Origin: Alienimonas californiensis
GTDB taxonomy: Bacteria > Planctomycetota > Planctomycetia > Planctomycetales > Planctomycetaceae
Assembly (NCBI RefSeq): GCF_007743815.1
Contig: NZ_CP036265.1
Location: 4,905,823-4,969,822 of the forward strand
Direction: 5' to 3'
Length of the DNA: 64,000 nt
Position numbers and translations under genes: made by a program. Below, piece after piece: positions 1 through 64,000 of this stretch; position 1 is the stretch's first letter; every line of letters begins with the position of its first letter. Below the pieces are notes generated by a model. The model was not told the DNA's origin, did not search any database, and was given only the letters and a program-made list of their open reading frames with translations.

Positions 1-1
1 C

Positions 2-1222
2 GACCCGCGGACGATCGAGTTCGACGTCCGCACCGAGGAGATGCTCGTCAACATGGGGCCGCAGCACCCCAGCACGCACGGCGTGCTGCGGCTGCTCCTC
101 CGCACCGACGGGGAGATCGTCCGCGAGTGCACGCCGCACATCGGCTACCTGCACCGCTGCGCGGAGAAGATCGGCGAGAACCTCACGCCGGCCCAGTACA
201 TCCCGTACACGGACCGGATGGACTACCTCGCCGCGATGAACATGAACCTCGGCTGGTCCTGCACCGTCGAGAAAATGCTGGGGATCGACGTGCCGGAGAA
301 GGGCCGGCACCTGCGGGTGGCGATCGCGGAGTTGGGCCGAATCGCCTCGCACCTGTTGGGTATGGGGGCGTACGGGTTGGACCTCGGGTCGTTCAGTCCG
401 TTCCTGTACGCGTTCCGCGAACGGGAGATGATCCTCGACCTGTTCGAACACGTCTGCGGCGCCCGGCTGACCTACAGCTACCTCACCCCCGGCGGGGCGA
501 CGCACGACCTGCCGGAGGTCGTCCCGATGCCGCCCGGTCTCGCCGCGATGACCGGCGTGCCGGAGGGAACCGAAATGAGCTGGTGCGACGTCGTCCGGCA
601 CTTTCTCACCTGGTTCGAGCCCCGGATCGAGGAGTACCACACGCTGCTGACCCGCAACGGGATCTTCATCAAACGCACCGCCGGTCTCGGCGTGATGGAC
701 GCCGACATGGCGATCGGCCACGGCTGCACCGGCCCAGTCCTCCGCGGCAGCGGCGTCGACCACGATCTCCGCCGCGACGGCGAGGAGATCTACACGCGGC
801 ACTACGACGACTACGACTTCGACATTCCCGTCGGCCCGTTCCCCGAGGCCCCGCCCGAAGCCGTCCTCGGCGACAACTGGACGCGGTTCTACGTCCGGAT
901 GATGGAGGTCGTGCAGAGCGTCGGCCTGATCCGGCAGGCTCTGGACCGCTACGAGGCGACCGACGGCCCCTTCCGCGTCGCCCACCGCTGGAACCAGAAA
1001 TTGCCGAAGGACGAGGTCTACCTCGAGACCGAGTGCCCCCGCGGGCAGATGGGCTTCGGCATCGTCGGCGACGGCAGTCCGATCCCGCTGCGGGCCCGGG
1101 CGAAAAGCAGTTCGTTCTGCAATCTCTCCGTGATCGGCCCGCTGAGCGTGGGCTGCTTTATCGCGGACGTGCCGTCGATCCTGGGCAGTCTCGACGTGGT
1201 GATGGGGGAGATCGACCGCTGA
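2..1222 (+). CDS. nuoD: NADH-quinone oxidoreductase subunit D (NuoD), 5' truncated by window edge
   Basis: This is the 49-kDa-type subunit of respiratory complex I. It sits in the peripheral arm and helps form the quinone-binding cavity. The frame is open from base 2, so the true start lies upstream; an internal ATG at 41 is not the start. The family hallmark NMGPQHPSTHGVLRL lies near the visible N-terminus, followed by the conserved YLHRCAEKIGE and YTDRMDYL segments. The C-terminus has the usual ECPRGQMGFG, SSFCNLSV and GEIDR end. The roughly 406 visible codons match nearly the whole family length. It is a stand-alone NuoD, not a NuoCD fusion as far as can be seen. Other nuo genes probably lie upstream. 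Confidence 0.95.
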   Translation, partial: DPRTIEFDVRTEEMLVNMGPQHPSTHGVLRLLLRTDGEIVRECTPHIGYLHRCAEKIGENLTPAQYIPYTDRMDYLAAMNMNLGWSCTVEKMLGIDVPEKGRHLRVAIAELGRIASHLLGMGAYGLDLGSFSPFLYAFREREMILDLFEHVCGARLTYSYLTPGGATHDLPEVVPMPPGLAAMTGVPEGTEMSWCDVVRHFLTWFEPRIEEYHTLLTRNGIFIKRTAGLGVMDADMAIGHGCTGPVLRGSGVDHDLRRDGEEIYTRHYDDYDFDIPVGPFPEAPPEAVLGDNWTRFYVRMMEVVQSVGLIRQALDRYEATDGPFRVAHRWNQKLPKDEVYLETECPRGQMGFGIVGDGSPIPLRARAKSSSFCNLSVIGPLSVGCFIADVPSILGSLDVVMGEIDR

Positions 1223-1336
1223 GTCCGCGGGGGTCGAACCTTTCGGCGGGCGTCGTGGTCTTTACGAACGGGGCGGGTGGCTTTACGATCCCCCCGCCTT
1301 CCGGCGACGCCGCTTTCGCCGCGTTCGGAACGCTTC

Positions 1337-1409
1337 GCCGTCGTAGCTCAGCTGGTAGAGCGACGCTCTCGTAAAGCGTAGGTCGTGGGTTCAAATCCCA
1401 CCGACGGCT
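1337..1409 (+). tRNA. tRNA-Thr (anticodon CGU)
   Basis: A full cloverleaf can be drawn. The acceptor stem GCCGTCG (1337-1343) pairs with CGACGGC (1402-1408), and the discriminator base is U. The D-arm is GCTC/GAGC. The anticodon stem ACGCT/AGCGT encloses the loop CTCGTAA, with anticodon CGT at 1370-1372. The T-arm is GTGGG TTCAAAT CCCAC. CGU reads ACG threonine codons. No CCA is encoded. A run of five T residues follows at once and may help end transcription. Confidence 0.96.
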
Positions 1410-1520
1410 TTTTCATTCTTCACGGTGTGTCGGTCAACGGGACCGAAGGGGTGCGGCGGCGGGGGTCGCGGCGCCGTATGATCGGATGAGACGTTCGTCC
1501 CCCCTCGTTCCGAGGCTCTC

Positions 1521-2261
1521 GTGATTCGTACCTCCAGTTCTTCCACGCGCTCCGGGGCGACGCCGGCTGACAGATCGCGGAAGGACGATACGGTGGAGCA
1601 GACCGGCGGCGTGACGCAGTTCCTACCGGGGGTTCGGATCGGAGATCCGGACGCCGTCGGGGAGGTCGCCCGTCAGTATCTCCCCCGGGTCGTCCGCCTG
1701 TTGGAGCGAAAACTGCGCGGTTTACGGGCCGCCGACGCCGAGAATGTCGCCGGCAGCGTGTTTCTCGCCCTCTGGAATCACGCCGGCGGGGGCCGATTCG
1801 GGGCCGGCACGCTCAGCGATTCCGAAGATCTGTGGCGCTGGCTGCTCCGGGTGACCGACCGGAAGGCGATCGACTACGCCCGCCGGGAGAAAGCCGCGAA
1901 GCGAGGCGGCGGCCGCACCCGCGGGGCCGGCGACGTGTTCTCCGCGGAGGGGCCGTCCGACGGGCTGGACGGCGCCGCCTCCGTCGAGCTGTCGCCCGCG
2001 GATCTGGCCGCCTTCGCCGACACCTTCGAGAGGCTGATGGCGTCCCTCCCGAACGACCTGACCCGCGAGGTGGTGGTCGGCCGCCTGGAATCCCGCACCA
2101 GCGGCGAGATCGCCCGGGCGTTGGGCGTTTCGCCGAAAACCGTCAAGCGGAAGCTTTCCGGGATCCGCGATCTCATCCGCTCCGGCGTCATCGACGGGCT
2201 TGCCCCGCCGACGGCCCGACGCGGGAGCGGCGACGACGTGCCCGAGGACGCGGACGACTGA
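1521..2261 (+). CDS. ECF-type RNA polymerase sigma factor
   Basis: A sigma-70-family factor that would redirect RNA polymerase to a special promoter set. The region-2-like part runs about residues 35-125 (DAENVAGSVFLALW, then DLWRWLLRVTDRKAIDYARRE). The region-4 helix-turn-helix is about residues 175-220 (LPNDLTREVV, then SGEIARALGVSPKTVKRKL). The two are joined by a poorly conserved linker. This arrangement resembles the planctomycete-expanded ECF group. Length is 246 residues from the GTG at 1521, but the first 25 or so residues are low complexity, so a GTG near 1592 is a possible true start. No anti-sigma factor gene is adjacent. The next gene converges on it. Confidence 0.85.
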   Translation: MIRTSSSSTRSGATPADRSRKDDTVEQTGGVTQFLPGVRIGDPDAVGEVARQYLPRVVRLLERKLRGLRAADAENVAGSVFLALWNHAGGGRFGAGTLSDSEDLWRWLLRVTDRKAIDYARREKAAKRGGGRTRGAGDVFSAEGPSDGLDGAASVELSPADLAAFADTFERLMASLPNDLTREVVVGRLESRTSGEIARALGVSPKTVKRKLSGIRDLIRSGVIDGLAPPTARRGSGDDVPEDADD

Positions 2262-2310
2262 AACCCGGCGAGCGGCCCTCGCTGGAGGCGTCCGCGGCGA
2301 CGTCGGTTCC

Positions 2311-3189
2311 TCAGGAGGCGAGATCCCGCCACAGCCGCCGCCGTCCCCAACCGCGACGCAGGAACTGAGCCTGCAGTTCGCCGCGGCTGGAGACGCCGAA
2401 GTGCTTGTAGATGCGATGCACCTGTTTGTGCACCGTGCCCTCGGAGACGTTGAGCACGCCGGCCACCTCTTTCTCGAGCAGCCCGTCGAGCCAGTAGTGC
2501 AGGACGGTGCGGGCGCGATGGGTGAGGGCGTCCGGCGAGGCGTCGCCCGGGTGACTCAACCGGCGACCGGCCGAGGCGAGTTCCCGCACCGCGACGCGGG
2601 TCAGACGGGCGCCGATCGCACTCGGTTCAGCGTCGCCCGCCGGGCCGAGGAGCAGGACGAGTTCGCGGCCGGAGCCGTCCCGCCAGACCAACGCCGTCCC
2701 CACCCGGGAATCGCCCGCCGGCCCCACCCGCGGCGCCGGCGGGGGCGAGTCGGGAAGATCGCCGGCCATCAGGGGCTTGGCGACGAACGCTTTTCGATTG
2801 GCCTCGGCGGCGGCGTCGGGCAGTGCCTCGACCGAGCTCCGGGCCGTCGCGAGCAGGGCGGCGCGGGAGGTCCGCAACCCGCGGGAACTGGACTTCCGCC
2901 GTAACGCCCGCCATTCGCCGCTCGGCAGCACGACGCCGCTCTGCGGAAACACGACCGCCGCCCGGTCGGCTCCCGTCCACTTTCGGACGGCCCGCATCAG
3001 CAGCATCGTCCAGCACCCCGGGTTCTCGCCGCATTCCAAGCACTCCCGCGCCACGCGGCAGGCCTCCGACACCTGGCCCACCGTTAGGCGACGGCGCGGG
3101 GCGCCGCGGTCGGGACGGTCCTCGTCGGCACGCGGAGACGCTTCCTGCATCATCGAAAACGGCGTGTGCGAAGCGGTGAGCCGCGTCAT
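2311..3189 (-). CDS. LuxR-type helix-turn-helix transcriptional regulator
   Basis: A DNA-binding regulator of 292 residues from the ATG at 3189. An in-frame upstream start at 3297 would add 36 unlikely residues. The C-terminal 65 or so residues form a GerE/LuxR helix-turn-helix (LTHRARTVLHYWLDGL, EKEVAGVLNVSEGTVHKQVHRIYKHFGV). The N-terminal 200 residues are not a receiver domain. They contain a compact cysteine cluster, C-x5-C-x2-C-x5-C, and a GAF-like stretch about a writable cellular signal (AAVVFPQSG). The gene lies 150 bases downstream of the GGDEF gene on the same strand and may share its transcript. The inducing signal cannot be told from the sequence. Confidence 0.82.
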   Translation of the reverse strand: MTRLTASHTPFSMMQEASPRADEDRPDRGAPRRRLTVGQVSEACRVARECLECGENPGCWTMLLMRAVRKWTGADRAAVVFPQSGVVLPSGEWRALRRKSSSRGLRTSRAALLATARSSVEALPDAAAEANRKAFVAKPLMAGDLPDSPPPAPRVGPAGDSRVGTALVWRDGSGRELVLLLGPAGDAEPSAIGARLTRVAVRELASAGRRLSHPGDASPDALTHRARTVLHYWLDGLLEKEVAGVLNVSEGTVHKQVHRIYKHFGVSSRGELQAQFLRRGWGRRRLWRDLAS

Positions 3190-3339
3190 GGGAACGGTTC
3201 GTCCGAGGTGGAGGGGAGGGCAGGAACTGATCAGTCCACTCCCATGAACGGAAACCGCCGTCGCAGGGGGACACCCGCGGTCGCATTCCTCCCTCACCGA
3301 ACAAGAAACCGCCCCGCTTCCCCAAGCCGGAACGCCGCG

Positions 3340-4950
3340 TTAGAGCGCTTTGCGGACCGAGGGGCCGACCGGCTGGGCGATCAGGATGCCGTCGACGTCG
3401 ACCACCGCCACGCGATCGCGGCCGGCTTCCTTCGCGGCGAACAGGGCGCTGTCCGCCCGACGGATCAGGCGATCGGCGGCGGCGCCGGCCCCGCCGTGCT
3501 GGGGGGTGTCGATCGGGTCGGCGGCGGCGACGCCGAAGCTGGCGGTCATCGGCAGCGTGCGACCGTCGTCCGTCACGCCCGCCGCCCGGATCGCCGTAGC
3601 GACCTTCTCCGCATGGGCGGCGGCCTCGGCGGCGGTGTGATCGGGCAGGGCGGCGAGGAACTCCTCCCCGCCGTAGCGGCACAGCCGCGCGCCGACCGGC
3701 AGCAGGTCCCGCCAGATCGTCGCCGCCTGTCGGATCGCCGCGTCGCCGGCGGGGTGGCCGAAGCTGTCGTTGAACGTTTTGAAGTGGTCGAGGTCGCCGA
3801 TCACCGTGGCGACGCTGTGCCCCCGGCGCTGGGCGTGTCCGGGGACGAGCATCGCCGCCAGATCCTCCAGCAGCGGGTCCCGGCGGAGCAGGCCGGTGAG
3901 GTCGTCCCGGCGAGCGCGCCCTTGGATCTGATCGAATCGGCGGGCGTTCTCCAGCGCCGTCGCGGCAAAGCGGGCCAACGCCGCCAGCACGGCGGCGAAC
4001 TGCGGGTCAAACCCCTGCGGTTGATCCACGATCAACAGGCCGAGCAGGATTTCGTCGCCGCCGTCCGTCCCTTCGCCGGGGGCGCAACGGGTCAGCAGGG
4101 GGGCGATGCCGGCCGGCGGGGCGGGATCGGAGGCCAACGCGTCCGCCAACGTGCGGTCCCGGGCCACCCACATGCCGAGCGTCTGCCGCGTGATCGGGCG
4201 GCGGTGTTCGAGGGCCCACGCGGCGAGGCCGACCCGCGGATCGGGGACGGGGGTTCGCACGTTGCTCCCGCTGGGCGGTCCCGCCTCGCGGAGTCGGAGG
4301 CCGTCCCACAGCCAGACGGAGGCGTGTTCGCATCGAAGGCAGCCGCGGGCCGTCGCCCGGACGCTGCGGACCACCCCGTCCAACGAGCGGGAGGCGCCCG
4401 GCAGGTCGACGGTGAATTCGTCCTGTTGCTGAAGGCTCAACAGCGAGGCGGCCTGTTCCAGCACCCCGACGCCGCTGCCGGAGCGGCGTGGATCGACGGA
4501 GCGGGGGTGAAGCGTCAGCTCCTCCGGACGATCCCGCAGCGCCCGGAACACCAGGGCAATCAGGATCATCGCGGCCAACGGGGCGAACAGGCGATCGTCC
4601 GCCGGACCGGGCAGGACGACGTCGTACCATTCGCCGATCCGCCGCATGACGCGGAGCAGGGTCGCCTCGCTCGCGCAGCAGAGGCCGGCGATCGCCGCGA
4701 ACAGCCCGGCGGCGGGGCCGGACAGCCGCCACCCGATCCAGACCGCCGGAATCGCCATCAGCAGGACGGCCCCGGCGCCGGGCGGCCACGACAGCGCCGC
4801 GCCGGTCAACGCTCCCAGCGGCCAGACCACAAACACCCCCCACACGGCCAGATCAGGCCGCCCGCCGACCAGTCGGCTCGGTTTCCATCCCCCCGCCAAT
4901 TCCGCCGCGCCAGGAGGGGCGACGGGACAATGAACCACGGAGGAGGACAC
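3340..4950 (-). CDS. Membrane-anchored GAF-GGDEF diguanylate cyclase
   Basis: Predicted to make cyclic di-GMP from two GTP. The 536 residues start with three or four hydrophobic segments (about 30-150), followed by a GAF-like sensor domain (about 185-345) and a GGDEF domain (about 350-515). The catalytic signature is RYGGEEF (GGEEF at about 427-431), an active variant. Upstream metal and substrate residues are seen in DLTGLLRRD and GDLDHFKTFNDSFGH. The inhibitory RxxD I-site that normally sits just before the signature is absent (PVGA there), so product inhibition by that site is unlikely. No EAL domain is present. Confidence 0.92.
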   Translation of the reverse strand: MSSSVVHCPVAPPGAAELAGGWKPSRLVGGRPDLAVWGVFVVWPLGALTGAALSWPPGAGAVLLMAIPAVWIGWRLSGPAAGLFAAIAGLCCASEATLLRVMRRIGEWYDVVLPGPADDRLFAPLAAMILIALVFRALRDRPEELTLHPRSVDPRRSGSGVGVLEQAASLLSLQQQDEFTVDLPGASRSLDGVVRSVRATARGCLRCEHASVWLWDGLRLREAGPPSGSNVRTPVPDPRVGLAAWALEHRRPITRQTLGMWVARDRTLADALASDPAPPAGIAPLLTRCAPGEGTDGGDEILLGLLIVDQPQGFDPQFAAVLAALARFAATALENARRFDQIQGRARRDDLTGLLRRDPLLEDLAAMLVPGHAQRRGHSVATVIGDLDHFKTFNDSFGHPAGDAAIRQAATIWRDLLPVGARLCRYGGEEFLAALPDHTAAEAAAHAEKVATAIRAAGVTDDGRTLPMTASFGVAAADPIDTPQHGGAGAAADRLIRRADSALFAAKEAGRDRVAVVDVDGILIAQPVGPSVRKAL

Positions 4951-5159
4951 GGCGGGAGGGGACCCTACGGGGAAGGTCGGGACGACCGGCGGGACCGGCC
5001 GAGGCGGGGGCGTCCGCAGAGTTTACCGGATCGCTCCGCCTCCCTCGCATCGGCGCCATGCCGTAATCGGCGAAATACACACCTCCGAGCCGACCTGCGA
5101 CGGTCGCATCGGCGACGCGGCGACCAACGATCTCGCGGACGGCGGTCGGTTCGCACGGA

Positions 5160-5597
5160 CTACGCCCTCGGCGGCACGGTGAGGGCGGAGACGGCGTCCA
5201 GCAGTTCCCGGGGGCTGAACGGCTTGGGAAACAGCCGGAGCGGCCCCAACTCCGCCTGCATCTCTGCGGAACTTAGTTCGAATCCCTTACCGGTCAGCAT
5301 GATCGCCGGGACTGAGGCCGTCCGCGGTTCGGCCCGCATCGAGCGCAACAGGTCCAGCCCGCTCATGCGGGGCATCTGGCAATCGGTGACAATCAACGCC
5401 GGCGGCAGTGCGAAGATGCTTTGCCATGCGGACAGCCCGTCCGCGTGGGCCTCCACCTCATACCCCGCCTTCCGGAGCTTCAGGGAAACGGCCAGGGTGA
5501 TGTGAGGCTCGTCGTCGCAGATCACCACACGGGGCGACGGCCCCGGACCGGGCGCCGGCGTGGAGGACGAGTACGTCGGGGAGGGGTTGGGGTTCAT
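5160..5597 (-). CDS. Stand-alone response regulator receiver protein
   Basis: A single CheY-like receiver of 146 residues from the ATG at 5597. A longer frame to 5822 would add improbable sequence overlapping the kinase gene. All key receiver residues are present: the acidic pair in ICDDEPH, the phosphoacceptor Asp in LIVTDCQMP, the Thr in IMLTGKG and the Lys in FPKPFSP. There is no output domain, so it probably acts by protein contact. The preceding gene on the same strand, 64 bases upstream, encodes a kinase-like membrane protein that may be its partner. Confidence 0.88.
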   Translation of the reverse strand: MNPNPSPTYSSSTPAPGPGPSPRVVICDDEPHITLAVSLKLRKAGYEVEAHADGLSAWQSIFALPPALIVTDCQMPRMSGLDLLRSMRAEPRTASVPAIMLTGKGFELSSAEMQAELGPLRLFPKPFSPRELLDAVSALTVPPRA

Positions 5598-5661
5598 GCT
5601 GCAGTCCTGAATTTCAGCGGTGAAGGCGGGCGGGGCGAAACCGGCCGCGGTCGCTCGGAGG

Positions 5662-6498
5662 TTAGGCGGGGACGGAGCGGCGGCTCGCGGGGCGAGCGGC
5701 GACGGGGCGAACGGGCGGGACCTCGACCCGGTGTCTTCGCGAGGCGTCGCGGTCGGATCGATGGCCGAACGGCACGCTGAGTGAGTACCGCACCCCGCCG
5801 TCCGGAGTGCATTCTGCCCCAAGGCGGCCCGCGTGAACGGTCGGTTCGCCCCACACCTCGTCGTCAGACGCCGGGAACGAGCCGAACATGTCCGACAGCG
5901 CCTCCTGGGGGGAACCCGCGTATTCCACCTCCGCGACGACCTGATCGTCGCTCAGTCGACTGCGAACCTGGACGACGCCGTCGGCGGGGGAGGCGGCGAT
6001 CGCGTGGTTCAGCAGGGACGCAAACCTCCTCTCCAGCAGCGCAGCGTCCGCATGCACGGCGAGGTACAGCTCGGACGGCTCCGTCCGCAGCGTCACCCCG
6101 CGTCGCCGGGCGGCGGGTTCGGAAGCGGCGGCGGCGCGAAGCAACAGATCGTTCAACTCCAAATCTCGCGTGCCTCTGCCGGGCTCCGCCGGTCCGGTTT
6201 TGAGGGGCTCCAGCACGTCAAGGCGGCCTCTCGTCGCCCGCAGTTCCTGGGTGAGCGTCTCGAAGGCGGCCATGGCGGCGGAACGGTCCTCCAGCACGAT
6301 CGCGAGGGCCAGCGCCGTGGTCAGGCTTGCGGCGAACACCAACGGGGCCGCGGCGAACTGCCCGGTGAGCGCCCACGCCAGACTGCCGACCAACAGGCCC
6401 ACCGCCCCCGTCACGGTCAGAACCGGCCGTTCCAGCCGCGGCTCGTCGACGGAGGCCGGGAGGCGTCCGTCGGTCGCGGCGGTGGAGGGGAGCGGCAT
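5662..6498 (-). CDS. Degenerate membrane histidine-kinase-like protein
   Basis: A 278-residue protein with two adjacent transmembrane helices near the N-terminus (TVTGAVGLLVGSLAWALTG, then PLVFAASLTTALALAIVL), a short coiled linker and a C-terminal domain resembling a HATPase. Visible features are an N-box-like LLNHAIAAS, an F-box-like DMFGSF and a final GGVRYSLSVPF resembling the last strand. The G1 box (DxGxG) is degraded to EYAGSP, and the linker helix ETLTQELRATRG has no phosphorylatable His. It is therefore likely a scaffold or sensor rather than an active kinase. It lies immediately upstream of the receiver gene. Confidence 0.7.
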   Translation of the reverse strand: MPLPSTAATDGRLPASVDEPRLERPVLTVTGAVGLLVGSLAWALTGQFAAAPLVFAASLTTALALAIVLEDRSAAMAAFETLTQELRATRGRLDVLEPLKTGPAEPGRGTRDLELNDLLLRAAAASEPAARRRGVTLRTEPSELYLAVHADAALLERRFASLLNHAIAASPADGVVQVRSRLSDDQVVAEVEYAGSPQEALSDMFGSFPASDDEVWGEPTVHAGRLGAECTPDGGVRYSLSVPFGHRSDRDASRRHRVEVPPVRPVAARPASRRSVPA

Positions 6499-6722
6499 CA
6501 GGCGAGGTCGACGGCGAACGGACGAAACGGATCGCGGCAGCGGCGCCCTGTGGACGCCAATGCAAACGTAGTTCGCCGTTTCGCCCACGTCGGACGTGCG
6601 ACTGAAAAACTGCCACGCGACCCGTCCGCCGCTCGGACGGTGCGGGCGGGGAGGGATCGAACGGTGGGCCGGGCGTCCCCCTGTCGCACCGACGGCGCCG
6701 GCAGAGGTGGAGAGCGCGCACG

Positions 6723-6753
6723 AAAAAACCCGCCGCGATCCTCGCGGCGGGTT
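6723..6753 (-). terminator. Intrinsic terminator of the 6798-7130 gene
   Basis: A perfect 11-bp stem (arms 6727-6737 and 6743-6753) has a five-base loop. On the minus strand a run of six U residues follows directly (the A-tract 6723-6728). It sits 45 bases after the stop of the acidic lipoprotein gene. This is the clearest rho-independent terminator in the window. Confidence 0.92.
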
Positions 6754-6797
6754 CGAGTCTGCGTCGCGGCCCGCGAGATCGCGGGGCGAACCGGCGA

Positions 6798-7130
6798 CTA
6801 CGGAGATTCGCCTTCGACGACCACGCCGTCCGGGTTGCCGACGCCGTCCTCGGTGCCGAGGTCGTTGCCGGCGCCCGGATCCATGTCCACGTCGCCGTCG
6901 TCGAGGCCGTCTTCGGCGTCGATGTTCAGGTCGGCTTCCTCGGCGGCCTGCTCGTTGGTCTCGTTGATCTCCTCGTTGATGTCCTCGGCTTCCTCACCGG
7001 TGACGATCCCGTCTTCGTTGGCTTCCATGATCTCTTCGTTCGTCTCGCCCGCTTCCTCTTCGACGCTATCGCAGCCGAGGGGAACGAGGCAGAGGCCGCA
7101 GATCAGGGCCAGGGGAGTGAACTTGCGCAT
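6798..7130 (-). CDS. Small acidic putative lipoprotein
   Basis: A 110-residue protein of unknown function. The N-terminus is a signal peptide (MRKFTPLALICGLCLVPLGC). Cys20 is a possible lipidation site, though the lipobox PLGC is not ideal. The rest is extremely acidic and rich in Glu, Asp, Asn and Gly, with short near-repeats such as EEINETNEQ and NEEIMEANED. There are almost no basic residues after the signal. Such a chain is probably disordered or calcium-binding, outside the cytoplasmic membrane. It is followed by a strong terminator and so forms a single-gene unit. Confidence 0.78.
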   Translation of the reverse strand: MRKFTPLALICGLCLVPLGCDSVEEEAGETNEEIMEANEDGIVTGEEAEDINEEINETNEQAAEEADLNIDAEDGLDDGDVDMDPGAGNDLGTEDGVGNPDGVVVEGESP

Positions 7131-7527
7131 CAGTGAGCTCGGTGAGCGGGGGAGTTGTGGGCCGGTCGCCGGCCACGTGACGTCGAGTACCTTACCAGCG
7201 GCAAGGGCGTTCGATACGGGGGAGAGCCCGATCCGACCGTGGGGGCGGGACCAAGCGGGGCGACCGCCGGTAGACTCTCTGCGATTCGCAGGATCCTCAC
7301 AAAGATTTGCGGATTTCGCCGACGGCGAGCGGAATCGCCCCGGACAGCTCTGACAACGCGACCGGCTCGGACGATGGCGGGCGCCCCCGGCCTCCCTCGC
7401 CACGGCGCTCGCCAGCACCCAAGCGTCGGCCCGAGGCCGCCGCCCGGAAAACGCTCCAGTATGGAAAGGAGGGAGGTTTAGGTAGTTTGAGAGGCGGTCT
7501 CCGCTTCCACTTGTCGAAAGTGCCGCC
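7131..7527. other. Intergenic region between divergent genes, no gene seen
   Basis: About 400 bases separate the divergent starts of the acidic lipoprotein and the cysteine-cluster secreted protein. It must hold both promoters. A purine-rich stretch (about 7461-7480) resembles a ribosome binding sequence but lies too far from the GTG at 7528 to serve it. No RNA gene, riboswitch or repeat was recognised. Confidence 0.5.
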
Positions 7528-8409
7528 GTGCCTGTCTCCCTGCTCGTCTGCCTCCCGTTGCTGTTCGCGCCGGTCCAACCGCCCGGGGCGGACGGTGTGG
7601 CTCCTCCGCTCCCCGGACAGGACCCGCCGCAGCCGAACGCCGGGGAAGTCGCTCCGTTCGACGATCCGGCCCCGGCCGATCCGGGAGCTGATCCGTTCGC
7701 CGATCCGGCCCCGAGTCCCGCCGCCCAGCCGCCCCAACCGGGGGTGACGCCGGCAGCGCCGTTCGAGCCGTCCGTCGGCGTGCCGATGCAAGTCGATCCT
7801 GCCGCGGAGGGCGACATCCCTCCCGTCACCCCGGGCACCCCCCTGCTGGACGGTCCGACGGTTCCCGCCGATCCGCGGCCGGGCGGGGTCGTCCTGCCGC
7901 TTGACCCGGCCGAGCCGGACGTGGTCATCGTGGAGGAGCCGGCGGTGACGGTGATCGAGCAGCCGACGACGCTCTCCGAGCTGATCCGTAACCCGTACGA
8001 CGTCTATGACTTGCGCGAGCATGTCGCCGTCCCGGCCGACTGTCTGCTGGCCCGTCAGGCCTGCCTGCCGTGCACCCGCTGCGTGACCACCTGCGCCGGC
8101 TGCTGCGGCGGGGTCGTCACCGAGACGGTTCCCGTGCCCGGCGTGAACCCCTACGCGGCCGAGCAGATCGGCCAGATCCTGCTGAACCGCACCCCGGACG
8201 ATCCGCGGGTGAGCTACCTGATGTTCGTGATCCGCTACCGCGAAGCCCGCTACGACGAAGCGTTCGCCTTCCTCGAAGAGGCGGTCCTGCTGGAGCAGGC
8301 CAACCCGAACGCGTTCCCCAACTACGGCGAGTTCATGACGCCGATCCAGGGCCGCTCCCGCGTCTACCTGGAGCGGGTCCGCAGCCTGGCCGGCCTGGGC
8401 GTGATCTAA
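7528..8409 (+). CDS. Secreted Pro-rich protein with cysteine cluster, unknown function
   Basis: A 293-residue protein from a GTG start. It has a signal peptide (VPVSLLVCLPLLFAPV), then about 110 residues rich in Pro, Ala, Asp and Gly that are likely disordered. A compact cluster of seven Cys follows around residues 172-192 (CLPCTRC, VTTCAGCC). The last 85 residues look helical and TPR-like (ILLNRTPDDPRVSYLMF, YREARYDEAFAFLEEAVLL). The Cys cluster could bind metal or form disulfides. No known family is recognised. It converges on the next gene across an inverted repeat. Confidence 0.72.
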   Translation: MPVSLLVCLPLLFAPVQPPGADGVAPPLPGQDPPQPNAGEVAPFDDPAPADPGADPFADPAPSPAAQPPQPGVTPAAPFEPSVGVPMQVDPAAEGDIPPVTPGTPLLDGPTVPADPRPGGVVLPLDPAEPDVVIVEEPAVTVIEQPTTLSELIRNPYDVYDLREHVAVPADCLLARQACLPCTRCVTTCAGCCGGVVTETVPVPGVNPYAAEQIGQILLNRTPDDPRVSYLMFVIRYREARYDEAFAFLEEAVLLEQANPNAFPNYGEFMTPIQGRSRVYLERVRSLAGLGVI

Positions 8410-8474
8410 GCGCGGCGGTCGCCGGCGCCCCCGCCGCGGACGCCGGGTCCACGGCGGGCCCAAAACGAGCCATG

Positions 8475-8547
8475 AGCCCGGAGCGCAAGCTCCGGTCGTC
8501 GGCGCAGCCGACAATGATGCGCACGGCCGGAGCTTGCGCTCGGGACT
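8475..8547. repeat. Inverted repeat between convergent genes
   Basis: Two 21-base arms (8475-8495 and 8527-8547) are complementary at 19 positions, with 15 perfect bases at the inner end (GAGCGCAAGCTCCGG). The 31-base spacer includes a smaller self-pairing word. It lies in the 174-base gap between convergent stops, so it may end transcription from both sides. The word itself also looks like a dispersed element rather than a plain terminator, as no U-tract follows. Confidence 0.75.
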
Positions 8548-8583
8548 CCCAACTCGACCCGCAGCGGCGTTTTACGGTGCGGC

Positions 8584-9045
8584 CTAGCCGACGGCCTTCT
8601 CGAAGTACGCCATCACGGTATCCAGCGAGACGCCCCACAGGTCGGAGAGCACCAGCGGTCCGCCGAGGCCCAGCTTCGTAAAGGAGGCCGCGGGGGTGTC
8701 CAAGGCGACGGCGAGTTGCCGGCGCCAGTCGTCCGGCCAACCCTCGAACTGGCGGCGCTGCCGCTGATCCGCGAGCCGGCGGCCCTGCCCGGCGGTGATC
8801 GCCTCCAGCGCGGCCAGCCGGCTCTCCTCGGTGATCGCCCCCCGGTCGAGGTCGACCCGCAGGAAGAAGGTCATCACCGGGTTCAGACTCTCGTCGATCA
8901 GGGCGGAGACGAGTTTCAACTCCGACCCGAGGATCACGTCGAGTTCGCCCGCGTCCGCTTCGCCCGCCCAGACGGCCTCGGCCGCGGCGGTCGGGACGCG
9001 GCGGAACTGACCGTCGACGTCGACGACGAAGTACCGCAGATTCAT
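8584..9045 (-). CDS. Conserved hypothetical protein
   Basis: A 153-residue soluble protein from the ATG at 9045 that ends in MAYFEKAVG. Its N-terminus (MNLRYFVVDVDGQFRRVP) looks like a beta hairpin, followed by alternating strand and helix segments. It contains neither a signal peptide nor membrane segments, and I recognise no catalytic motif. Codon use matches the flanking genes, and the protein has a normal balance of charged residues, which supports it as a real gene. It is divergent from the ABC transporter ATPase gene at 9208. Confidence 0.7.
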   Translation of the reverse strand: MNLRYFVVDVDGQFRRVPTAAAEAVWAGEADAGELDVILGSELKLVSALIDESLNPVMTFFLRVDLDRGAITEESRLAALEAITAGQGRRLADQRQRRQFEGWPDDWRRQLAVALDTPAASFTKLGLGGPLVLSDLWGVSLDTVMAYFEKAVG

Positions 9046-9207
9046 CGGGCGATCCCGGTCGGAAATGAGGTGAGACGGGTTCAGGATACGGCTGCCCTCA
9101 GGCGTCGGCCATCGGGCGGAACCCTGTCCGTCGGGGGAGAGAATCGCGTTCCCGCCACGGCGTCGGTCGGACCGGAGTCCCGTGGCCGCCGTTGGTATCC
9201 TGCCGCG

Positions 9208-10290
9208 GTGACGACGCCCGAACCGCCCGCCGACCTCGCCTTCGACGATCCGCCCGCCTGCCCGCAACCGCCAGCCCCGCGGGGGAGCGGCGAGCCGGTC
9301 GTGGACGCGACGGGCCTCACCAAGACCTACCGCGACGGCTGGTTCGGCCGGACGAAGGTGCACGCCCTGCGGGGGGTGAGCTTCCGGGTGGAGCGAGGGG
9401 AGATCTTCGGCCTGCTGGGGCCGAACGGGGCGGGGAAGACCACGCTGATCAAGGTGCTGCTGGGCATTTGCCGCAAGTCCGGCGGCACGGCGACAGTGCT
9501 CGGCTGCCCCGCCGGCGCCCGGGAGGCCCGCTGTCGGATCGGCTACCTGCCGGAGGGCCACCGCCTGCCGCGGCACCTCACCGCGAACACCGCCCTCGAT
9601 TACTACGGCGGCCTGTCCGGCCTCTCCGGCGCCGACGTAAAGCGACGCCGCGGCGACCTGCTGCGGCTGGTCGGCCTGTCCAAATGGGGCGACACGAACG
9701 TCCGCAAGTTTTCCAAGGGCATGCAGCAGCGGCTCGGCCTCGCCCAGGCGATGCTGCACGACCCGGACCTGCTGATCCTCGACGAACCCACCGACGGCGT
9801 CGACCCGGTCGGCCGGGCCGACATCCGCAAAGTGCTGGGCGAACTGAAGGCCCGCGGGAAGACGGTGTTCCTCAACTCCCACCTGTTGCAGGAACTGGAG
9901 ATGGTCTGCGACCGGGCCGCGATCCTGCGGAACGGGGAGGTCCGCGGGATCGGCAACATGGACGAACTCCGCGGCGGCGGGGAGCAGATCTCCCTGCGGG
10001 TTCTGGGGGCGGAAAAGGCCGTGCGAGCGGCGTTGGTCGGGGCGCGGCTGGGCGACGTGCCGCTGCGGCCGCTGGGGGCCGACGCCGACGGCCGCGGCCG
10101 CTTCACGGTGGAACTCGCGGAGGCGGACCAGCCGCGGATCGACGCCGCCGTCGACGCCCTGCGGGCGGCCGGGGTGAGCCTGCACTCGCTGGTCCGCACC
10201 AAACCGTCGCTCGAAGACGCCTTCCTGCGGGCCGTCGCCGACGACCCCACCGCCGACGGCGTCCGTCAGGCCGGCGGCGTGACGGAATGA
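9208..10290 (+). CDS. ABC transporter ATP-binding protein (ABC-2 type exporter)
   Basis: The 360-residue ATPase of an ABC-2 exporter, from the GTG at 9208. It has Walker A GPNGAGKTT, a signature FSKGMQQRLG, Walker B LLILDEPTDGVDP and the switch His in NSHLL. The N-terminal 35 residues are a Pro-rich extension. The C-terminal 100 residues form the extra domain seen in the CcmA/DrrA-like group. The membrane partner starts 55 bases downstream on the same strand. The substrate is unknown. The pairing resembles planctomycete exporter or gliding-type ABC-2 pairs. Confidence 0.93.
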   Translation: MTTPEPPADLAFDDPPACPQPPAPRGSGEPVVDATGLTKTYRDGWFGRTKVHALRGVSFRVERGEIFGLLGPNGAGKTTLIKVLLGICRKSGGTATVLGCPAGAREARCRIGYLPEGHRLPRHLTANTALDYYGGLSGLSGADVKRRRGDLLRLVGLSKWGDTNVRKFSKGMQQRLGLAQAMLHDPDLLILDEPTDGVDPVGRADIRKVLGELKARGKTVFLNSHLLQELEMVCDRAAILRNGEVRGIGNMDELRGGGEQISLRVLGAEKAVRAALVGARLGDVPLRPLGADADGRGRFTVELAEADQPRIDAAVDALRAAGVSLHSLVRTKPSLEDAFLRAVADDPTADGVRQAGGVTE

Positions 10291-10345
10291 ATCCGGTCCT
10301 GCGTCGTCTCCCCCCGCCTTCCGCCTGCCCCCCTCCGACTTCCTG

Positions 10346-12751
10346 ATGCGTCCCTACCTGGCGATCCTGAAGGACAGCGTGCGGGAGGCGGTCCGCAGCC
10401 GCACCCTGCCGTTCCTGCTGGCCTTCTTCACCGTCGTGCTGGCCGGCGTGGCCCCGCTGGGCCTGCGGGACGAAACGGCCTGGCGGCTGGAGTCCGGCGA
10501 TCTGCTCGACGCCCGCCTGCTGCTCGGCGAACTCCGCCGTGACGAGGCGAAGGCGGGCCCCCAGCCGGGCGATCAGGTGTTGGCCGCCCTCCCCGCGGAC
10601 GTGCGGCGGGCGGTTCTCTCCACCGAGGCGGACGCGGCCCCCGTGGACGCCGAACGGCTGCGGTCCCTGTTGAACGACGACGTGCTCACCGCGTCGGGGT
10701 TCTACGACGAGGCGGCCTTCGACGGGGTGCGCTTCAACCGGCCCAACAACGCCTTCGGCGCCCCCGACGAGGAAGCCGGCGAGGCGGAACGCCTGCTGGC
10801 CGAGGGGCCGAAATCGCTCCCGGCGGAGCGGCTGGGGCGGCTCAACCGGCTGCTCCTCTCGGCGGCGTTCCCGCAGGCGATCGCCGCCCCGCAGGACGAA
10901 CGCGTCTTCCTCATCTACGGCCCCTGGGACCTGCCGGAGGACTTCACCGAATTCTTCGCTGCAAACCTTGGGCTGGAGCTGAACCGCAGCGGCGTTCGCT
11001 TCATCGCCCGACTCCTGATTGAACCCATGGCGACTTGGGTGGCCGGACCGGTCGGCGTGCTGATCGCCCTGTTGGTGACGGCCTCGCTGATCCCGCAGAC
11101 GTTTGAGGCCGGGGCGATCGACTTGCTGCTGTCCAAGCCGGTGTATCGCACGGCCACGTTCCTGACGAAGTTCGCCGGCGGCTGCGTGTTCGTGGGCCTC
11201 GCCGGGCTCTATTTGTGCGGCGGGCTATGGCTGATCGCCGGTGTGCGGCTGGGCGTGTGGGATGCCGGGCTGATCGCCGCCGCGGGGATTCTCGTGATGC
11301 AGTTTGCCGTGCTTTACAGCGTCAGCGCCGCGGTGGGGGTGTTATGGCAGAACGCGATCGTTTGCGTGATGGCGTCGGGCGTGGTGTGGGCGCTCTCCTT
11401 CGTGGTCAACGCAGCCTGGCATCAGTTTGAACTCTGGGCCGAGCAGGACCGTCCCGCCGCGGTGGTCGCCGGCGAGGGGGAGGTGTTTCAGGCGGACGTC
11501 CACGGCCGCGTGACCCGGTGGGAGCCGAACGCCCGCGAGTGGCGTCCGGCCCTGTATCCACCCGGGCGGCGTGACGAGGCGGAGACGGTGATTCCGACTT
11601 ACCGCCTCGCCGGGCCGCACTTCGTGCCGGCGGAGCGCTCGCTGGCGGCCCTCGAAATCTACTCGGTCAGCGGCGGCCCCGGCGGTACGGTGCGCTCGAC
11701 CGGCTCCCGCCGGCTCTACACGGCGACCGCCGCGAACGACTGGGAGGGAACCGCCGGCGCGGTCGCCCCGCCGCTGACGACGCACCTGCTGATTCGCCCG
11801 GACGGCGCCCCGTTGTTCGCCGGCCGCCTCGGCGTGTACACGCCCTGGGCGGAGGGGGAGGGGCCGGAGGCGCCAACGGCCGGCATGCTGGCCGCCGCCG
11901 TGCAGTGGATCGCCCAGCAGACCTACCCGCAGTTCGAGCCAGTGATCGTCCCGCCGGCCGACGGATCGCGCTCCCCGTCGTTCGCGGAACCGTTCGCCGC
12001 GGCGATCGACCCGCAGACCGGCGACCTGGCGATTTACGCCGGCGGCGTGCTGCGGCTGTACCGGGCCGGCGCGGCCGAACCGGCCGCAGAGATCACGCTG
12101 TACGACGCCGACGGCCCCGCCGGCAAACCGGGCGGGCCGCCGGCGGTCGTCGTCGCGGCGGGCGAGAGGGGGGCGCTGGTCGTGGCGGGGGAGGGCGTCG
12201 GGAAGGCGGTCGCCGCGGACGGCTCCGTCCGTGACTTCGCCCCAGTCCCGGGCCATCGCCCCCGCGGGTTCGCCGCCGATCCGCAAACCGGCCGGCTCGC
12301 CCTGGCGACGCACGGCGGCCCGCTGTGGGTCGGCTCAATCGACGGCCGGGGGGAGATCGTCACTACTGACGCCTCCGCCGGCGGCTGGGGCGAGGAGGGT
12401 GCCCTGTGGATCGGGTCCGGCCCAGACGAAGTAACCCAACTCCAACCCAACGGCGACGGCTTCCGCGAGGCGGCTCAGTTCGCCCCGGAGCCCGGATGGC
12501 TGGCTGATTTTCACCGCCTCGCGATCACTCCGCTGCACTATCTGTTGCCGGACAGCGTCGGGCTGAGCGCCACGCTCTCGCAACTCGTTCTAGGAGGCGA
12601 AGTGGAAACCCAGGAGGCGTTCGGGGCCGACCTCGACCTCCGCCAGCCGCTCCTGACATCGAACTTCTGGGGGCCGCTGATCCACAACTTCGCCTTCATG
12701 GCGGCGATCCTCGCCCTGACCTCCTGGCATGTGTCTCGCACAGACTTTTAG
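10346..12751 (+). CDS. ABC-2 type permease with large soluble insertion
   Basis: The 801-residue membrane subunit paired with the ATPase just upstream. It has a first hydrophobic helix near residue 25 (LPFLLAFFTVVLAGVAPLGL) and a soluble stretch to about 220. A cluster of five or six helices follows (about 225-355) with the typical EAGAIDLLLSKPVYR loop. Residues about 365-760 are a large hydrophilic domain with repeated strand-like segments resembling a beta-propeller (DPQTGDLAIYAGGVLRLYR, DPQTGRLALATHGGPLWVG). A last helix lies near the C-terminus. ABC-2 permeases are usually 250-550 residues, so this insertion is unusual. Its stop overlaps the convergent phosphoesterase stop by four bases. 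Confidence 0.88.
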   Translation: MRPYLAILKDSVREAVRSRTLPFLLAFFTVVLAGVAPLGLRDETAWRLESGDLLDARLLLGELRRDEAKAGPQPGDQVLAALPADVRRAVLSTEADAAPVDAERLRSLLNDDVLTASGFYDEAAFDGVRFNRPNNAFGAPDEEAGEAERLLAEGPKSLPAERLGRLNRLLLSAAFPQAIAAPQDERVFLIYGPWDLPEDFTEFFAANLGLELNRSGVRFIARLLIEPMATWVAGPVGVLIALLVTASLIPQTFEAGAIDLLLSKPVYRTATFLTKFAGGCVFVGLAGLYLCGGLWLIAGVRLGVWDAGLIAAAGILVMQFAVLYSVSAAVGVLWQNAIVCVMASGVVWALSFVVNAAWHQFELWAEQDRPAAVVAGEGEVFQADVHGRVTRWEPNAREWRPALYPPGRRDEAETVIPTYRLAGPHFVPAERSLAALEIYSVSGGPGGTVRSTGSRRLYTATAANDWEGTAGAVAPPLTTHLLIRPDGAPLFAGRLGVYTPWAEGEGPEAPTAGMLAAAVQWIAQQTYPQFEPVIVPPADGSRSPSFAEPFAAAIDPQTGDLAIYAGGVLRLYRAGAAEPAAEITLYDADGPAGKPGGPPAVVVAAGERGALVVAGEGVGKAVAADGSVRDFAPVPGHRPRGFAADPQTGRLALATHGGPLWVGSIDGRGEIVTTDASAGGWGEEGALWIGSGPDEVTQLQPNGDGFREAAQFAPEPGWLADFHRLAITPLHYLLPDSVGLSATLSQLVLGGEVETQEAFGADLDLRQPLLTSNFWGPLIHNFAFMAAILALTSWHVSRTDF

Positions 12752-13941
12752 GCGCCGTTCGCCCTGTCGTCCGGGCGGCGGAGGGTGATCCGGGTCACCT
12801 CCGGCACGGCCCCGTACCGGAGCGGCTGTCGGCCGGAGAGACCGCGGGAGACGTGCATCAGCAAGGCGCCCTCCCGGTAGGTCCCGCCGGCGTGGCGGAC
12901 GCCGTGCTGACTGGGGGCGTAGACCGGCCCGATCAGCGGCAGCGTGATCTGCCCGCCGTGGTTGTGGCCGGCGAGCATCAGGTTCACGCCCTCCCGCTTC
13001 GCCCGGGGGTACAGGTCCGGCGTGTGGGCGAGGAGCAGACGGAACGCGTCCGGCGGAGCCTGCGACCAGTCCGGCGGGCCGTTGAGCCACGGGGATTCAT
13101 CCCCCGCCAGCGCCAGCGGATCGCCGCCGCGGAGCAGCGTCTCGACCCGGCCGGAGACGTCCCCCCACCCGGCCGCCGTCATCGCCGCCCGCAGCGGGGC
13201 GACGTCGTAGTGCCAGTCGTGGTTGCCGAGGATGAACCGACAGCCGAACGCCGGGTTCGTCGCCGTCAGTTGGCCGAACGTCGGTGCGATCCAGTCGATG
13301 CGGGCCGGCTTGTCGAGCAGGTCGCCGGTAAAGACGTACAGATCGCAGCGCCAGGCGGCGAGTTCGGTGAAGGCCCGCTCGAAGAAAGGCAGACCCACCT
13401 CGCCCTGAAAGTGGCTGTCCGAGACGTGCCCGATCGTCGCCCCGTCCCAGCCGGGCGGCAAATCGGGAAGTGTCAGTTCCAACTCGACGGCTTCGAGGGT
13501 GAACTGGCCGTTCCACGGCGCCGCCGCCTGGTGACGCCGCCGGCCCGTGCCGATCGGTTTGAAGCCCAGTTCCGCCGTCACGTCGATCCGTCGCCCCTCC
13601 CGCCGCACGCCAGTCGGCAGCGGGCGGAACAGGTTGCGGGCCGTGCAGACCAGCAGCGAAATCACGCCCAGCCCGCACAGGGCGAAGTACGCCTTCCACC
13701 CCCACGGCACCGCCGACCACTCTCCGCCGCGCAACAACCGGTACCCGAACAGCCCGAACCCGAACAGCAGCCCCGGAATCGCCCCGAACACCAGCAGATC
13801 GTGCACCGCACGCACCTTGGCGGTGACCCGGTGTCGCACCTTCAAGCCGTGAAAGCGGTTGCACCACGCCGCCATCAGTTCGCAGTGGCCCGCGAACACG
13901 GCGAACAGCAGAGCGGCGTTCAGCCAGGCCTCGGTTGGCAA
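12748..13941 (-). CDS. Membrane-anchored calcineurin-like metallophosphoesterase
   Basis: Predicted to hydrolyse phosphoester bonds with two metal ions. The N-terminal 130 residues carry several hydrophobic helices, and the C-terminal 260 residues are the catalytic domain. The metal motifs in order are HVSDSHF (DxH), TGDLLDK (GDxxD), LGNHDWHYD (GNHD), LLLAHTPDLY and GHNHGGQ (GHxH). This is the YkuE/LpxG-like arrangement, which acts on lipids or lipid-linked nucleotides in known members. The start is uncertain: TTG at 13941 gives 397 residues, while an ATG at 14004 would add 21 residues and overlap the divergent gene region. Confidence 0.87.
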   Translation of the reverse strand: MPTEAWLNAALLFAVFAGHCELMAAWCNRFHGLKVRHRVTAKVRAVHDLLVFGAIPGLLFGFGLFGYRLLRGGEWSAVPWGWKAYFALCGLGVISLLVCTARNLFRPLPTGVRREGRRIDVTAELGFKPIGTGRRRHQAAAPWNGQFTLEAVELELTLPDLPPGWDGATIGHVSDSHFQGEVGLPFFERAFTELAAWRCDLYVFTGDLLDKPARIDWIAPTFGQLTATNPAFGCRFILGNHDWHYDVAPLRAAMTAAGWGDVSGRVETLLRGGDPLALAGDESPWLNGPPDWSQAPPDAFRLLLAHTPDLYPRAKREGVNLMLAGHNHGGQITLPLIGPVYAPSQHGVRHAGGTYREGALLMHVSRGLSGRQPLRYGAVPEVTRITLRRPDDRANGA

Positions 13942-14012
13942 GGGCGGTGCGGTGCGGGAGTGAAGGATGACGGGGCGAGCCGGTGAGTCTAACCCGCAAC
14001 CCACCGACGCCC

Positions 14013-15839
14013 GTGCACAAGACGCTCCGCCACGCCCTCGCCGACCTCGAACGCCACAAGCGGCTGGTGCGGATCGCGGCGCCGATCGATCCGCACCTCG
14101 AAGCGGCGGAGATTCAGCGCCGCGTCTACGCCGCCGGCGGACCGGCGTTGCTGTTCGAGAACGTCGTCGGCTGTCGGTTCCCGATGGCCTCCAACCTGTT
14201 CGGCACCCTGGAGCGGGCGAAGTTCCTGTTCCGTCACACGCTGCAACGGGTCGAGCACCTCGTCGAGCTGAAGGTCGATCCGACTGTCGCCCTGAAGGCG
14301 CCGTGGCGGTACGCCGACGTGCCGCTCGCCGCCCTCACCACGCTGCCGAAGCGGACGCGGTCCGGCCCCGTGCTGAAGAACCGCTGCCGGGTCGGCGACC
14401 TGCCGCAGATGGTCAGTTGGCCGGACGACGGCGGACCGTTCGTCACGCTGCCGCAGGTCTACACAGAGGACCCCCGCAAGCCGGGCGTGGGGAACTCGAA
14501 CCTCGGGATGTACCGCGTGCAACTCGGCGGGAACGACTACCGGCCCGACGAGGAAATCGGCCTGCACTACCAGTTGCACCGCAGCATCGGGGTGCATCAC
14601 GCCGCGGCGCTGGAGCGGGGGGAGGAGTTGCGGGTGAACGTGTTCGTCGGCGGGGCTCCGGCGATGACCGTCGCCGCGGTGATGCCGCTGCCGGAGGGGC
14701 TGAGCGAACTGATCTTCGCCGGCGCCCTCGCCGGCCGACGGATTGCCATGGCGAAGCACCCGCTGGGAAACGGCTGGCCGCGGGTGTATGCGGAGGCGGA
14801 CTTCTGCCTGTCCGGCCGGATCGTGGGCGTGAAGCCGGAGGGACCGTTCGGGGATCACCTCGGCTACTACGCTAAGGTGCACGACTTCCCGGTGATGCAG
14901 GTGGAGGCGGTGTACCACCGCGACGGGGCTGTCTGGCCGTTCACCGTCGTCGGCCGGCCGCCGCAGGAGGACACGACCTTCGGGGAGCTGATTCACGAAC
15001 TGACCGGCCCCGCGTTGCCGACCGTGTTGCCGGGGGTGAGGGGCGTACACGCGGTCGACGCCGCCGGGGTGCATCCGTTGCTGTTGGCCGTCGGCAGCGA
15101 ACGCTACGCCCCCCACACTGCGAGCGACCGGCCGGCGGAGTTGCTCACGCAGGCGAACGCGATCCTGGGGCAGGGGCAGCTCAGTCTGGCGAAGTACCTG
15201 TTCATCGCCGACGCCGCCGACGACCCGCCGTCGATGGAGGACGTCCCGGCGTTCCTGATGTACTGCCTGGCCCGGATCGACCCGACGCGCGACCTGCATT
15301 TTCAGACCCGCACCACGATCGACACCCTCGATTACAGCGGCTCCGGCCTGAACGAGGGCAGCAAGGTCGTCGTCGCCGCCCGCGGCCCGGCGAAGCGGGA
15401 ACTGCCGGAGTTCCTGCGGTCCGGCTGGCGTCTGCCCGACGGCTTCGATCACGCCGCCGTCGCGTTCCCCGGCGTCGCCTGCGTGACCGGGCCGGGCTGC
15501 GGCGGGAAGGACGGCGCTGCGGACCGGCTCGCCGCCGCGATCGACCGGGACCACCCGCTGCGGGCGTTCCCGCTGATCGTGCTGTGCGACGACGCTGCGT
15601 TCAGCGCTCGCACGGCGAACAACCTGCTCTGGACGGCATTCACCCGCTCCAACCCCGCCGCCGACCTGCACGGCGTGGACAGCTTTATGGAGGACAAGCA
15701 CTGGGGCAGCCGCGGCCCGCTGATCGTGGACGCCCGCGTCAAACCCCACCACGCCCCGCCGCTGATCGAGGACCCGGCCGTCACGGCGAAGGTCGATCGC
15801 CTCGCGGAACGCGGCGGGCCGCTGCACGGAATCCTGTAG
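14013..15839 (+). CDS. UbiD family (prenyl-FMN dependent) decarboxylase
   Basis: A UbiD-type decarboxylase of 608 residues from the GTG at 14013. The start at 13983 would add ten residues. The opening TLRHALADLERHKRLVRI matches the family start. The region PEGPFGDHLGYYA carries the conserved acidic and glycine residues around the prenyl-FMN site, and RPPQEDTTFGE and the C-terminal VDARVKPHHAPPL are also family-like. Typical UbiD proteins are 480-610 residues. Substrates may be 4-hydroxybenzoate-like acids, including the menaquinone pathway MqnP-linked type, but this cannot be settled here. No flavin prenyltransferase (UbiX) gene is in the window. Confidence 0.9.
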   Translation: MHKTLRHALADLERHKRLVRIAAPIDPHLEAAEIQRRVYAAGGPALLFENVVGCRFPMASNLFGTLERAKFLFRHTLQRVEHLVELKVDPTVALKAPWRYADVPLAALTTLPKRTRSGPVLKNRCRVGDLPQMVSWPDDGGPFVTLPQVYTEDPRKPGVGNSNLGMYRVQLGGNDYRPDEEIGLHYQLHRSIGVHHAAALERGEELRVNVFVGGAPAMTVAAVMPLPEGLSELIFAGALAGRRIAMAKHPLGNGWPRVYAEADFCLSGRIVGVKPEGPFGDHLGYYAKVHDFPVMQVEAVYHRDGAVWPFTVVGRPPQEDTTFGELIHELTGPALPTVLPGVRGVHAVDAAGVHPLLLAVGSERYAPHTASDRPAELLTQANAILGQGQLSLAKYLFIADAADDPPSMEDVPAFLMYCLARIDPTRDLHFQTRTTIDTLDYSGSGLNEGSKVVVAARGPAKRELPEFLRSGWRLPDGFDHAAVAFPGVACVTGPGCGGKDGAADRLAAAIDRDHPLRAFPLIVLCDDAAFSARTANNLLWTAFTRSNPAADLHGVDSFMEDKHWGSRGPLIVDARVKPHHAPPLIEDPAVTAKVDRLAERGGPLHGIL

Positions 15840-15904
15840 GGTCCGCTCTGCGGACCGTGAGTTTCGCCGGCGATCTTGCGAAACGGTCCGCAGAGCGGAC
15901 CCTA
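15837..15904. repeat. Perfect 22-bp inverted repeat overlapping the ubiD-family stop
   Basis: The arms 15837-15858 and 15883-15904 are perfectly complementary over 22 bases (TAGGGTCCGCTCTGCGGACC and two more) with a 24-base spacer. Each arm holds an inner near-palindrome, GGTCCGCTCTGCGGACC. The UAG stop of the decarboxylase is the first three bases of the left arm. The right arm ends six bases before the ATG of the next gene. It may be a terminator or a mobile palindromic element that landed in the junction. Confidence 0.85.
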
Positions 15905-15910
15905 CGCAGG

Positions 15911-17065
15911 ATGCTCTTTCTCCAAGCGACCGCCGCGTTCGGACTTGAGGCGGTCGTGGGCCGCGAACTGGAAGCCCTCGGGCTGCCGCCGACGGAGAAA
16001 GAGGACGGCCGGGTGCGGTTCGACGGGGAACCGGCCGATCTGGTGCGGGCGAACCTCTGGCTGCGGGCGGCCGATCGGGTGCAGGTCGTCGCGGAGGAGT
16101 TCGACTGCGACGACTACGACGCGTTCTACGAGACCGTCCGCACGCTCGATTGGACGCAATGGATCGCCTACGACGCCGCGTTCCCCGTCACCGGTCGTAG
16201 CGTGCGGAGCGCCCTGGGGCACGTGCCCACGCTGCAATCGATGGCGAAGAAGGCGATCGCCGAGGCCCTGTGCGAGGCTCGTGGCGACCGGCCGGGCTCG
16301 CCAGTGCCGGAGGTCGGGCCGCCAGTGCCGATCGAGGTGAACGTGCGGAAGGATCGCGTTTCGCTGCTGCTCGACACGACCGGCCCCGGACTGCACAAGC
16401 GCGGCTACCGCGACCTGACCGGCCCGGCCCCGCTGAAGGAAACGCTCGCCGCGGGCATCGTGCTGCTGAGCGTCTGGACCCGCGACCGGCCGCTGCTCGA
16501 CCCCTGCTGCGGAACCGGCACGCTGCCGATCGAGGCGGCGCTGATCGGGCGGAACATGGCGCCGGGGCTGCACCGGGAGTTCGTCGCCGAGGGTTGGCCG
16601 CTCGCCCCGCCGGAACTATGGGCGGAACAGCGGGCCGCCGCCGAGGCGGCGATTCTCCCCCCGCTCGAGAAACCGTTGCAGGGCGGGGACATCGACCGCG
16701 ACGCCGTCTCCGCCGCCCGCCGGCACGCCGGGCGGGCGGGGGTGGGGGAGGACGTGCACTTCCAACAGCGGACGATCGCCGAAGCCGGGGCAAAGGGATC
16801 GCACGGGGTGTTGCTGGCGAATCCCCCCTACGGCGAGCGCTTGGGCGACGCCGACGCCGTGCACGCGGACCTCGCGGCACTGCTCAACCGGCTGGGCGAC
16901 TGGAGCGCCGCGATCCTCACCCCGCACCCGGCGTTCCCTTCGATGGTCGGCCGGAAGGCGGAGCGGCGCCGGAAGCTCTACAACGGCACGCTCGCCTGTA
17001 CGCTGCACCAGTATCTCGGACCGAAGCCGCCCGCACTGGGCGGCGATCCCGTCCCGGCCGGCTAG
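15911..17065 (+). CDS. THUMP-domain 23S rRNA guanine-N2 methyltransferase (RlmL-like)
   Basis: Predicted to methylate N2 of a guanine in 23S rRNA (the RlmL position, G2445 in E. coli numbering) using SAM. Its 384 residues begin at the ATG at 15911. The order is a ferredoxin-like/THUMP RNA-binding part (about 1-165) and a Rossmann methyltransferase (about 170-370). The SAM-binding motif is DPCCGTGTLPIEAAL and the catalytic motif is LLANPPYGERLG. The E. coli enzyme is fused to a second methyltransferase (RlmK). That half is missing here, which is the common state outside gamma-proteobacteria. Confidence 0.9.
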   Translation: MLFLQATAAFGLEAVVGRELEALGLPPTEKEDGRVRFDGEPADLVRANLWLRAADRVQVVAEEFDCDDYDAFYETVRTLDWTQWIAYDAAFPVTGRSVRSALGHVPTLQSMAKKAIAEALCEARGDRPGSPVPEVGPPVPIEVNVRKDRVSLLLDTTGPGLHKRGYRDLTGPAPLKETLAAGIVLLSVWTRDRPLLDPCCGTGTLPIEAALIGRNMAPGLHREFVAEGWPLAPPELWAEQRAAAEAAILPPLEKPLQGGDIDRDAVSAARRHAGRAGVGEDVHFQQRTIAEAGAKGSHGVLLANPPYGERLGDADAVHADLAALLNRLGDWSAAILTPHPAFPSMVGRKAERRRKLYNGTLACTLHQYLGPKPPALGGDPVPAG

Positions 17066-17098
17066 GATACGCCGCCTCCCCCCTCAAGAAGCGACCCG

Positions 17099-17464
17099 AT
17101 GCCCCGCGTGCTCAACGTTGGTCAGTGCGTTCCCGACCACATGTCGATCACCTCCTATCTGCGGCGCAAGTTCGACGCGGAGGTGGTGAAGGTCGATTCC
17201 GAAGAGGACGCGCTGGAATTGGTCGCCGCCGGGAACGTGGATCTCGTGCTGGTGAACCGGCTGTACGACGCCGACGGGGCCTCCGGCCTCGACACCGTCA
17301 AGGCGATCGCCGGCCGCGACGACGCCCCGCCGGTGATGCTCGTCTCTAACTTCGCCGACGCTCAGAAACGCGCCGTCGCGGCCGGGGCCCTGCCGGGCTT
17401 CGGCAAGAACGACCTCGGCGCCGCCGAAGCCGACGAGAAGCTGGCCCCGATCCTCGGCGCCTGA
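17099..17464 (+). CDS. Pseudo-receiver (degenerate response regulator) protein
   Basis: A 121-residue protein with a receiver-like pattern of alternating strands and helices. The phosphoacceptor position is Asn in LVLVNRLYD where active receivers have Asp. The first strand (RVLNVGQCVPDH) lacks the acidic pair. A Ser in MLVSNFAD and a Lys in GFGKNDL keep the rest of the active-site frame. It is thus likely a phosphorylation-independent signalling or scaffold protein. It follows the methyltransferase gene by 33 bases on the same strand. Receivers of this kind are known in planctomycetes, but no partner is visible here. Confidence 0.75.
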   Translation: MPRVLNVGQCVPDHMSITSYLRRKFDAEVVKVDSEEDALELVAAGNVDLVLVNRLYDADGASGLDTVKAIAGRDDAPPVMLVSNFADAQKRAVAAGALPGFGKNDLGAAEADEKLAPILGA

Positions 17465-17490
17465 CCTCCGCCGTCTGCGCGACCGGTCCG

Positions 17491-18036
17491 TCAGTGGGGA
17501 ACGTGCGTCTGCACCGCCTGCAGCCCGGCGGTGGGCAGGCCCGGCAGTTCGACCCAACTCCGGCAGCCGCCGTACTGGGGGGAGTCCGCGATCTCGACGG
17601 GCGCCTCGGGGCCCCACACCTTCACGGCGATCGCCCACAGGCCGGGCTCTTTGTAGTGGAAGCGCTGGAGGGCGGTTTCGTCAGACAAGGCATGGCGACC
17701 ACGGAGAGCCTCCAGTTCCGCCTCGTCGCTGATGCGCCACGTCTTCCTCACCTGGCACCAGCCCGGCAGCCGCACGACGCCTTCCGGCGGCGGCGTCGGC
17801 AGCGAACCGCGGAGGAAGGGAGCGAGATCGGCGGCGTCCTGATGGAACCGAGTCGCCATCAGCCAGAAGCGGTCGTGCTCCGGCCGGAACTTGCCCCGCC
17901 GCTCGTGGATGCCGCCCTTGCGGAGGATCAAATCGACCTTGCCGTCGCAGAGGGCGTCGCAGACGGCGGCCCATTCCTTGAAAGCAACGGTGCAGGCTTC
18001 CGCTTCGAGGGGCGTTTCGTTGCTCGGGTCGCTCAC
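17491..18036 (-). CDS. DUF1802 family protein
   Basis: A 181-residue protein from a GTG at 18036. It matches the DUF1802 pattern: FKEWAAVCDALCDGK at the start, then LRKGGIHER, then FWLMATRFHQ, with a Trp/Tyr-rich C-terminal half. Its biochemical role is unknown in the family. The GTG overlaps the UGA of the upstream TM2 gene (GTGA overlap 18033-18036), so the two are translationally coupled and probably cotranscribed. It converges with the pseudo-receiver gene. Confidence 0.85.
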   Translation of the reverse strand: MSDPSNETPLEAEACTVAFKEWAAVCDALCDGKVDLILRKGGIHERRGKFRPEHDRFWLMATRFHQDAADLAPFLRGSLPTPPPEGVVRLPGWCQVRKTWRISDEAELEALRGRHALSDETALQRFHYKEPGLWAIAVKVWGPEAPVEIADSPQYGGCRSWVELPGLPTAGLQAVQTHVPH

Positions 18037-18608
18037 CAGCCGACCCCCATCACGCCTTCGCCCTCGCGCTTCGCCTGTCCGCCGAGGGCGGCCCGGTTGC
18101 GCGAGTCCACCTGTTCGTTCAGCGTGCACAGGTCCCAGATCCAGCCGAATCCGAACAGCCCGAGGGTGAAGAACCAGATGAGGCCGGTCACCCACTTGCC
18201 GAGATAGAACCGGTGCACGCCGAAGATCCCGAGGAACGGAATCGCGTTCAGGATCCAGGTGAGGTTGTAGTCGTAAGGACCCGGCGTGTACCGCCGATCC
18301 GCCTGAGCCTCCAGCCGGGGCATGAGGAAGAAGTCCACGACCCAGCCGACGCCGAGCAGGCCGAAAGTGAGCGACCACAGCAACCCCGTCAGCGGCTTGC
18401 CATAGTAGAAGCGGTGCGCGCCTGCCGTCAGCAGGGTGAACGGGGCCAAGATCCACAGCAGATAGCCGCCGGAGAGTGTGTGCGTGCTCTCGGACCGGCG
18501 GAACCGCTCCATCGCGGCGGGCGTTCTGAACAGCGGTCCGTGGGCCGCGTCGCCGTAGCGGCTGTCGGTCGGCGGCGGGGCGGAGCCAGTCACGGGGACG
18601 GAGGCCAT
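18033..18608 (-). CDS. Membrane protein with two TM2 domains
   Basis: A 191-residue protein with two TM2 domains in tandem. Each is a pair of hydrophobic helices around a conserved G-x-HRFY-x-G-K turn: the first at about 48-97 (AGAHRFYYGKPLTGLLW), the second at about 115-163 (GVHRFYLGKWVTGLIWF), each ending in a G-x-GW-x-x-D helix. TM2 proteins are membrane-embedded and of unclear function. The first 40 residues are polar and probably cytoplasmic. Its stop codon overlaps the start of the DUF1802 gene by four bases. Confidence 0.9.
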   Translation of the reverse strand: MASVPVTGSAPPPTDSRYGDAAHGPLFRTPAAMERFRRSESTHTLSGGYLLWILAPFTLLTAGAHRFYYGKPLTGLLWSLTFGLLGVGWVVDFFLMPRLEAQADRRYTPGPYDYNLTWILNAIPFLGIFGVHRFYLGKWVTGLIWFFTLGLFGFGWIWDLCTLNEQVDSRNRAALGGQAKREGEGVMGVGW

Positions 18609-18714
18609 CGCGGGGCGGGCCGGATACGGGGAGGGGGGTTTGACCGTCGGCTCTTCGCCGACGGGGCCGCCATCTTAGCAGCGAACCGCATTCCCCCGAC
18701 CGGTAGCTTCCCCG

Positions 18715-18816
18715 ATGTTCGCGTTCTACAGCAACAAGCTCGGCTGTCTCGGCTCGCTGGCGCTCTCAGCGGCGCTGTCGGTCGGATTGATCTTTCTACT
18801 CCGCGGCTGCGGGTGA
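18715..18816 (+). CDS. 33-residue single-pass membrane peptide
   Basis: A very short frame, from ATG at 18715 to TGA at 18814-18816. It begins with MFAFYSNKLGCLGS, continues as one hydrophobic helix (LALSAALSVGLIFLL) and ends RGCG. The mix of a short aromatic/basic N-terminus, a single helix and a basic end is typical of small membrane proteins with an N-out or C-in positive end. There is no clear Shine-Dalgarno site. It lies between the divergent TM2 gene and the first DUF892 gene. Function is unknown. Confidence 0.55.
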   Translation: MFAFYSNKLGCLGSLALSAALSVGLIFLLRGCG

Positions 18817-18829
18817 GCGTCCCCGTCAC

Positions 18830-18853
18830 AGGCCGGCACGGAGGCCGGCACGG
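18830..18853 (+). repeat. Two-copy 12-bp tandem repeat
   Basis: The word AGGCCGGCACGG occurs twice in direct succession (18830-18841 and 18842-18853), in the gap between the 33-residue peptide and the first DUF892 gene. It contains the palindrome GCCGGC. It may be a replication slippage product or part of a control region. Confidence 0.7.
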
Positions 18854-18962
18854 GGCTCGCCCCACCGGGAGGCGCGTCCTCTCGCGGATTCGCTGCGACC
18901 GGCGCGATCGTACCGTCCCACCTGCAGTCAAACTCCTTTCCCCCAGTTCCCGGAGCGCACCG

Positions 18963-19472
18963 ATGGGCCTTTTCACCAGCACGTCCTTTAGCAGTCTCAA
19001 GGACTTGTACGTCGATCAGCTACAGGATCTGTACGACGCGGAGCAGCGGCTCACCAAGGCCCTGCCGAAGATGCGGGACGCCGCCCACAGCCAGCAGCTC
19101 AAGCAGGCGTACGACGCGCACCTCAAGGAGACCGAGGGGCAGGTGAAGCGCCTGGAGAAGTGTTTCAAGCTGCTCGATCAGAGTCCGAAAGCGAAGACCT
19201 GCGAAGCGATGAAGGGTCTGATCGCCGAGGGTGACGAGATGATCGGGGCCAAGGGCGACCCGGACGTGAAGGACGCCGCCCTGATCGCCGCCGCCCAGCG
19301 GGTCGAGCACTACGAGATCGCCGGCTACGGCTGCCTGGTGCACTTCGCCAACCGCATCGGCCAGCACGAGGCGGCCCGCATCCTCCAGGAAACGCTGGAC
19401 GAAGAGGGAGCTGCGGACAAGAAGCTGACCGCGATCGCCGAGGGCTCCGTCAACAAGGCGGCTGCGACCTGA
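18963..19472 (+). CDS. DUF892 (YciE/YciF-like) ferritin-like protein, copy 1
   Basis: A 169-residue four-helix-bundle protein of the DUF892 family, which has a ferritin-like fold with a di-metal site. Its Glu/His ligands lie in helices such as DLYVDQLQDLYDAEQRL and RVEHYEIAGYG. The start ATG at 18963 has a GGAG seven bases upstream. In enterobacteria YciE and YciF are stress-linked, and the family is thought to act in stress or metal handling. A paralogue starts 47 bases after this stop on the same strand, which forms a tandem pair ended by a strong hairpin. Confidence 0.9.
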   Translation: MGLFTSTSFSSLKDLYVDQLQDLYDAEQRLTKALPKMRDAAHSQQLKQAYDAHLKETEGQVKRLEKCFKLLDQSPKAKTCEAMKGLIAEGDEMIGAKGDPDVKDAALIAAAQRVEHYEIAGYGCLVHFANRIGQHEAARILQETLDEEGAADKKLTAIAEGSVNKAAAT

Positions 19473-19519
19473 CCCGCGGATCGCTCCGCATTCCTCGCCC
19501 CCAGCCATCGGAGATCCCC

Positions 19520-20032
19520 GTGGGACTGTTCACCGGCACGAAGTACCGCGACCTGGGCGACCTGTATCGCGCCCAGCTGCGAGACATCTACGACGCGGAG
19601 CAACGGATCGGCAAAATCCTGCCCCGGATGCAGGAGAAGGCCGCCAGCGCCCAGCTGAAGCAGTCGTTCGGCGATCAAATCACGGAGTCCCAGGCGCAGA
19701 TCGCGCGGCTGGAGAAAGCCTTCACCCTACTCGGAGAAAGCGCCAAGGGACAGGCCTGCGAGGCGACGAAGGGGCTGATCAAGGAGGCGGAGGAAACGCT
19801 GGACGCGGACGGGGACGAACACGTCATCGACGCGGCCCTGATCGCCAATGCCCAGCGGATTCAGCACTACAGCATCGCCGGCTACGGCTGCCTGACGAAT
19901 TTCGCACGGCGCTGCGGCCAGCAGGAGGCGTCCTCCCTGTTCGCCGAGTGCGCCGACGAAGCCGGCGCCAGCGATCAGCGGATGACCCAGATCGCCGAGG
20001 AAAGCGTCAACGCCGACGCGGCCGCGGCCTAG
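19520..20032 (+). CDS. DUF892 (YciE/YciF-like) ferritin-like protein, copy 2
   Basis: The 170-residue paralogue of the preceding gene, from a GTG at 19520 with GGAG eight bases upstream. Both share the opening MGLFT, the DLYDAEQR/DIYDAEQR helix, the ACEATKGLI/TCEAMKGLI helix and the (H)Y-x-IAGYGCL segment. The copies differ enough to suggest an old duplication. Together they probably form one transcription unit that ends at the terminator at 20094-20132. Confidence 0.9.
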   Translation: MGLFTGTKYRDLGDLYRAQLRDIYDAEQRIGKILPRMQEKAASAQLKQSFGDQITESQAQIARLEKAFTLLGESAKGQACEATKGLIKEAEETLDADGDEHVIDAALIANAQRIQHYSIAGYGCLTNFARRCGQQEASSLFAECADEAGASDQRMTQIAEESVNADAAAA

Positions 20033-20093
20033 CCGTGCCAAGGCGAGCGGTGGGCGTGAGCCCTCCGTGTCCGGGTCTGTCGACGAACCCCGT

Positions 20094-20132
20094 GTCCGTG
20101 GGAGGAGCTGCTCGCTCCTCCCACGGACTTTT
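20094..20132 (+). terminator. Intrinsic terminator after the DUF892 pair
   Basis: A perfect 15-bp stem (20094-20108 with 20114-20128, GTCCGTGGGAGGAGC and its complement) has a five-base loop and is followed by four T residues. It lies 60 bases after the second DUF892 stop. The reverse strand lacks a U-tract. Confidence 0.85.
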
Positions 20133-20157
20133 CGTTGCGCAACCGGCAGAACACACG

Positions 20158-20175
20158 GGGGGGCTGACGCCCCCC
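20158..20175. repeat. GC hairpin between convergent DUF892 and proS genes
   Basis: A seven-bp G/C stem (20158-20164 with 20169-20175) has a TGAC loop. It sits eight bases past the proS stop on the minus strand and may help end proS transcription. The core word resembles the hairpin at 53218-53240. Confidence 0.6.
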
Positions 20176-20182
20176 GCTCGAC

Positions 20183-21916
20183 TCAGTCCTGCAACAACGC
20201 CCGCACCCGGGCGACGGCGGCGTCCGGGGCGAGCGTTTCCGCTTCGGCGTCGGTCCGGCGCTTCACCTCGACCACGCCGTCCTTCAGACCGCGTTTGCCG
20301 ATCGTGATGCGGGTCGGCAGGCCGATCAGGTCTGCGTCAGCGAACTTCACGCCGGGGCGTTCCTTGCGGTCGTCCAGCAGGCAGTCGACGCCGGCAGCCT
20401 GCAATTCGTCGTGGAACTGCTCGGCGAGGGACATCACCTCTGCGTCCTGCACGTCCAGCGGGATGACGTGGCACTGGTAGGGGGCAATGCCCTTAGGCCA
20501 GATGATCCCGCGGTCGTCGTGGCTGGTCTCGATCGCCCCGGCGACGATCCGATTAATGCCGATGCCGTAACAGCCCATCACGATGCTGCGACGCTTCTGA
20601 TCCTCGCCGAGGAACTCCGCCCCCAGGGCGTCGGAGTACTTCGTGCCCAGCTTGAAGACGTGGCCGACCTCGATGCCGCGGACGAGGGTCATCGGGCCGC
20701 CGCTCTTGGGGTCCGGGTCGCCGGCCCGGGCGTCGCGGAGGTCGTGGGTCGTCTCGACGGTCCAGTCCCGCCCGCAGCAGACGCCCTTGGTGTGCTTGTC
20801 GGCGGCGTTCGCCCCCACGACCGCCGGCTGCACCGTCACGGCGTCGTGATCGGCGAGCAGCGTCACGCCGGTTAGCCCCACCGGTCCGGCGAAGCCGACC
20901 GGAGCACCGGTGACGCGCTGCACCGTCGCCTCGTCCGCCAGCGCGAGCGTCTTCGCGCCGACGGCCCGACGGATCTTGCCCTCGTTCGCCTCGTGATCTC
21001 CGCGGACGAGGACGGCGACCGTCTTCTCCCCGTCCGTGCCGGCGTCGGCGGTGTAGAGCAGGGTCTTGAGGGTCTGCTCCGGCGCGACGCCCAGCAGTTC
21101 GCAGACGGCCTCGATCGTGGTTACGCCGGGCGTGTCCACGGTCACGGCGACCGGGGCGTTCGCCGGGACTTCGATCTTCGGCGGTTTACGGCCGGTCTCG
21201 GCCCGTTCGAGATTCGCGGCGTACCCACTGGCCTCGCAGTGCACGACGGCGTCCTCGCCGTTTTCGGCAGGGATCATGAACTCGTGGGAGGCGTCCCCGC
21301 CGATCGGGCCGCTCTCGGCTTCCACGGCGAGGTAGGGGATGCCGCAGCGCTCGAAGATGCGGCAGTAGGCGGCGTACATCGCGTCGTAGGAGGCGTTCAG
21401 CTGCTCGACGTCCGTGCCGAAGCTGTAGGCGTCCTTCATCAGGAACTCGCTGGTCCGCAGCACGCCGAAACGGGGACGTTCCTCGTTGCGGAACTTCGTC
21501 TGAATCTGGAACAGCGTGAGCGGAAGCTGCTTGTAGCTGGAGACCGACTGCTTGATGAGGTCGGTGATCGGCTCCTCATGAGTGGGGCCGAGGGCGACGT
21601 GCACCTTCCGATCGCCGCGGGGGAAGGCGAAGTTGAGCAGCACGTTGCCGAACGCCTCCCGCCGCCCGCTGCGTTCCCACAGTTCAATGGGGCTCATCGC
21701 GGGGAAGTGCAGCTCGGCGGCGCCGGCGGCCTCCATTTCCTCCCGCACAATCGCGGCGGCCTTCTGCACGGCCCGCCAACCCAGCGGCAGGTAGGTGTAG
21801 GCGCCGGCCATCACCTGCCGCACGAGCCCGGCCCGCAACATCAGGCGGTGGGAAGGCACCTCCGCATCGGCGGGCACCTCCTTGAGGGTCGGGATGAGCG
21901 TGTGCGACCAGCGCAT
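20183..21916 (-). CDS. proS: Proline--tRNA ligase (bacterial type with editing insertion)
   Basis: Charges tRNA-Pro with proline. The 577 residues from the ATG at 21916 match the usual bacterial length of about 570. Motif 1 lies near [23 protein letters not shown], motif 2 near [25 protein letters not shown] and motif 3 near [12 protein letters not shown]. The inserted YbaK-like editing domain (about residues 230-385) removes mischarged alanine. The C-terminal anticodon-binding domain follows ([16 protein letters not shown] onward). No T-box leader was seen. It is divergent from the YhaM-like gene. Confidence 0.95.
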
Positions 21917-22065
21917 GAGACAGCTTGACAGAAGGGAGGTGCGCGTGAGACGCGGGCGGGGGAGAATGGGTTCGCGCGACGGTTTCGTAAAGCGGAGGTC
22001 CCCCACAGTCGGACGCCGGGGCTGTTCGCTTGCAATCCGGCGGCGGCAGGGGACGATAGGAAAAG

Positions 22066-23046
22066 ATGACTGAAGTCAAGACGCCCGAGGCGCGCACCCC
22101 CGTTGACGCGTTGCGCGACGGTGAGATAATCGACCAGCCGTTTCTGTTGGCCGAAAAGAGCCTGCGAACGAACCGCAACGGCCAGCTCTACCTGCTCGCT
22201 CAGTTGCGGGATCGGACCGGGCAGGTCTCCGCGCTGATGTGGAACGTCGCGGAAAGCGACTTCGACACGATGCCCGTCGGCAGTGGCGTGCGGGTGAAGG
22301 GCCGGGTGCAAACCCATCAGGGCGGGCTGCAGATCATCGCCCATAAGGTCTGGCCCGCCGGCGACGACTTCGACGCCGACGCTTTCCGCCCCGCCGCCAG
22401 CGAGAGCACGGAAGTCGCCTTCGCCGCTCTGTCCGACTTGCTCCAGAGCCTGCCGGACGAGGATCTGCGGGAGTTGATGGTTACGTTCCTGGCGGACGAA
22501 TCGCTGATGGAGGCTTTCCGCATCGTCCCGGCCGGCATCAAGGCGCACCACGCCCACCGCGGCGGGCTCTGCGAGCACACCGCGGCGATGGCCCTGGCCT
22601 GGACGCGACTGGCGGACCTTTACCCGGAGGTCGATTCTTCCACGGTGCTGGCCGGCTGTCTGCTGCACGACCTCGGCAAGACCGGCGAACTGGACCCCGA
22701 AACCTTCACCTATACCACCCCCGGCCAACTGCTGGGGCACATGCAGATCGGCTGCGACCTGCTGGCCGAAAAGATCGCCCAGACCGTCGCCCGCACCGGC
22801 CGGCCGTTCCCGGAGGCCAAACGCTGGCACCTGGCTCACCTGATCCTCTCCCACCACGGCAGCCCGGAGAAGGGCAGCGTGAAGGAGCCGATGAGCCCCG
22901 AAGCCGTCGCCCTGCACGTTCTGGATACGCTCGACGCCAAGATCAACGAATTTCTCAAGATCCTCGGCGAGGACCCCAATTCGGAGTCCGACCTCACCCC
23001 CTACCACCCCCGCCTCGGCCGCCGTCTATTCCGCGGCCCCCGTTGA
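22066..23046 (+). CDS. YhaM-like 3'-5' exoribonuclease (OB fold plus HD domain)
   Basis: A 326-residue protein. An N-terminal OB-fold nucleic-acid-binding domain (about 15-100, [17 protein letters not shown], then [14 protein letters not shown]) precedes an HD metal-dependent phosphohydrolase domain (about 150-290). The HD ligands are seen in [20 protein letters not shown] and [12 protein letters not shown]. This pairing is the YhaM family of 3'-5' exonucleases that act on RNA and single-stranded DNA. An AGGA lies seven bases before the ATG. RNase R follows 111 bases downstream on the same strand, so this is a local RNA decay pair. Confidence 0.88.
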
Positions 23047-23157
23047 CGCCCCCGCCGGGGACGCGTCCCCGGCGAACGAATCCCATCCGCCGCGCGCCCT
23101 TCCGGACGCGGCTCACGTCGAGCGCCGCTCGACCCGTACCAAATCGATCAAGAACAA

Positions 23158-25635
23158 ATGACCACAGCCAAGGGCCAAGCCCCCAAGAAACGGGCCGGCA
23201 AGAACTCCCGGACCAAGAAATCGTCCGGCTCGTCAGCCTCCCGCAAGCCGGCGTCCCATGACGGCACGCCGGGCGCCTCGGCCGAGGACCGCGTCCTCAA
23301 TCACCTGACCGACCCGAATTATCAGCCGGTCAAAGCGGCGACCGTGCTGAAGCAGCTCGGCGACACCCCGCAGATCGAATCCGACGACCGCGTCGCGCTG
23401 GAGGCGCTGATCGCCACCGGCAAGGTCGTCGCCGATCGCGGCGCCCGGCTGCGGCCGCGGCACCGGCCCGGCGTGAGCATCGGCCGCCTGAAGACGACCC
23501 GCAGCGGCGACGGCTGGGTCGCGATGAACGACCCCCGCGGCCGCGACCACGACGTGTACGTCTCCCGGTCCGACATGGCCGACGCCCACGACGGGGACGA
23601 GGTCGAGGTCCGCATCACCGACCGCAAGGGCGGCCGCGACCGCTCCCGCATCGCCGGGGAGGTCGTCGCCGTCATCGAGCGGAAGACGACCCGCTTCGTC
23701 GGCACCTACGACGAGACCGGACGCCGGGCCTTCGTGCGGGTCGACGGCGACTCCTTCCTCGAACCGATCCCGATCGGCGACCCCGGCGCCCACCCCGCCG
23801 AGCCCGGCGAGAAGGTGGTCATCGACATGCTGAAGTTCCCCGGCGACGGCCGGCCGGGCGAGGCGGTGGTGATCGAAGTCCTCGGCCGCCGCGGCGACGC
23901 CGGCGTGGACGAACTGAGCGTGATCCGCGAGTTCGGCCTGCCGGAGGAGTTCCCCGACGAGGTCCTCGCCGCCGCCAGCGAGGAGGCCCGCCGCTTCGAC
24001 GAGGAGCATCTGGGCGATCGGCTCGACCTGACGGGGGAGACGATCGTCACCATCGACCCGGCGACGGCGAAGGATTTCGACGACGCGATCAGCCTGAAGC
24101 GGATCGAAAACGGGCACTGGGTGCTCGGCGTGCACATCGCCGACGTAGCCCACTTCGTCCAACCGAACTCGGCCCTGGATAAAGAGGCCAAGGACCGGGC
24201 GACCAGCGTCTACCTGCCGGGGAAGGTCATCCCCATGCTGCCGGAGGTCATCTCCAACGGGCTCGCCAGCCTGCAGCAGGGCAAGGTGCGGTACGTGAAG
24301 ACCTGCTTCATCGAGTTCGACCCGACCGGCATCCCAGTCAAGACGCGGTTCGCCAACGCCGCGATCAAGGTCACGAAGCGGTTCGCCTACGAGCAGGTGA
24401 TGCCGATCGTCCACGACCCGGACGCGTACGCCCGCAAGGTCCGCAAGGACGTGCGGCATCTGCTGTTGGACATGTACTCCCTGGCGATGACGCTGCGTAA
24501 ACGGCGGTTCGCCGCCGGGGCGCTGGAGATGCACATGCCCGAGGTGACGCTCGACCTGAACAAGAAGGGCGAGGTGGTCGGCGCCAGCGAGGCCCACCAC
24601 GACGAGAGCCACGAGATCATCGAGGAGTTCATGCTCGCCGCGAACGTCGCGGTGGCGCAGGCGCTCGAAGCCCGCGGCCTGACGTTCATCCGTCGGGAAC
24701 ACGGCGATCCGGACGAGGCGAAGCTCAAGCAATTCTCGGAGTTCGTCGGCACGCTGGGCTACGACCTCAAGCAGTACCAGAGCCGCCCGCACCTCCAGGC
24801 GCTGCTGGACGAGGTCAAGCACGAACCGGAAGGCGCCGCGGTGAACTACGCGCTGCTCCGCAGCATGAAGCAGGCGGAATACACCGCCGGCGAGGGCGGC
24901 CACTACGCCCTGGCGTTCCCGCATTACGCCCACTTCACCTCGCCGATCCGCCGCTACCCGGACCTGACGATCCACCGGTTGATCGACGCTCTCTGCAAGG
25001 GCCAGAAGCCGAAGACGCAGAGCGAGGGAGAGCTCACCGGCCTAGCGAACCACTGCTCCGAGCGCTCCCGCCGGGCGGAGAAGGCGGAGCGGGAACTGGT
25101 CCGCGTGAAGCTGCTCGAATACCTGGAAGACCGCGTCGGCGACGAGTTGGACGCCGTCGTCACCGGGGTGATGAACTTCGGCGTGTTCGTCCGCGGCATC
25201 GAGCTGCCCGCCGAGGGCATGATCCCGCGGGAGGCGCTCGGCGGGGGCTGGTTCGACCACGACGCCACCGCCCACACGCTGACCAGCCGCGACGGCGTGA
25301 TCTACCGGCTGGGCATGCCGCTGAAGGTGAAGGTCGCCTCGGTGGACGTGGAGGGCCGTAACCTGGAGTTCGCCCTCGCCGAGACGCCCGAGCCGCAGAG
25401 CGGCGGGTCCGGCCGTTCGTCGAAGGGCAACCGCGGCTCCTCCGGGGGTCGCGGCTCCTCCGGCGGGCGTGGCTCCTCCGGGGGTCGCTCCGGCTCCTCC
25501 GGCAAACGGGGCGGCGGTCGCGACGGGAACGCCGAGGCGAACACCGGCGGGCGCTCGCGGAGCGACGCGGCCGCGAGCGATTCCGGCGGCTCTTCCGGGG
25601 CGAACACGAAGCGGAAGCGGTCCCGCCGGCGGTAG
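23158..25635 (+). CDS. rnr: Ribonuclease R
   Basis: A processive 3'-5' exoribonuclease that degrades structured RNA. The 825 residues are: a basic Lys/Ser-rich N-terminal extension (1-40), a winged-helix-like segment (about 40-85), cold-shock domains (about 95-250), the RNB catalytic domain (about 295-620) and a C-terminal S1 domain (about 655-745). The catalytic core shows TIDPATAKDFDDAISLK with its metal-binding Asp residues, plus HFTSPIRRYPDL. The last 75 residues are a Gly/Ser/Arg/Lys tail containing tandem RGSSGG units. Such basic tails are thought to help unwind structured RNA or bind ribosomes. Confidence 0.95.
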   Translation: MTTAKGQAPKKRAGKNSRTKKSSGSSASRKPASHDGTPGASAEDRVLNHLTDPNYQPVKAATVLKQLGDTPQIESDDRVALEALIATGKVVADRGARLRPRHRPGVSIGRLKTTRSGDGWVAMNDPRGRDHDVYVSRSDMADAHDGDEVEVRITDRKGGRDRSRIAGEVVAVIERKTTRFVGTYDETGRRAFVRVDGDSFLEPIPIGDPGAHPAEPGEKVVIDMLKFPGDGRPGEAVVIEVLGRRGDAGVDELSVIREFGLPEEFPDEVLAAASEEARRFDEEHLGDRLDLTGETIVTIDPATAKDFDDAISLKRIENGHWVLGVHIADVAHFVQPNSALDKEAKDRATSVYLPGKVIPMLPEVISNGLASLQQGKVRYVKTCFIEFDPTGIPVKTRFANAAIKVTKRFAYEQVMPIVHDPDAYARKVRKDVRHLLLDMYSLAMTLRKRRFAAGALEMHMPEVTLDLNKKGEVVGASEAHHDESHEIIEEFMLAANVAVAQALEARGLTFIRREHGDPDEAKLKQFSEFVGTLGYDLKQYQSRPHLQALLDEVKHEPEGAAVNYALLRSMKQAEYTAGEGGHYALAFPHYAHFTSPIRRYPDLTIHRLIDALCKGQKPKTQSEGELTGLANHCSERSRRAEKAERELVRVKLLEYLEDRVGDELDAVVTGVMNFGVFVRGIELPAEGMIPREALGGGWFDHDATAHTLTSRDGVIYRLGMPLKVKVASVDVEGRNLEFALAETPEPQSGGSGRSSKGNRGSSGGRGSSGGRGSSGGRSGSSGKRGGGRDGNAEANTGGRSRSDAAASDSGGSSGANTKRKRSRRR
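25432..25485 (+). repeat. 18-bp tandem repeat in rnr (RGSSGG units)
   Basis: Three 18-base units in the 3' end of rnr (25432-25449, 25450-25467, 25468-25485), with a partial unit after. They differ at a few bases, mostly at third codon positions, and encode RGSSGG each time. The copy number may vary between strains. Confidence 0.9.
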
Positions 25636-25644
25636 GCCGGCGGG
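25622..25644 (+). terminator. Hairpin with the rnr stop codon in its loop
   Basis: A nine-bp perfect G/C stem (25622-25630 with 25636-25644) has the loop GGTAG, which contains the UAG stop of rnr. It is followed by GGTTT, a weak U-tract. It could end the yhaM-rnr transcript before the sdh operon. Confidence 0.55.
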
Positions 25645-25782
25645 GGTTTCGCGGCAGAATCCGGCAAACTTCGCCGTTCGGACGCCGCGTCACCCTGTCC
25701 CGGTGGGGGAAATCCCTCAATCCGCCTAGACTGCCCGGCCGAAAGTCCCCGTTCCCCGTTTCCGATCCGAGCAGCCGACCCC

Positions 25783-26631
25783 GTGGGCGCCCTCCGCCGA
25801 TTGCTGATGAGTTCCATCGGCAAGAAGTACGTCATGGGCCTGTCGGGCCTGCTGCTGATAGGATTCGTGGCGACGCACCTCGCCGGCAACCTGCTGATCT
25901 TCCAGGGCAGCGCGGCCTACAACGACTACGCCGCCAAGCTGCACAGCCTCGGCCCGCTGCTGTGGATCGCGGAGGTCGGCCTGCTGGTCCTGTTCGGCCT
26001 GCACGTGCTGTACGCCTACTGGCTGGTGATGGAGAATCGGGCCAGCCGCGGCGACGAGGGCTACGAGATCGGCTACCGCTCCAAGCAGCGGACGACCTAC
26101 CTGAACCTCGCCCCCCGCAGCTGGATGGCGATCAGCGGCACGGTGGTGCTCGTCTTCCTGGTCTGGCACCTGATCGACATGCGGTTCGGCCTGCGGGACA
26201 ACGTCGACCCGACCTTCGAGCGGTACGTCGACGAAGGGCTGGAGGACGAATCGGGCCGGCCGCTGTTCCTCCGCTACGAGCGGGCCGTGCAGATCCTCTC
26301 CACCCCGCTCTCCGCCGCCCTCTACACGGTCGGGGCGATCCTGCTGGGCTTCCACCTCTCCCATGGGGCGAGCAGCTGGTTCCGTTCCGTCGGCCTGGAG
26401 GTCTACGGGCTGGGCGGGCCGCTGAAGAAGCTCGGCGTGGTGGTGGCGATCGTGCTGGCGCTCGGCTTCGCCTCGATCCCGATCTACATCTGGTTCGCCG
26501 ACATCGACCTGTCGGACCTCTCCGCGGCGGAAGCCCGGGAACGCGCCCGGATCGTGAGTGAAGAAGCGACCGGGGAATCGGTTCAGGAGATGCCCGGCGA
26601 AGACGTCGCCCCCGAGGCCGACGGCGACTAA
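25783..26631 (+). CDS. sdhC: Succinate dehydrogenase cytochrome b subunit (SdhC)
   Basis: The membrane anchor of complex II, b558 type, which holds heme and passes electrons to quinone. The 282 residues carry five hydrophobic helices, starting with [20 protein letters not shown] and including [17 protein letters not shown]. Conserved His residues (for example [22 protein letters not shown] and GFHLSHG) are likely heme ligands. The C-terminal 35 residues are an acidic tail. The start GTG at 25783 fits the family N-terminus; an ATG at 25807 is an alternative. It is the first gene of sdhCAB. Confidence 0.92.
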
Positions 26632-26699
26632 CCCCCCGCGACCGGCCGTCCCGCGACGGCGTCCCGCACCCTCAAATCTTTCGATTTAGACCGCCGCCC

Positions 26700-28646
26700 A
26701 TGGTCGCCCCCGCCGCCACAGACGTTCGCACCGACACGCTCGAAAGCCGCGTGCCGGAGGGGCCGATCGAACAGAAGTGGGACCGCTGCATCCGCGAGAT
26801 GAAGCTGGTCAACCCGGCGAACAAGCGGAAGTACGAGGTGATCGTCGTCGGCACCGGCCTGGCCGGCGGCAGCGCCGCGGCCTCGCTGGCGGAGCTGGGC
26901 TACCGGGTGAAGTCCTTCTGCATTCAGGACAGCCCCCGCCGGGCCCACAGCATCGCCGCCCAGGGCGGCATCAACGCCGCCAAGAACTACCAGAACGACG
27001 GCGACAGCGTCTGGCGGCTCTTCTACGACACGGTGAAGGGCGGCGACTACCGCTCCCGCGAGGCGAACGTCTACCGCCTCGCCCAGATCAGCAACAAGAT
27101 CATCGACCACTGCGCCGCCCTCGGCGTGCCCTTCGCCCGGGAGTACGGCGGGGCGCTGGCGAACCGCAGCTTCGGCGGCGCCCAGGTCTCCCGAACGTTC
27201 TACGCCCGCGGGCAGACCGGGCAGCAGTTGCTCCTCGGCGCCTACTCCGCGATGAACCGGCAGGTCTACGCCGGGCGGGTGAAGGTCTATGCCAAGCGGG
27301 AGATGCTGGACCTGATCGTGGTCGACGGCGTCGCCCGCGGCATCGTCACCCGGAACCTGAACAGCGGGAAGTTCGAGGTGCACCTCGGCGACGCGGTCGT
27401 CCTCGCCACCGGCGGGTACGGCAACGTCTACTACCTCTCCACGAACGCCAAAAGCTGCAACGTCACCGCGGCGTGGCGCTGTCACCGGCGGGGGGCCTAC
27501 TACGCCAACCCCTGCTTCACGCAGATTCACCCCACCTGCATCCCGGCCAGCGGCGACTACCAGAGCAAGCTCACGCTGATGAGCGAGAGCCTGCGGAACG
27601 ACGGCCGCGTCTGGGTGCCGAAGAAAAAGGGCGACAACCGCGCCCCGGAGCAGATCCCCGACGGCGAACGCGACTACTACCTGGAGCGCCGCTACCCGGC
27701 CTTCGGCAACCTCGTCCCCCGCGACGTCGCCAGCCGGGCCGCCAAGGAGCGTTGCGACGCCGGCTACGGCGTCGGCAAGACGGGCAACGCCGTCTTCCTC
27801 GACTTCCGCGACGCGATCCGCCGCGACGGCCGCAAAATTATCGCGGGGAAGTACGGCAACCTCTTTCAGATGTACGAGGAGATCGCCGACGAGGATCCGT
27901 ACAAGACGCCCATGCGGATCTACCCCGCCGTCCACTACACGATGGGCGGGCTCTGGGTGGACTACCAGTTGCAGAGCACGATCCCCGGACTGTTCGTGCT
28001 GGGGGAGGCGAACTTCTCCGACCACGGGGCGAACCGCCTCGGCGCCAGCGCCCTGATGCAGGGCCTCGCCGACGGCTACTTCGTGATCCCGTACACGATC
28101 GGCGACCACCTGGCGAAGATGAAACGGACGGAGATCACCGAGGATCACCCCGCCTGCAAGGAGGCTCTCGTCGAGAGCCGCAACCGTATCGAGGCCCTGC
28201 TCGCGGTGAGAGGTTCCCGCAGCGTGAACAGCTTCCACAAGGAGCTGGGCGCGATCATGTGGGAGCACGTCGGCATGGAGCGGGACGCCCAGGGCCTCGA
28301 GACGGCCATCGGCAAGATCCGCTCCCTCCGCGAGGAGTTCTGGCAGGACGTGAAGGTGGTCGGGACCAACGGCAGCTTCAATCAGGGACTGGAGCACGCC
28401 GGCCGCGTGGCGGACTTCCTGGAATTCGCCGAGACCCAGACCCGCGACGCCCTGGTCCGGGACGAAAGCTGCGGCGGCCACTTCCGATCCGAGCACCAGA
28501 CCCCCGAGGGCGAGGCGAAGCGGGACGACGAGAACTTCTCCCACGTCACCGCCTGGCAGTACTCCGGTGACGTCGAAGCCCCCGTGGAGCACCGCGAGCC
28601 GCTGAAGTTCAAGGAAGTTTCCCTCACTTCCCGCTCCTACAAGTAA
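26700..28646 (+). CDS. sdhA: Succinate dehydrogenase flavoprotein subunit (SdhA)
   Basis: The catalytic flavoprotein that oxidises succinate to fumarate. The 648 residues include an FAD-binding [15 protein letters not shown] (about residues 51-66), the covalent-FAD region [15 protein letters not shown] and the active-site region QIHPTCIP. The C-terminal half has [11 protein letters not shown] and [21 protein letters not shown]. The form resembles the epsilon-proteobacterial/Bacteroidetes-like class with a b558 cytochrome. It lies 68 bases after sdhC and 40 bases before sdhB. Confidence 0.95.
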
Positions 28647-28657
28647 CCCCAGTCACG

Positions 28658-28679
28658 CCGACGCTCCGCGGAGCGTCGG
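28658..28679. repeat. Perfect 22-bp palindrome between sdhA and sdhB
   Basis: The sequence CCGACGCTCCGCGGAGCGTCGG is its own reverse complement. It occupies the middle of the 40-base gap between sdhA and sdhB, ending seven bases before the sdhB ATG. In RNA it would fold into a ten-bp stem. It lacks a U-tract and is more likely an element that tunes or processes the mRNA, or a dispersed palindrome, than a terminator. Confidence 0.85.
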
Positions 28680-28686
28680 GGAACGC

Positions 28687-29472
28687 ATGATGATCGACCT
28701 CCCCCACTCCGACGGCGGCCACCTCTCGCTGACGCTGAAAGTCTGGCGGCAGGCCGACGCCGACAGCCCCGGCGCCTTCGAGACCTACCGGGTCGACGAG
28801 ATCAATCCGGACATGTCCTTTCTGGAGATGCTCGATTGCCTCAACGAGCAGCTCACTCAGGAGGACAAAGAGCCCGTCGCCTTCGACCACGACTGCCGCG
28901 AGGGCATCTGCGGGACCTGCGGGGTGATGATCAACGGCATGGCCCACGGCCCGCTGCCGAACACGACGACCTGCCAGCTCCGCATGCGGCAGTTCCGCAA
29001 CGGCGACACCCTCGTGCTGGAGCCGTGGCGGGCCAAGGGGTTCCCGATCGTCCGCGATCTGGTCTGCGATCGCAGCGCCTTCGACCGCATCCAGCAGGCG
29101 GGCGGTTACATCTCGATCGGCGTGGGCAGCGCCCCCGACGCCAACGCCGTCGCGGTGCCCAAGAAGTTCGCCGACGCCGCGATGAACTCCGCCGCCTGCA
29201 TCGGCTGCGGGGCCTGCGTGGCGGCCTGCAAGAACGCCGCCGCGCACCTGTTCACCGGGGCGAAGATCTCGCACCTCGCCCTGCTCCCGCAGGGCAGCGC
29301 CGAGCGCAAGGACCGCGCCCGGCGGATGGTCGCCCAGATGGATGAGGAGGGCTTCGGCGCCTGCTCGAACACCAACGAGTGCGCGGCCGCCTGCCCGGCG
29401 AACATTTCGGTGACGGACATCGCTCGCCTGAACCGGGAATACGCTTACGCTTCGCTTGGCACCAGCGACTGA
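28687..29472 (+). CDS. sdhB: Succinate dehydrogenase iron-sulfur subunit (SdhB)
   Basis: The electron-transfer subunit of complex II with 261 residues from the ATG at 28687. It has an N-terminal plant-type ferredoxin domain with [10 protein letters not shown] for the [2Fe-2S] cluster, and C-terminal Cys groups [11 protein letters not shown] and [12 protein letters not shown] for the [4Fe-4S] and [3Fe-4S] clusters. The final CAAACP is the usual third group. Start candidates MM occur in a row. It is the last gene of sdhCAB. A hypothetical gene follows 18 bases after the stop. Confidence 0.95.
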
Positions 29473-29490
29473 CATCCTCAAGGAATCGGC

Positions 29491-30012
29491 ATGGGCGACG
29501 ATCTGGCTGCGGCGTTGAACGACTGGCGGGCGGTCCTCAAACAAGAGCTTGAAGGGACGGCCGATCTTGTCAGGGCAGAGTCTGACGTGTTCGCGTTCGC
29601 GATCGACCTGCCGAGCGACCTGTCCAATCCCGGGTTCATGCCGGGCGTCGTCCGGGGGAGCTCCGGACAGAGCGTGGGAGCCCGTCTTTTGTCCGGGGAT
29701 TGGGAGTACTCGCCGCAGCTGTCCGCGTTCGATCAGGCGCAGGACCAACTGGTCGAAATCTGCGAGACGTATCACGACCGGTTGATCGGCGGCGATTATT
29801 CGGAGGACACGGCGGAGGGCGCCGCGTTCCGCGACGCGGTCTACGAAGCGTTTCTCACGTGCATGGCAGAGGTTTCGGACGCCGGTCGGTTTGGCGACGT
29901 CACCGTGAAAGCCCTCATGTTTTCCGACGACGAACATCCGGTGGTGGAGAAATCGCTCCGCCGCCTCAATCCTCCGGAGGTGGCCGAGGCGGCGCTGCCG
30001 CATTTGGCCTAG
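29491..30012 (+). CDS. Hypothetical protein downstream of sdhB
   Basis: A 173-residue acidic soluble protein from the ATG at 29491, 18 bases after sdhB. An N-terminal helix (DDLAAALNDWRAVLKQEL), a strand (VFAFAIDLPSDL), a Trp/Tyr segment (GDWEYSPQLS) and C-terminal helices can be seen. It has no signal peptide and no known catalytic motif. The layout weakly recalls DUF4303-like proteins, but I do not assign it. It may be carried on the sdh transcript by position. Codon use is slightly less GC-biased than its neighbours, which may point to a later arrival. Confidence 0.65.
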   Translation: MGDDLAAALNDWRAVLKQELEGTADLVRAESDVFAFAIDLPSDLSNPGFMPGVVRGSSGQSVGARLLSGDWEYSPQLSAFDQAQDQLVEICETYHDRLIGGDYSEDTAEGAAFRDAVYEAFLTCMAEVSDAGRFGDVTVKALMFSDDEHPVVEKSLRRLNPPEVAEAALPHLA

Positions 30013-30079
30013 CCGGCGTGCTTCGCCTCGGCTCGCGCCGCCTCTCGGCGAGGGCGAAGCGGGGTGGTACACTCCGCGG

Positions 30080-31204
30080 ATGGATCTGAAGACGACCCCG
30101 CTGCACGCCGTCCACCTCGCCGCGGGCGGGCACATGGTCGACTTCGCGAGTTACGACATGCCGGTGCGCTACGGCACGATCGTCGCCGAGCACGACGCCG
30201 TCCGCACCGCGGCGGGGCTGTTCGATATCTCCCACATGGGCCGCGTCCGGTTCTCCGGCCCGGACGCCGCGGCGCTGCTGGACCGCCTGCTGACGAACCG
30301 CGTGCCGACCGAGCCCGGCCGGGTAAAGTACGGACTGCTTTGCCGGGAGGACGGCGGAATCCTCGATGACGTGCTGACGACCCGGCTGGCCGACGACTGG
30401 CTGATGGTCGTCAACGCCTCCAACCGGCCGACCTGCCTCGAGTGGTTCCATCGGCAGGCCGACGGCGTGGATGTCGCGATCGACGACCACACGGCCGACA
30501 CCGCAATGATCGCGGTGCAGGGGCCCGAGTGTGCGGAGATCGTCTCCCACGTCGTGCACATGCCGTTGTTGGAAACGCTCGGCTATTACCGAGCCAGCCC
30601 CGCCGTCTGGGAGCGGCCGGGGGAGTCGCCGGTGGAGATCACCGTCAGCCGCACCGGCTACACGGGGGAGGACGGGTTCGAACTGATCGTTCCCGCGGAG
30701 TCCGCCGAGGAGATGTGGCGTGAACTGCTGGAAGTCGGCTCGTCGCACGGCCTCGTCCCCTGCGGGCTGGGCTGCCGCGACACCCTGCGGCTGGAAGCCG
30801 GAATGCCGTTGTATGGACACGAACTCTCGACGGAGACCGACCCTCTGACCGCCGGCCTCGGCTTCGCGGTGGCGCTGGAGAAGGGCGACTTCCTCGGCCG
30901 CGACGCGATTCGGAAGGTCAAGGAGGCCGGGCCGAAGCAGGTTCGGGTCGGCTTCGAGATGCGGGGCCGCCGCGTCGCCCGGGAGGGCGCCGCCGTGCTG
31001 CGGGGCGGGGAGGCGGTCGGCGTCGTCACCAGCGGCACGCATTCGCCCACCCTCGGCAAGGCGATCGGCATGGCCTACGTCCCGCCGGACGCCGCCGCGG
31101 AGGGAACCGAGCTTGAGATCGACGTCCGCGGCCGGGCCGAACCGGCGGTCGTCGTCTCCTTGCCGTTCTACAAACGGCAAACGATGAAGGCGGAACACCC
31201 CTGA
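30080..31204 (+). CDS. gcvT: Aminomethyltransferase, glycine cleavage T protein
   Basis: Catalyses transfer of the methylene group from the H-protein-bound aminomethyl arm to tetrahydrofolate, releasing ammonia. The 374 residues match family length. Visible are DFASYDMPVRYG and AAGLFDISHMGR at the N-terminus, RTGYTGEDGFEL in the middle and CGLGCRDTLRLEAGMPLYGHEL with the conserved catalytic Asp region. The C-terminal barrel domain contains VTSGTHSPTLGKAIGMAYV. The other glycine cleavage genes are not in the window, and no glycine riboswitch was recognised in the 67 bases upstream. Confidence 0.95.
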   Translation: MDLKTTPLHAVHLAAGGHMVDFASYDMPVRYGTIVAEHDAVRTAAGLFDISHMGRVRFSGPDAAALLDRLLTNRVPTEPGRVKYGLLCREDGGILDDVLTTRLADDWLMVVNASNRPTCLEWFHRQADGVDVAIDDHTADTAMIAVQGPECAEIVSHVVHMPLLETLGYYRASPAVWERPGESPVEITVSRTGYTGEDGFELIVPAESAEEMWRELLEVGSSHGLVPCGLGCRDTLRLEAGMPLYGHELSTETDPLTAGLGFAVALEKGDFLGRDAIRKVKEAGPKQVRVGFEMRGRRVAREGAAVLRGGEAVGVVTSGTHSPTLGKAIGMAYVPPDAAAEGTELEIDVRGRAEPAVVVSLPFYKRQTMKAEHP

Positions 31205-31299
31205 GGGGAAGTTCCCGGACGCGACAGACAACCACCAAAGCGACGGCGGTCCCCGGCCGATAGGCTTTCCTCCGCTCCCCTTCCGACGGACTCCACCCG

Positions 31300-31557
31300 A
31301 TGGCCGAACGCAACTTTTCCCCGCACGCGCAAAAGGCGATCAAGCGGTACTACGACAACCGCCCCGACATCGACCGCACGAAGCTGTCGGAACTGGTGAC
31401 GAACCTCTACCTCGCCGAGCCCGGCAAGGCGGAGAAGCTGTGGGACCGGGCTGAAGACCTGATGACGCGGCTCGAAGTGCCTCCCGCCCGGGTCAAGCAT
31501 GTGATGGGCAGCCGCGACGTCGCGGCGCTGGCGAAGGTCGTCGAGGAACTTCAGTAG
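31300..31557 (+). CDS. Small conserved hypothetical helical protein
   Basis: An 85-residue protein from the ATG at 31300. It is mostly helical and charged: SPHAQKAIKRYYDNRPDID, LSELVTNLYLAEPGKAEKLWDRAEDLMTRL and VPPARVKHVMGSRDVAALAKVV. It has no Cys and no membrane segment. It resembles a small planctomycete protein of unknown role. Its balanced composition and short intergenic spacing support a real gene. It is convergent with the lipoprotein gene at 31583. Confidence 0.75.
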   Translation: MAERNFSPHAQKAIKRYYDNRPDIDRTKLSELVTNLYLAEPGKAEKLWDRAEDLMTRLEVPPARVKHVMGSRDVAALAKVVEELQ

Positions 31558-31582
31558 CCGAACCGGCGGACGCCGACGGCCG

Positions 31583-31963
31583 TCACTTCGGGGCCGGTTC
31601 TTCGTCGCCGGGGACGAGGAGTTCCTGCTCGAAGTCCGGCTCCTCGTCCTTCTTCTCCGCCACCACGTCGGCCTTTTCCTTAGCGACCTGGCGGCGGGCG
31701 TCGTCGATGGCGTCCTCCGCCTCCTCACGGCCGGCGATCGCCTCTTTCAACTCTTGGCGCTGCTCGGCCACGTTTTCGTTGGCGTCTTCCAAGTCGTCCG
31801 CGGCGTCCCGCATGTCCTCCTGGGCCTCGGCGACGTCTTCCTGCTCCGCCATGACCTGGGCTTCCTCCGGGTTCTCCGGCACGGCTTCCTTCTCGTCATC
31901 CCCGCAGCCGATCAGCGGCAGGGCGCACAACAAAGCGGCGGGCAGCAGGCGGACGCGGGGCAT
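31583..31963 (-). CDS. Small coiled-coil putative lipoprotein
   Basis: A 126-residue protein with a signal peptide and a good lipobox (PLIGC, Cys20). The mature part is a highly charged helix (about residues 35-105) with Ala and Glu/Asp spaced as in a coiled coil (EAQVMAEQEDVAEAQEDM, DLEDANENVAEQRQEL), followed by a short acidic and proline tail. This resembles a lipid-anchored periplasmic filament or spacer such as an Lpp-like protein, but no homology is claimed. An AGGA lies eight bases before the ATG. Confidence 0.8.
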   Translation of the reverse strand: MPRVRLLPAALLCALPLIGCGDDEKEAVPENPEEAQVMAEQEDVAEAQEDMRDAADDLEDANENVAEQRQELKEAIAGREEAEDAIDDARRQVAKEKADVVAEKKDEEPDFEQELLVPGDEEPAPK

Positions 31964-32006
31964 CGGGATTGTCCTGGAGACATCGGGGCGGAGCAGGGAG
32001 GCATTC

Positions 32007-32032
32007 TAAGCCGGACGCGGGCGTCCGGCTTA
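32007..32032. repeat. Palindrome between aminotransferase and lipoprotein genes
   Basis: Two perfectly complementary 12-base arms (32007-32018 and 32021-32032, TAAGCCGGACGC and its complement) are separated by two bases. It lies 20 bases downstream of the aminotransferase stop and 44 bases upstream of the lipoprotein start, both on the minus strand. No U-tract is present. Its form suggests a dispersed palindromic element that may also terminate. Confidence 0.8.
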
Positions 32033-32052
32033 GGGACCTCCCCGATCCTGCC

Positions 32053-33339
32053 TCACCCCTTCAGGCAGCGGTCGATCTGACGAACGGCCTGCCGGAGCCG
32101 CTGTTCGTTCTCCACGATCGCCAGCCGCAGGAAGCCCTCGCCCTCCTCGCCGAACCCGCGGCCCGGGCTGACGGCGACGTCGCCCTCGGCCAGCAGCTTT
32201 AGGGCGAAGTCGATGCTGCCCATCGCCCGGTGTTCCTCCGGAATCGGCGCCCAGACGAACATGCCGGCCTTCGGTTTGGGAACGTCCCAACCGATGCGGT
32301 TCAGGCCGTCCACCAGGGCGTCCCGCCGCTTGGCGTACTCCTTGACCACCGCCGCGACGGCGGGGTCGGCGTGCCGCATGGCGATGATCGCGGCGATCTG
32401 CACCGCCTGAAAGATGCCGTAGTCGTAGTAGCCCTTGATGGTCGCCAACGCCCGCACCATCTGGGGGTTGCCGGCGCAGAAGCCGATCCGCCAGCCGGCC
32501 ATGCTGTAGCCCTTGGACATGGTCGTGAACTCCACGCCCACGTCCTTCGCCCCTTTACTGGCGAGGAAGCTGGGGGGCTGATAGCCCTCAAACCCGATGT
32601 CCGCGTAAGCGAAGTCCGAGAGCACCAGGAACCCGAACCGCTTGGCGAGCTTGACCAGTTCGTCGAAGAAGTCCTGCTCGACGGTGGTGCCGCTGGGGTT
32701 GTGGGGGAAGTTCGCCACCACGACCTTCGGCCTGGGGAACAGGTGCTCACAGGTGTAGGCGACGTTTTCGAGGTACGCGGCCGGGTCGCGGACGTCGAGC
32801 TGAATCACGTTCCCGCCGGCCAGCATCACGGCGTAGGCGTGGATCGGGAAGGTCGGCGCCGGGACGATCGCGGTGTCGCCGGGGCCCATCAGGGCCAGGC
32901 AGGAATGGCTGAAGCCTTCCTTGGAGCCGAGGCAGGCGATGACCTCGCTGTCGGGGTTCAGCGAAACCCCGTACTTGCGGTCGTAGCGTTTGGCAACCTC
33001 CCGCCGCAGGTTCTCGATGCCGTTGGAGACGCTGTACCGATGGTTTTTCGGGTCCAGCAGGGCCTCTTTGAGCTTGTCCGAGATCTGGGCGTCCGGCGGA
33101 TCGGTCGGATTGCCCATGCCGAGGTCGATCACGTCCGCCCCGAGCCGGCGGCGCTCCAGCTTGAGCTTGTTGATCTTGCCGAACAGGTACGGCGGCAGCC
33201 GCCGCACGCGGTCGGCGACCGGGATGTCGAAGGGGGCGTCCTCGAAGGAGACGTCGGTATCGGATTCGCTGCGCACGTCGGACGACGGTGGGGGGTGGGG
33301 TCCGCCGGAGCGGACGGGCGTTCGGGGACGGAGCCGCAT
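32053..33339 (-). CDS. Class I/II aminotransferase, AlaC-like
   Basis: A PLP-dependent aminotransferase of 428 residues from the ATG at 33339. The internal aldimine Lys lies in [15 protein letters not shown]. Other family segments are [48 protein letters not shown] and [14 protein letters not shown]. This set matches the AlaC-type aminotransferases, which make alanine or glutamate from pyruvate and 2-oxoglutarate, and resembles LL-diaminopimelate aminotransferases. A start further up at 33366 would add nine residues. Confidence 0.9.
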
Positions 33340-33417
33340 CGTAACGGCCCGTCCGCCGGACCCCACCGCCGAACGAACGTTCGCGTCGCACGGAGAGCGA
33401 AAACGGCGCAGGAAAAC

Positions 33418-33444
33418 GCCCCGGCCGCCGTGGGCGGCCGGGGC
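33418..33444 (-). terminator. Hairpin downstream of the parvulin gene
   Basis: A perfect 12-bp G/C stem (33418-33429 with 33433-33444) has the three-base loop GTG. On the minus strand it follows the parvulin stop (33486) by 41 bases and is followed by GTTTTCC, a short U-tract. Fits a rho-independent terminator. Confidence 0.7.
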
Positions 33445-33485
33445 GACGAACGTCCGGGGGACGTCTGAGACGGAACGAACCGCGA

Positions 33486-34598
33486 TCAGCGGGTGGCCGC
33501 GGCGTCGGCGCTGGAGCCGGCGGCGGTCTGCGGGTTCTTCACCTCGCCGGTGAGGAAGTTGTGGACCACGGTGCGATCGCGGATCTCCATGAAGACCTTG
33601 GCGACGCTCTCCTGAACCTTCTGCTCGCGGAGCTGTTCCTCGATCAGCGGGCGGACCTCGTCCAGCTTGGTGGCGGCGGGGTCCGTCACGCCCTCACGCT
33701 TGATGATGACGTAGCGACGCATGCCGGGGAACGGGAGCTGAATGATGCTGCTGATCTCGCCGTCCTTCAGAGCGAAGGCCTTCCGTTCCAGCTCGGCGGT
33801 CTCCTCGGAGCCGTACATGCTGATCGGGGGGATCACGCCGTCGAGGGCCTTGCTGCCCTCGTCGATGCTGTGCTGCCGGGCCAGGGCCCCGAAGTTCTCC
33901 GGGTTGGCGGCGGCCTGGCTGTAGATCTCCTGGGCCCGACGGAGGTTGTCCGTCATGATCATCCGGGCCTTCACCTTCGGCCCGTAAGTGCGGACGAAGG
34001 CCTTCTTCACGTCGTCCTGGGTCACCGTCACTTCGGTGTCGGCCAGCTTCTCGAGGGCCAGCTTCGGCCAGATCACGTCGTTGGCGTACTGCGTCGGGGT
34101 GACGCCGCGTTCCGCTTCGAGCATCCGCAGCCAGGTGTCGCGGTCGACCTCGTACTTCTTGGCGGCGGCGAGGATCTCCGCGTTCACCTCGGCGCCGGTG
34201 ACGGACACGCCGCCGGCTTCGCAGGCCATCTTCACGGTGGCCCGGTTGATCATGGATTCCAGCACCTCGACGCCGTACCGGGTCAGGCACTCCGCCTCGA
34301 CCTGATCCTGGGTGATCTTGAAGCTGTGCTTGCCGTCCGACAGCTTGGCGAGCACCCGGGAGCCGTCGGCGACCGCCGGGGCCTGCTCCGGGGCGACAGC
34401 GTTGGGGGCCGCCTTGGCCTGTTCGGTTTCGACGAGCTGCATCGCCCCCACGCCGGCGGCGGCGAGGGCGAACGTGCCGCCCATCAGCAGCGCCCAAGGC
34501 TTTTTCTTCTTCGACGCTCCGCCGAACGCGGCGGCGGGAGCGGGGCCGGCGGGGGCGTCGGCCGTGGGGAATTCGGGGGTGGGGGTCCCGTCGGCCAT
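33486..34598 (-). CDS. Membrane-anchored parvulin-type peptidyl-prolyl isomerase
   Basis: A 370-residue foldase from the ATG at 34598. It has one N-terminal hydrophobic helix ([21 protein letters not shown]) after a low-complexity Pro/Ala stretch. A SurA/PpiD-like chaperone segment follows (about 75-225), then a C-terminal parvulin domain (about 240-330, [21 protein letters not shown] and [14 protein letters not shown]). It would act on proteins crossing or outside the membrane. The last 20 residues are Ala/Ser rich. The upstream gene is the DUF58 gene. Confidence 0.85.
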
Positions 34599-34761
34599 CG
34601 TGGCGCGTCCGGTCGGGGTGCGGGGAGCGGGAAGACCGAGGGGCGGAGCGAGCCCGAACCTGCGCGGGCGCCGACCGACGGCCCGCGGGTGGTAGATCGT
34701 GGCGCGCGAACCGGTCAAGACGGCTCGTCCCGGCCCGGCGGCGCCTCGCGGCCCGACGCCC

Positions 34762-35715
34762 TCACGCCCGGCCGGTGCGGCCCGTGAGGAACCGCCCCAG
34801 CGCCGCGGCGAGCGGTTCGTCGACCACGGCCGTCGTCAGCGGCACGCCGACCCGGCGGCAAGCCGCGGCCAACTCGTCGGCGTGGGCCGCGAACGCCGCA
34901 CGATAGGCCGCCCGGCCGTCGATCCCGCCGGCCGCCACGGCCGGCCCGCCGAGCAGCGAGCGGAATCGCCGGGGCCGATCGAACGGAAAGGCGACCTCCG
35001 CCGGCGCCAGCGTCCGCAGGACGGCCGCCTCATGCCCGCGGCGCCGCAGATCCGTGAGGGCGGCGAACAGGCGGTCGGCGTCGGTCAGCAAATCCGACAG
35101 CAACACGACGACCCCGCGCCGCGTAAACCGTCCGGCCGCCGCCCCCACGGCCTCGGCGAGATCGATGCCGCCGCCGGGCACCCCGCGCGTCAGCGCCTCG
35201 CAGACGGCCGCCGCGTGGGCCGGCGCCGCGGACGCCGGCAAACGCGCCCCGCCCCCGCCGAGCACGGTGAGGGAGACGGCGTCGCGTCGGCGCAGCACGG
35301 CCTCCGCCAACGTCGCCGCGGCGGTGGCGGCGAAGCGCCATTTGGACGGATGCAAACCGTCGCCGCCGTCCGCCGCGGGGCCGCGATACGCCATGCCGGC
35401 GGAGGCCTCGACCACGAGGTGCACCGCCAGTCCGGTCTCCGCCTCGAACTGCTTGACGAACCAGCCCTCGCTCGTAGTCAGCCCCGCGGCGGCGTGCCGG
35501 CGTTTTCGCCAGTCGATCCGCCGCGGATCGTCGCCGACCTGGAACGGCCGATGTCCGGCGAACTCGACGCTGAAGCCGCCCCGGCCGCCGCGGTGGGCGC
35601 CGGCCAGCGTGCCGTCCGCCAGCCCCCGTCGCCCCAGCGGCAACCGCGCGATTGCCGCCAGTGCGGTCGGATCGGGCGCGATCGGACGATCGGCGGCGGG
35701 GCGGGGGGCGCTCAT
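34762..35715 (-). CDS. DUF58 domain protein
   Basis: A 317-residue protein from the ATG at 35715. The DUF58 core is GGFSVEFAGHRPFQVGDDPRRIDWR, in which the conserved RxxDWR/IDWR motif is clear. It is followed by a VWA-like fold (HLVVEASAGMAYRG, DAVSLTVLGG, GVVVLLSDLLTD). DUF58 proteins often lie next to MoxR ATPases in operons for protein assembly, but none is adjacent here. It lies upstream of the parvulin gene and downstream of the TPR lipoprotein on the same strand. Confidence 0.85.
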   Translation of the reverse strand: MSAPRPAADRPIAPDPTALAAIARLPLGRRGLADGTLAGAHRGGRGGFSVEFAGHRPFQVGDDPRRIDWRKRRHAAAGLTTSEGWFVKQFEAETGLAVHLVVEASAGMAYRGPAADGGDGLHPSKWRFAATAAATLAEAVLRRRDAVSLTVLGGGGARLPASAAPAHAAAVCEALTRGVPGGGIDLAEAVGAAAGRFTRRGVVVLLSDLLTDADRLFAALTDLRRRGHEAAVLRTLAPAEVAFPFDRPRRFRSLLGGPAVAAGGIDGRAAYRAAFAAHADELAAACRRVGVPLTTAVVDEPLAAALGRFLTGRTGRA

Positions 35716-35758
35716 CGCCCGGCAGGATACCGGCGCCGGGCAACCGCCCGCCCGGCCG

Positions 35759-36937
35759 TCAGCCGTTGGGCGCGTGCGGCCAGGGCGGGGGGACCGCCGC
35801 GTCCGACGCCGGCTCCGCCGCACGGCCGTACGCGCCGGATCCCGCCGGCGGCGGCTGGAACGCCGGCGGCGTCTGCGGGGTGGAGTAAACCGCCGGGGCG
35901 GTCGCCCCGCCGCCCAGCGAAGAGGCCGGCAGCACCCGTCCGGCGCGAGGCGGGTCGACGTAGGGCGAAGGATCGCCCGCGAACGGATCGACCGGCGGCC
36001 GCGTCGGCGTCGCCGCCAGCCGCGTCGGCTGCGATTCCCGCCCGGCCCCGACCGGCGGAGCGGTTGCGGGCAGCGCGTTCGCCGGTCCCGGCATCGGCCC
36101 GACGGCCTCCAGGGCGGCAATCATCTGATCGACCTGGGCCAACTGCGGGTTGTCGCCCGTATTGAGGGCGGCGGCGAGACGGAACTCCCGCAGGGCCGCT
36201 TGGCGGTCGCCGGCCCGGCGGTACAGCTCCGCCACGTTGAAGTGGGCGCTCGCCTCGCCGACGGAGGCGACGAAGTGCTCGCGGCTGCCTTCGATGTCGC
36301 CGCTCATGGCGGTCGCCACGGCCAGACCGTGCCGGGCGGTACGACGCTGCTTGGTGTCGTCGGCCGTCTTCGCCGCCAGCCCGTAGGTCGCGGCGCTCTC
36401 CCCCCACCGCCCGCGGTCCGCCTGGAAGCGGCCCAGGGCCAGCAGCGGGCGGGCGTCCGCCGGGGCGGCGTCGACCGCTTTCCGGTAGGCGTCCTCGGCC
36501 TCGTCCAGTTCGCCGGGGCGATCGCCGGCGCCCGTCTCGATGAGGCGGGCCAGGCCGATCAGCGCCTCCACGTTCTTCGGATCGTCCTTCAGAACCCGCC
36601 GGTACGCCTCTTCCGCGTCGTCCCGCCCGGTGGGGCTGACCTGACTGTTGGAACGCAGGTTGGCGTAGGCCAGATCCAGCGCCGCGGGGTTCTCGAGGTC
36701 GTTACGGGTCGCGGGGACCGGATCGGCCACCAACCCCGGCGGCGTCAGCGATCCCGCCTTGGCGAACAGCGCCGGCGGGGACCACCAGGACTTCGTTCCG
36801 CCGCCGTTCTCCGCGAGGTTCGCCCCCGCGGCCCCGCAGCCGGCCAACCCGGCGGCGCCGCAGGCGCCGGCGATGACGGCAACCCGCGACGCCCGACGGG
36901 CGAAGTCAGTCGGCCGGGAGGACGGTCGGACGGACAT
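35759..36937 (-). CDS. TPR-repeat putative lipoprotein
   Basis: A 392-residue protein with a signal peptide and a lipobox LAGC (Cys34). Residues about 105-285 hold about four tetratricopeptide repeats (DDAEEAYRRVLKDDPKNVEALIGLARL, ELDEAEDAYRKAVDAAPADARPLLALGRF, then SAHFNVAELYRRAGDRQAALREF). The C-terminal 110 residues are Pro/Ala rich and disordered. TPR proteins of this kind bind other proteins. The location is outside the cytoplasmic membrane. It is 43 bases upstream of the DUF58 gene. Confidence 0.85.
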   Translation of the reverse strand: MSVRPSSRPTDFARRASRVAVIAGACGAAGLAGCGAAGANLAENGGGTKSWWSPPALFAKAGSLTPPGLVADPVPATRNDLENPAALDLAYANLRSNSQVSPTGRDDAEEAYRRVLKDDPKNVEALIGLARLIETGAGDRPGELDEAEDAYRKAVDAAPADARPLLALGRFQADRGRWGESAATYGLAAKTADDTKQRRTARHGLAVATAMSGDIEGSREHFVASVGEASAHFNVAELYRRAGDRQAALREFRLAAALNTGDNPQLAQVDQMIAALEAVGPMPGPANALPATAPPVGAGRESQPTRLAATPTRPPVDPFAGDPSPYVDPPRAGRVLPASSLGGGATAPAVYSTPQTPPAFQPPPAGSGAYGRAAEPASDAAVPPPWPHAPNG

Positions 36938-37068
36938 CGGGAGGCCGGGGAGGGGGGAACAAGCGACAGACTGGGCGGCGGCACCCTAATCGGATCGACC
37001 GTCACAAGCGGAAATCTTGAGCAGCCCTCGCCGGGAGGCCGCGTCCGCGGCGCCGGGGAGGCGACGCG

Positions 37069-38064
37069 TCAGCTGCCGGCGGGTCCGGCGCCGACGCTCG
37101 CCACGGGAATCCGCGGCGCCGGCGTCGACTGCAGTTCGTCGCGACGGAGCCGATCGATCTCCTCGGCGGGACGGCCGGGATCCGGGATGACGCCCAGCGA
37201 GACCGCGGCGGCCAGTTGCGGCACGCCCATCTCCGCGACGGCGTCCCGCACCGCCGCGAGGCGGGCGGCGCCGACCTCCGGCGTCGAGCCGGAGGCGACG
37301 ACGATCGGCGGCACGGCCCCCGCCGACGCCGCGGCCACCGCCGCGGTCCGCAGATGATCGCGGCCGGCGCCCGTCAGCAGGTGGGTCTCCGGATCGAAGT
37401 GAAACCCGTAGAGCGCAGCGTGCTCGGCCCGTCCGGCGGCGACCTGGGCGCCGCTGAGTGCCCGCACGTAGGCGCGATCCTGACAGCTATACGGCAGCGG
37501 CCAGTAGTGGGCGTGGTGGAACTGCGTCTTGATCGACGCCTTCGGCGCCGTCGACCGCGGATACGGTGGCCACTGCAGACCGCCCGATTCCTTCTGCCGC
37601 GTTCCCGGCGGATAGATGGGTTTCGCGGCGGGCGTCGGCGGGCAACAGCCGTCCGGCACCAGCCCGTGCAACGGGGCCCGCCGCGGGGCGGATTCGCAGG
37701 CCGCCTCGCCAGTGCAGGGGACCTCGTACCCAACGGTCGTCGCCGCGCCCGCCTCGGGGCCGGGCAAATAACCCGCAGGGGCGACGCCGTATTTGGGAGC
37801 CCCGGCGACCGGGGCCCCGGCGACGGGGATCTCCGAGACGGGCGTCTCCGACGCCGAAGCGGCCGGGCGAGCCGTCAGCCAGTCCACGAACGACGACGAC
37901 TTCGCCGGGGCCGTCGCGGGGACGCCCGTGCCGTCGGCGTACAGGCCGAGGGTCTGGGCGCCCGCGGCGGGGGCGGTCGCACAGATCGCGGCGGCAGCGA
38001 GCAACGAGCCCCGCCGGCGACGCAGGGAAGCGGCAATGAGCGACGGACGGCGGACCGGGCGCAT
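37069..38064 (-). CDS. Secreted planctomycete-type hypothetical protein
   Basis: A 331-residue protein from the ATG at 38064. It has a twin-Arg-like signal (RRPSLIAASLRRRRG, then LLAAAAICATAPAAGAQT). A low-complexity stretch, a Cys-containing middle (VPCTGEAACESAP, GLVPDGCCPP) and a conserved block (HHAHYWPLPYSCQDRAYVRAL) follow, with a helical C-terminus. The HAHYWP-x-PY block is the kind found in planctomycete secreted proteins of unknown role. No enzyme motif was recognised. A longer frame up to 38223 is unlikely. Confidence 0.72.
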   Translation of the reverse strand: MRPVRRPSLIAASLRRRRGSLLAAAAICATAPAAGAQTLGLYADGTGVPATAPAKSSSFVDWLTARPAASASETPVSEIPVAGAPVAGAPKYGVAPAGYLPGPEAGAATTVGYEVPCTGEAACESAPRRAPLHGLVPDGCCPPTPAAKPIYPPGTRQKESGGLQWPPYPRSTAPKASIKTQFHHAHYWPLPYSCQDRAYVRALSGAQVAAGRAEHAALYGFHFDPETHLLTGAGRDHLRTAAVAAASAGAVPPIVVASGSTPEVGAARLAAVRDAVAEMGVPQLAAAVSLGVIPDPGRPAEEIDRLRRDELQSTPAPRIPVASVGAGPAGS

Positions 38065-38226
38065 GGGGTCTCTCCGGGAGGGGAGGGCGAGCGGGAACGG
38101 CCGGCGCGTCTCCGAACAATGCGGCCGGGACTTCGTATCGACCGCTCCGCCCGGCATGTCCGGCTCCACCGAACCCGCCGGCAAACTCCCCCAAACCGGA
38201 CAGGATGCGAACCGCGCGGGCACCCG

Positions 38227-38556
38227 TCAGTCGGGATCGGGGAGGTCCGCCCAGACGTCGCCCTCCTCGACCCAGACCGAAAACGACTGGTGCCGAATCT
38301 GCGGCGTCAGGGTGTGCGTGCCGTCCGTCACGTCGAACTGCCACCCGTGCCACGGACAGGTGACGACGCACCCCGTCAGCGCCCCCGCCCCCAGCGGCCC
38401 CCCGGCGTGGGGGCAGAGCCCGTCGAGCGCGAACCACTCGCGCCCCTCCCACGGCTCGGCCAGCCGGAACAGCGCCACGAGGCGATCGCCGACGGGAAAC
38501 TCCCCCGCGGTTCCGGGGCGAACGTCGTCAACGGCACAGAGGCGGGCGCGGGGCAT
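38227..38556 (-). CDS. Rieske [2Fe-2S] ferredoxin-type protein
   Basis: A 109-residue soluble Rieske protein. The two cluster-binding boxes are CPHAGGPLG and CPWHGW, 16 residues apart, each with one Cys and one His ligand. The length and lack of a membrane anchor match the NirD-like or biphenyl-dioxygenase ferredoxin group, so it probably carries electrons to a partner oxygenase or reductase that is not in the window. The upstream neighbour on the same strand is the acyltransferase gene. Confidence 0.92.
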   Translation of the reverse strand: MPRARLCAVDDVRPGTAGEFPVGDRLVALFRLAEPWEGREWFALDGLCPHAGGPLGAGALTGCVVTCPWHGWQFDVTDGTHTLTPQIRHQSFSVWVEEGDVWADLPDPD

Positions 38557-38604
38557 CGTTCCATCCTAAAGCCGCTGAAGAACGCGATCGACGCCGCGGC
38601 CGGC

Positions 38605-39627
38605 TCAGGCCGCGACTGCCCGGCGGGCGGAGGCGCCGTCCGCCCCGTCCCCCGCCTGGCGTTCCCGCTCCAGCGCCGCGGCCCGCTCGCGCGCCTTGCG
38701 ACCGCGGGGTCTGGGCTTGCTCTTCCAGCGACGATGCACCCAGAAATACTGCTCCGGGCTGCGCCGCACGAGGCGTTCGATCCCGGCGGTGTAGGCGGCG
38801 GTCAGATCCTTCACCGCCGACCCTTCGGTGAAGTCGCGAGGATCGAAGACGGCTTCGGTGCCGATCTCGAACCGGACCCAGCGATTGCGACGAAAGTCGT
38901 CCGGCAGGCGCCGGGCGAACCCGATCAGCACGAGGGCGTCGTACTCAATGGCCAGCAGGGCGATCGATTTGAACGTGCTGGCGTCCTTGCCGAAGAACGG
39001 CACGAACAGGCCGCGGGAGCCGGCGTCCTGATCGCCCAGGAGCCCGACGATGCCGCGGGCGGCGAGCACCTCCGTCACCTCGCCGCCGCCGCCCTTCTTC
39101 GAGATCAGCCGTCCGCCGCCGGCTCGCCGGCGTTCGGCGAACCAGCCGTGAATCAAGGGATTGTCCAGGTCCCGGGCGACCACGGACAGCGGAATGCCGA
39201 AGGCCTCGAACGCCTGTGCGGAGGCCTCCCAGTTGCCGAAGTGCCCGCTGAGCATGATGACCGGGCGACCGCTGTTGAGGGCGCGCGTCGTCTCGTCCCG
39301 ATTTCGGAACGCCAGCACGTCAGGCATGTTGCTGCGCCGGAACTTGCGCGAGAACGTCGCCATCTCCGTCACCAGACGGAACAGGTGCGTCCACATCGCC
39401 CGCACCCGGTCGTCGATCTCCGCCGGGCTGAGGTCCGGAAAGGCGATCGTCAGATTCTTCCGGGCGACGTCGCGACGGGTCCATTTCGGGGGCAACGCGC
39501 ATACCGCCGCCGCCAATCCGCGGCACAGAGCCGCGGCGGTGGGGGCGGGCAGGGCGGAGAGCGCCGCCGCGACGCATCGAAAGGCGAAAAATTCCGCCTT
39601 CTGCCGAAGAGTCGCGGGGGGCGTCAT
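38605..39627 (-). CDS. LpxL/HtrB-like lysophospholipid acyltransferase
   Basis: An inner-membrane acyltransferase of 340 residues that would add a secondary acyl chain to a lipid A precursor or a related glycolipid. The catalytic H-x4-E is seen in LSGHFGNWEA (about residue 126), preceded by ARKNLTIAFPDLSPAEID, and followed by DNPLIHGWFAERR, LLGDQDAG and FVPFFGKDAST. The C-terminus is a basic low-complexity tail. Lipid A genes occur in planctomycetes, which fits. It is one gene upstream of the Rieske gene. Confidence 0.9.
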   Translation of the reverse strand: MTPPATLRQKAEFFAFRCVAAALSALPAPTAAALCRGLAAAVCALPPKWTRRDVARKNLTIAFPDLSPAEIDDRVRAMWTHLFRLVTEMATFSRKFRRSNMPDVLAFRNRDETTRALNSGRPVIMLSGHFGNWEASAQAFEAFGIPLSVVARDLDNPLIHGWFAERRRAGGGRLISKKGGGGEVTEVLAARGIVGLLGDQDAGSRGLFVPFFGKDASTFKSIALLAIEYDALVLIGFARRLPDDFRRNRWVRFEIGTEAVFDPRDFTEGSAVKDLTAAYTAGIERLVRRSPEQYFWVHRRWKSKPRPRGRKARERAAALERERQAGDGADGASARRAVAA

Positions 39628-39702
39628 CGGGGGAAAATCCGCAGGGACGAAGACCGGGTCGGCGGGACGGGCGAGGGACCGGCGGGCGATCCCCGGCCGC
39701 CG

Positions 39703-40425
39703 CTAGTTCCGGCTCACGCCGCCGTAGTTCGGATCGTTCGCGGAGATCCGCGTGGCCGGCGGCGCGGTCGGGGCGGCGGCGCTGGTCGCGGGCGGGACCT
39801 TCTCAATCCAGCCCTCGGTGCTCCACACACCGTACTCGGACCGCACGCTGCGGCCCAGATCGATCAGTAGACCGCGGACCTTCGCGTTGGACATCTCCTC
39901 GTTCGCCACGACCCGCTGCAGCACGAACCGCCGGTTCGCCGGGATGTAGGCGAAGAACTTGCCGTTCCCCATCCGGTCGTTCGCGGCGAGCATCTTCAGC
40001 AGGGCGCTCCGCGGAACCGCGGCGGCGGTCTTGGGCAGTTCGTCCAGCCAGGCCATCACCCACAGGCTCTGCAGATTGCGCGAGAGCACCGCGGACATGG
40101 TGAAGTCCCACTGCTCTTCTTCGAGCGTGGTCTTGAACTGAAAGTCGTACCGGCTCTTCTCCTTAGACGGCTTCAGGCCGATCGCGGCGAGCAGGGCGCC
40201 GAGGGATTCCTCGGTCAGACCGCCGACCGGAAGCGGTTCCGCTTCCGATTCCGCGGCGTCGGTCGCCGGGGCTTCCTGTGCCCGCAGCGTGCCGGCAGCG
40301 GCGAAGCTCGCGGCGCCGGCGAGGGCGGCGCCGAACAGGCGGCGGCTCATGCCGACGGAGCCGGGCGTGACCCGCTCGGGGGCGGAGCCGGTCGCAGCGG
40401 TGGGGGTCAGGTCCGGGGCCGGCAT
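39703..40425 (-). CDS. Exported hypothetical protein with twin-arginine-like signal
   Basis: A 240-residue protein from the ATG at 40425. Residues 26-50 form a possible Tat-like signal (SRRLFGAALAGAASFAAAG, cleaved after LRAQ). The mature domain (about 75-205) has an alternating strand-helix pattern (YDFQFKTTLEEEQWDFTMSAVLSRN, LQSLWVMAWLDEL, GNGKFFAYIPANRRFVLQRV) that weakly recalls YbjN or CesT-like chaperone folds. The C-terminus is a Pro/Ala tail. It is not assigned a function. Confidence 0.65.
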   Translation of the reverse strand: MPAPDLTPTAATGSAPERVTPGSVGMSRRLFGAALAGAASFAAAGTLRAQEAPATDAAESEAEPLPVGGLTEESLGALLAAIGLKPSKEKSRYDFQFKTTLEEEQWDFTMSAVLSRNLQSLWVMAWLDELPKTAAAVPRSALLKMLAANDRMGNGKFFAYIPANRRFVLQRVVANEEMSNAKVRGLLIDLGRSVRSEYGVWSTEGWIEKVPPATSAAAPTAPPATRISANDPNYGGVSRN

Positions 40426-40557
40426 CGGGGACGATCCTTCGTCACGGGCAGGGAGAACTCCGGCGTCCAGCCGGCCGGAGCGTTTTAGCAGGAGCCGCGC
40501 ACCGGGAAAACCCCTTGACGAGTTTTCCGCCCCGCCCCGGCCTGCCAACGCTCCCTC

Positions 40558-41244
40558 TCAGGGGCGCTGCGACTTCGGAAACAGTGCTTCCAGAGCGATA
40601 CGCGTCCACGATTCGAGCCCCGCGGGTTCCCCCAGCAAAGCGGCGGGGTCGTGGAACCCCATCTCGTTCATCGACTCCTCCCGAGGCGTCACTTGCGGAA
40701 AACTTTGCCGGTTACGCGGATCGGCCGGGCCTGACTGATGCAGGTCAAGCCGGTGCACCACGCCGAGGTGCACTCGGCCGACCTCGGTGGCGTCGTCGTT
40801 GATCAATCCGACCAGCCGCTCGGAGTACCCGCCGGGGATCGCCACCTCTTCTTCCAGCTCGCGCCGCATACCCTCGCGGTAGTGACCGTCCGCGGAGGCC
40901 GGTCCGCCGGCGACAGCGTCGCGGTCGACGGTGCTGACGTGCCCGCCGACGCCGCAGGAGATCTTCGCCGCCAGCCGCGCCTCCCCGCCGCCGGCGCCGC
41001 GGCGGTAGGCGAACACCCGCTCCGCCGTCGCCCCGTCCGGCTCCGCCACCTGTGCGATCAGCACGCAGTAGGGGATCAACTGCTTGTGGGTCGGGTCCTG
41101 TTCCGCCTCGGGCCGCGGCAGGTACAGGGTGTTCGCCGGGTCGAGCAGCCCGGCGAGGGCGGACGTGTCGGCCTGGAAACCTTGGAAATATCCCAGCTCC
41201 CGAAAACGGGCGGTGGGAACGCAGAGGACGTGTTCGACGGACAT
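40558..41244 (-). CDS. NUDIX-type hydrolase, planctomycete-like
   Basis: A 228-residue protein from the ATG at 41244. The NUDIX box is seen as GGHVSTVD, then after a 17-residue insertion REGMRRELEEEVAI, which keeps the REL/EE metal-binding core. NUDIX enzymes hydrolyse nucleoside diphosphates linked to other groups; the substrate here is unknown. The N-terminal half includes an LCVPTARFRELGYFQGF segment of unknown role. The insertion in the box is unusual. It lies downstream of trpC across an inverted repeat. Confidence 0.8.
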   Translation of the reverse strand: MSVEHVLCVPTARFRELGYFQGFQADTSALAGLLDPANTLYLPRPEAEQDPTHKQLIPYCVLIAQVAEPDGATAERVFAYRRGAGGGEARLAAKISCGVGGHVSTVDRDAVAGGPASADGHYREGMRRELEEEVAIPGGYSERLVGLINDDATEVGRVHLGVVHRLDLHQSGPADPRNRQSFPQVTPREESMNEMGFHDPAALLGEPAGLESWTRIALEALFPKSQRP

Positions 41245-41292
41245 GGGGGCCGGAGCGTCGGGGGCGGAAGGGTCTTCTCCGGCGTGCATCGT

Positions 41293-41346
41293 CGCTTGCG
41301 GTTTCGCGGGGCCTCAAGAATCGGCCGCGCCCCGAAACCGCAAGCG
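41293..41346. repeat. Inverted repeat between trpC and NUDIX genes
   Basis: Arms 41293-41306 and 41333-41346 are perfectly complementary over 14 bases (CGCTTGCGGTTTCG). Further pairing of the CGGGGC and GCCCC words beyond the arms is offset by two bases. The 26-base spacer contains the GGCCGCG word. It lies 44 bases after trpC on the minus strand and 49 bases before the NUDIX start. Confidence 0.75.
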
Positions 41347-41390
41347 AAGGGCGCAACCGCCCGAGCCGTCGCAGCCTGGCTCAGCGCCCC

Positions 41391-42203
41391 TCACCCGCCG
41401 ATCAACTCCCGCACCTTCGCGGCGGGGTCGGGTGCCCGCATCAGCGTTTCGCCGATCAACACGGCGCCGACGCCGGCCGCGGCGAGGCGGTCGATCTCCT
41501 CGCGGGTGCGGATGCCGCTCTCCGAAACGAACGTCACCCCCGCCGGGCAGTCGGCGACGAGGCGGAGCGAGTGCTCCAGATCCACCGTGAACGTCCGCAG
41601 GTCGCGGTTGTTCACGCCGATCACCGTCCGCTCCGGCGCCGCCGCGGCGAGCGCCGCGACGTGGGGCATGTGCTCCGGGTCGTACAGCTCGATCAGCGTG
41701 TGCAGGCCGAACTCGCCCGCGGCGGCGTGCAGGGCGGGCAGTTCCTCGCCCGGCAGGCACTCGGCGATCAGCAGCACGGCGTCCGCCCCGGCGGCCCGGG
41801 CCTCGGCGAGCTGGTAGCGGGAGACGACGAAGTCTTTCCGCAGCACGGGCAGGCCGATCGCCGCCCGCACGGCCTTCAGATCGTCGAGCGAACCGCCAAA
41901 GAACGGGCCGTCCGTCAACACGCTCACGCAGTGCGCCCCCGCCGCTTCGTAGGTTCGGGCTACCCCGACCGGGTCCGCCCCCTCCGCGATCGCCCCGGCG
42001 GAGGGGCTGGCCCGCTTCACCTCGGCGATGAGCCCCAGCGGCGTGCGATCCCCCCTGTTCCCGGGACGCAACGCGTTCGTGAAGTCCCGGGCCGGCGGCA
42101 TGTCCGCCGCGGCAGCTTCGAGGTCGGCCAGCGGGACCGCCGCCTCGCGGGTTTTCAGGTCGGCCCGGGTGCGGGTGAGGATGTCGTCGAGGATCGTCGC
42201 CAT
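41391..42203 (-). CDS. trpC: Indole-3-glycerol phosphate synthase
   Basis: Converts CdRP to indole-3-glycerol phosphate in tryptophan synthesis. The 270 residues from the ATG at 42203 form a TIM barrel. Family segments are ILTRTRADLKTREA, LIAEVKRASPSAG (catalytic Lys), LRKDFVVSRYQ (catalytic Lys), LIAECLP and VSESGIRTREEI. The other trp genes are not in the window, so the pathway is dispersed. The gene is divergent from the CPBP protease with starts only about 20 bases apart. Confidence 0.95.
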   Translation of the reverse strand: MATILDDILTRTRADLKTREAAVPLADLEAAAADMPPARDFTNALRPGNRGDRTPLGLIAEVKRASPSAGAIAEGADPVGVARTYEAAGAHCVSVLTDGPFFGGSLDDLKAVRAAIGLPVLRKDFVVSRYQLAEARAAGADAVLLIAECLPGEELPALHAAAGEFGLHTLIELYDPEHMPHVAALAAAAPERTVIGVNNRDLRTFTVDLEHSLRLVADCPAGVTFVSESGIRTREEIDRLAAAGVGAVLIGETLMRAPDPAAKVRELIGG

Positions 42204-42225
42204 GCCGGGAGGGTACAGTCTGAAC

Positions 42226-42996
42226 GTGAATCTTCCCCCGCCCGGCACGCTGTTGGTTCTGCTCGCGGTGACCTGCGGGCTCGCGGCGTGGGTCTACGCG
42301 GTCTTCCGCGGGCTGCGGCGGGAGCGGGTCCTGGGACCGCCGGCGAGGAAATCGGTCGCCGTATGGGGGGCCGCCGCGGGCGTGGGGGTGTGGGTCGTCG
42401 CCACGCTGGTCGCGGGGCTGCTGCCGGAGGACGGCGTGTCGCCGCTGGTTCGCAGCCTGCTGCGGGCCGGGGCGATCGCCGCCGGCGCGGCCGGCGTCTG
42501 GGCCTTGGCCGCGCCGCGGATCGAGCCGTCCCCGCGGTCGTTCGTCGACGATCTCCGCGACGGGGCGATGACGTTCCTGCTGACCCTGCCGCCGACGGCC
42601 GCGGCGTTTCTGCTCACGCTGCCGGACCGCACGGTCGAGGGGTCGAACCCGCTGCTCCTGCAACTCATCGACGGCTCCGCCGGGACGTGGGCGCTGGTCT
42701 GCCTCAGCGCCGTCGCCTTTGCCCCAGTGGGGGAGGAACTGCTGTTTCGCGGGCTGCTCCTGGGGTCGCTGCGGACCGCGGGCCTGTCGGCGGGGCCGGC
42801 GATCGTGGGCACGGCGGCGCTGTTTGCGTTCCTTCATCAACCGCAGGACTGGGCGGCGCTGTTCGCATTGGCCTGCGTGCTGGGGTGGAGCCGGGAACGC
42901 ACCGGCTCGGTTCGTCCGGCGATCCTCGCCCACGCGGCCTTCAACGCGTTGATGCTCGCCTGGGTGCTGCTGGACGGATCCGCCGGGGCCGCTTGA
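42226..42996 (+). CDS. CPBP family intramembrane metalloprotease
   Basis: A 256-residue membrane protein with about seven hydrophobic helices. It has the CPBP (Abi/CAAX protease) motifs in order: VGEELLFRGLLLG with the catalytic EExxxR, FAFLHQP and HAAFNALM. Members process prenylated or other membrane proteins or act in bacteriocin self-immunity. The start is either GTG at 42226 (used) or ATG at 42202, which would overlap the divergent trpC start by two bases. Its target is unknown. Confidence 0.85.
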   Translation: MNLPPPGTLLVLLAVTCGLAAWVYAVFRGLRRERVLGPPARKSVAVWGAAAGVGVWVVATLVAGLLPEDGVSPLVRSLLRAGAIAAGAAGVWALAAPRIEPSPRSFVDDLRDGAMTFLLTLPPTAAAFLLTLPDRTVEGSNPLLLQLIDGSAGTWALVCLSAVAFAPVGEELLFRGLLLGSLRTAGLSAGPAIVGTAALFAFLHQPQDWAALFALACVLGWSRERTGSVRPAILAHAAFNALMLAWVLLDGSAGAA

Positions 42997-43095
42997 CGCG
43001 GGTCGGGCGAACCGGGGCCGGTCCGCTTGAAACGATTCGCCGCGGCGACGACCCTGCCGGCCCCCGATTCCCGTTCGCTTGGAAAGCCGCCGCCC

Positions 43096-44310
43096 GTGTC
43101 CTTCGCCCCCGTCGACGAGCAGCTCGAACTGCTCACCCGGGGCGTCGAGAAGATCGTCCCGGAGGACGAACTCCGGGCGAAGCTCCAGCAGAGCCGCGAG
43201 ACGAACACCCCGCTGCGGGTGAAGTACGGCATCGACCCGACCGGGATCGACATGCACCTCGGCCACACCGTCCCGCTCCGAAAGCTCCGGCAGTTTCAGG
43301 AGTTGGGGCACACAGCGGTGGTGATCATCGGCGACGCGACCGCCCGCGTCGGCGATCCGTCCGGCCGGGACGAGGCCCGTTCCAAGAAGCTTTCCAAGGA
43401 AGAGGTCGACGCCAACGCCGCGGACTACCTGAACCAGTGCGGCAAGGTGATCGACCTGCCCAAAGCGGAGATCCACCGCAACGGCGACTGGTTCGATCCG
43501 ATGGGCTTCGGCGAACTGCTTGGTCTGTGCGGTCAGGTGACCGTGGCGCAACTCCTGACGCGGGAGGACTTCGCCAAGCGGTACCGGGAGGAGAAGCCGA
43601 TCTTCCTGCACGAGTGCCTGTACCCCGTGATGCAGGCGTGGGACAGCGTGCAGATCCGGGCCGACGTGGAACTCGGCGGGACGGAGCAGCTCTACACCTT
43701 CATGCTGGCCCGCGACTACCAGGCCAACGCCGGCCAGCCGGGGCAGGTGGGCGTGATGAGCCCGATCCTCGTCGGCACCGACGGGGTCAAGCGGATGGGC
43801 AAGTCGCTGGGCAACTACATCGGCATCGCCGAGGACGCCTACGAGCAGATGAAGAAGTTCATGCGGGTCTCCGACGAGAACCTGCGGGACTACCTCACCC
43901 TGCTGACCGATCTCTCGACCGACGAGATCGAAACGCTGCTCGCCGGGCACCCGAAGGAGGCGAAGGTGACGCTCGCCAAGAGCGTAATCGGCGGCTACCA
44001 CAGCGCCGCCGAGGCGGACGAGGCCGCGGACCGCTGGCAGGGGGAGATCGGCGGCGGCGGCCTGCCCGCGGACATCCCGCAGCGCCCGCTGCCGGCCCCC
44101 GCCGACGGTCTGCTGCCGGCCGTCGATCTGCTGACCGCGCTGGAGCTGGTGAACAGCAAGAGCGAGGGCCGCCGGCTGATCCAGCAGGGCGGCATGAAGC
44201 TCGGCGAAGACAAATCGCCCGTGCTCACCCACGACGAACAGGTCGCCGTCAGCGACGGCCTGCTGGTCTGGGCCGGCAAGAAAAAGTTCTGCCGGGTCGC
44301 GCTCACCTAG
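43096..44310 (+). CDS. tyrS: Tyrosine--tRNA ligase
   Basis: Charges tRNA-Tyr with tyrosine. The 404 residues from the GTG at 43096 match family length. A longer start at 43027 would add 23 residues. The class I HIGH motif is HLGH, and the KMSKS motif is VKRMGKS. The region DPTGIDMHLGHTVPL, GDATARVGDPSGR and ELGGTEQLYTFM define the type 2 TyrRS group (TyrZ-like). A C-terminal S4-type RNA-binding domain (LVNSKSEGRRLIQQGGMKLG) is present. The gene is followed directly by an inverted repeat. Confidence 0.94.
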   Translation: MSFAPVDEQLELLTRGVEKIVPEDELRAKLQQSRETNTPLRVKYGIDPTGIDMHLGHTVPLRKLRQFQELGHTAVVIIGDATARVGDPSGRDEARSKKLSKEEVDANAADYLNQCGKVIDLPKAEIHRNGDWFDPMGFGELLGLCGQVTVAQLLTREDFAKRYREEKPIFLHECLYPVMQAWDSVQIRADVELGGTEQLYTFMLARDYQANAGQPGQVGVMSPILVGTDGVKRMGKSLGNYIGIAEDAYEQMKKFMRVSDENLRDYLTLLTDLSTDEIETLLAGHPKEAKVTLAKSVIGGYHSAAEADEAADRWQGEIGGGGLPADIPQRPLPAPADGLLPAVDLLTALELVNSKSEGRRLIQQGGMKLGEDKSPVLTHDEQVAVSDGLLVWAGKKKFCRVALT

Positions 44311-44311
44311 T

Positions 44312-44397
44312 ACCGCGACCGTCAGGGAGCCGGCTCTAGCGGCTCACGATGAACACACAGGCGGCGTCGCTAGAGCCGACTCGCTGACGCTCGCGGT
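44312..44397. repeat. Long imperfect inverted repeat after tyrS
   Basis: Arms of 29 bases (44312-44340 and 44369-44397) pair at 26 positions around a 28-base spacer. The arm contains the words ACCGCGA, CGTCAG and CGGCTCTAGC. The left arm starts two bases after the tyrS stop, and the right arm ends 21 bases before the oxidoreductase ATG. The form matches the dispersed palindromic elements that are common in planctomycete intergenic DNA. Confidence 0.85.
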
Positions 44398-44417
44398 TCC
44401 ACCACGACAGGACAGCT

Positions 44418-45488
44418 ATGCACGGTTTCGGCATCGTCGGCACGGGGATGATCTCCAACTTTCACGCCAACGCGATCGCGGAGATCGACGGCGCGGAGCT
44501 CATCGGCTGCTACAACCGCACGCCGGAGAAGGCGGCGAAGTTCGTCGCGGAGCACGGCGGGGAGGCGTTCGCGTCGCTGGAGGCTCTGCTGGCCGACGAC
44601 CGCATCACCGCCGTCTGCATCAACACCCCCAGCGGCGCCCGCCGGGACATCGCCGTCGCCGCCGCGGAGGCGGGCAAGCACGTCGTCGTCGAGAAACCGC
44701 TGGAGGTCACCCTCGCCCGCTGCGATGCGATCATCGACGCCTGCGACAAAGCCGGCGTGAAGCTCTGCACGATCATGCAGAGCCGGTTCAGCGCCGCGAA
44801 CGTCGCATTGAAGAAGGCGGTGGACGACGGCCGGTTCGGCCGGCTGACCCTCGGCGACACCTATGTGAAGTGGTGGCGCTCGCAGGAGTACTACGACTCC
44901 GGCGGCTGGCGGGGCACCTACGAATTGGACGGCGGCGGCGCCTTCATGAACCAGGCGATCCACAACGTGGATCTGCTGCTGTGGTTTATGGGCGACGTGA
45001 CGGAGGTCTCCGCCGTCACCGGTACGCTGGCTCACGAGCGGATCGAGGTGGAGGACACCGCCGTGGCCGCGGTGCGGTTCGCCAACGGAGCGCTCGGCAC
45101 GCTGGAGGCGTCCACCGCCGCCTGGCCCGGGCTGCTCAAGAAGACCGAACTGCACGGCACGACCGGCTCCGCGATCGTGGAGCAGGACAGCCTGCTGCTG
45201 TGGAAGTTCGCCGAGGAGACCGACGCCGACGCGGCGATCCGCAAGCAATTCGCCGCCCCGGACACGATCGGCGGCGGGGCCGCCGATCCGAAGGCGATCT
45301 CCCACGCCGGCCACCGCGACCAATTGAAGGACTTCCTGCACGCGATCGACACCGGCGGCGAGCCGCTGGTGGACGGCCGGGAGGGCCGCAAAAGCGTCGA
45401 GCTGATCCTCGCGATCTACGAGAGCCAGCGGACCGGCAAGCGCGTCGAACTGCCGTTGCAGCAGGACCCGCCGCGCCCGAACGCTTAA
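44418..45488 (+). CDS. Gfo/Idh/MocA family oxidoreductase
   Basis: A 356-residue NAD(P)-dependent sugar or cyclitol dehydrogenase. The N-terminal Rossmann fold has FGIVGTGMISNFH and the conserved EKPLEVTLARCD, in which the Lys lies near the nicotinamide. The C-terminal half carries the DGGGAFMNQAIHNVDLLLWFMG block with the likely catalytic His/Asp. Planctomycetes hold many such enzymes for polysaccharide and inositol breakdown. The exact substrate is unknown. AGGA lies five bases before the ATG at 44418. Confidence 0.92.
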   Translation: MHGFGIVGTGMISNFHANAIAEIDGAELIGCYNRTPEKAAKFVAEHGGEAFASLEALLADDRITAVCINTPSGARRDIAVAAAEAGKHVVVEKPLEVTLARCDAIIDACDKAGVKLCTIMQSRFSAANVALKKAVDDGRFGRLTLGDTYVKWWRSQEYYDSGGWRGTYELDGGGAFMNQAIHNVDLLLWFMGDVTEVSAVTGTLAHERIEVEDTAVAAVRFANGALGTLEASTAAWPGLLKKTELHGTTGSAIVEQDSLLLWKFAEETDADAAIRKQFAAPDTIGGGAADPKAISHAGHRDQLKDFLHAIDTGGEPLVDGREGRKSVELILAIYESQRTGKRVELPLQQDPPRPNA

Positions 45489-45546
45489 TCGGTTCTTCAT
45501 TCCGGTCGTCGCGGACGCTTCAGTCTGGGATCGGTAGGGTGGGGCG

Positions 45547-47586
45547 ATGCATTGCCTCACCCTCGCCCTGCTGCTCGCCGCCGCCCCCCTCGCCCTGGCG
45601 CACCCGCCCGGCGAGGACGGACCGCACGCTCACGAGCATGACGCCCCCGCCGCGGCGCCGGACACGGTCTTCACCACCCGGCCCAATCACGGGCAGCAGG
45701 TCGTGCCTCCCAAAGAGGAGGGGATGTTCCAGTTCGTCATCTTCGGCGACCGCACCGGCGGGGAGCCGGAGGGGATCGAGGTGCTCAAGCAGGCGGTGCA
45801 GGAGACGAACCTGCTCGACCCCGACTTGGTGATGACGGTCGGCGACCTAATTCAGGGCTACAACCAGACGCCGGAGTGGATGATCCAGATGAAGGAGTAT
45901 CGGGGCGTGATGTCCGGGCTGAACATGCCCTGGTTCCCCGTCGCCGGAAACCACGACGTCTACTGGCGCGGCCCCGGCGACCCGCCGCCGGGCGAGCACG
46001 AACCGCAGTACGAGAAGCACTTCGGCCCGCTCTGGTACAGCTTCGAACACAAGGACTGCGGGTTCCTCGTGCTCTACTCCGACGAGGGCGACCCGGTCAC
46101 CGGCGAGAAAACCTTTAGCAAAGGCTCCGCCCAGACGATGAGCCCGGAGCAACTCGCCTTCGTCCGGCAGTCGCTCGAACAGTTGAAGCACTGCAAACAC
46201 GTGTTCGCCTTCCTGCACCACCCCCGCTGGATCGGGGCTGGGTACACGGACGGCAACTGGGACGAGGTGCACGAAACGTTGGTCGCCGTCGGCAACGTGC
46301 GGGCGGTGTTCGCCGGGCACATCCACCGGGTGCGCTATGAGGGGGTGAAGGACGGCATCGCCTACCACGCCCTCGCCACGACCGGCGGCCACCTCTCGGG
46401 CGACGCCCCCGTGTTGGGCTACGTCCACCACATGCACGTGGTGACCGTCCGCGACCCCGACGTGCCAGCCACCGCGGAGAACCACGCCGGCATGACCGTC
46501 GCGATGCTGCCGGTCGGCGCCGTCGCCGACCCGCGGCAGTACACCCCGGAGCGCCTGGCACTGCTGGACGCGGTGCGGCGGGTCCAACTGAAACGGAAGT
46601 CGGCCCCGCTGACGTTCGGGGAGGAGGCGGTCTCCGGAGAGTACGTCGCCACATTCGCCAACCCGACGGACACGCCGATCGACGTGGAAATCGCCCCGCG
46701 GGGCGTGGAGGCCGGCTGGCGGTTCGCCCCGGACCACCGGCACGCCACCGTCGCCCCGGGGGAAACGGCCGAGTTTGCCTTCTCCTACGCCCTGCGGGAC
46801 GACCGCCTGCCGGAGAGCGTCCCGGAACTGGTCCTCAACGCTGACGTGATCGACGGAGACGCCCGCGTCTCCCTGCCGACCCGTACCCTGCCGATGGACG
46901 TGGCGTTGGGGGGGCTGTCCGAGACGTTCTTCACCGACGCTCCCGACCGCGGCGTGCAGTTGGACGGCGGCTCCGCGGTCCGCGTCGCGGACGACGCCTT
47001 CCGCCTGCCGGCGGACGGGCCGTTCACGCTGGAGTTTGCCTACACGCCGGACGCCGCCAGCCTGAAGGGCGGCCGCGGATTAATCGCCAAGACACAGCAG
47101 AGCGAATACGCCTTCTTCCTGAACGACGGCGTCCCCCAGTTCGACGTGCACCTGACCGCCCCCGGCGCCGGCGCCGGCCGCTACGTGACGGCGGTCAGCC
47201 CGCTGAAGCTCGAGGCCGGCAAGACGTACCGGCTCGCGGGCGTCTACGACGGCTCCGAGGTGCGGCTGTACCTGGACGGCATGCCCGTCGCCGCGGTGCC
47301 CGGCGAGGGGAAACGCACGCTCAACGACCTGCCGCTGTACCTCGGCGGCGACCCCGGCCGGGACGGCGAACTGACCCGGCCCGTCGCCGGCGTGCTGAAC
47401 GATGTGCGGCTCTCGAAGACCGCCCGCTACTCTGAGCAGTACGACCCGTCGGCCGCCCCGCTCACGACAGACGCCGACACCGTGCTGCTGCTCCCCCTCG
47501 ACCGCCGCGTCGGCCCCTTCTTCCCGGGGCAGGGAACCGACGGCGTCGTCGGCCGGGCCGTCGGCGACGTGCGGTTCGCGGAGTGA
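45547..47586 (+). CDS. Secreted metallophosphoesterase with C-terminal LamG-like domain
   Basis: A 679-residue exported protein. The signal peptide (MHCLTLALLLAAAPLALAHP) precedes a His-rich linker (PHAHEHD). The phosphoesterase domain spans about residues 55-270. Its metal motifs are IFGDRTGGEP (GDxxG instead of DxH), VGDLIQGYN, AGNHDVYWRG, FLHHPRW and AGHIHRV. A beta-rich segment (about 330-440) and a concanavalin/LamG-like domain (about 465-670, FTLEFAYTPDAAS, GVYDGSEVRLYLDG, LNDVRLSKTARY) follow. Such a domain binds glycans. It may act on extracellular phosphate esters. Confidence 0.88.
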   Translation: MHCLTLALLLAAAPLALAHPPGEDGPHAHEHDAPAAAPDTVFTTRPNHGQQVVPPKEEGMFQFVIFGDRTGGEPEGIEVLKQAVQETNLLDPDLVMTVGDLIQGYNQTPEWMIQMKEYRGVMSGLNMPWFPVAGNHDVYWRGPGDPPPGEHEPQYEKHFGPLWYSFEHKDCGFLVLYSDEGDPVTGEKTFSKGSAQTMSPEQLAFVRQSLEQLKHCKHVFAFLHHPRWIGAGYTDGNWDEVHETLVAVGNVRAVFAGHIHRVRYEGVKDGIAYHALATTGGHLSGDAPVLGYVHHMHVVTVRDPDVPATAENHAGMTVAMLPVGAVADPRQYTPERLALLDAVRRVQLKRKSAPLTFGEEAVSGEYVATFANPTDTPIDVEIAPRGVEAGWRFAPDHRHATVAPGETAEFAFSYALRDDRLPESVPELVLNADVIDGDARVSLPTRTLPMDVALGGLSETFFTDAPDRGVQLDGGSAVRVADDAFRLPADGPFTLEFAYTPDAASLKGGRGLIAKTQQSEYAFFLNDGVPQFDVHLTAPGAGAGRYVTAVSPLKLEAGKTYRLAGVYDGSEVRLYLDGMPVAAVPGEGKRTLNDLPLYLGGDPGRDGELTRPVAGVLNDVRLSKTARYSEQYDPSAAPLTTDADTVLLLPLDRRVGPFFPGQGTDGVVGRAVGDVRFAE

Positions 47587-47600
47587 GACGGGCGAACGCA

Positions 47601-47633
47601 AACGTCCCGGACCCTCCAAGGGTCCGGGACGTT
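47601..47633. terminator. Bidirectional hairpin between convergent genes
   Basis: A perfect 15-bp stem (47601-47615 with 47619-47633, AACGTCCCGGACCCT and complement) has a three-base loop. It sits 14 bases past the phosphoesterase stop and 23 bases before the stop of the convergent gene. It may end transcription from both sides, though neither side shows a long U-tract. Confidence 0.7.
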
Positions 47634-47656
47634 GATCGCGCGGTTGACGCCGGAAA

Positions 47657-47869
47657 CTACGCCGCCGCTTCGCGGTCGATCCGGTTCATCTCGTCCAGGA
47701 TGACCGGGTGCCAGTCCGGCTGGCGGGCGCCGGCATTGCAGTAGCGTTGTCGGGCCCAGGTGCGGAGCTTCATCTCCGTCACGAAATCGACCTCCTCGAA
47801 GCCGTCCCCCCGCAGGAGTACGGACGAACCGGAGATCGCGGTGCGGGGGGTGTCAAGAACGGCGGGCAT
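47657..47869 (-). CDS. Small conserved hypothetical protein
   Basis: A 70-residue protein from the ATG at 47869, ending MNRIDREAAA. It has a hydrophobic N-terminal half (SSVLLRGDGFEEVDFVTEMKL) and an Arg/Trp rich second half (WARQRYCNAGARQPDWHP). It has no signal peptide or known motif. The pattern is typical of small planctomycete proteins of unknown role. Its short length leaves moderate uncertainty, though the codon use matches its neighbours. It is divergent from the gene at 48008. Confidence 0.6.
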   Translation of the reverse strand: MPAVLDTPRTAISGSSVLLRGDGFEEVDFVTEMKLRTWARQRYCNAGARQPDWHPVILDEMNRIDREAAA

Positions 47870-48007
47870 CAGGAGCGGTGGCCTCGGTCGAGTCCCGGCC
47901 GCGACGGGCCGGCGTGGGGGGTTGAGAAAGAACGCCCGGCGCCGCGATCCGAAGGATCGCCATGCCGCGGACGATCGGGGAGCATAGAACATTTCCCGCG
48001 TCCGCCC

Positions 48008-48535
48008 ATGTCTTCCCGCGAGTTTGCCGTGAACGTCGAACCGGCCCCGCCCGCCGATCCCGCAGAATCGGCCGCGGTCGAAACAGTGTCCGGGCCGCCC
48101 GCCGACTTCGCGGCGCTGGCGGCGTCGCGGCGGGAGTGGGTGCTGACCGTCCTGCGCCCGTGGTGCCGGGCGGCGACGCGGCGGGACCTGCGGCTGGCGG
48201 AGGGGGCCTGGGCCGACCTCGCCGGCGACGTGGGAACCCGCGAAACGCTGTGGGCCTGGGCGTGGGAGCGGTTCCCGGCCCTCTGCGAACCCGGCCTCGC
48301 TCCGCCGTCGGAGTCCCGGGCGGTGCGGGTCACGCTGACCGACGGCACGACCGTCGCCGGCACGCCGGACGGGCGCCGCTCCGTGCGGGGGGAGCTCTGG
48401 CTGGTCGGCGACGGGCCGAGCGGCTGGGAGGAGCGCGGGCCGTTCGCGCTGGACCAGATTGCCCGGGTGGAGCCGGCGGACGGTCCCGCCGCGGGGCCGC
48501 ACCCGCCGCCGCGGTCGATCACAATGCCGCACTGA
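48008..48535 (+). CDS. Hypothetical protein
   Basis: A 175-residue soluble protein from the ATG at 48008. It is acidic at the N-terminus with low complexity, followed by helical segments rich in Trp and Arg (SRREWVLTVLRPWCRAATRRDL, TLWAWAWERFPALCEPG) and a beta-like part (RVTLTDGTTVAGTPDGRRS, GELWLVGDG). It ends in a Pro-rich tail. I recognise no family and see no enzyme motif. It converges with the HlyD-like gene at 48559. Confidence 0.62.
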   Translation: MSSREFAVNVEPAPPADPAESAAVETVSGPPADFAALAASRREWVLTVLRPWCRAATRRDLRLAEGAWADLAGDVGTRETLWAWAWERFPALCEPGLAPPSESRAVRVTLTDGTTVAGTPDGRRSVRGELWLVGDGPSGWEERGPFALDQIARVEPADGPAAGPHPPPRSITMPH

Positions 48536-48558
48536 CGGGCGGGGAGGGACCGCCGGCC

Positions 48559-49611
48559 TCACTCCGCCGGCCGGACCTCGCAGACGGCGCCCTCGGGCAG
48601 GTCCGGCCAGAGCGGGCCGGTGGGCAGGATGCGGACCGTCGCCAGTCCGTCGCCGGCTTCCGGGCCGACGGAGACGACCCGGCCGCGGTAGCCGTCGCGG
48701 CGGTCGCCCTCGCCGAAGGCGAGGGTGACGTCCGCCCCGGCGGCGAACCGCGAGAGCCGGCCGGTGGGCACCTGGGCGGCGACGAACGGGCGGGCGTCGT
48801 CCCGCACGGCAGTCAACGGTTCACCCGCGTCGGCGAGGGCGCCCGGCGCCGCAGCAAACCGGCCGACGCGGCCGTGGCCGGGGGCGTGCAGAGTGAGCGT
48901 CGCCGGGGCGGCGGCAAGGGCTTCCCGCTCCGCATTCGCGGCGTCCAGCGCCGCGGCGGCGGCCGGCACGCCCGCGGCGGCGGAGACGGTCTCGGGCAGT
49001 TCTTCCAGCAGATCGAGCAGTTCCCGCTCCCGCAGGTCACAAAGGGCGAGGCGGGCTTCCAGCACTTCCGCGGCGTTCGCCGCCGCGGCGGCCGCGGCCG
49101 CGGTGCGGGTCCGCAGGCTCACCGTGCGGGCGGGCACGCCGCCCCGGGGGGAGCCATCGGGCAGGGCGTCGCCCTCGGCGGCCGCCTGCAGGGCGGCGTC
49201 GAAGCGGTCGCGGAGCAGGTCGGCGGCCTCGGTCCGCACCGTGTGCAGATCCCGCCGCACAGCGGCCCGGCGCCAGGCCAGGTCCAACTTGGCGGCCCGC
49301 TCTGTGGCGGCGAGCGATTCCTCGGCGGCGGCAACGGCGGCGTCCGCGGCGGCCAGTTCGGCGATCCGGCCGGGATCTTCCAGCTCGACCAGCGGCGTCT
49401 CCGGCCGCACCGACGTCCCCGGTTCGACCAGCCAGCGGACGACGCGACCGCCGCGCGGCGCCCGGACCAGATCTTCCGCGGCGTGCAGCGTGCCGAACGC
49501 CGGCGACGGCGGACCCGGGACCAACAGGGCGAGGGCGGCGGTTCCCGTCAGCAGCGCCGCGCCGCAGAGGGCGAGCGTCACTGCGGGGCGGGGGCGGGGC
49601 GGGCGTTCCAT
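48559..49611 (-). CDS. HlyD/membrane-fusion-type protein
   Basis: A 350-residue protein anchored by one N-terminal helix (TLALCGAALLTGTAALALLV). A biotinyl-lipoyl-like half (about 50-80, VRAPRGGRVVRWLVEPGTSVRPETPLVEL) precedes a long Ala/Glu helical hairpin (about 80-245). The returning half (LHAPGHGRVGRFAAAPGALADAGEPL) and a beta-barrel (PFVAAQVPTGRLSRFAAGADVTLAF) follow. This is the periplasmic adaptor layout of HlyD/MacA proteins. The matching ABC or RND pump and outer-membrane channel are not next to it. The start at 49611 is preferred over 49656. Confidence 0.82.
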   Translation of the reverse strand: MERPPRPRPAVTLALCGAALLTGTAALALLVPGPPSPAFGTLHAAEDLVRAPRGGRVVRWLVEPGTSVRPETPLVELEDPGRIAELAAADAAVAAAEESLAATERAAKLDLAWRRAAVRRDLHTVRTEAADLLRDRFDAALQAAAEGDALPDGSPRGGVPARTVSLRTRTAAAAAAAANAAEVLEARLALCDLRERELLDLLEELPETVSAAAGVPAAAAALDAANAEREALAAAPATLTLHAPGHGRVGRFAAAPGALADAGEPLTAVRDDARPFVAAQVPTGRLSRFAAGADVTLAFGEGDRRDGYRGRVVSVGPEAGDGLATVRILPTGPLWPDLPEGAVCEVRPAE

Positions 49612-49738
49612 CCCCCACCCCATCGGCCGCCGTCGTCGCCTCGTGCCAAACCGCAACGCGGCGCCGGAACGATCCGCACGCCCCGCAGAGCAGTCGCGGC
49701 CGAAAAGGTTCGCCCGCCGGCCTCAGCGATCAACCGCC

Positions 49739-51100
49739 TCAGCGACGGTTCGCCTCGGCGTCGTCCTTCGCGCGGGGGCGGAAGTACAGGCGGATCGGGA
49801 TCTCGGGGTAGGGGAGCTGATCCCGCAACTGGGTGAGCAGGTACCGCTTCCAGTCGTCGCCGAACAGCGCCGGCTCGTTGCACTTCAGCACGATTGTCGG
49901 CGGCGTCACCGCGACCTGCGTGGCGAAGAAGATCTTCGGCCGCCGGTTTTTCTTCATCGGCGGCGGATTCTTCTCCATCGCCGCCCGCACCACGGCGTTC
50001 ACGCGGCCCGTGCCGACCCGTTCCCGAGCCTGCTTGAACAGACTTTGCGCCAGGTCCACCACCGGCCGCACGTTCCGGCCGGCCTGCGAGGTCAGGAACG
50101 CCACCGGCACGAATCGCATGTTGGCGAACGTCTTCTCCAGGTAATCCGCCCAGCGTTCGCTGGTCATGTCGGCCGCCAGCGCGAGGTCCCACTTGTTGAC
50201 CACGAAGATGCAAGGCTTGTGCGCCTCGACGATGTCCGCGACGAGCTGCTTGTCCACCTTGGAGATTGTTCGGGTGGCGTCGAAGGTCATCAGCACCACG
50301 TCCGCCCGGCGGATGCTCTGCTGGGCCCGGACGGTGCCGTAGTACTCGACGTCGTTCGCCAGGCTCTTCTTGCGGCGGACGCCGGGCGTGTCGATGGCGA
50401 CGAGGGCCCGGCCGTCGACCTCGAACCGCAGGTCGATGCTGTCCCGGGTGGTGCCGGCGATCTCGGAGACGATCACCCGCTCCTCGCCGGCCAGCGAGTT
50501 CAGGAAGGTGCTCTTGCCGACGTTCCGGCGGCCGACGACGGCCAGCTTCATCACCGGGTCGCTCGCCAGTTCGGCGCCGCTGCCGGCCTCGTGCTCGCCG
50601 GCGGGCGGCAGGGCTTCCAGCAGGGCGGCGAGCAGCGCCTCCCGACCGCGGTTGCTCTTCACCGTGGTGGGGACCAGCGGGGCGTCGAACAGGCCGAGGA
50701 ACTCCGCGGCGTCGCTCTCCACCTTGGGGCTATCGCACTTGTTCGCCGCGATCACCACCGGCTTGCCGAGCGGGTGCAGCCGGCGGGCGACCTCCTCGTC
50801 CAGCGGCATCACGCCGGTCTGGGCGTCGCCGACGAACAGCAGCACGTCGGCCATCTCCAGTCCGACGCGGATCTGGCCCTCGATCTCCTCCTCCAACGCG
50901 TCGGAGTCGACGATGCCGATCCCGCCGGTGTCGATCAGTTCGAAATAGCGGTCCCCCTCGTGCATGAGGTGGGTGAGTCGGTCGCGGGTGACGCCGGCGG
51001 TGGGGTCGACGATGGACAGCCGCTCCCCCGCCAGCCAGTTGAACAGACTGCTCTTGCCGACGTTGGGACGGCCGACGATCGCAATTTTGGGAACGGACAT
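49739..51100 (-). CDS. der: Ribosome biogenesis GTPase Der (EngA)
   Basis: A double GTPase essential for 50S ribosome assembly. The 453 residues hold two tandem G domains (about 1-165 and 185-355) and a C-terminal KH-like domain (about 360-440). G domain 1 shows GRPNVGKSSLFN, DTGGIG and NKCD. G domain 2 shows GRRNVGKSTFLN, DTPGVRRK and NKWD. The KH domain contains VKCNEPALFGDDWKRYLL. Length and order match the family. It is alone in its transcript, with the HlyD-like gene downstream. Confidence 0.96.
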   Translation of the reverse strand: MSVPKIAIVGRPNVGKSSLFNWLAGERLSIVDPTAGVTRDRLTHLMHEGDRYFELIDTGGIGIVDSDALEEEIEGQIRVGLEMADVLLFVGDAQTGVMPLDEEVARRLHPLGKPVVIAANKCDSPKVESDAAEFLGLFDAPLVPTTVKSNRGREALLAALLEALPPAGEHEAGSGAELASDPVMKLAVVGRRNVGKSTFLNSLAGEERVIVSEIAGTTRDSIDLRFEVDGRALVAIDTPGVRRKKSLANDVEYYGTVRAQQSIRRADVVLMTFDATRTISKVDKQLVADIVEAHKPCIFVVNKWDLALAADMTSERWADYLEKTFANMRFVPVAFLTSQAGRNVRPVVDLAQSLFKQARERVGTGRVNAVVRAAMEKNPPPMKKNRRPKIFFATQVAVTPPTIVLKCNEPALFGDDWKRYLLTQLRDQLPYPEIPIRLYFRPRAKDDAEANRR

Positions 51101-51215
51101 CAGAGGGGGGCCGGGAAGGCCCGGGCAGCACGGGGACGCGGTGGAAGGGGCATCGTTCGCCCCGCGTCCCGCTCGGGGAAGTGTCTGGGAGGAACGCCCG
51201 TTATAACGGATTGCC

Positions 51216-52172
51216 GTGCCGACCGCCGCCGCCGCCGCCGTTTCCTCCGCCGAACTGCCGTGCCATCTGGAAGGATGGACGCCGCAGCGTTGCGCCGCCG
51301 CCCCCGCCAGCCCCGCCGACGCCCGGGAGCACGTGCATCGGCTGGCGACCCGGCACTACGAAAACTTCCCCGTCGCCTCCGTTGTGCTGCCGGCGGACCT
51401 GCGTCCGCACTTTCATGCGGTGTACGCCTTCTGCCGTTGGGCCGACGACCTCGGCGACGAGGTGCCCGGGGCGGACGCCTCGCTGGCGCTGCTCGACTGG
51501 TGGCGGGGCGAAACGACCGCCATGTTCGCCGGCGAACCGCCCCGGCACCCGGTGTTCGTCGCCCTCAAACCGACCGCACAGCGGTTCGCGCTCACGCCGG
51601 AGCCGTTCCTCGATCTGATCTCCGCCTTCGAGCAGGATCAGACCGTGACGCACTACGAAACGTTCGCCGATCTCCACGACTACTGCCGCCGCAGCGCCGA
51701 CCCGGTGGGGCGGATCGTGTTGAAACTGCTCTCCGCCCACACGCCGGAGCACGTGGCGCTGTCCGACTCCGTCTGCACCGGCCTGCAACTGATCAACTTC
51801 TGGCAGGACGTCGCCCGGGACGCGGACATTGGCCGCCGCTACCTGCCGACCGAGGACCTGGCCCGGTTCGGCTATTCGCTGGACGACTACGCCGCCCGCC
51901 GCACGACGCCGGCGTTCCTCGACCTGATGCGGTTCGAGGTGGACCGGGCCGCGGAACTGTTGGCGGCGGGGCGTCCGCTGGCCGATCGGTTGGGCGGACG
52001 CTTCGGCATAGCGATCGACCTGTTCGCCTCCGGCGGGCTGGCGATCTGCGGCAAGGTGCGGCGGCTCGATTATCGGGTCTGGGACCTGCGGCCGAAGCTG
52101 GGCAAGCGGGACGCCGCCGGATTGTTGGCCGGGGCGATGGGACGGGGCCTGCGGCGGACGGTCCTGCGGTGA
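51216..52172 (+). CDS. hpnC: Squalene synthase subunit HpnC
   Basis: Part of the HpnCDE route, in which HpnD makes presqualene diphosphate, HpnC turns it into hydroxysqualene and HpnE gives squalene. The 318 residues show the trans-isoprenyl diphosphate synthase fold with FCRWADDLGDE and NFWQDVARDADIGRRYLP, the two Asp-rich motifs. FDLISAFEQDQ is also present. It begins with an ATG at 51216 and overlaps the hpnD start by four bases (GTGA). Planctomycetes use this route for hopanoids and related lipids. Confidence 0.93.
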   Translation: MPTAAAAAVSSAELPCHLEGWTPQRCAAAPASPADAREHVHRLATRHYENFPVASVVLPADLRPHFHAVYAFCRWADDLGDEVPGADASLALLDWWRGETTAMFAGEPPRHPVFVALKPTAQRFALTPEPFLDLISAFEQDQTVTHYETFADLHDYCRRSADPVGRIVLKLLSAHTPEHVALSDSVCTGLQLINFWQDVARDADIGRRYLPTEDLARFGYSLDDYAARRTTPAFLDLMRFEVDRAAELLAAGRPLADRLGGRFGIAIDLFASGGLAICGKVRRLDYRVWDLRPKLGKRDAAGLLAGAMGRGLRRTVLR

Positions 52173-53149
52173 GCGCTTCCCTCACCCCAGCCGCCCTGTC
52201 GTCGGCGGATCTCGACGCCGCCTTCGCTCACTGCACGCGATTGGCCCGGCGGACCGGGAAGAACTTCTACTGGTCCTTCCTCACCCTCCCGGCGAATCAG
52301 CGGCGGGACATGGGGGCGTTGTACGCCTTCATGCGCGTGACGGACGACCTGGGGGACGACCCGGCCGAGCCGCTGGACCGGCGCCGGCTGGCGGTGGCGA
52401 ACTGGCGGGAGCGCACCGCGGCCGCCCTGCACGGCGAAGCGATCGATCCCGCCGCCCCGCACGCCGCGGCGCTGATCGCCTTCGCTGACGTCGCCCGCCG
52501 CCGCGGCATCCCCCCCGGCCTGCCGCTGGACGTGATCGACGGCGTCGCCGCCGACCTCGCCCAGCCGCCGGCCCGACTGACGGAGCCGCGGGTCTTCTTC
52601 GAGCACGCCGCCGGGCGGGACGACTACTGCTACCACGTCGCCGGGGCGGTCGGCCTGTGCTGCCTGCACGTCTGGGGCTGCGACGAGTTGGACGGGGCGG
52701 CGCGGGAACCGGCGCTCGCCTGCGGCCGGGCGTTTCAGCGGACGAACATCCTCCGAGACGTTGCCGAGGACGCCGCCGCCGGACGGGTCTACCTCCCGGC
52801 TGATCGACTCGCCAAGTTCGGAGTGGAGCCGGCGGATCTCGTCAGCCGCCCCGGCGACGCCTACCTCGACACGCTGCGGGACGACGAGCCGATCCGCCGC
52901 CGGATCGAACGCCTGCTGCGGTGCGAAGCGGACGAAACCGGGGCGGAGTACGCGAACGCCGAGCCGCTGTTCGACTTCGTCTCCCCTCATGGCCGAGGCG
53001 TGCTGCACGCCATGACCCGCATCTACGGCGATCTGCTGAATCGGGTGGAGAAAGCCGGGATCGACGTGCTGGCCCGCCGGGTGCGGGTGCCGACTTGGCG
53101 GAAGGCCGCGGCGGTGGCCGGCGGCTTATCGGAGCGTTGGCGGCCCTGA
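52169..53149 (+). CDS. hpnD: Presqualene diphosphate synthase HpnD
   Basis: Joins two farnesyl diphosphate units to presqualene diphosphate. The 326 residues from the GTG at 52169 overlap the hpnC stop, so the pair is translationally coupled. The Asp-rich motifs are VTDDLGDD (with YAFMRVTDDLGD) and NILRDVAEDAAAGRVYLP. The YCYHVAGAVGLC segment is also family-like. HpnE does not follow; the next gene converges. The long open frame that extends upstream into the der and HlyD loci is a shadow. Confidence 0.93.
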   Translation: MSASLTPAALSSADLDAAFAHCTRLARRTGKNFYWSFLTLPANQRRDMGALYAFMRVTDDLGDDPAEPLDRRRLAVANWRERTAAALHGEAIDPAAPHAAALIAFADVARRRGIPPGLPLDVIDGVAADLAQPPARLTEPRVFFEHAAGRDDYCYHVAGAVGLCCLHVWGCDELDGAAREPALACGRAFQRTNILRDVAEDAAAGRVYLPADRLAKFGVEPADLVSRPGDAYLDTLRDDEPIRRRIERLLRCEADETGAEYANAEPLFDFVSPHGRGVLHAMTRIYGDLLNRVEKAGIDVLARRVRVPTWRKAAAVAGGLSERWRP

Positions 53150-53217
53150 CAGGGTCGGCCGTCAACTCGACCTCCATGAGGGTGGATAGCGTGCCGAGCA
53201 GTTCGGATCCAAGCTCT

Positions 53218-53240
53218 CGCGGGGCGGTTGACGCCCCGCG
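53218..53240. repeat. GC hairpin between convergent hpnD and nuclease-fold genes
   Basis: An eight-bp stem (53218-53225 with 53233-53240, CGCGGGGC and complement) has a GGTTGAC loop. The GGTTGACG/GGCTGACG-like core also occurs at 20158-20175. It may stop transcription from hpnD. No U-tract is seen. Confidence 0.55.
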
Positions 53241-53273
53241 GCGTGCCGAATTTCCCGCTTTCCCCGCTGTCGT

Positions 53274-54323
53274 TTATCGGGCGGGGGGCAGCGCGACGTC
53301 GACGCTGACCGGAAGATGATCCGACCCGATGCCGGGCGGGGTGCCGTAGTCCAGGGTGACCCACTCCCCGCTGACGAGCACGTGGTCAAGCGGAATCCGA
53401 AGCGGCCAGCCAAAGTCCACGCCCAGCCGTGTCGCCGGGAACGTCGGCAGCAGCCCATACCCGTCGCGGGCGTCGGCCAGCTGCGCCTCATCCACCAAAC
53501 GGCGAAAGTGCGGCGACCACATCGTCACGTTCAGGTCGCCGGCGACGAGTACCGGCGTGTCGACGCCGTTGACGTACCGGGCGAGCTCCTGCAAATGTTG
53601 GTTGCGCTTCCGCCAGGTCTTCGAACTGATGGGCGCCGGCGGGTGCGTGGCGATGACGGTCGCCGGCTGACCGTTCACCTCCAACCGAACGATGATGCTG
53701 GAGGACCATTTCTCGCCGAAGCTCTCAAACGTCACGTCCTTCAGCGGCCGGCGACTGAGCAGCAGCGTACCGAACCGCTCTTGCGTGGGCGTATCGACGA
53801 TCTCGTAGCCGGCCGACAGTTCACGAATCTCGGCAAGCCACTCGCGATCGACTTCGAGCAGCACCGCCACGTCCGGTTTAGACTCCGCGAGCAGCTTCCG
53901 AAGCGGCGCGAAGTCTTCGCTGGAAACGCGAACGTTGAGCGTCATCAACCGTAGGTCGCGGTCCGCGACGCCGGGCGGGATCTCGGGGCCGCCGCCGATC
54001 ATCCACGGCAGGATCACCCACAGGTTCAGCCCGGCGACCACGCCCGCCACCGCCAGCCACCTCCACGACCGCAGGGCCAGCAACGCGGCGGCCAGTAGCA
54101 GTGCGAGCAGCGCGTACTGCAGCCGCCACTCGTTCGTCAGGTCCAGAAGCCACGCGTGCTCGCCAAAGTAACCGAGCGCCGTGGCGAGCAGGAGAACAGC
54201 GGCAGCGGCGCCCAGCAGGCGGGCCGACCACCGCCGCAGCGGACCGACCCTGCGACGCTCCCGACCCGGCGGGTTGTCATCGGATTGATCATCGGCATTG
54301 GCGGGGGTGGGCGTGTCTGTCAT
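53274..54323 (-). CDS. Membrane endonuclease/exonuclease/phosphatase family protein
   Basis: A 349-residue protein from the ATG at 54323, where a strong ribosome binding site supports the start. Three hydrophobic helices (about 30-115, SARLLGAAAAVLLLATALGY, YALLALLLAAALLALR, LAVAGVVAGLNLWVIL) anchor it. The C-terminal EEP domain (about 130-345) has the DNase I-like motifs TLNVRVSSEDF, LLEVDREW, THPPAP, AGDLNVTMW and SDHLPV. These enzymes act on DNA, RNA, inositol phosphates or lipids; the substrate is unknown. It converges with hpnD. Confidence 0.87.
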   Translation of the reverse strand: MTDTPTPANADDQSDDNPPGRERRRVGPLRRWSARLLGAAAAVLLLATALGYFGEHAWLLDLTNEWRLQYALLALLLAAALLALRSWRWLAVAGVVAGLNLWVILPWMIGGGPEIPPGVADRDLRLMTLNVRVSSEDFAPLRKLLAESKPDVAVLLEVDREWLAEIRELSAGYEIVDTPTQERFGTLLLSRRPLKDVTFESFGEKWSSSIIVRLEVNGQPATVIATHPPAPISSKTWRKRNQHLQELARYVNGVDTPVLVAGDLNVTMWSPHFRRLVDEAQLADARDGYGLLPTFPATRLGVDFGWPLRIPLDHVLVSGEWVTLDYGTPPGIGSDHLPVSVDVALPPAR

Positions 54324-54328
54324 CGCAA

Positions 54329-54335
54329 CTCCTTT
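54329..54335 (-). promoter_or_regulatory. Ribosome binding site of the nuclease-fold gene
   Basis: AAAGGAG on the minus strand, five bases before the ATG at 54323. It is unusually strong for this window and sets the start against longer in-frame options up to 54479. Confidence 0.85.
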
Positions 54336-54486
54336 GTATTGGGCCCGTCCCTCGCAGTCACCGCCGGAGGGATCCGAAACGCACGCGTCCGGGTGGGGCG
54401 CCGGTGCGTTCAGGCCGCGGGGCCGGCGTCGCGGCCGACCTCCTTCAACCCCTCCTGCGCCCCGCATTGCCTCCGGCAATAATCCG

Positions 54487-56154
54487 TCAGTCCCACGAGG
54501 GCGGCAGCGTGCCCAGCCGCACTGCTTCGCCGCGAGCCGCGGCGGGGGTGTCCGGCGGGGGACGGCGGGCGGCGTCGCGTTCGGCGTCGGTCAGCACCCG
54601 TTCGATCAGCCCCGCCTGTTCCAGCCGGTCGAACGGGGAGTCCGGCGCCAGTTCGTGGTACCGCAGATCGAGCTTGCGGGCGGCGTCGCCGGTCACGCCG
54701 GCCTCCTGAAGCAGGCGCCGCTTCGTCACCCAGTCGAGTACGCCGAACAGCCGGTCCGGCTCGTCCGCCAACGCTTCCAACCCGTCCAGGGCGTCGCCCC
54801 AGCGCAGCACCAGATCCCACGCCGCCTCCGGCACGCCGGCGGGCTCAGCGGCGGCGACGGATTGCAGATGGTCGCGAACGGCGTTCAGACAGGTCCGCTG
54901 GATCTGTAACGCCGTCGCCCGGCCGCCGCCGACCAGGCGGACGGTCGCTGTCAGCGTCGAATCGGCGGCGAAGCGGTGCAGGGCGGCGATCGGCCGCCGC
55001 GGCGTCGGCGGCCTCCAGTCGGGGCGGGCCTCCAACAGATCGAGCATCAGGCAGGTCGTGCCGAGCTTGAGGTACTCCGCCGCCTCGCAGCGGTTCGAGT
55101 CGCCGACGTTTACAGTGATCCGCTGCCGCCGTTCGCCCAGTTTCGCCCTCAGCGACGGGTCCATGAACTGGCCCATCGCCCGTTTGAACTGCGGGCCGGC
55201 GCTGAACGCTCCGCGGCAGCCGGGAAGATCGGAGATGCCCACGACGAACCGCAGGGCGGTCGCCTTGGCGGCGACGCGGAAGCGACCGCGGCGGTCCACC
55301 GCGCCAGCCCCGGCGAGCAGCGCCCGGCTGGCGAGGAACGGCATGAGGCGGGGGGCGTCCGCCAGCGGGCCGCGTCGCACCGCCGGCAGGCCCACGGCGG
55401 CGAGGGGGAGCAGCGCCGCCTGCAACACCGGCACGACGATCCGTTCGGCCCATGTCGGAGCGCCGAGGCTGACGGTCTCGTTCGGGCCGCCCGGCGGACG
55501 ACGAGCGGCCCGTCGGCGCTGTGCCGGCGTCTGCCACGGCCTGACGAACGGCCAGACGACAACCCAGACGAGTGCCAGTACGGCGGCAGCGGTCAAAAAA
55601 CCCGCCAGCGCCACGAACCAAAACAGCGTCGCAGCGCCGGCGAACGCCCGGCTCCAGTGTCTCCAGGCCTCCAATCGCTCCGCGGGGAGAACGATTTCGT
55701 AGTTCTCCTGCCCGCCGAACGAACGTTCGAGGGCGTCGCGGTCGACCTTCAGTAGCGTCGCGGATCCGCCGCATGAACCCGGAGGGAAGGCCGCCCGGAT
55801 CGCCTCGCCCAGCCGGCGGTCCTGCTCCCGGGAGGCGGCGAGGGCGGCCCGGGAACCACGGCACTCCGGCGTCGCCCCCTCGACCAAGCCGGCGTCCGGG
55901 GCGTTCTTGATCACTTCGAACCAGACCGCCCCGCCGGTCGGCAGGAAGCGGCCCCACTTGGCCATCGCCCCGCCCGGCATCCCCAGCGGGCCGTCCCGCC
56001 CCAGACGGGCGAGCAACCGGGCGAAGATCATCCGATTCGGAACCCGCGGCCCGCCCGGCTTGGCCGGGCAGTACCGGATCGCCAGCTCGGACTCCACGCC
56101 CGTCAGTCGGTCCAGGGGGCGGCGGACGTCGGCCGGGGAGGGCGGGGCGTTCAC
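54487..56154 (-). CDS. PafA/Dop-family ligase (Pup- or UBact-type) with membrane insertion
   Basis: Predicted to attach a Pup-like modifier to target lysines through its C-terminal Glu, using ATP. The 555 residues show the PafA pattern in order: GVESELAI (20s), GATPEC (93-98), QENYEIV (149-155), LMPFLASRALLAGAGAV (270-286), VGDSNRCEAAEYLKLGT (350-366), GGGRATALQIQR (409-420), DWVTKRRLL (474-482) and LDLRYHEL (495-502). GDSN and LDLxYH favour PafA over Dop. At the catalytic Asp position (LYLD in PafA) it has VWFE. Residues about 160-268 are an insertion with hydrophobic helices near 169-205 and 238-258, absent from the usual 450-residue enzymes. GTG start; the Pup-like gene ends 15 bases upstream. 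Confidence 0.83.
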   Translation of the reverse strand: MNAPPSPADVRRPLDRLTGVESELAIRYCPAKPGGPRVPNRMIFARLLARLGRDGPLGMPGGAMAKWGRFLPTGGAVWFEVIKNAPDAGLVEGATPECRGSRAALAASREQDRRLGEAIRAAFPPGSCGGSATLLKVDRDALERSFGGQENYEIVLPAERLEAWRHWSRAFAGAATLFWFVALAGFLTAAAVLALVWVVVWPFVRPWQTPAQRRRAARRPPGGPNETVSLGAPTWAERIVVPVLQAALLPLAAVGLPAVRRGPLADAPRLMPFLASRALLAGAGAVDRRGRFRVAAKATALRFVVGISDLPGCRGAFSAGPQFKRAMGQFMDPSLRAKLGERRQRITVNVGDSNRCEAAEYLKLGTTCLMLDLLEARPDWRPPTPRRPIAALHRFAADSTLTATVRLVGGGRATALQIQRTCLNAVRDHLQSVAAAEPAGVPEAAWDLVLRWGDALDGLEALADEPDRLFGVLDWVTKRRLLQEAGVTGDAARKLDLRYHELAPDSPFDRLEQAGLIERVLTDAERDAARRPPPDTPAAARGEAVRLGTLPPSWD

Positions 56155-56169
56155 GGGTTCGGCCCCGAC

Positions 56170-56373
56170 TTACTCACCCCCGTGACGCACCGCGGTCTGA
56201 CCGAGGTACTCGGCAGGACGATCGTCGGCGTCCGCGGCGGCGGCCCGGGCGATGCGGGCCAGGGCCCGCGCCACCGCCCGGTTCGGGGCGACGGCGCCGG
56301 ACCCCGCGCGGGTCGCGGGGGGCACCGAGACGGTCGACGGGGCGGGTCGGGGCGCGGCGGGGGCGGTCGGCAT
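56170..56373 (-). CDS. Putative Pup/UBact-like protein modifier ending in GGE
   Basis: A 67-residue protein from the ATG at 56373, with CAGGAG six bases upstream. The N-terminal half is Pro/Ala/Ser rich and likely disordered, and an Arg/Ala helix (NRAVARALARIARAAAADA) follows. The end is EYLGQTAVRHGGE. Prokaryotic ubiquitin-like proteins are short, mostly disordered and end GGE or GGQ; UBact proteins end in a similar Gly-Glu or Gly-Gln. This one already ends in Glu, so no deamidation would be needed. It has no lysine, Cys, Trp or Phe. The PafA-like ligase gene starts 15 bases downstream on the same strand. The assignment rests on its tail, length and neighbour. Confidence 0.65.
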   Translation of the reverse strand: MPTAPAAPRPAPSTVSVPPATRAGSGAVAPNRAVARALARIARAAAADADDRPAEYLGQTAVRHGGE

Positions 56374-56379
56374 CGGAGG

Positions 56380-56385
56380 CTCCTG
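56380..56385 (-). promoter_or_regulatory. Ribosome binding site of the Pup-like gene
   Basis: CAGGAG on the minus strand, six bases (CCTCCG) before the ATG at 56373. It supports the start of the 67-residue protein and that the frame is a real gene. Confidence 0.8.
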
Positions 56386-56584
56386 TAAAGGGGTAAGGAC
56401 GCTCGGCAGACCCGCGAACGCGCGGGGCGGTTCGTCGGATCATACCGATCCGGCGGTCGCCCGGGGGAAACCTCGGTCGCTCCGCTCGAACGCCGTCGCC
56501 GGATCAGCAGATCCCCCATCCGGCCGCCGCGTTCGACTCCGTAAAATAGAACGCTCCCCGCTCACCTCGCCCGGAGCCTGTCCG

Positions 56585-57097
56585 ATGTCGTTCGACCCCG
56601 CCCGCCTCGTCGCCGACTACGACGACGGCCGCCTCTCCCGCCGCGGCCTGATCGCCGGACTGACCGCCCTCGGCGCCGCCGGCGCCCTCGCCGGCAACGT
56701 TCGTGCACAGGAGGAGGCCGCACAGGAGAAGGGGGGAGACGCGGCCGAGTCCGGCCCGCTGTTCTCCGGCCGCAACGTCGACCACATCGCCTTGGACGTG
56801 ACCGATGTGGACCGCTCCGTCGCCTTCTACGAACGGCACCTCGGACTGCGGAAGATTCGCGGCGACCAGAACAGCGCCTTCCTCGGCCGGGAGAACGGCG
56901 AGTTCTTCGTCGCCCTGTTCAAAGCGGAGCAGCCCGGCCTGAACCACTTCTGCTTCGGGATCGACGATTACGACCCGCAGCAGGCCGCCCGCAAACTGAA
57001 GGCGGAGGGCCGCGAGGTGCGGCAGACCTCGGGCCGCACGTACTTCAAAGACCCGGACGGCATCGAAGTGCAACTCGCCCAGAAGCGGTCGCTATGA
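56585..57097 (+). CDS. Exported VOC-family (glyoxalase-like) protein
   Basis: A 170-residue protein from the ATG at 56585. It has a twin-Arg-type signal (SRRGLIAGLTALGAAGALAG), an acidic linker and a VOC domain (about 58-165): VDHIALDVTDVDRSVAFYERHLGL, FLGRENGEFFVALF, LNHFCFGIDDYD and YFKDPDGIEVQL. The metal ligands typical of the family (His in VDHIAL, Glu in DGIEVQ) are present. It would bind a small molecule outside the cytoplasm; the substrate is unknown. Its stop overlaps the start of the next frame by four bases (ATGA). Confidence 0.87.
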   Translation: MSFDPARLVADYDDGRLSRRGLIAGLTALGAAGALAGNVRAQEEAAQEKGGDAAESGPLFSGRNVDHIALDVTDVDRSVAFYERHLGLRKIRGDQNSAFLGRENGEFFVALFKAEQPGLNHFCFGIDDYDPQQAARKLKAEGREVRQTSGRTYFKDPDGIEVQLAQKRSL

Positions 57098-57309
57098 GAC
57101 CCGTGCTGGCCGTCGTCCTGCTGGTCGTGACGGTCGGCGGGCCCGCGGCCGCGGTGGGGGAGGGCGACGCATCGGGGATGAGGCGCATCCGCGTCACGGC
57201 GGACGGGCGCTCGTTCGTGGAGGCGAACTCCGATCGGCGCCTTGGCGCCGCCCTCACCGCAGCGTGGCTGGACCAGTTTGAGCAGGGCCCGCCGACGCAG
57301 GAGCGGTGA
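57094..57309 (+). CDS. Small exported protein, possible truncated glycoside hydrolase
   Basis: A 71-residue protein that starts at 57094 inside the VOC stop (ATGA overlap) and so may be translationally coupled. A signal peptide (MRPVLAVVLLVVTVGGPAAAVG) is followed by RIRVTADGRSFVEANSDRR, which resembles the opening of planctomycete glycoside hydrolases of the cellulase superfamily (short strand, then a Gly-x-x-F turn). The rest of such an enzyme is missing. It could be a remnant or a genuine small secreted protein. It converges with ftsK. Confidence 0.55.
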   Translation: MRPVLAVVLLVVTVGGPAAAVGEGDASGMRRIRVTADGRSFVEANSDRRLGAALTAAWLDQFEQGPPTQER

Positions 57310-57322
57310 GGACGAGCGAGGT

Positions 57323-59671
57323 TCAGCCGGCGGCCCGCAGTTCCTCGAACGCGTCCATGTCCAGCAGCACCTCGCGGGCCTGCGAGCCGTTGTGGCCGGA
57401 GAGGAAGCCGTCCTCGGCCATGTGGTCGATCATGCGGGCCGCCCGGCCGTAGCCGACGCCCAGCGCCCGTTGCAGCAGGCTGGTGGAGCCGCGGCCCTCG
57501 CGGACGACGCACTCGACGGCCTGAATGTACATGTCGTCCCGGTCGCTGCCGTGCAGGCCGCCGCCCTCGCCGCCGCCGCCGGGTCCGCCGCCGGTGGTGG
57601 CCTGTTCGATCGATTCGTCGTACTCCGGTTCGCAGTCGCCGAAGAAATCGATGACCCGGTCGATCTCCGCCCCGCCGACGTACGCGCCCTGGCTCCGCAC
57701 CAGCGAACTGGTGCCCGGGGTCAGATACAGCATGTCGCCGTTGCCCAGCAGGCGCTCCGCGCCGGACTCGTCCAGCACGACGCGGCTGTCGGACTTCGAG
57801 GCGACCTGGAAGCTGATCCGGGCCGGCAGGTTCGATTTGATCAGGCCGGTGATGACGTCCACCGTCGGCTTCTGCGTGGCGAGCACAAGGTGGATGCCCA
57901 CCGCCCGGCTCTTCTGAGCGAGTCGGATAATGTGCGACTCGACCTCTTTGCCGTTGGTCATCATCAGGTCCGCCATCTCGTCGGCGACGATGACGATATA
58001 CGGCATCTTCTCGGTGAGGGCGTCGGCCTCCTCGTGCAGCTCGGACAGGCCCATCTTGTCGAGCTTCTGGGCCCGGGACATTGCGTTGAAGTCGGTCAGG
58101 TGCCGGACGCCGCAGCGGGCCAGCAGGTCGTAGCGCTCCTCCATCTTGTCGACGGCCCAGGCGAGCACCGCCTCCGCCTTCTTCATGTCCGTGATGACCG
58201 GGTGCATGAGGTGGGGAAGGGTCTTGTACGGGCTGAGTTCGACCATCTTCGGGTCGATCATCAGCATCTTGACCTCGTCCGGCGTGCGGGAGAGCAGCAT
58301 CGACAGGATCAGCGTGTTCAGGCAGACCGACTTCCCGGTGCCGGTGCGGCCGGCGATGAGGAGGTGGGGCATCTTGGCGAGGTCCACCACCAGCGGGGCG
58401 CCGGAGACGTCCTTGCCGAGGAAGATGGGAATCGCCATCTCGTCGGCGCCCTGGGCAGTCTCGGCGATCTCCCGCAGGCGGACCATCACGCGGGTGTCGT
58501 TCGGGACCTCCACGCCGACGGTGTTCTTGCCGGGGATCGGGTTCACGATCCGCACCGCCGGCACCCGCAGGGCGACGGCCAGATCGTCCGCCAACGCGGC
58601 GACCTTATTCACCCGCAGGCCCTTTTCGAGTTCCAGCTCGAACTGGGTGACGACCGGACCGGTGTCGATCTCGGAGACCGTCACGTTCAGCCCGAAGTCG
58701 GAGAACGTCCGCTCCAGCGTTTCCGCAGCGGCCTGGGCCTTCGCCGCGAGTTCCTCGAACGGGAACGGCTCCGGCGGGGCGAGCAGATCCGTCGGCGGCA
58801 GAAGGTGCTTCCGCGTCCCGGCCGACTTCGCCGGCCCGGCGGGCAGGTTCACGCGGAAGGCCTTCTTCTCCTTCACCGGCACGCGTTTGGGCTCCGGTTC
58901 GGTCGGAACCGGGGCGGGCGCGGCCTTCGCCTGCGGCTTCGGGGGAGTGGGGATCTCGACGGGGTCCGCTTGCTTCTCCGCAACGACGGCGGCTTTGCGG
59001 GCGGCTTTCTCCGCCCGCTTGGCTTCACGTTCGGCGGCGCGCTGCGCGGCGGCGGCGCGGCGGTCGGCCTGCCAGCGGCTCACGCCGTCGCGGACTCCGT
59101 GGAACGCCCGGCCGGCGGCGGTGAAGGGGACCGCGGCGGCTCCTCCGGCGGTCGTGGCGACGGCGCCCATCACGGCCAGATCGCCCGCCAGCAGCAGACC
59201 GGCCGCCACCACCGCGGCCAACAGCACCCCGGCGCCCACCGCGGAGAAGTTGTCATTGAGAACCGCCGAGCAGCCCGCCCCCAGCAGCCCGCCGCCGCCG
59301 GTCGGCACGCCCACGTTCGCCCCCGGCAGCAACGCCGCCAGGCCGGCGCAGACGCCAAACAGCGTCAGCCCCCAGCCGACCAGCTTCAGCACCGGTTCGG
59401 CCGTCGCGTCCCGGGCGAACAACCGCAGGTCGACCCAGGCCAAGCGAATCCAGAACAGCCACGCCCCCAGCCCCAGCAGGTTGCGGAGGTGCCACGCCGC
59501 CCGGGCGCCGGCGGGGCCGCAGAGGTTCGTCGGCTCCTCGTGGGACGGCCAGACCGTTCCCCCGGCGAGGTCCGCGGGGTCGAAGCTGAACAGCGCCAGC
59601 CCGAGGAACGCGGTGACCGCCAGCAGGGCCAACGCGGCGAGGTCCTGGCCGAGGCGTTTGACGTCGATCAC
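57323..59671 (-). CDS. ftsK: DNA translocase FtsK/SpoIIIE
   Basis: Pumps chromosomal DNA at the septum during division and activates dimer resolution. The 782 residues have four or so N-terminal helices (about 10-190), a Pro/Ala/Lys-rich linker (about 195-270), the RecA-like motor (about 290-680) and a C-terminal winged-helix gamma domain. The Walker A is IAGRTGTGKSVCLN. Further motor segments are VEVPNDTRVMVRL, LLMIDPKMVELSPY, VIVADEMADLMM and LATQKPTVDVITG. The gamma domain is LLQRALGVGYGRAARMIDHM. Planctomycetes lack FtsZ, so FtsK presence is notable but normal in the phylum. Start MIDVKRLGQ. Confidence 0.94.
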   Translation of the reverse strand: MIDVKRLGQDLAALALLAVTAFLGLALFSFDPADLAGGTVWPSHEEPTNLCGPAGARAAWHLRNLLGLGAWLFWIRLAWVDLRLFARDATAEPVLKLVGWGLTLFGVCAGLAALLPGANVGVPTGGGGLLGAGCSAVLNDNFSAVGAGVLLAAVVAAGLLLAGDLAVMGAVATTAGGAAAVPFTAAGRAFHGVRDGVSRWQADRRAAAAQRAAEREAKRAEKAARKAAVVAEKQADPVEIPTPPKPQAKAAPAPVPTEPEPKRVPVKEKKAFRVNLPAGPAKSAGTRKHLLPPTDLLAPPEPFPFEELAAKAQAAAETLERTFSDFGLNVTVSEIDTGPVVTQFELELEKGLRVNKVAALADDLAVALRVPAVRIVNPIPGKNTVGVEVPNDTRVMVRLREIAETAQGADEMAIPIFLGKDVSGAPLVVDLAKMPHLLIAGRTGTGKSVCLNTLILSMLLSRTPDEVKMLMIDPKMVELSPYKTLPHLMHPVITDMKKAEAVLAWAVDKMEERYDLLARCGVRHLTDFNAMSRAQKLDKMGLSELHEEADALTEKMPYIVIVADEMADLMMTNGKEVESHIIRLAQKSRAVGIHLVLATQKPTVDVITGLIKSNLPARISFQVASKSDSRVVLDESGAERLLGNGDMLYLTPGTSSLVRSQGAYVGGAEIDRVIDFFGDCEPEYDESIEQATTGGGPGGGGEGGGLHGSDRDDMYIQAVECVVREGRGSTSLLQRALGVGYGRAARMIDHMAEDGFLSGHNGSQAREVLLDMDAFEELRAAG

Positions 59672-59846
59672 GGGTGATGCGGGGCGGGGGAACGGAACTT
59701 ACGCGCCGCCAGCCCGGGGGCGCTGGAAAACCTAGCCCCCGGAAAGCTCGCATGCGGACCGTTCGCACCAAACCCGCGCCACCGCACCCCGGCACCGGCC
59801 GTCCCGTCCGGTTTGGCAAACCTTGCGGCCCCCCCGGCCAGCTCTT

Positions 59847-59867
59847 CCGGCCGGTTATGCCGGCCGG
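59847..59867 (-). terminator. Hairpin with the coaB stop codon in its loop
   Basis: An eight-bp stem of CCGGCCGG (59847-59854 with 59860-59867), with the loop TTATG that contains the UAA of coaB on the minus strand. It may end the coaC-coaB transcript before ftsK. No U-tract is seen. Confidence 0.5.
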
Positions 59868-60505
59868 CCGGCGGCGACCCAAGCGTCGATCCAGTCGACC
59901 AGGTCGCCGGCGACGGCCGGCTTCGAGCCTTCCCAATGCATCACGACCTCCCCGCTCGGACCAATCAACTCCGCCGCGGTACGGTCGCCGCCGATGCTCG
60001 CCGGGCCGTTGAGCACGACGCGGTCGCACTGCTTGGCCCGCAGCTTTTGCAGGGCGTTCTCCCGCGGGTTGGCGGCTTCGAGGGCGAAGCCGATCACCCA
60101 CCGCGGCGTCTGTCGCCCCTCCGCCTTCCGCTTCCCCAGGGCCGCGAGCACGTCGTCGGTTTGAATCAGTTCGACGGAGACCGGGGCTCCGTCCTTCTTG
60201 ATTTTCCCCTCGACCCGCACGGCTGGGCGGTAGTCGCAGACCGCCGCCGCGGCGATTACGCCGTCGCAGCCTGCGAACGCCTCCTCGGAGGCCGCCCGCA
60301 TCTGGGCGGTCGTCTCGACCGGCACGAACTCGCACCCCGGCGGCGGGGCGAGGCCGACGGGGCCGGAGACCAGCACGCATTCATGTCCCGCCGCGGCGAG
60401 GGCCGCAGCGACGGCGTAACCCATCTTTCCGCTGCTGGCGTTGGACAGATACCGCACGTCGTCCAGGTACTCCCGCGTCGGCCCGGCGGTGACGAGGACC
60501 CTCAT
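59855..60505 (-). CDS. coaB: Phosphopantothenate--cysteine ligase (CoaB), separate from CoaC
   Basis: Joins cysteine to 4'-phosphopantothenate in coenzyme A synthesis, using CTP in bacteria. The 216 residues from the ATG at 60505 have the family opening VTAGPTREYLDDVRYLSNASSGKMG, and IAAAAVCDYRP, KIKKDG and VIGFALEA. In most bacteria CoaB is fused to CoaC in one polypeptide; here the two are separate genes with a four-base ATGA overlap. Confidence 0.93.
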   Translation of the reverse strand: MRVLVTAGPTREYLDDVRYLSNASSGKMGYAVAAALAAAGHECVLVSGPVGLAPPPGCEFVPVETTAQMRAASEEAFAGCDGVIAAAAVCDYRPAVRVEGKIKKDGAPVSVELIQTDDVLAALGKRKAEGRQTPRWVIGFALEAANPRENALQKLRAKQCDRVVLNGPASIGGDRTAAELIGPSGEVVMHWEGSKPAVAGDLVDWIDAWVAAGRPA

Positions 60506-61068
60506 TCCTCCTCCTCCCGTCCCCCAACCGGCGTCAGGGCGGCGGCGATCGCGGCGAACAGGGCCTCTGGTTCCGCCATGCGCCCGGCGCCGACGCGGCC
60601 GCAGCTCAGCCAGCCCTCGCCCGGCCCGACGAGGCCGTGGCCGTCCTCCCGCAGCGTGGCGACGTTCCGTTGGACCGAGGGCTTCTCCCACATCGCCGTG
60701 TTCATGGCGGGGGCGAACAGCGTGGGGCATTCACAGGTCAGCACGAGCGTGCTGAGCAGATCGTCCGCCAACCCCAGCGCCGCTTTGGCGAGGAAATGGG
60801 CCGTGGCGGGAGCGACGACGAACAGCTCCGACCGCTCCGCGAGCCCGATGTGCTCGCCGCGGGGGTGCTCCTTGGGGGCGTACATCTCGGTGTAGACGGG
60901 GCGGTTCGTCAGGGCCTCGAAGGTCGTGGCTCCGACGAAGCTGCCGGCCCCGCGGGTCATGACCACGGTCACGCCGGCGCCGGCCTGCACCAGTTTGCTG
61001 CACAGGTCGGCGGTCTTGTACGCCGCCACACCGCCGCACACGCCGAGCAGAATCTCGCGGCCGCGCAT
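60502..61068 (-). CDS. coaC: Phosphopantothenoylcysteine decarboxylase (CoaC)
   Basis: A flavoprotein that decarboxylates 4'-phosphopantothenoylcysteine. The 188 residues from the ATG at 61068 show the HFCD fold: LLGVCGGVAAYKTADL, VMTRGAGSFVG, IGLAERSELFVVAPATAHFLAKAALGLADDLLST and FAPAMNTAMW. The usual catalytic His is in PTAHF-like context. Its stop overlaps the coaB start. The upstream gene rpoZ is separated by a terminator-like hairpin. Confidence 0.93.
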   Translation of the reverse strand: MRGREILLGVCGGVAAYKTADLCSKLVQAGAGVTVVMTRGAGSFVGATTFEALTNRPVYTEMYAPKEHPRGEHIGLAERSELFVVAPATAHFLAKAALGLADDLLSTLVLTCECPTLFAPAMNTAMWEKPSVQRNVATLREDGHGLVGPGEGWLSCGRVGAGRMAEPEALFAAIAAALTPVGGREEEE

Positions 61069-61096
61069 CGCCGGCCCTCTCCGAGCGGGAACGAAA

Positions 61097-61125
61097 GCGG
61101 GCGGTGCGAAACTCGCACCGCCCGC
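61097..61125 (-). terminator. Hairpin between rpoZ and coaC
   Basis: A perfect 13-bp stem (61097-61109 with 61113-61125, GCGGGCGGTGCGA and complement) has the loop AAC and is followed on the minus strand by TTTCGTT. It lies 30 bases after the rpoZ stop and 28 bases before the coaC start. It probably attenuates or ends the gmk-rpoZ transcript. Confidence 0.75.
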
Positions 61126-61155
61126 GGAAGAATCACCACAACCGAACCGATCGGT

Positions 61156-61431
61156 TCACAGATCGTCCAGCGAGGGACCGAGGTCCGCCACGCCCGGGCC
61201 GCCGTCACTTTTGGCCGGCTGGCGAACCTGCACCCGCTGGGAGGAATCGAGGTAGATCTTGTCGGTCAGAATCTCCTGCACGACGATCGCCATCGTGTCC
61301 TTCGTCTGCATCTCGACGAGGGGGCGGGCGCCGCGGTTGAGGGCGACCATCCGCTTCTGGATCAGCGTGGACAGTTTGAACCGCCCGCCAACCTTGTCCA
61401 CGATCTCTTCCTGTTTGAACGCCTCGAGCAT
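61156..61431 (-). CDS. rpoZ: RNA polymerase omega-like subunit
   Basis: A 91-residue protein after gmk, in the position of rpoZ. The opening ([34 protein letters not shown]) matches the omega pattern of a conserved helix and the A-LNRGA-like segment. Omega helps assemble RNA polymerase and carries part of the ppGpp site in proteobacteria. The C-terminal half is variable. It lies 15 bases downstream of gmk on the same strand. Confidence 0.85.
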
Positions 61432-61446
61432 CGTGGGGGGGTGGCC

Positions 61447-62073
61447 TTACTGGGGGTTTTCGGAGGGGTGGGACGCCAGGATTTCGCACAGCCGCGCAAC
61501 GGCCGCCGACAAGTCGTCATTATAGACACGAAAGCGGTAGCCGTCCGCCTCGGCGAGCTCCGACCGCGCGGTTTCGATGCGCTGGCGGATCTCCTCCTCG
61601 CCCTCCGTGCCGCGAGACCGCAGGCGCCGCTCGAACTCCGCTTCCGTGGAGGTGCTCAGGAAGACGGTGACGGCCTCGGGGTAGCGGGTCAACACCGTGC
61701 GGGCGCCGGCGACGTCGATTTCCAACAACGCCCACGACCCTGCGGCCGCGGCGGTCCCGATTTCGGACCACAGCGTGCCGTACCAGTACCCGCGACCGTG
61801 GACCTCGGCCGTTTCGAGGAACTCTCCGGCGTCACGCCGGCGGTGGAACTCTTCGTCCGGCAGGAAATGGTAGTCCTGCCCGTCGACCTCCCCGGACCGC
61901 GGCGGCCGGGTCGTCGCGGAGACGCAGCAGCGAACCGGCTCGGAGCACTCCGCACACAGCGCCCGCACGACGGTGCTTTTCCCGCTCCCGCTGGGGCCGG
62001 AGAGAATTAGAATCCGCACGCCGGCCGGGTTGTGCGCGTCGACCGTCGCAGAATCGGCGACGGCGTCGGACAC
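61447..62073 (-). CDS. gmk: Guanylate kinase
   Basis: Phosphorylates GMP to GDP with ATP. The 208 residues show the P-loop LSGPSGSGKST, the GMP-binding SATTRPPRSGEVDGQDYHF, and the later LLEIDVAGA and FLSTSTEAEFERRLRSRGTE. A basic/acidic N-terminal extension of about 20 residues precedes the kinase core. It lies 39 bases downstream of yicC and 15 upstream of rpoZ, the usual gmk-rpoZ pairing. Confidence 0.95.
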   Translation of the reverse strand: MSDAVADSATVDAHNPAGVRILILSGPSGSGKSTVVRALCAECSEPVRCCVSATTRPPRSGEVDGQDYHFLPDEEFHRRRDAGEFLETAEVHGRGYWYGTLWSEIGTAAAAGSWALLEIDVAGARTVLTRYPEAVTVFLSTSTEAEFERRLRSRGTEGEEEIRQRIETARSELAEADGYRFRVYNDDLSAAVARLCEILASHPSENPQ

Positions 62074-62112
62074 GGGCGAAACTTGCGGAAGAGGGGCGGG
62101 GGGAGTGCCGGG

Positions 62113-62982
62113 CTATTCGAGATTCTGCAGGATTTCCCGCAGTTTTTCGACCGCCCCCTTCATCCCGACCACGGCTCCGGCGAGATCGGCGTCGTTCGCC
62201 TTGGAACCGACGGTGTTGATCTCCCGGTTGATTTCCTGCGTGAGGAAATCCAGCTTGCGGCCGGGGGCGTCTTCGGAGAGCGCCGCGCCGAAAGCGGTCA
62301 GGTGCGTGCGCAGCCGGACGATCTCCTCGGTGACGTCAGCCTTATCCGCGTAGACGATGACTTCCCGCGTCAGGTCGGCGGGGCTCATTTCGGCACCGGC
62401 CTCCGCCAGCAGGCCGCTAATCCGGGCGTGCAGCTTCGCGCGGAACTCCTCCGCCAGGCCGGGGGCGCGGGTTTCGATCTGGGCGAGGTGGGTGCGGAGC
62501 GTTTCGATCTGCCCCCGTAATTCCTCCGCCATCGCGGCGCCTTCGCGGTCGCGGAAGGCGTTGAGGGCGTCCAGCGCCTCCTCGGCGGCCCGCAGCAGGA
62601 GGGCGGCGTCCGCCGCCGGGTCGCCGGGTTCGGCGGACTCCTCCCGCACCACGCCCGGCAGGCGGAGGTAGGCGGAGAGGTTGGACGGGGCAGCGAGGCC
62701 GGTGGCGAGGGCGTAGGTCTCCGCATCGGCCCGGTAGCCGTCGAGCACGTCCGCCGCCAGGGTGAGCCGCCCGGCCCGGCCCGCCGTTTCGAGCCGCACG
62801 CCGATTGAAACGGCGCCGCGGTTCAGCCGCTTGCGGACGGCCGCCTCGATGCGGGGCTCAATCTCCGCGAAGCCGTCCGGCAGGCGCGTCTGCACCTTGA
62901 GGAAGCGGTTGTTGACGCTCCGCACCTCGACGGCGACGGAGGTGCCCCCCGCCGACGCGGCGGCGGCGCCGAATCCGGTCAT
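62113..62982 (-). CDS. yicC: YicC family endoribonuclease
   Basis: A 289-residue protein from the ATG at 62982, where the family signature MTGFGAAAA starts. Further segments are RSVNNRFLKVQTRLP near the start, RGAVSIGVRLE, and the C-terminal KLDFLTQEINREINTVGSKANDA, the most conserved part. YicC family proteins act as RNA-degrading enzymes in recent work. An ORF start upstream at 63162 would add an unlikely basic stretch. Genes yicC and gmk are adjacent in many bacteria. Confidence 0.93.
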   Translation of the reverse strand: MTGFGAAAASAGGTSVAVEVRSVNNRFLKVQTRLPDGFAEIEPRIEAAVRKRLNRGAVSIGVRLETAGRAGRLTLAADVLDGYRADAETYALATGLAAPSNLSAYLRLPGVVREESAEPGDPAADAALLLRAAEEALDALNAFRDREGAAMAEELRGQIETLRTHLAQIETRAPGLAEEFRAKLHARISGLLAEAGAEMSPADLTREVIVYADKADVTEEIVRLRTHLTAFGAALSEDAPGRKLDFLTQEINREINTVGSKANDADLAGAVVGMKGAVEKLREILQNLE

Positions 62983-62998
62983 GCTCCGCGGCACGGGG

Positions 62999-63466
62999 CT
63001 ACTCGTTCGCCGGCAGGGCAGGGCCGGCGTCGCCGGCCGCAGCGCCGGCGTCGGCGCCGCCGAACGCCTCGTCGAAGGCTTCGTCGCTGTCCAGTTCCGC
63101 GTCCGTCGCGGCCGGGGCGGCGGCTTCGTCCCCGGAGGGAAGCACGGGCAGATCGTCCTCAACCTCCCCGTCCGCCGGAGCGAGGGTCGCGGCGCCGGCG
63201 CCCGGGCCTTCCTCGAAACGCTCGGCCGCGCCCTTCAACACGTAGATGTTGACGCAGGCCAACACAATCCAGGCGACGGCCAGGCCGACCGTGATCTTGG
63301 TGAACACGTCGCCGGCCCGGGTGCCCAGCGCGCTCTGCCCGCCGGCGCCGCCGAAGGCGCCGGCGAGGCCTCCGCCGCGGCCCCGCTGGAGCAGGATGAT
63401 GAGGATCAGGACGACGCTCAGCCCGGCGAGGGCGAACATCATCAGGGCGGCGTAGGGGATGTCCAT
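62999..63466 (-). CDS. secG: Preprotein translocase subunit SecG with acidic tail
   Basis: The small membrane subunit of the SecYEG channel. The 155 residues from the ATG at 63466 have two helices (ALMMFALAGLSVVLILIILL, then KITVGLAVAWIVLACVNIYVL) joined by the loop GRGGGLAGAFGGAGGQSALG, which is typical of SecG. SecG proteins are usually 70-120 residues; this one has an acidic Ala-rich C-terminal tail of about 70 residues. It lies 16 bases upstream of yicC. Confidence 0.93.
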   Translation of the reverse strand: MDIPYAALMMFALAGLSVVLILIILLQRGRGGGLAGAFGGAGGQSALGTRAGDVFTKITVGLAVAWIVLACVNIYVLKGAAERFEEGPGAGAATLAPADGEVEDDLPVLPSGDEAAAPAATDAELDSDEAFDEAFGGADAGAAAGDAGPALPANE

Positions 63467-63548
63467 TGCCCCGGGGGCTTTCAAACAGACGAACGCGGTG
63501 GTGAAGGAACGGCGCCGGGCCGGCGCCGGCGGCCGAGTTCGGCCCAGG

Positions 63549-64000
<452 letters not shown>

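Follow-up and report, generated by a model that had tools for sequence, protein, structure and literature searches.

A Pup-like tag beside a membrane-anchored Pup-ligase-superfamily enzyme in the planctomycete Alienimonas californiensis: a probable pupylation system without a proteasome

Pupylation is usually presented as a way of sending proteins to the proteasome. Outside the actinobacteria, UBact is known as a Pup-like small modifier of Gram-negative bacteria, and its loci carry proteasome genes. The gene pair analysed here, found in a 64,000-nucleotide stretch of A. californiensis DNA (contig NZ_CP036265.1; hereafter the window), shares with UBact, as generally described, a Pup-like modifier outside the actinobacteria, but is without the proteasome genes. 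A membrane-anchored type of ligase was first noted by Iyer, Burroughs and Aravind in 2008 (PMC2588565); that paper describes ligases of Rhodopirellula and Plesiocystis that have four transmembrane segments after strand 4 and no proteasome linkage, and that may act on membrane proteins. The window pair belongs to this membrane-anchored, proteasome-free type, which is widespread. The window pair resembles the Rhodopirellula and Plesiocystis pairs in its insertion after strand 4, its adjacent tag with a G[EQ] end and the lack of a linked proteasome, but differs in that its ligase is about 30 C-terminal residues short and that no conserved membrane-protein neighbour was found in 44 loci. To this description we add statistical evidence for the tag, the GGE end in all tags, the replacement of the catalytic Asp by Glu, the usual occurrence of one enzyme per genome, the lack of conserved neighbours, and further phyla. 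In the literature searched, the coverage of which is incomplete, we found neither these points nor a biochemical or experimental study of any member of the type, and the available portion of PMC2588565 holds no mention of Glu for Asp, of GGE-only tags or of a single enzyme per genome.

Both genes lie on the minus strand (Table 1), the tag frame running from 56373 to 56170 (MPTAP...DRPAEYLGQTAVRHGGE). The original prediction described a 67-residue, GGE-ending frame with a proper ribosome-binding site, set 15 bases ahead of a ligase gene that keeps QENYEIV, GDSN and LDLxYH-type motifs, and all of this was borne out, the last motif reading LDLRYHEL. Translation of the tag and the ligase is likely coupled, since the gap between them has no strong ribosome-binding site for the ligase. 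The G+C content by codon position at the two genes is typical of window genes. At 54487-54500 the ligase frame ends at SWD, about 30 residues before the end of the C-terminal extension of most relatives.

Table 1. Features of the tag and ligase locus (positions within the window)
Feature	Position	Strand	Remarks
AGGAG ribosome-binding site	56380..56384	-	six bases 5' of the tag ATG; from sequence
Pup-like tag gene	56170..56373	-	67 aa, ends HGGE; from sequence, profile and AlphaFold2
Tag-ligase gap	56155..56169	-	15 bases, tag TAA to ligase GTG
Pup-ligase-superfamily gene	54487..56154	-	555 aa, GTG start at 56154; PF03136
GhExE motif (GVESE), residues 19-23	56086..56100	-	ATP/Mg-binding strand 1; motif as defined in PMC2588565
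Glu80	55915..55917	-	aligns with the catalytic Asp64 of PafA; from alignment
QENY, residues 149-152	55699..55710	-	strand-4 [HQ]x[NH] motif; insertion begins directly after
Transmembrane insertion, residues ~158-261	55372..55683	-	from sequence, relatives' loci and AlphaFold2 model
GDSN, residues 351-354	55093..55104	-	GD[AS]N in PafA and Dop; from alignment

The case for the tag rests on its recurrence beside related ligases. Relatives were collected from whole genomes and GTDB contigs, and a tag was defined as a frame of 40-85 aa that ends in GG[EQ] and lies within 250 bp of the ligase start, GGQ being allowed equally with GGE. In 37 related loci with flanking sequence, a frame fitting this rule stands beside 34 of the 37 ligase genes and beside none of 202 other genes (Fisher p 4e-38, a value that overstates independence because the loci are related). 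When all 60 ligases having upstream sequence are considered, 48 have a candidate tag, which is doubtful in two cases, and the remaining 12, mostly from a divergent subclade, have none under the same rule. The 46 accepted tags all end in GGE, none in GGQ; conservation of this end, which the original prediction had named in advance as decisive, is thereby found across the related genomes. An alignment of 35 tags has a variable and probably disordered N-terminus followed by a conserved end, L......I..D....P..YL.E..VP.GGE, in which one Asp and the GGE are invariant. The window tag is recovered at 28 bits (E 1.7e-7, Z=1000) by a profile of the remaining tags, from which it had been left out. Judged from these sequence comparisons, the 67-residue frame is a real gene and not a chance one.

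The predicted form of the tag is that of Pup. AlphaFold2 (mean pLDDT 79) gives the window tag a disordered N-terminus, one helix at residues 32-51, another at 53-59, and then an extended tail with the HGGE end, an arrangement like the two helices and tail that Iyer et al. predicted for Pup (PMC2588565). A length of 50-90 residues, two helices with an extended tail, and a G[EQ] end, the features of the Pup form, are all found in the alignment and the model. The original prediction had seen no clear similarity to Pup beyond the tail and disorder, and the profile searches agree: the Pup family models of Pfam and NCBIfam (PF05639 and TIGR03687) matched none of the 35 tags, a PDB search with the tags did not recover Pup chains, a comparison of tag and Pup by hhalign was not convincing (E 0.007, probability 6%), and HMMER returned nothing convincing either. 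The tag appears, on its model, to be Pup-like in form and below detection as Pup by sequence.

The ligase matches the Pup_ligase family PF03136 at 186.4 bits (E 1e-54, curated cut-off 25) and does not reach the equivalog models for PafA (TIGR03686, 123.6 bits against a cut-off of 551.3) or Dop (TIGR03688, 100 against 492.3), and by these curated cut-offs it classes as neither. GhExE, the strand-4 [HQ]x[NH], GD[AS]N and a glutamine-synthetase-type fold, the marks of the superfamily, are all present in the sequence and the AlphaFold2 model (pLDDT 87, pTM 0.88). When the model is compared with solved structures, the nearest fold is Dop (Z 47, rmsd 2.5 over 401 residues), the PafA-Pup complex scores Z 42, and the next family, YbdK/GCS2, only Z 21. 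The PafA-type fold, the loss of which would have told against the original prediction, is thus found in the model; of the "PafA-family ligase" proposed there, superfamily membership and the PafA/Dop fold stand, and PafA or Dop identity by cut-off does not. A feature overlooked by that prediction is a transmembrane insertion of about 110 residues directly after strand 4 (QENY), which is also present in the relatives examined. In the AlphaFold2 model it starts with 50 hydrophobic residues (158-207), which form either one helix or a hairpin, and continues through a loop of low confidence to a further helix (234-261); the transmembrane segments would number two to four.

Within the active site, GxExE, K136, D140, QEN, R277, R345, D352/N354, Q419 and DW..K are invariant or nearly so among 33 ligases, and these positions include the ATP, metal and phosphate motifs. 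In the window ligase Glu80 replaces the catalytic Asp64 of PafA, and Glu stands there in 32 of the 33 aligned members. One of the two patterns used to scan for relatives contained WFE and may have biased this sample toward Glu80; a residue-unbiased HMM search of the phylum found Glu in 21 of 21 transmembrane-type ligases, and soluble relatives with a readable strand keep Asp. The same position is Asn in the 4BJR construct, as seen in the alignment. At the positions that separate PafA from Dop (taken from PMC7947786), the Pro of TPE (TPEC) and the GL of the alpha-loop are Dop-like, and most others match neither.

Set against the actinobacterial Pup-PafA pair (4B0T, 4BJR), the window locus is alike in fold, active-site motifs, tag-ligase adjacency and a two-helix tag ending in GG[EQ]; it differs in the Glu for Asp64, the transmembrane insertion, the Dop-like Pro and alpha-loop, a tag undetectable as Pup by sequence, and a genome without Dop, proteasome or ARC. 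With the depupylase/deamidase Dop (4B0R, 5LRT) the enzyme shares the closest solved fold, the TPE motif and the alpha-loop GL, but it has the membrane insertion, Glu for the catalytic Asp and a Dop score below the cut-off. In both fold and profile it is slightly nearer to the hydrolase Dop than to PafA. It is nevertheless unlikely to be only a depupylase, because it is the sole enzyme of the superfamily in its genome.

No partner for degradation was found. The A. californiensis genome has no PF00227 match, meaning neither a 20S proteasome nor HslV, and lacks a credible Mpa/ARC. Here PF16450 has a single match, which scores at the cut-off (23 bits) in a frame that looks non-coding, and matches in two further genomes (G437 and G446) fall in short or antisense-looking frames; all were rejected as spurious. 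In the 26 genomes that carry the system, ARC is either missing or represented by spurious matches. Of the PF00227 matches in these relatives, those inspected by eye read as HslV, with HslU adjoining one of them, and were rejected as 20S proteasomes. The Pup/UBact-type module originally predicted is thus present as a Pup-like tag beside a superfamily ligase, of the proteasome-free type and not of the proteasome-linked Pup/UBact pathway. Clustering of neighbours by blastp revealed no recurrent gene in 44 loci that would suggest a third component. The gene downstream of the window ligase encodes an endonuclease/phosphatase-like protein (judged by eye) with membrane helices, which we do not count as part of the system because no such family recurs in these loci.

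The gene pair, the GGE end, the predicted fold, the active-site residues, the hydrophobic insertion and the missing proteasome are what the sequences themselves provide. Given the adjacency, the conserved GGE and the fold, a Pup-like tag by a superfamily ligase, the core pair of the original prediction, is upheld, and we consider it probable that the two genes form a membrane-anchored pupylation system; conjugation, a lysine target, membrane substrates and a non-degradative role are what we infer. In such a system the two C-terminal helices of the tag would fit into the groove of the ligase, and the ligase would phosphorylate the terminal Glu at its side-chain carboxylate with ATP; this Glu would then be joined to an amine, most likely a lysine, of nearby proteins. 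As Glu is encoded at the tag end, no deamidase would be needed. The insertion would anchor the enzyme at the cytoplasmic face of the membrane, and its substrates, for that reason, would probably be membrane proteins or proteins acting at the membrane. Since there is neither a proteasome nor the ARC ATPase, a proteasomal signal is improbable; the tag probably serves instead to regulate or sort proteins, or to direct them to another protease. Counting against pupylation are the missing Pup sequence match, the Glu for the catalytic Asp, the Dop-leaning fold and profile, the shortened C-terminus, the long branch of the window ligase, and the ligases without a tag. If pupylation is correct, a whole clade would carry a membrane-bound version with the tag's Glu ready made and without the proteasome, its ATPase and, mostly, any second enzyme, a natural test of the role of protein tagging that does not lead to degradation, and of a possible origin of both PafA and Dop in a single two-way enzyme.

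One enzyme per genome implies that tagging is either not reversed or is reversed by the same enzyme. The latter is a variant of the pupylation reading, in which a single bifunctional membrane enzyme attaches and removes the tag, and separate ligases and depupylases never arose in its clade. We hold this tentatively, as a possibility of some weight. Exactly one PF03136 gene is present in the 5.48-Mb single-contig genome of A. californiensis and in 23 of the 26 genomes with the system; the three exceptions are a genome with two strong matches and two genomes in which a pair of lower-scoring genes is added. In a tree of 51 enzymes all the transmembrane-type ligases form one clade of 42 (support 100/99) standing beside PafA+Dop (97/92), a sister relationship in a tree whose root is not fixed by an outside group. 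PafA-like and Dop-like positions are mixed in the enzyme, and Dop is its best structural match. Furthermore, single-copy planctomycete homologues have served as the outgroup to the PafA/Dop duplication, and a ligase ancestor with promiscuous Dop-like activity has been argued for (PMC7947786). However, the exchange of the catalytic Asp for Glu could reduce either activity of this putative two-way enzyme. The clade takes in planctomycetes, myxobacteria, acidobacteria, a spirochaete and a member of the Oligoflexales, and the Plesiocystis ligase (L056) falls in it with that of the window. Rather speculatively, it may be a third branch of Pup enzymes, neither PafA nor Dop, in which one membrane enzyme with Glu for Asp adds a GGE tag that is supplied ready-made and takes it off again. 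Planctomycetes, myxobacteria, acidobacteria and spirochaetes would then tag membrane proteins (or lipids) reversibly and without a proteasome.

The distribution of the system bears on whether it still works in A. californiensis. A match to the ligase profile is present in 32 of 392 sampled planctomycete genomes; the system is patchy rather than very rare in the phylum, a refinement of the rarity first proposed. Among 58 relatives, four have any PF03136 gene, and two of these four have the membrane type with a GGE tag. The one genome of the same genus has no PF03136 gene, and the system is also absent from most of the family. This absence, together with the truncated C-terminus and long branch of the window ligase, could be read as the mark of a non-working relic, which we regard as improbable: the active-site positions, the open frames, the tag end and the ribosome-binding site are all intact, the codon-position G+C is unremarkable, and the tag still matches its family profile.

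The window tag has no lysine, and 15 of the 46 tags have none in their last 50 residues, so chains of tags are unlikely in those species. The original prediction expected trypsin digestion to leave a GGE remnant on Lys; as trypsin cuts after Arg63 in AVR/HGGE, the window tag would instead leave HGGE, calculated as +380.144 Da; relatives with a VPHGGE tag end would leave a longer one. Such chain-free tags, a membrane-embedded ligase and the lack of a proteasome partner are also compatible with an acceptor that is a membrane aminolipid and not a protein lysine, the tag being lipid-anchored as Atg8 is in autophagy, but lysine amides or the terminal amide are the targets of those Pup enzymes that have been characterised (PMC7947786), and we judge a lipid acceptor very improbable. 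The remaining alternative, a chance frame beside a gamma-glutamyl ligase for small molecules, takes its plausibility from the presence of such enzymes in the wider superfamily (PMC2588565) and is refuted, as to the frame, by the adjacency counts, the GGE conservation and the profile match of the window tag, leaving it a negligible probability.

Some loci depart from the common pattern. A divergent planctomycete subclade (L060-L084 subset, e.g. L062, L066, L070) has ligases of about 615-720 aa, usually with HENY and not QENY, and often no recognisable adjacent tag. In Roseiconus nitratireducens (G445; C32, C97) both strong PF03136 matches are of membrane-anchored-type size. Two genomes with the membrane-anchored system also have two weaker PF03136 genes side by side, at G438:C394 and G452:C433, which are perhaps of a hybrid type like L010. 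The latter (G015 contig C172, 263-11160) is a different tagging locus with all genes on one strand. Two of its genes are for soluble PafA-like enzymes, and two paralogous small frames have a PGQ end; the others are a ThiF/E1-like protein, an AAA ATPase that weakly matches a proteasomal-ATPase OB model, and a weak match to JAB. It looks like a combination of Pup-type and ubiquitin-type parts in one operon.
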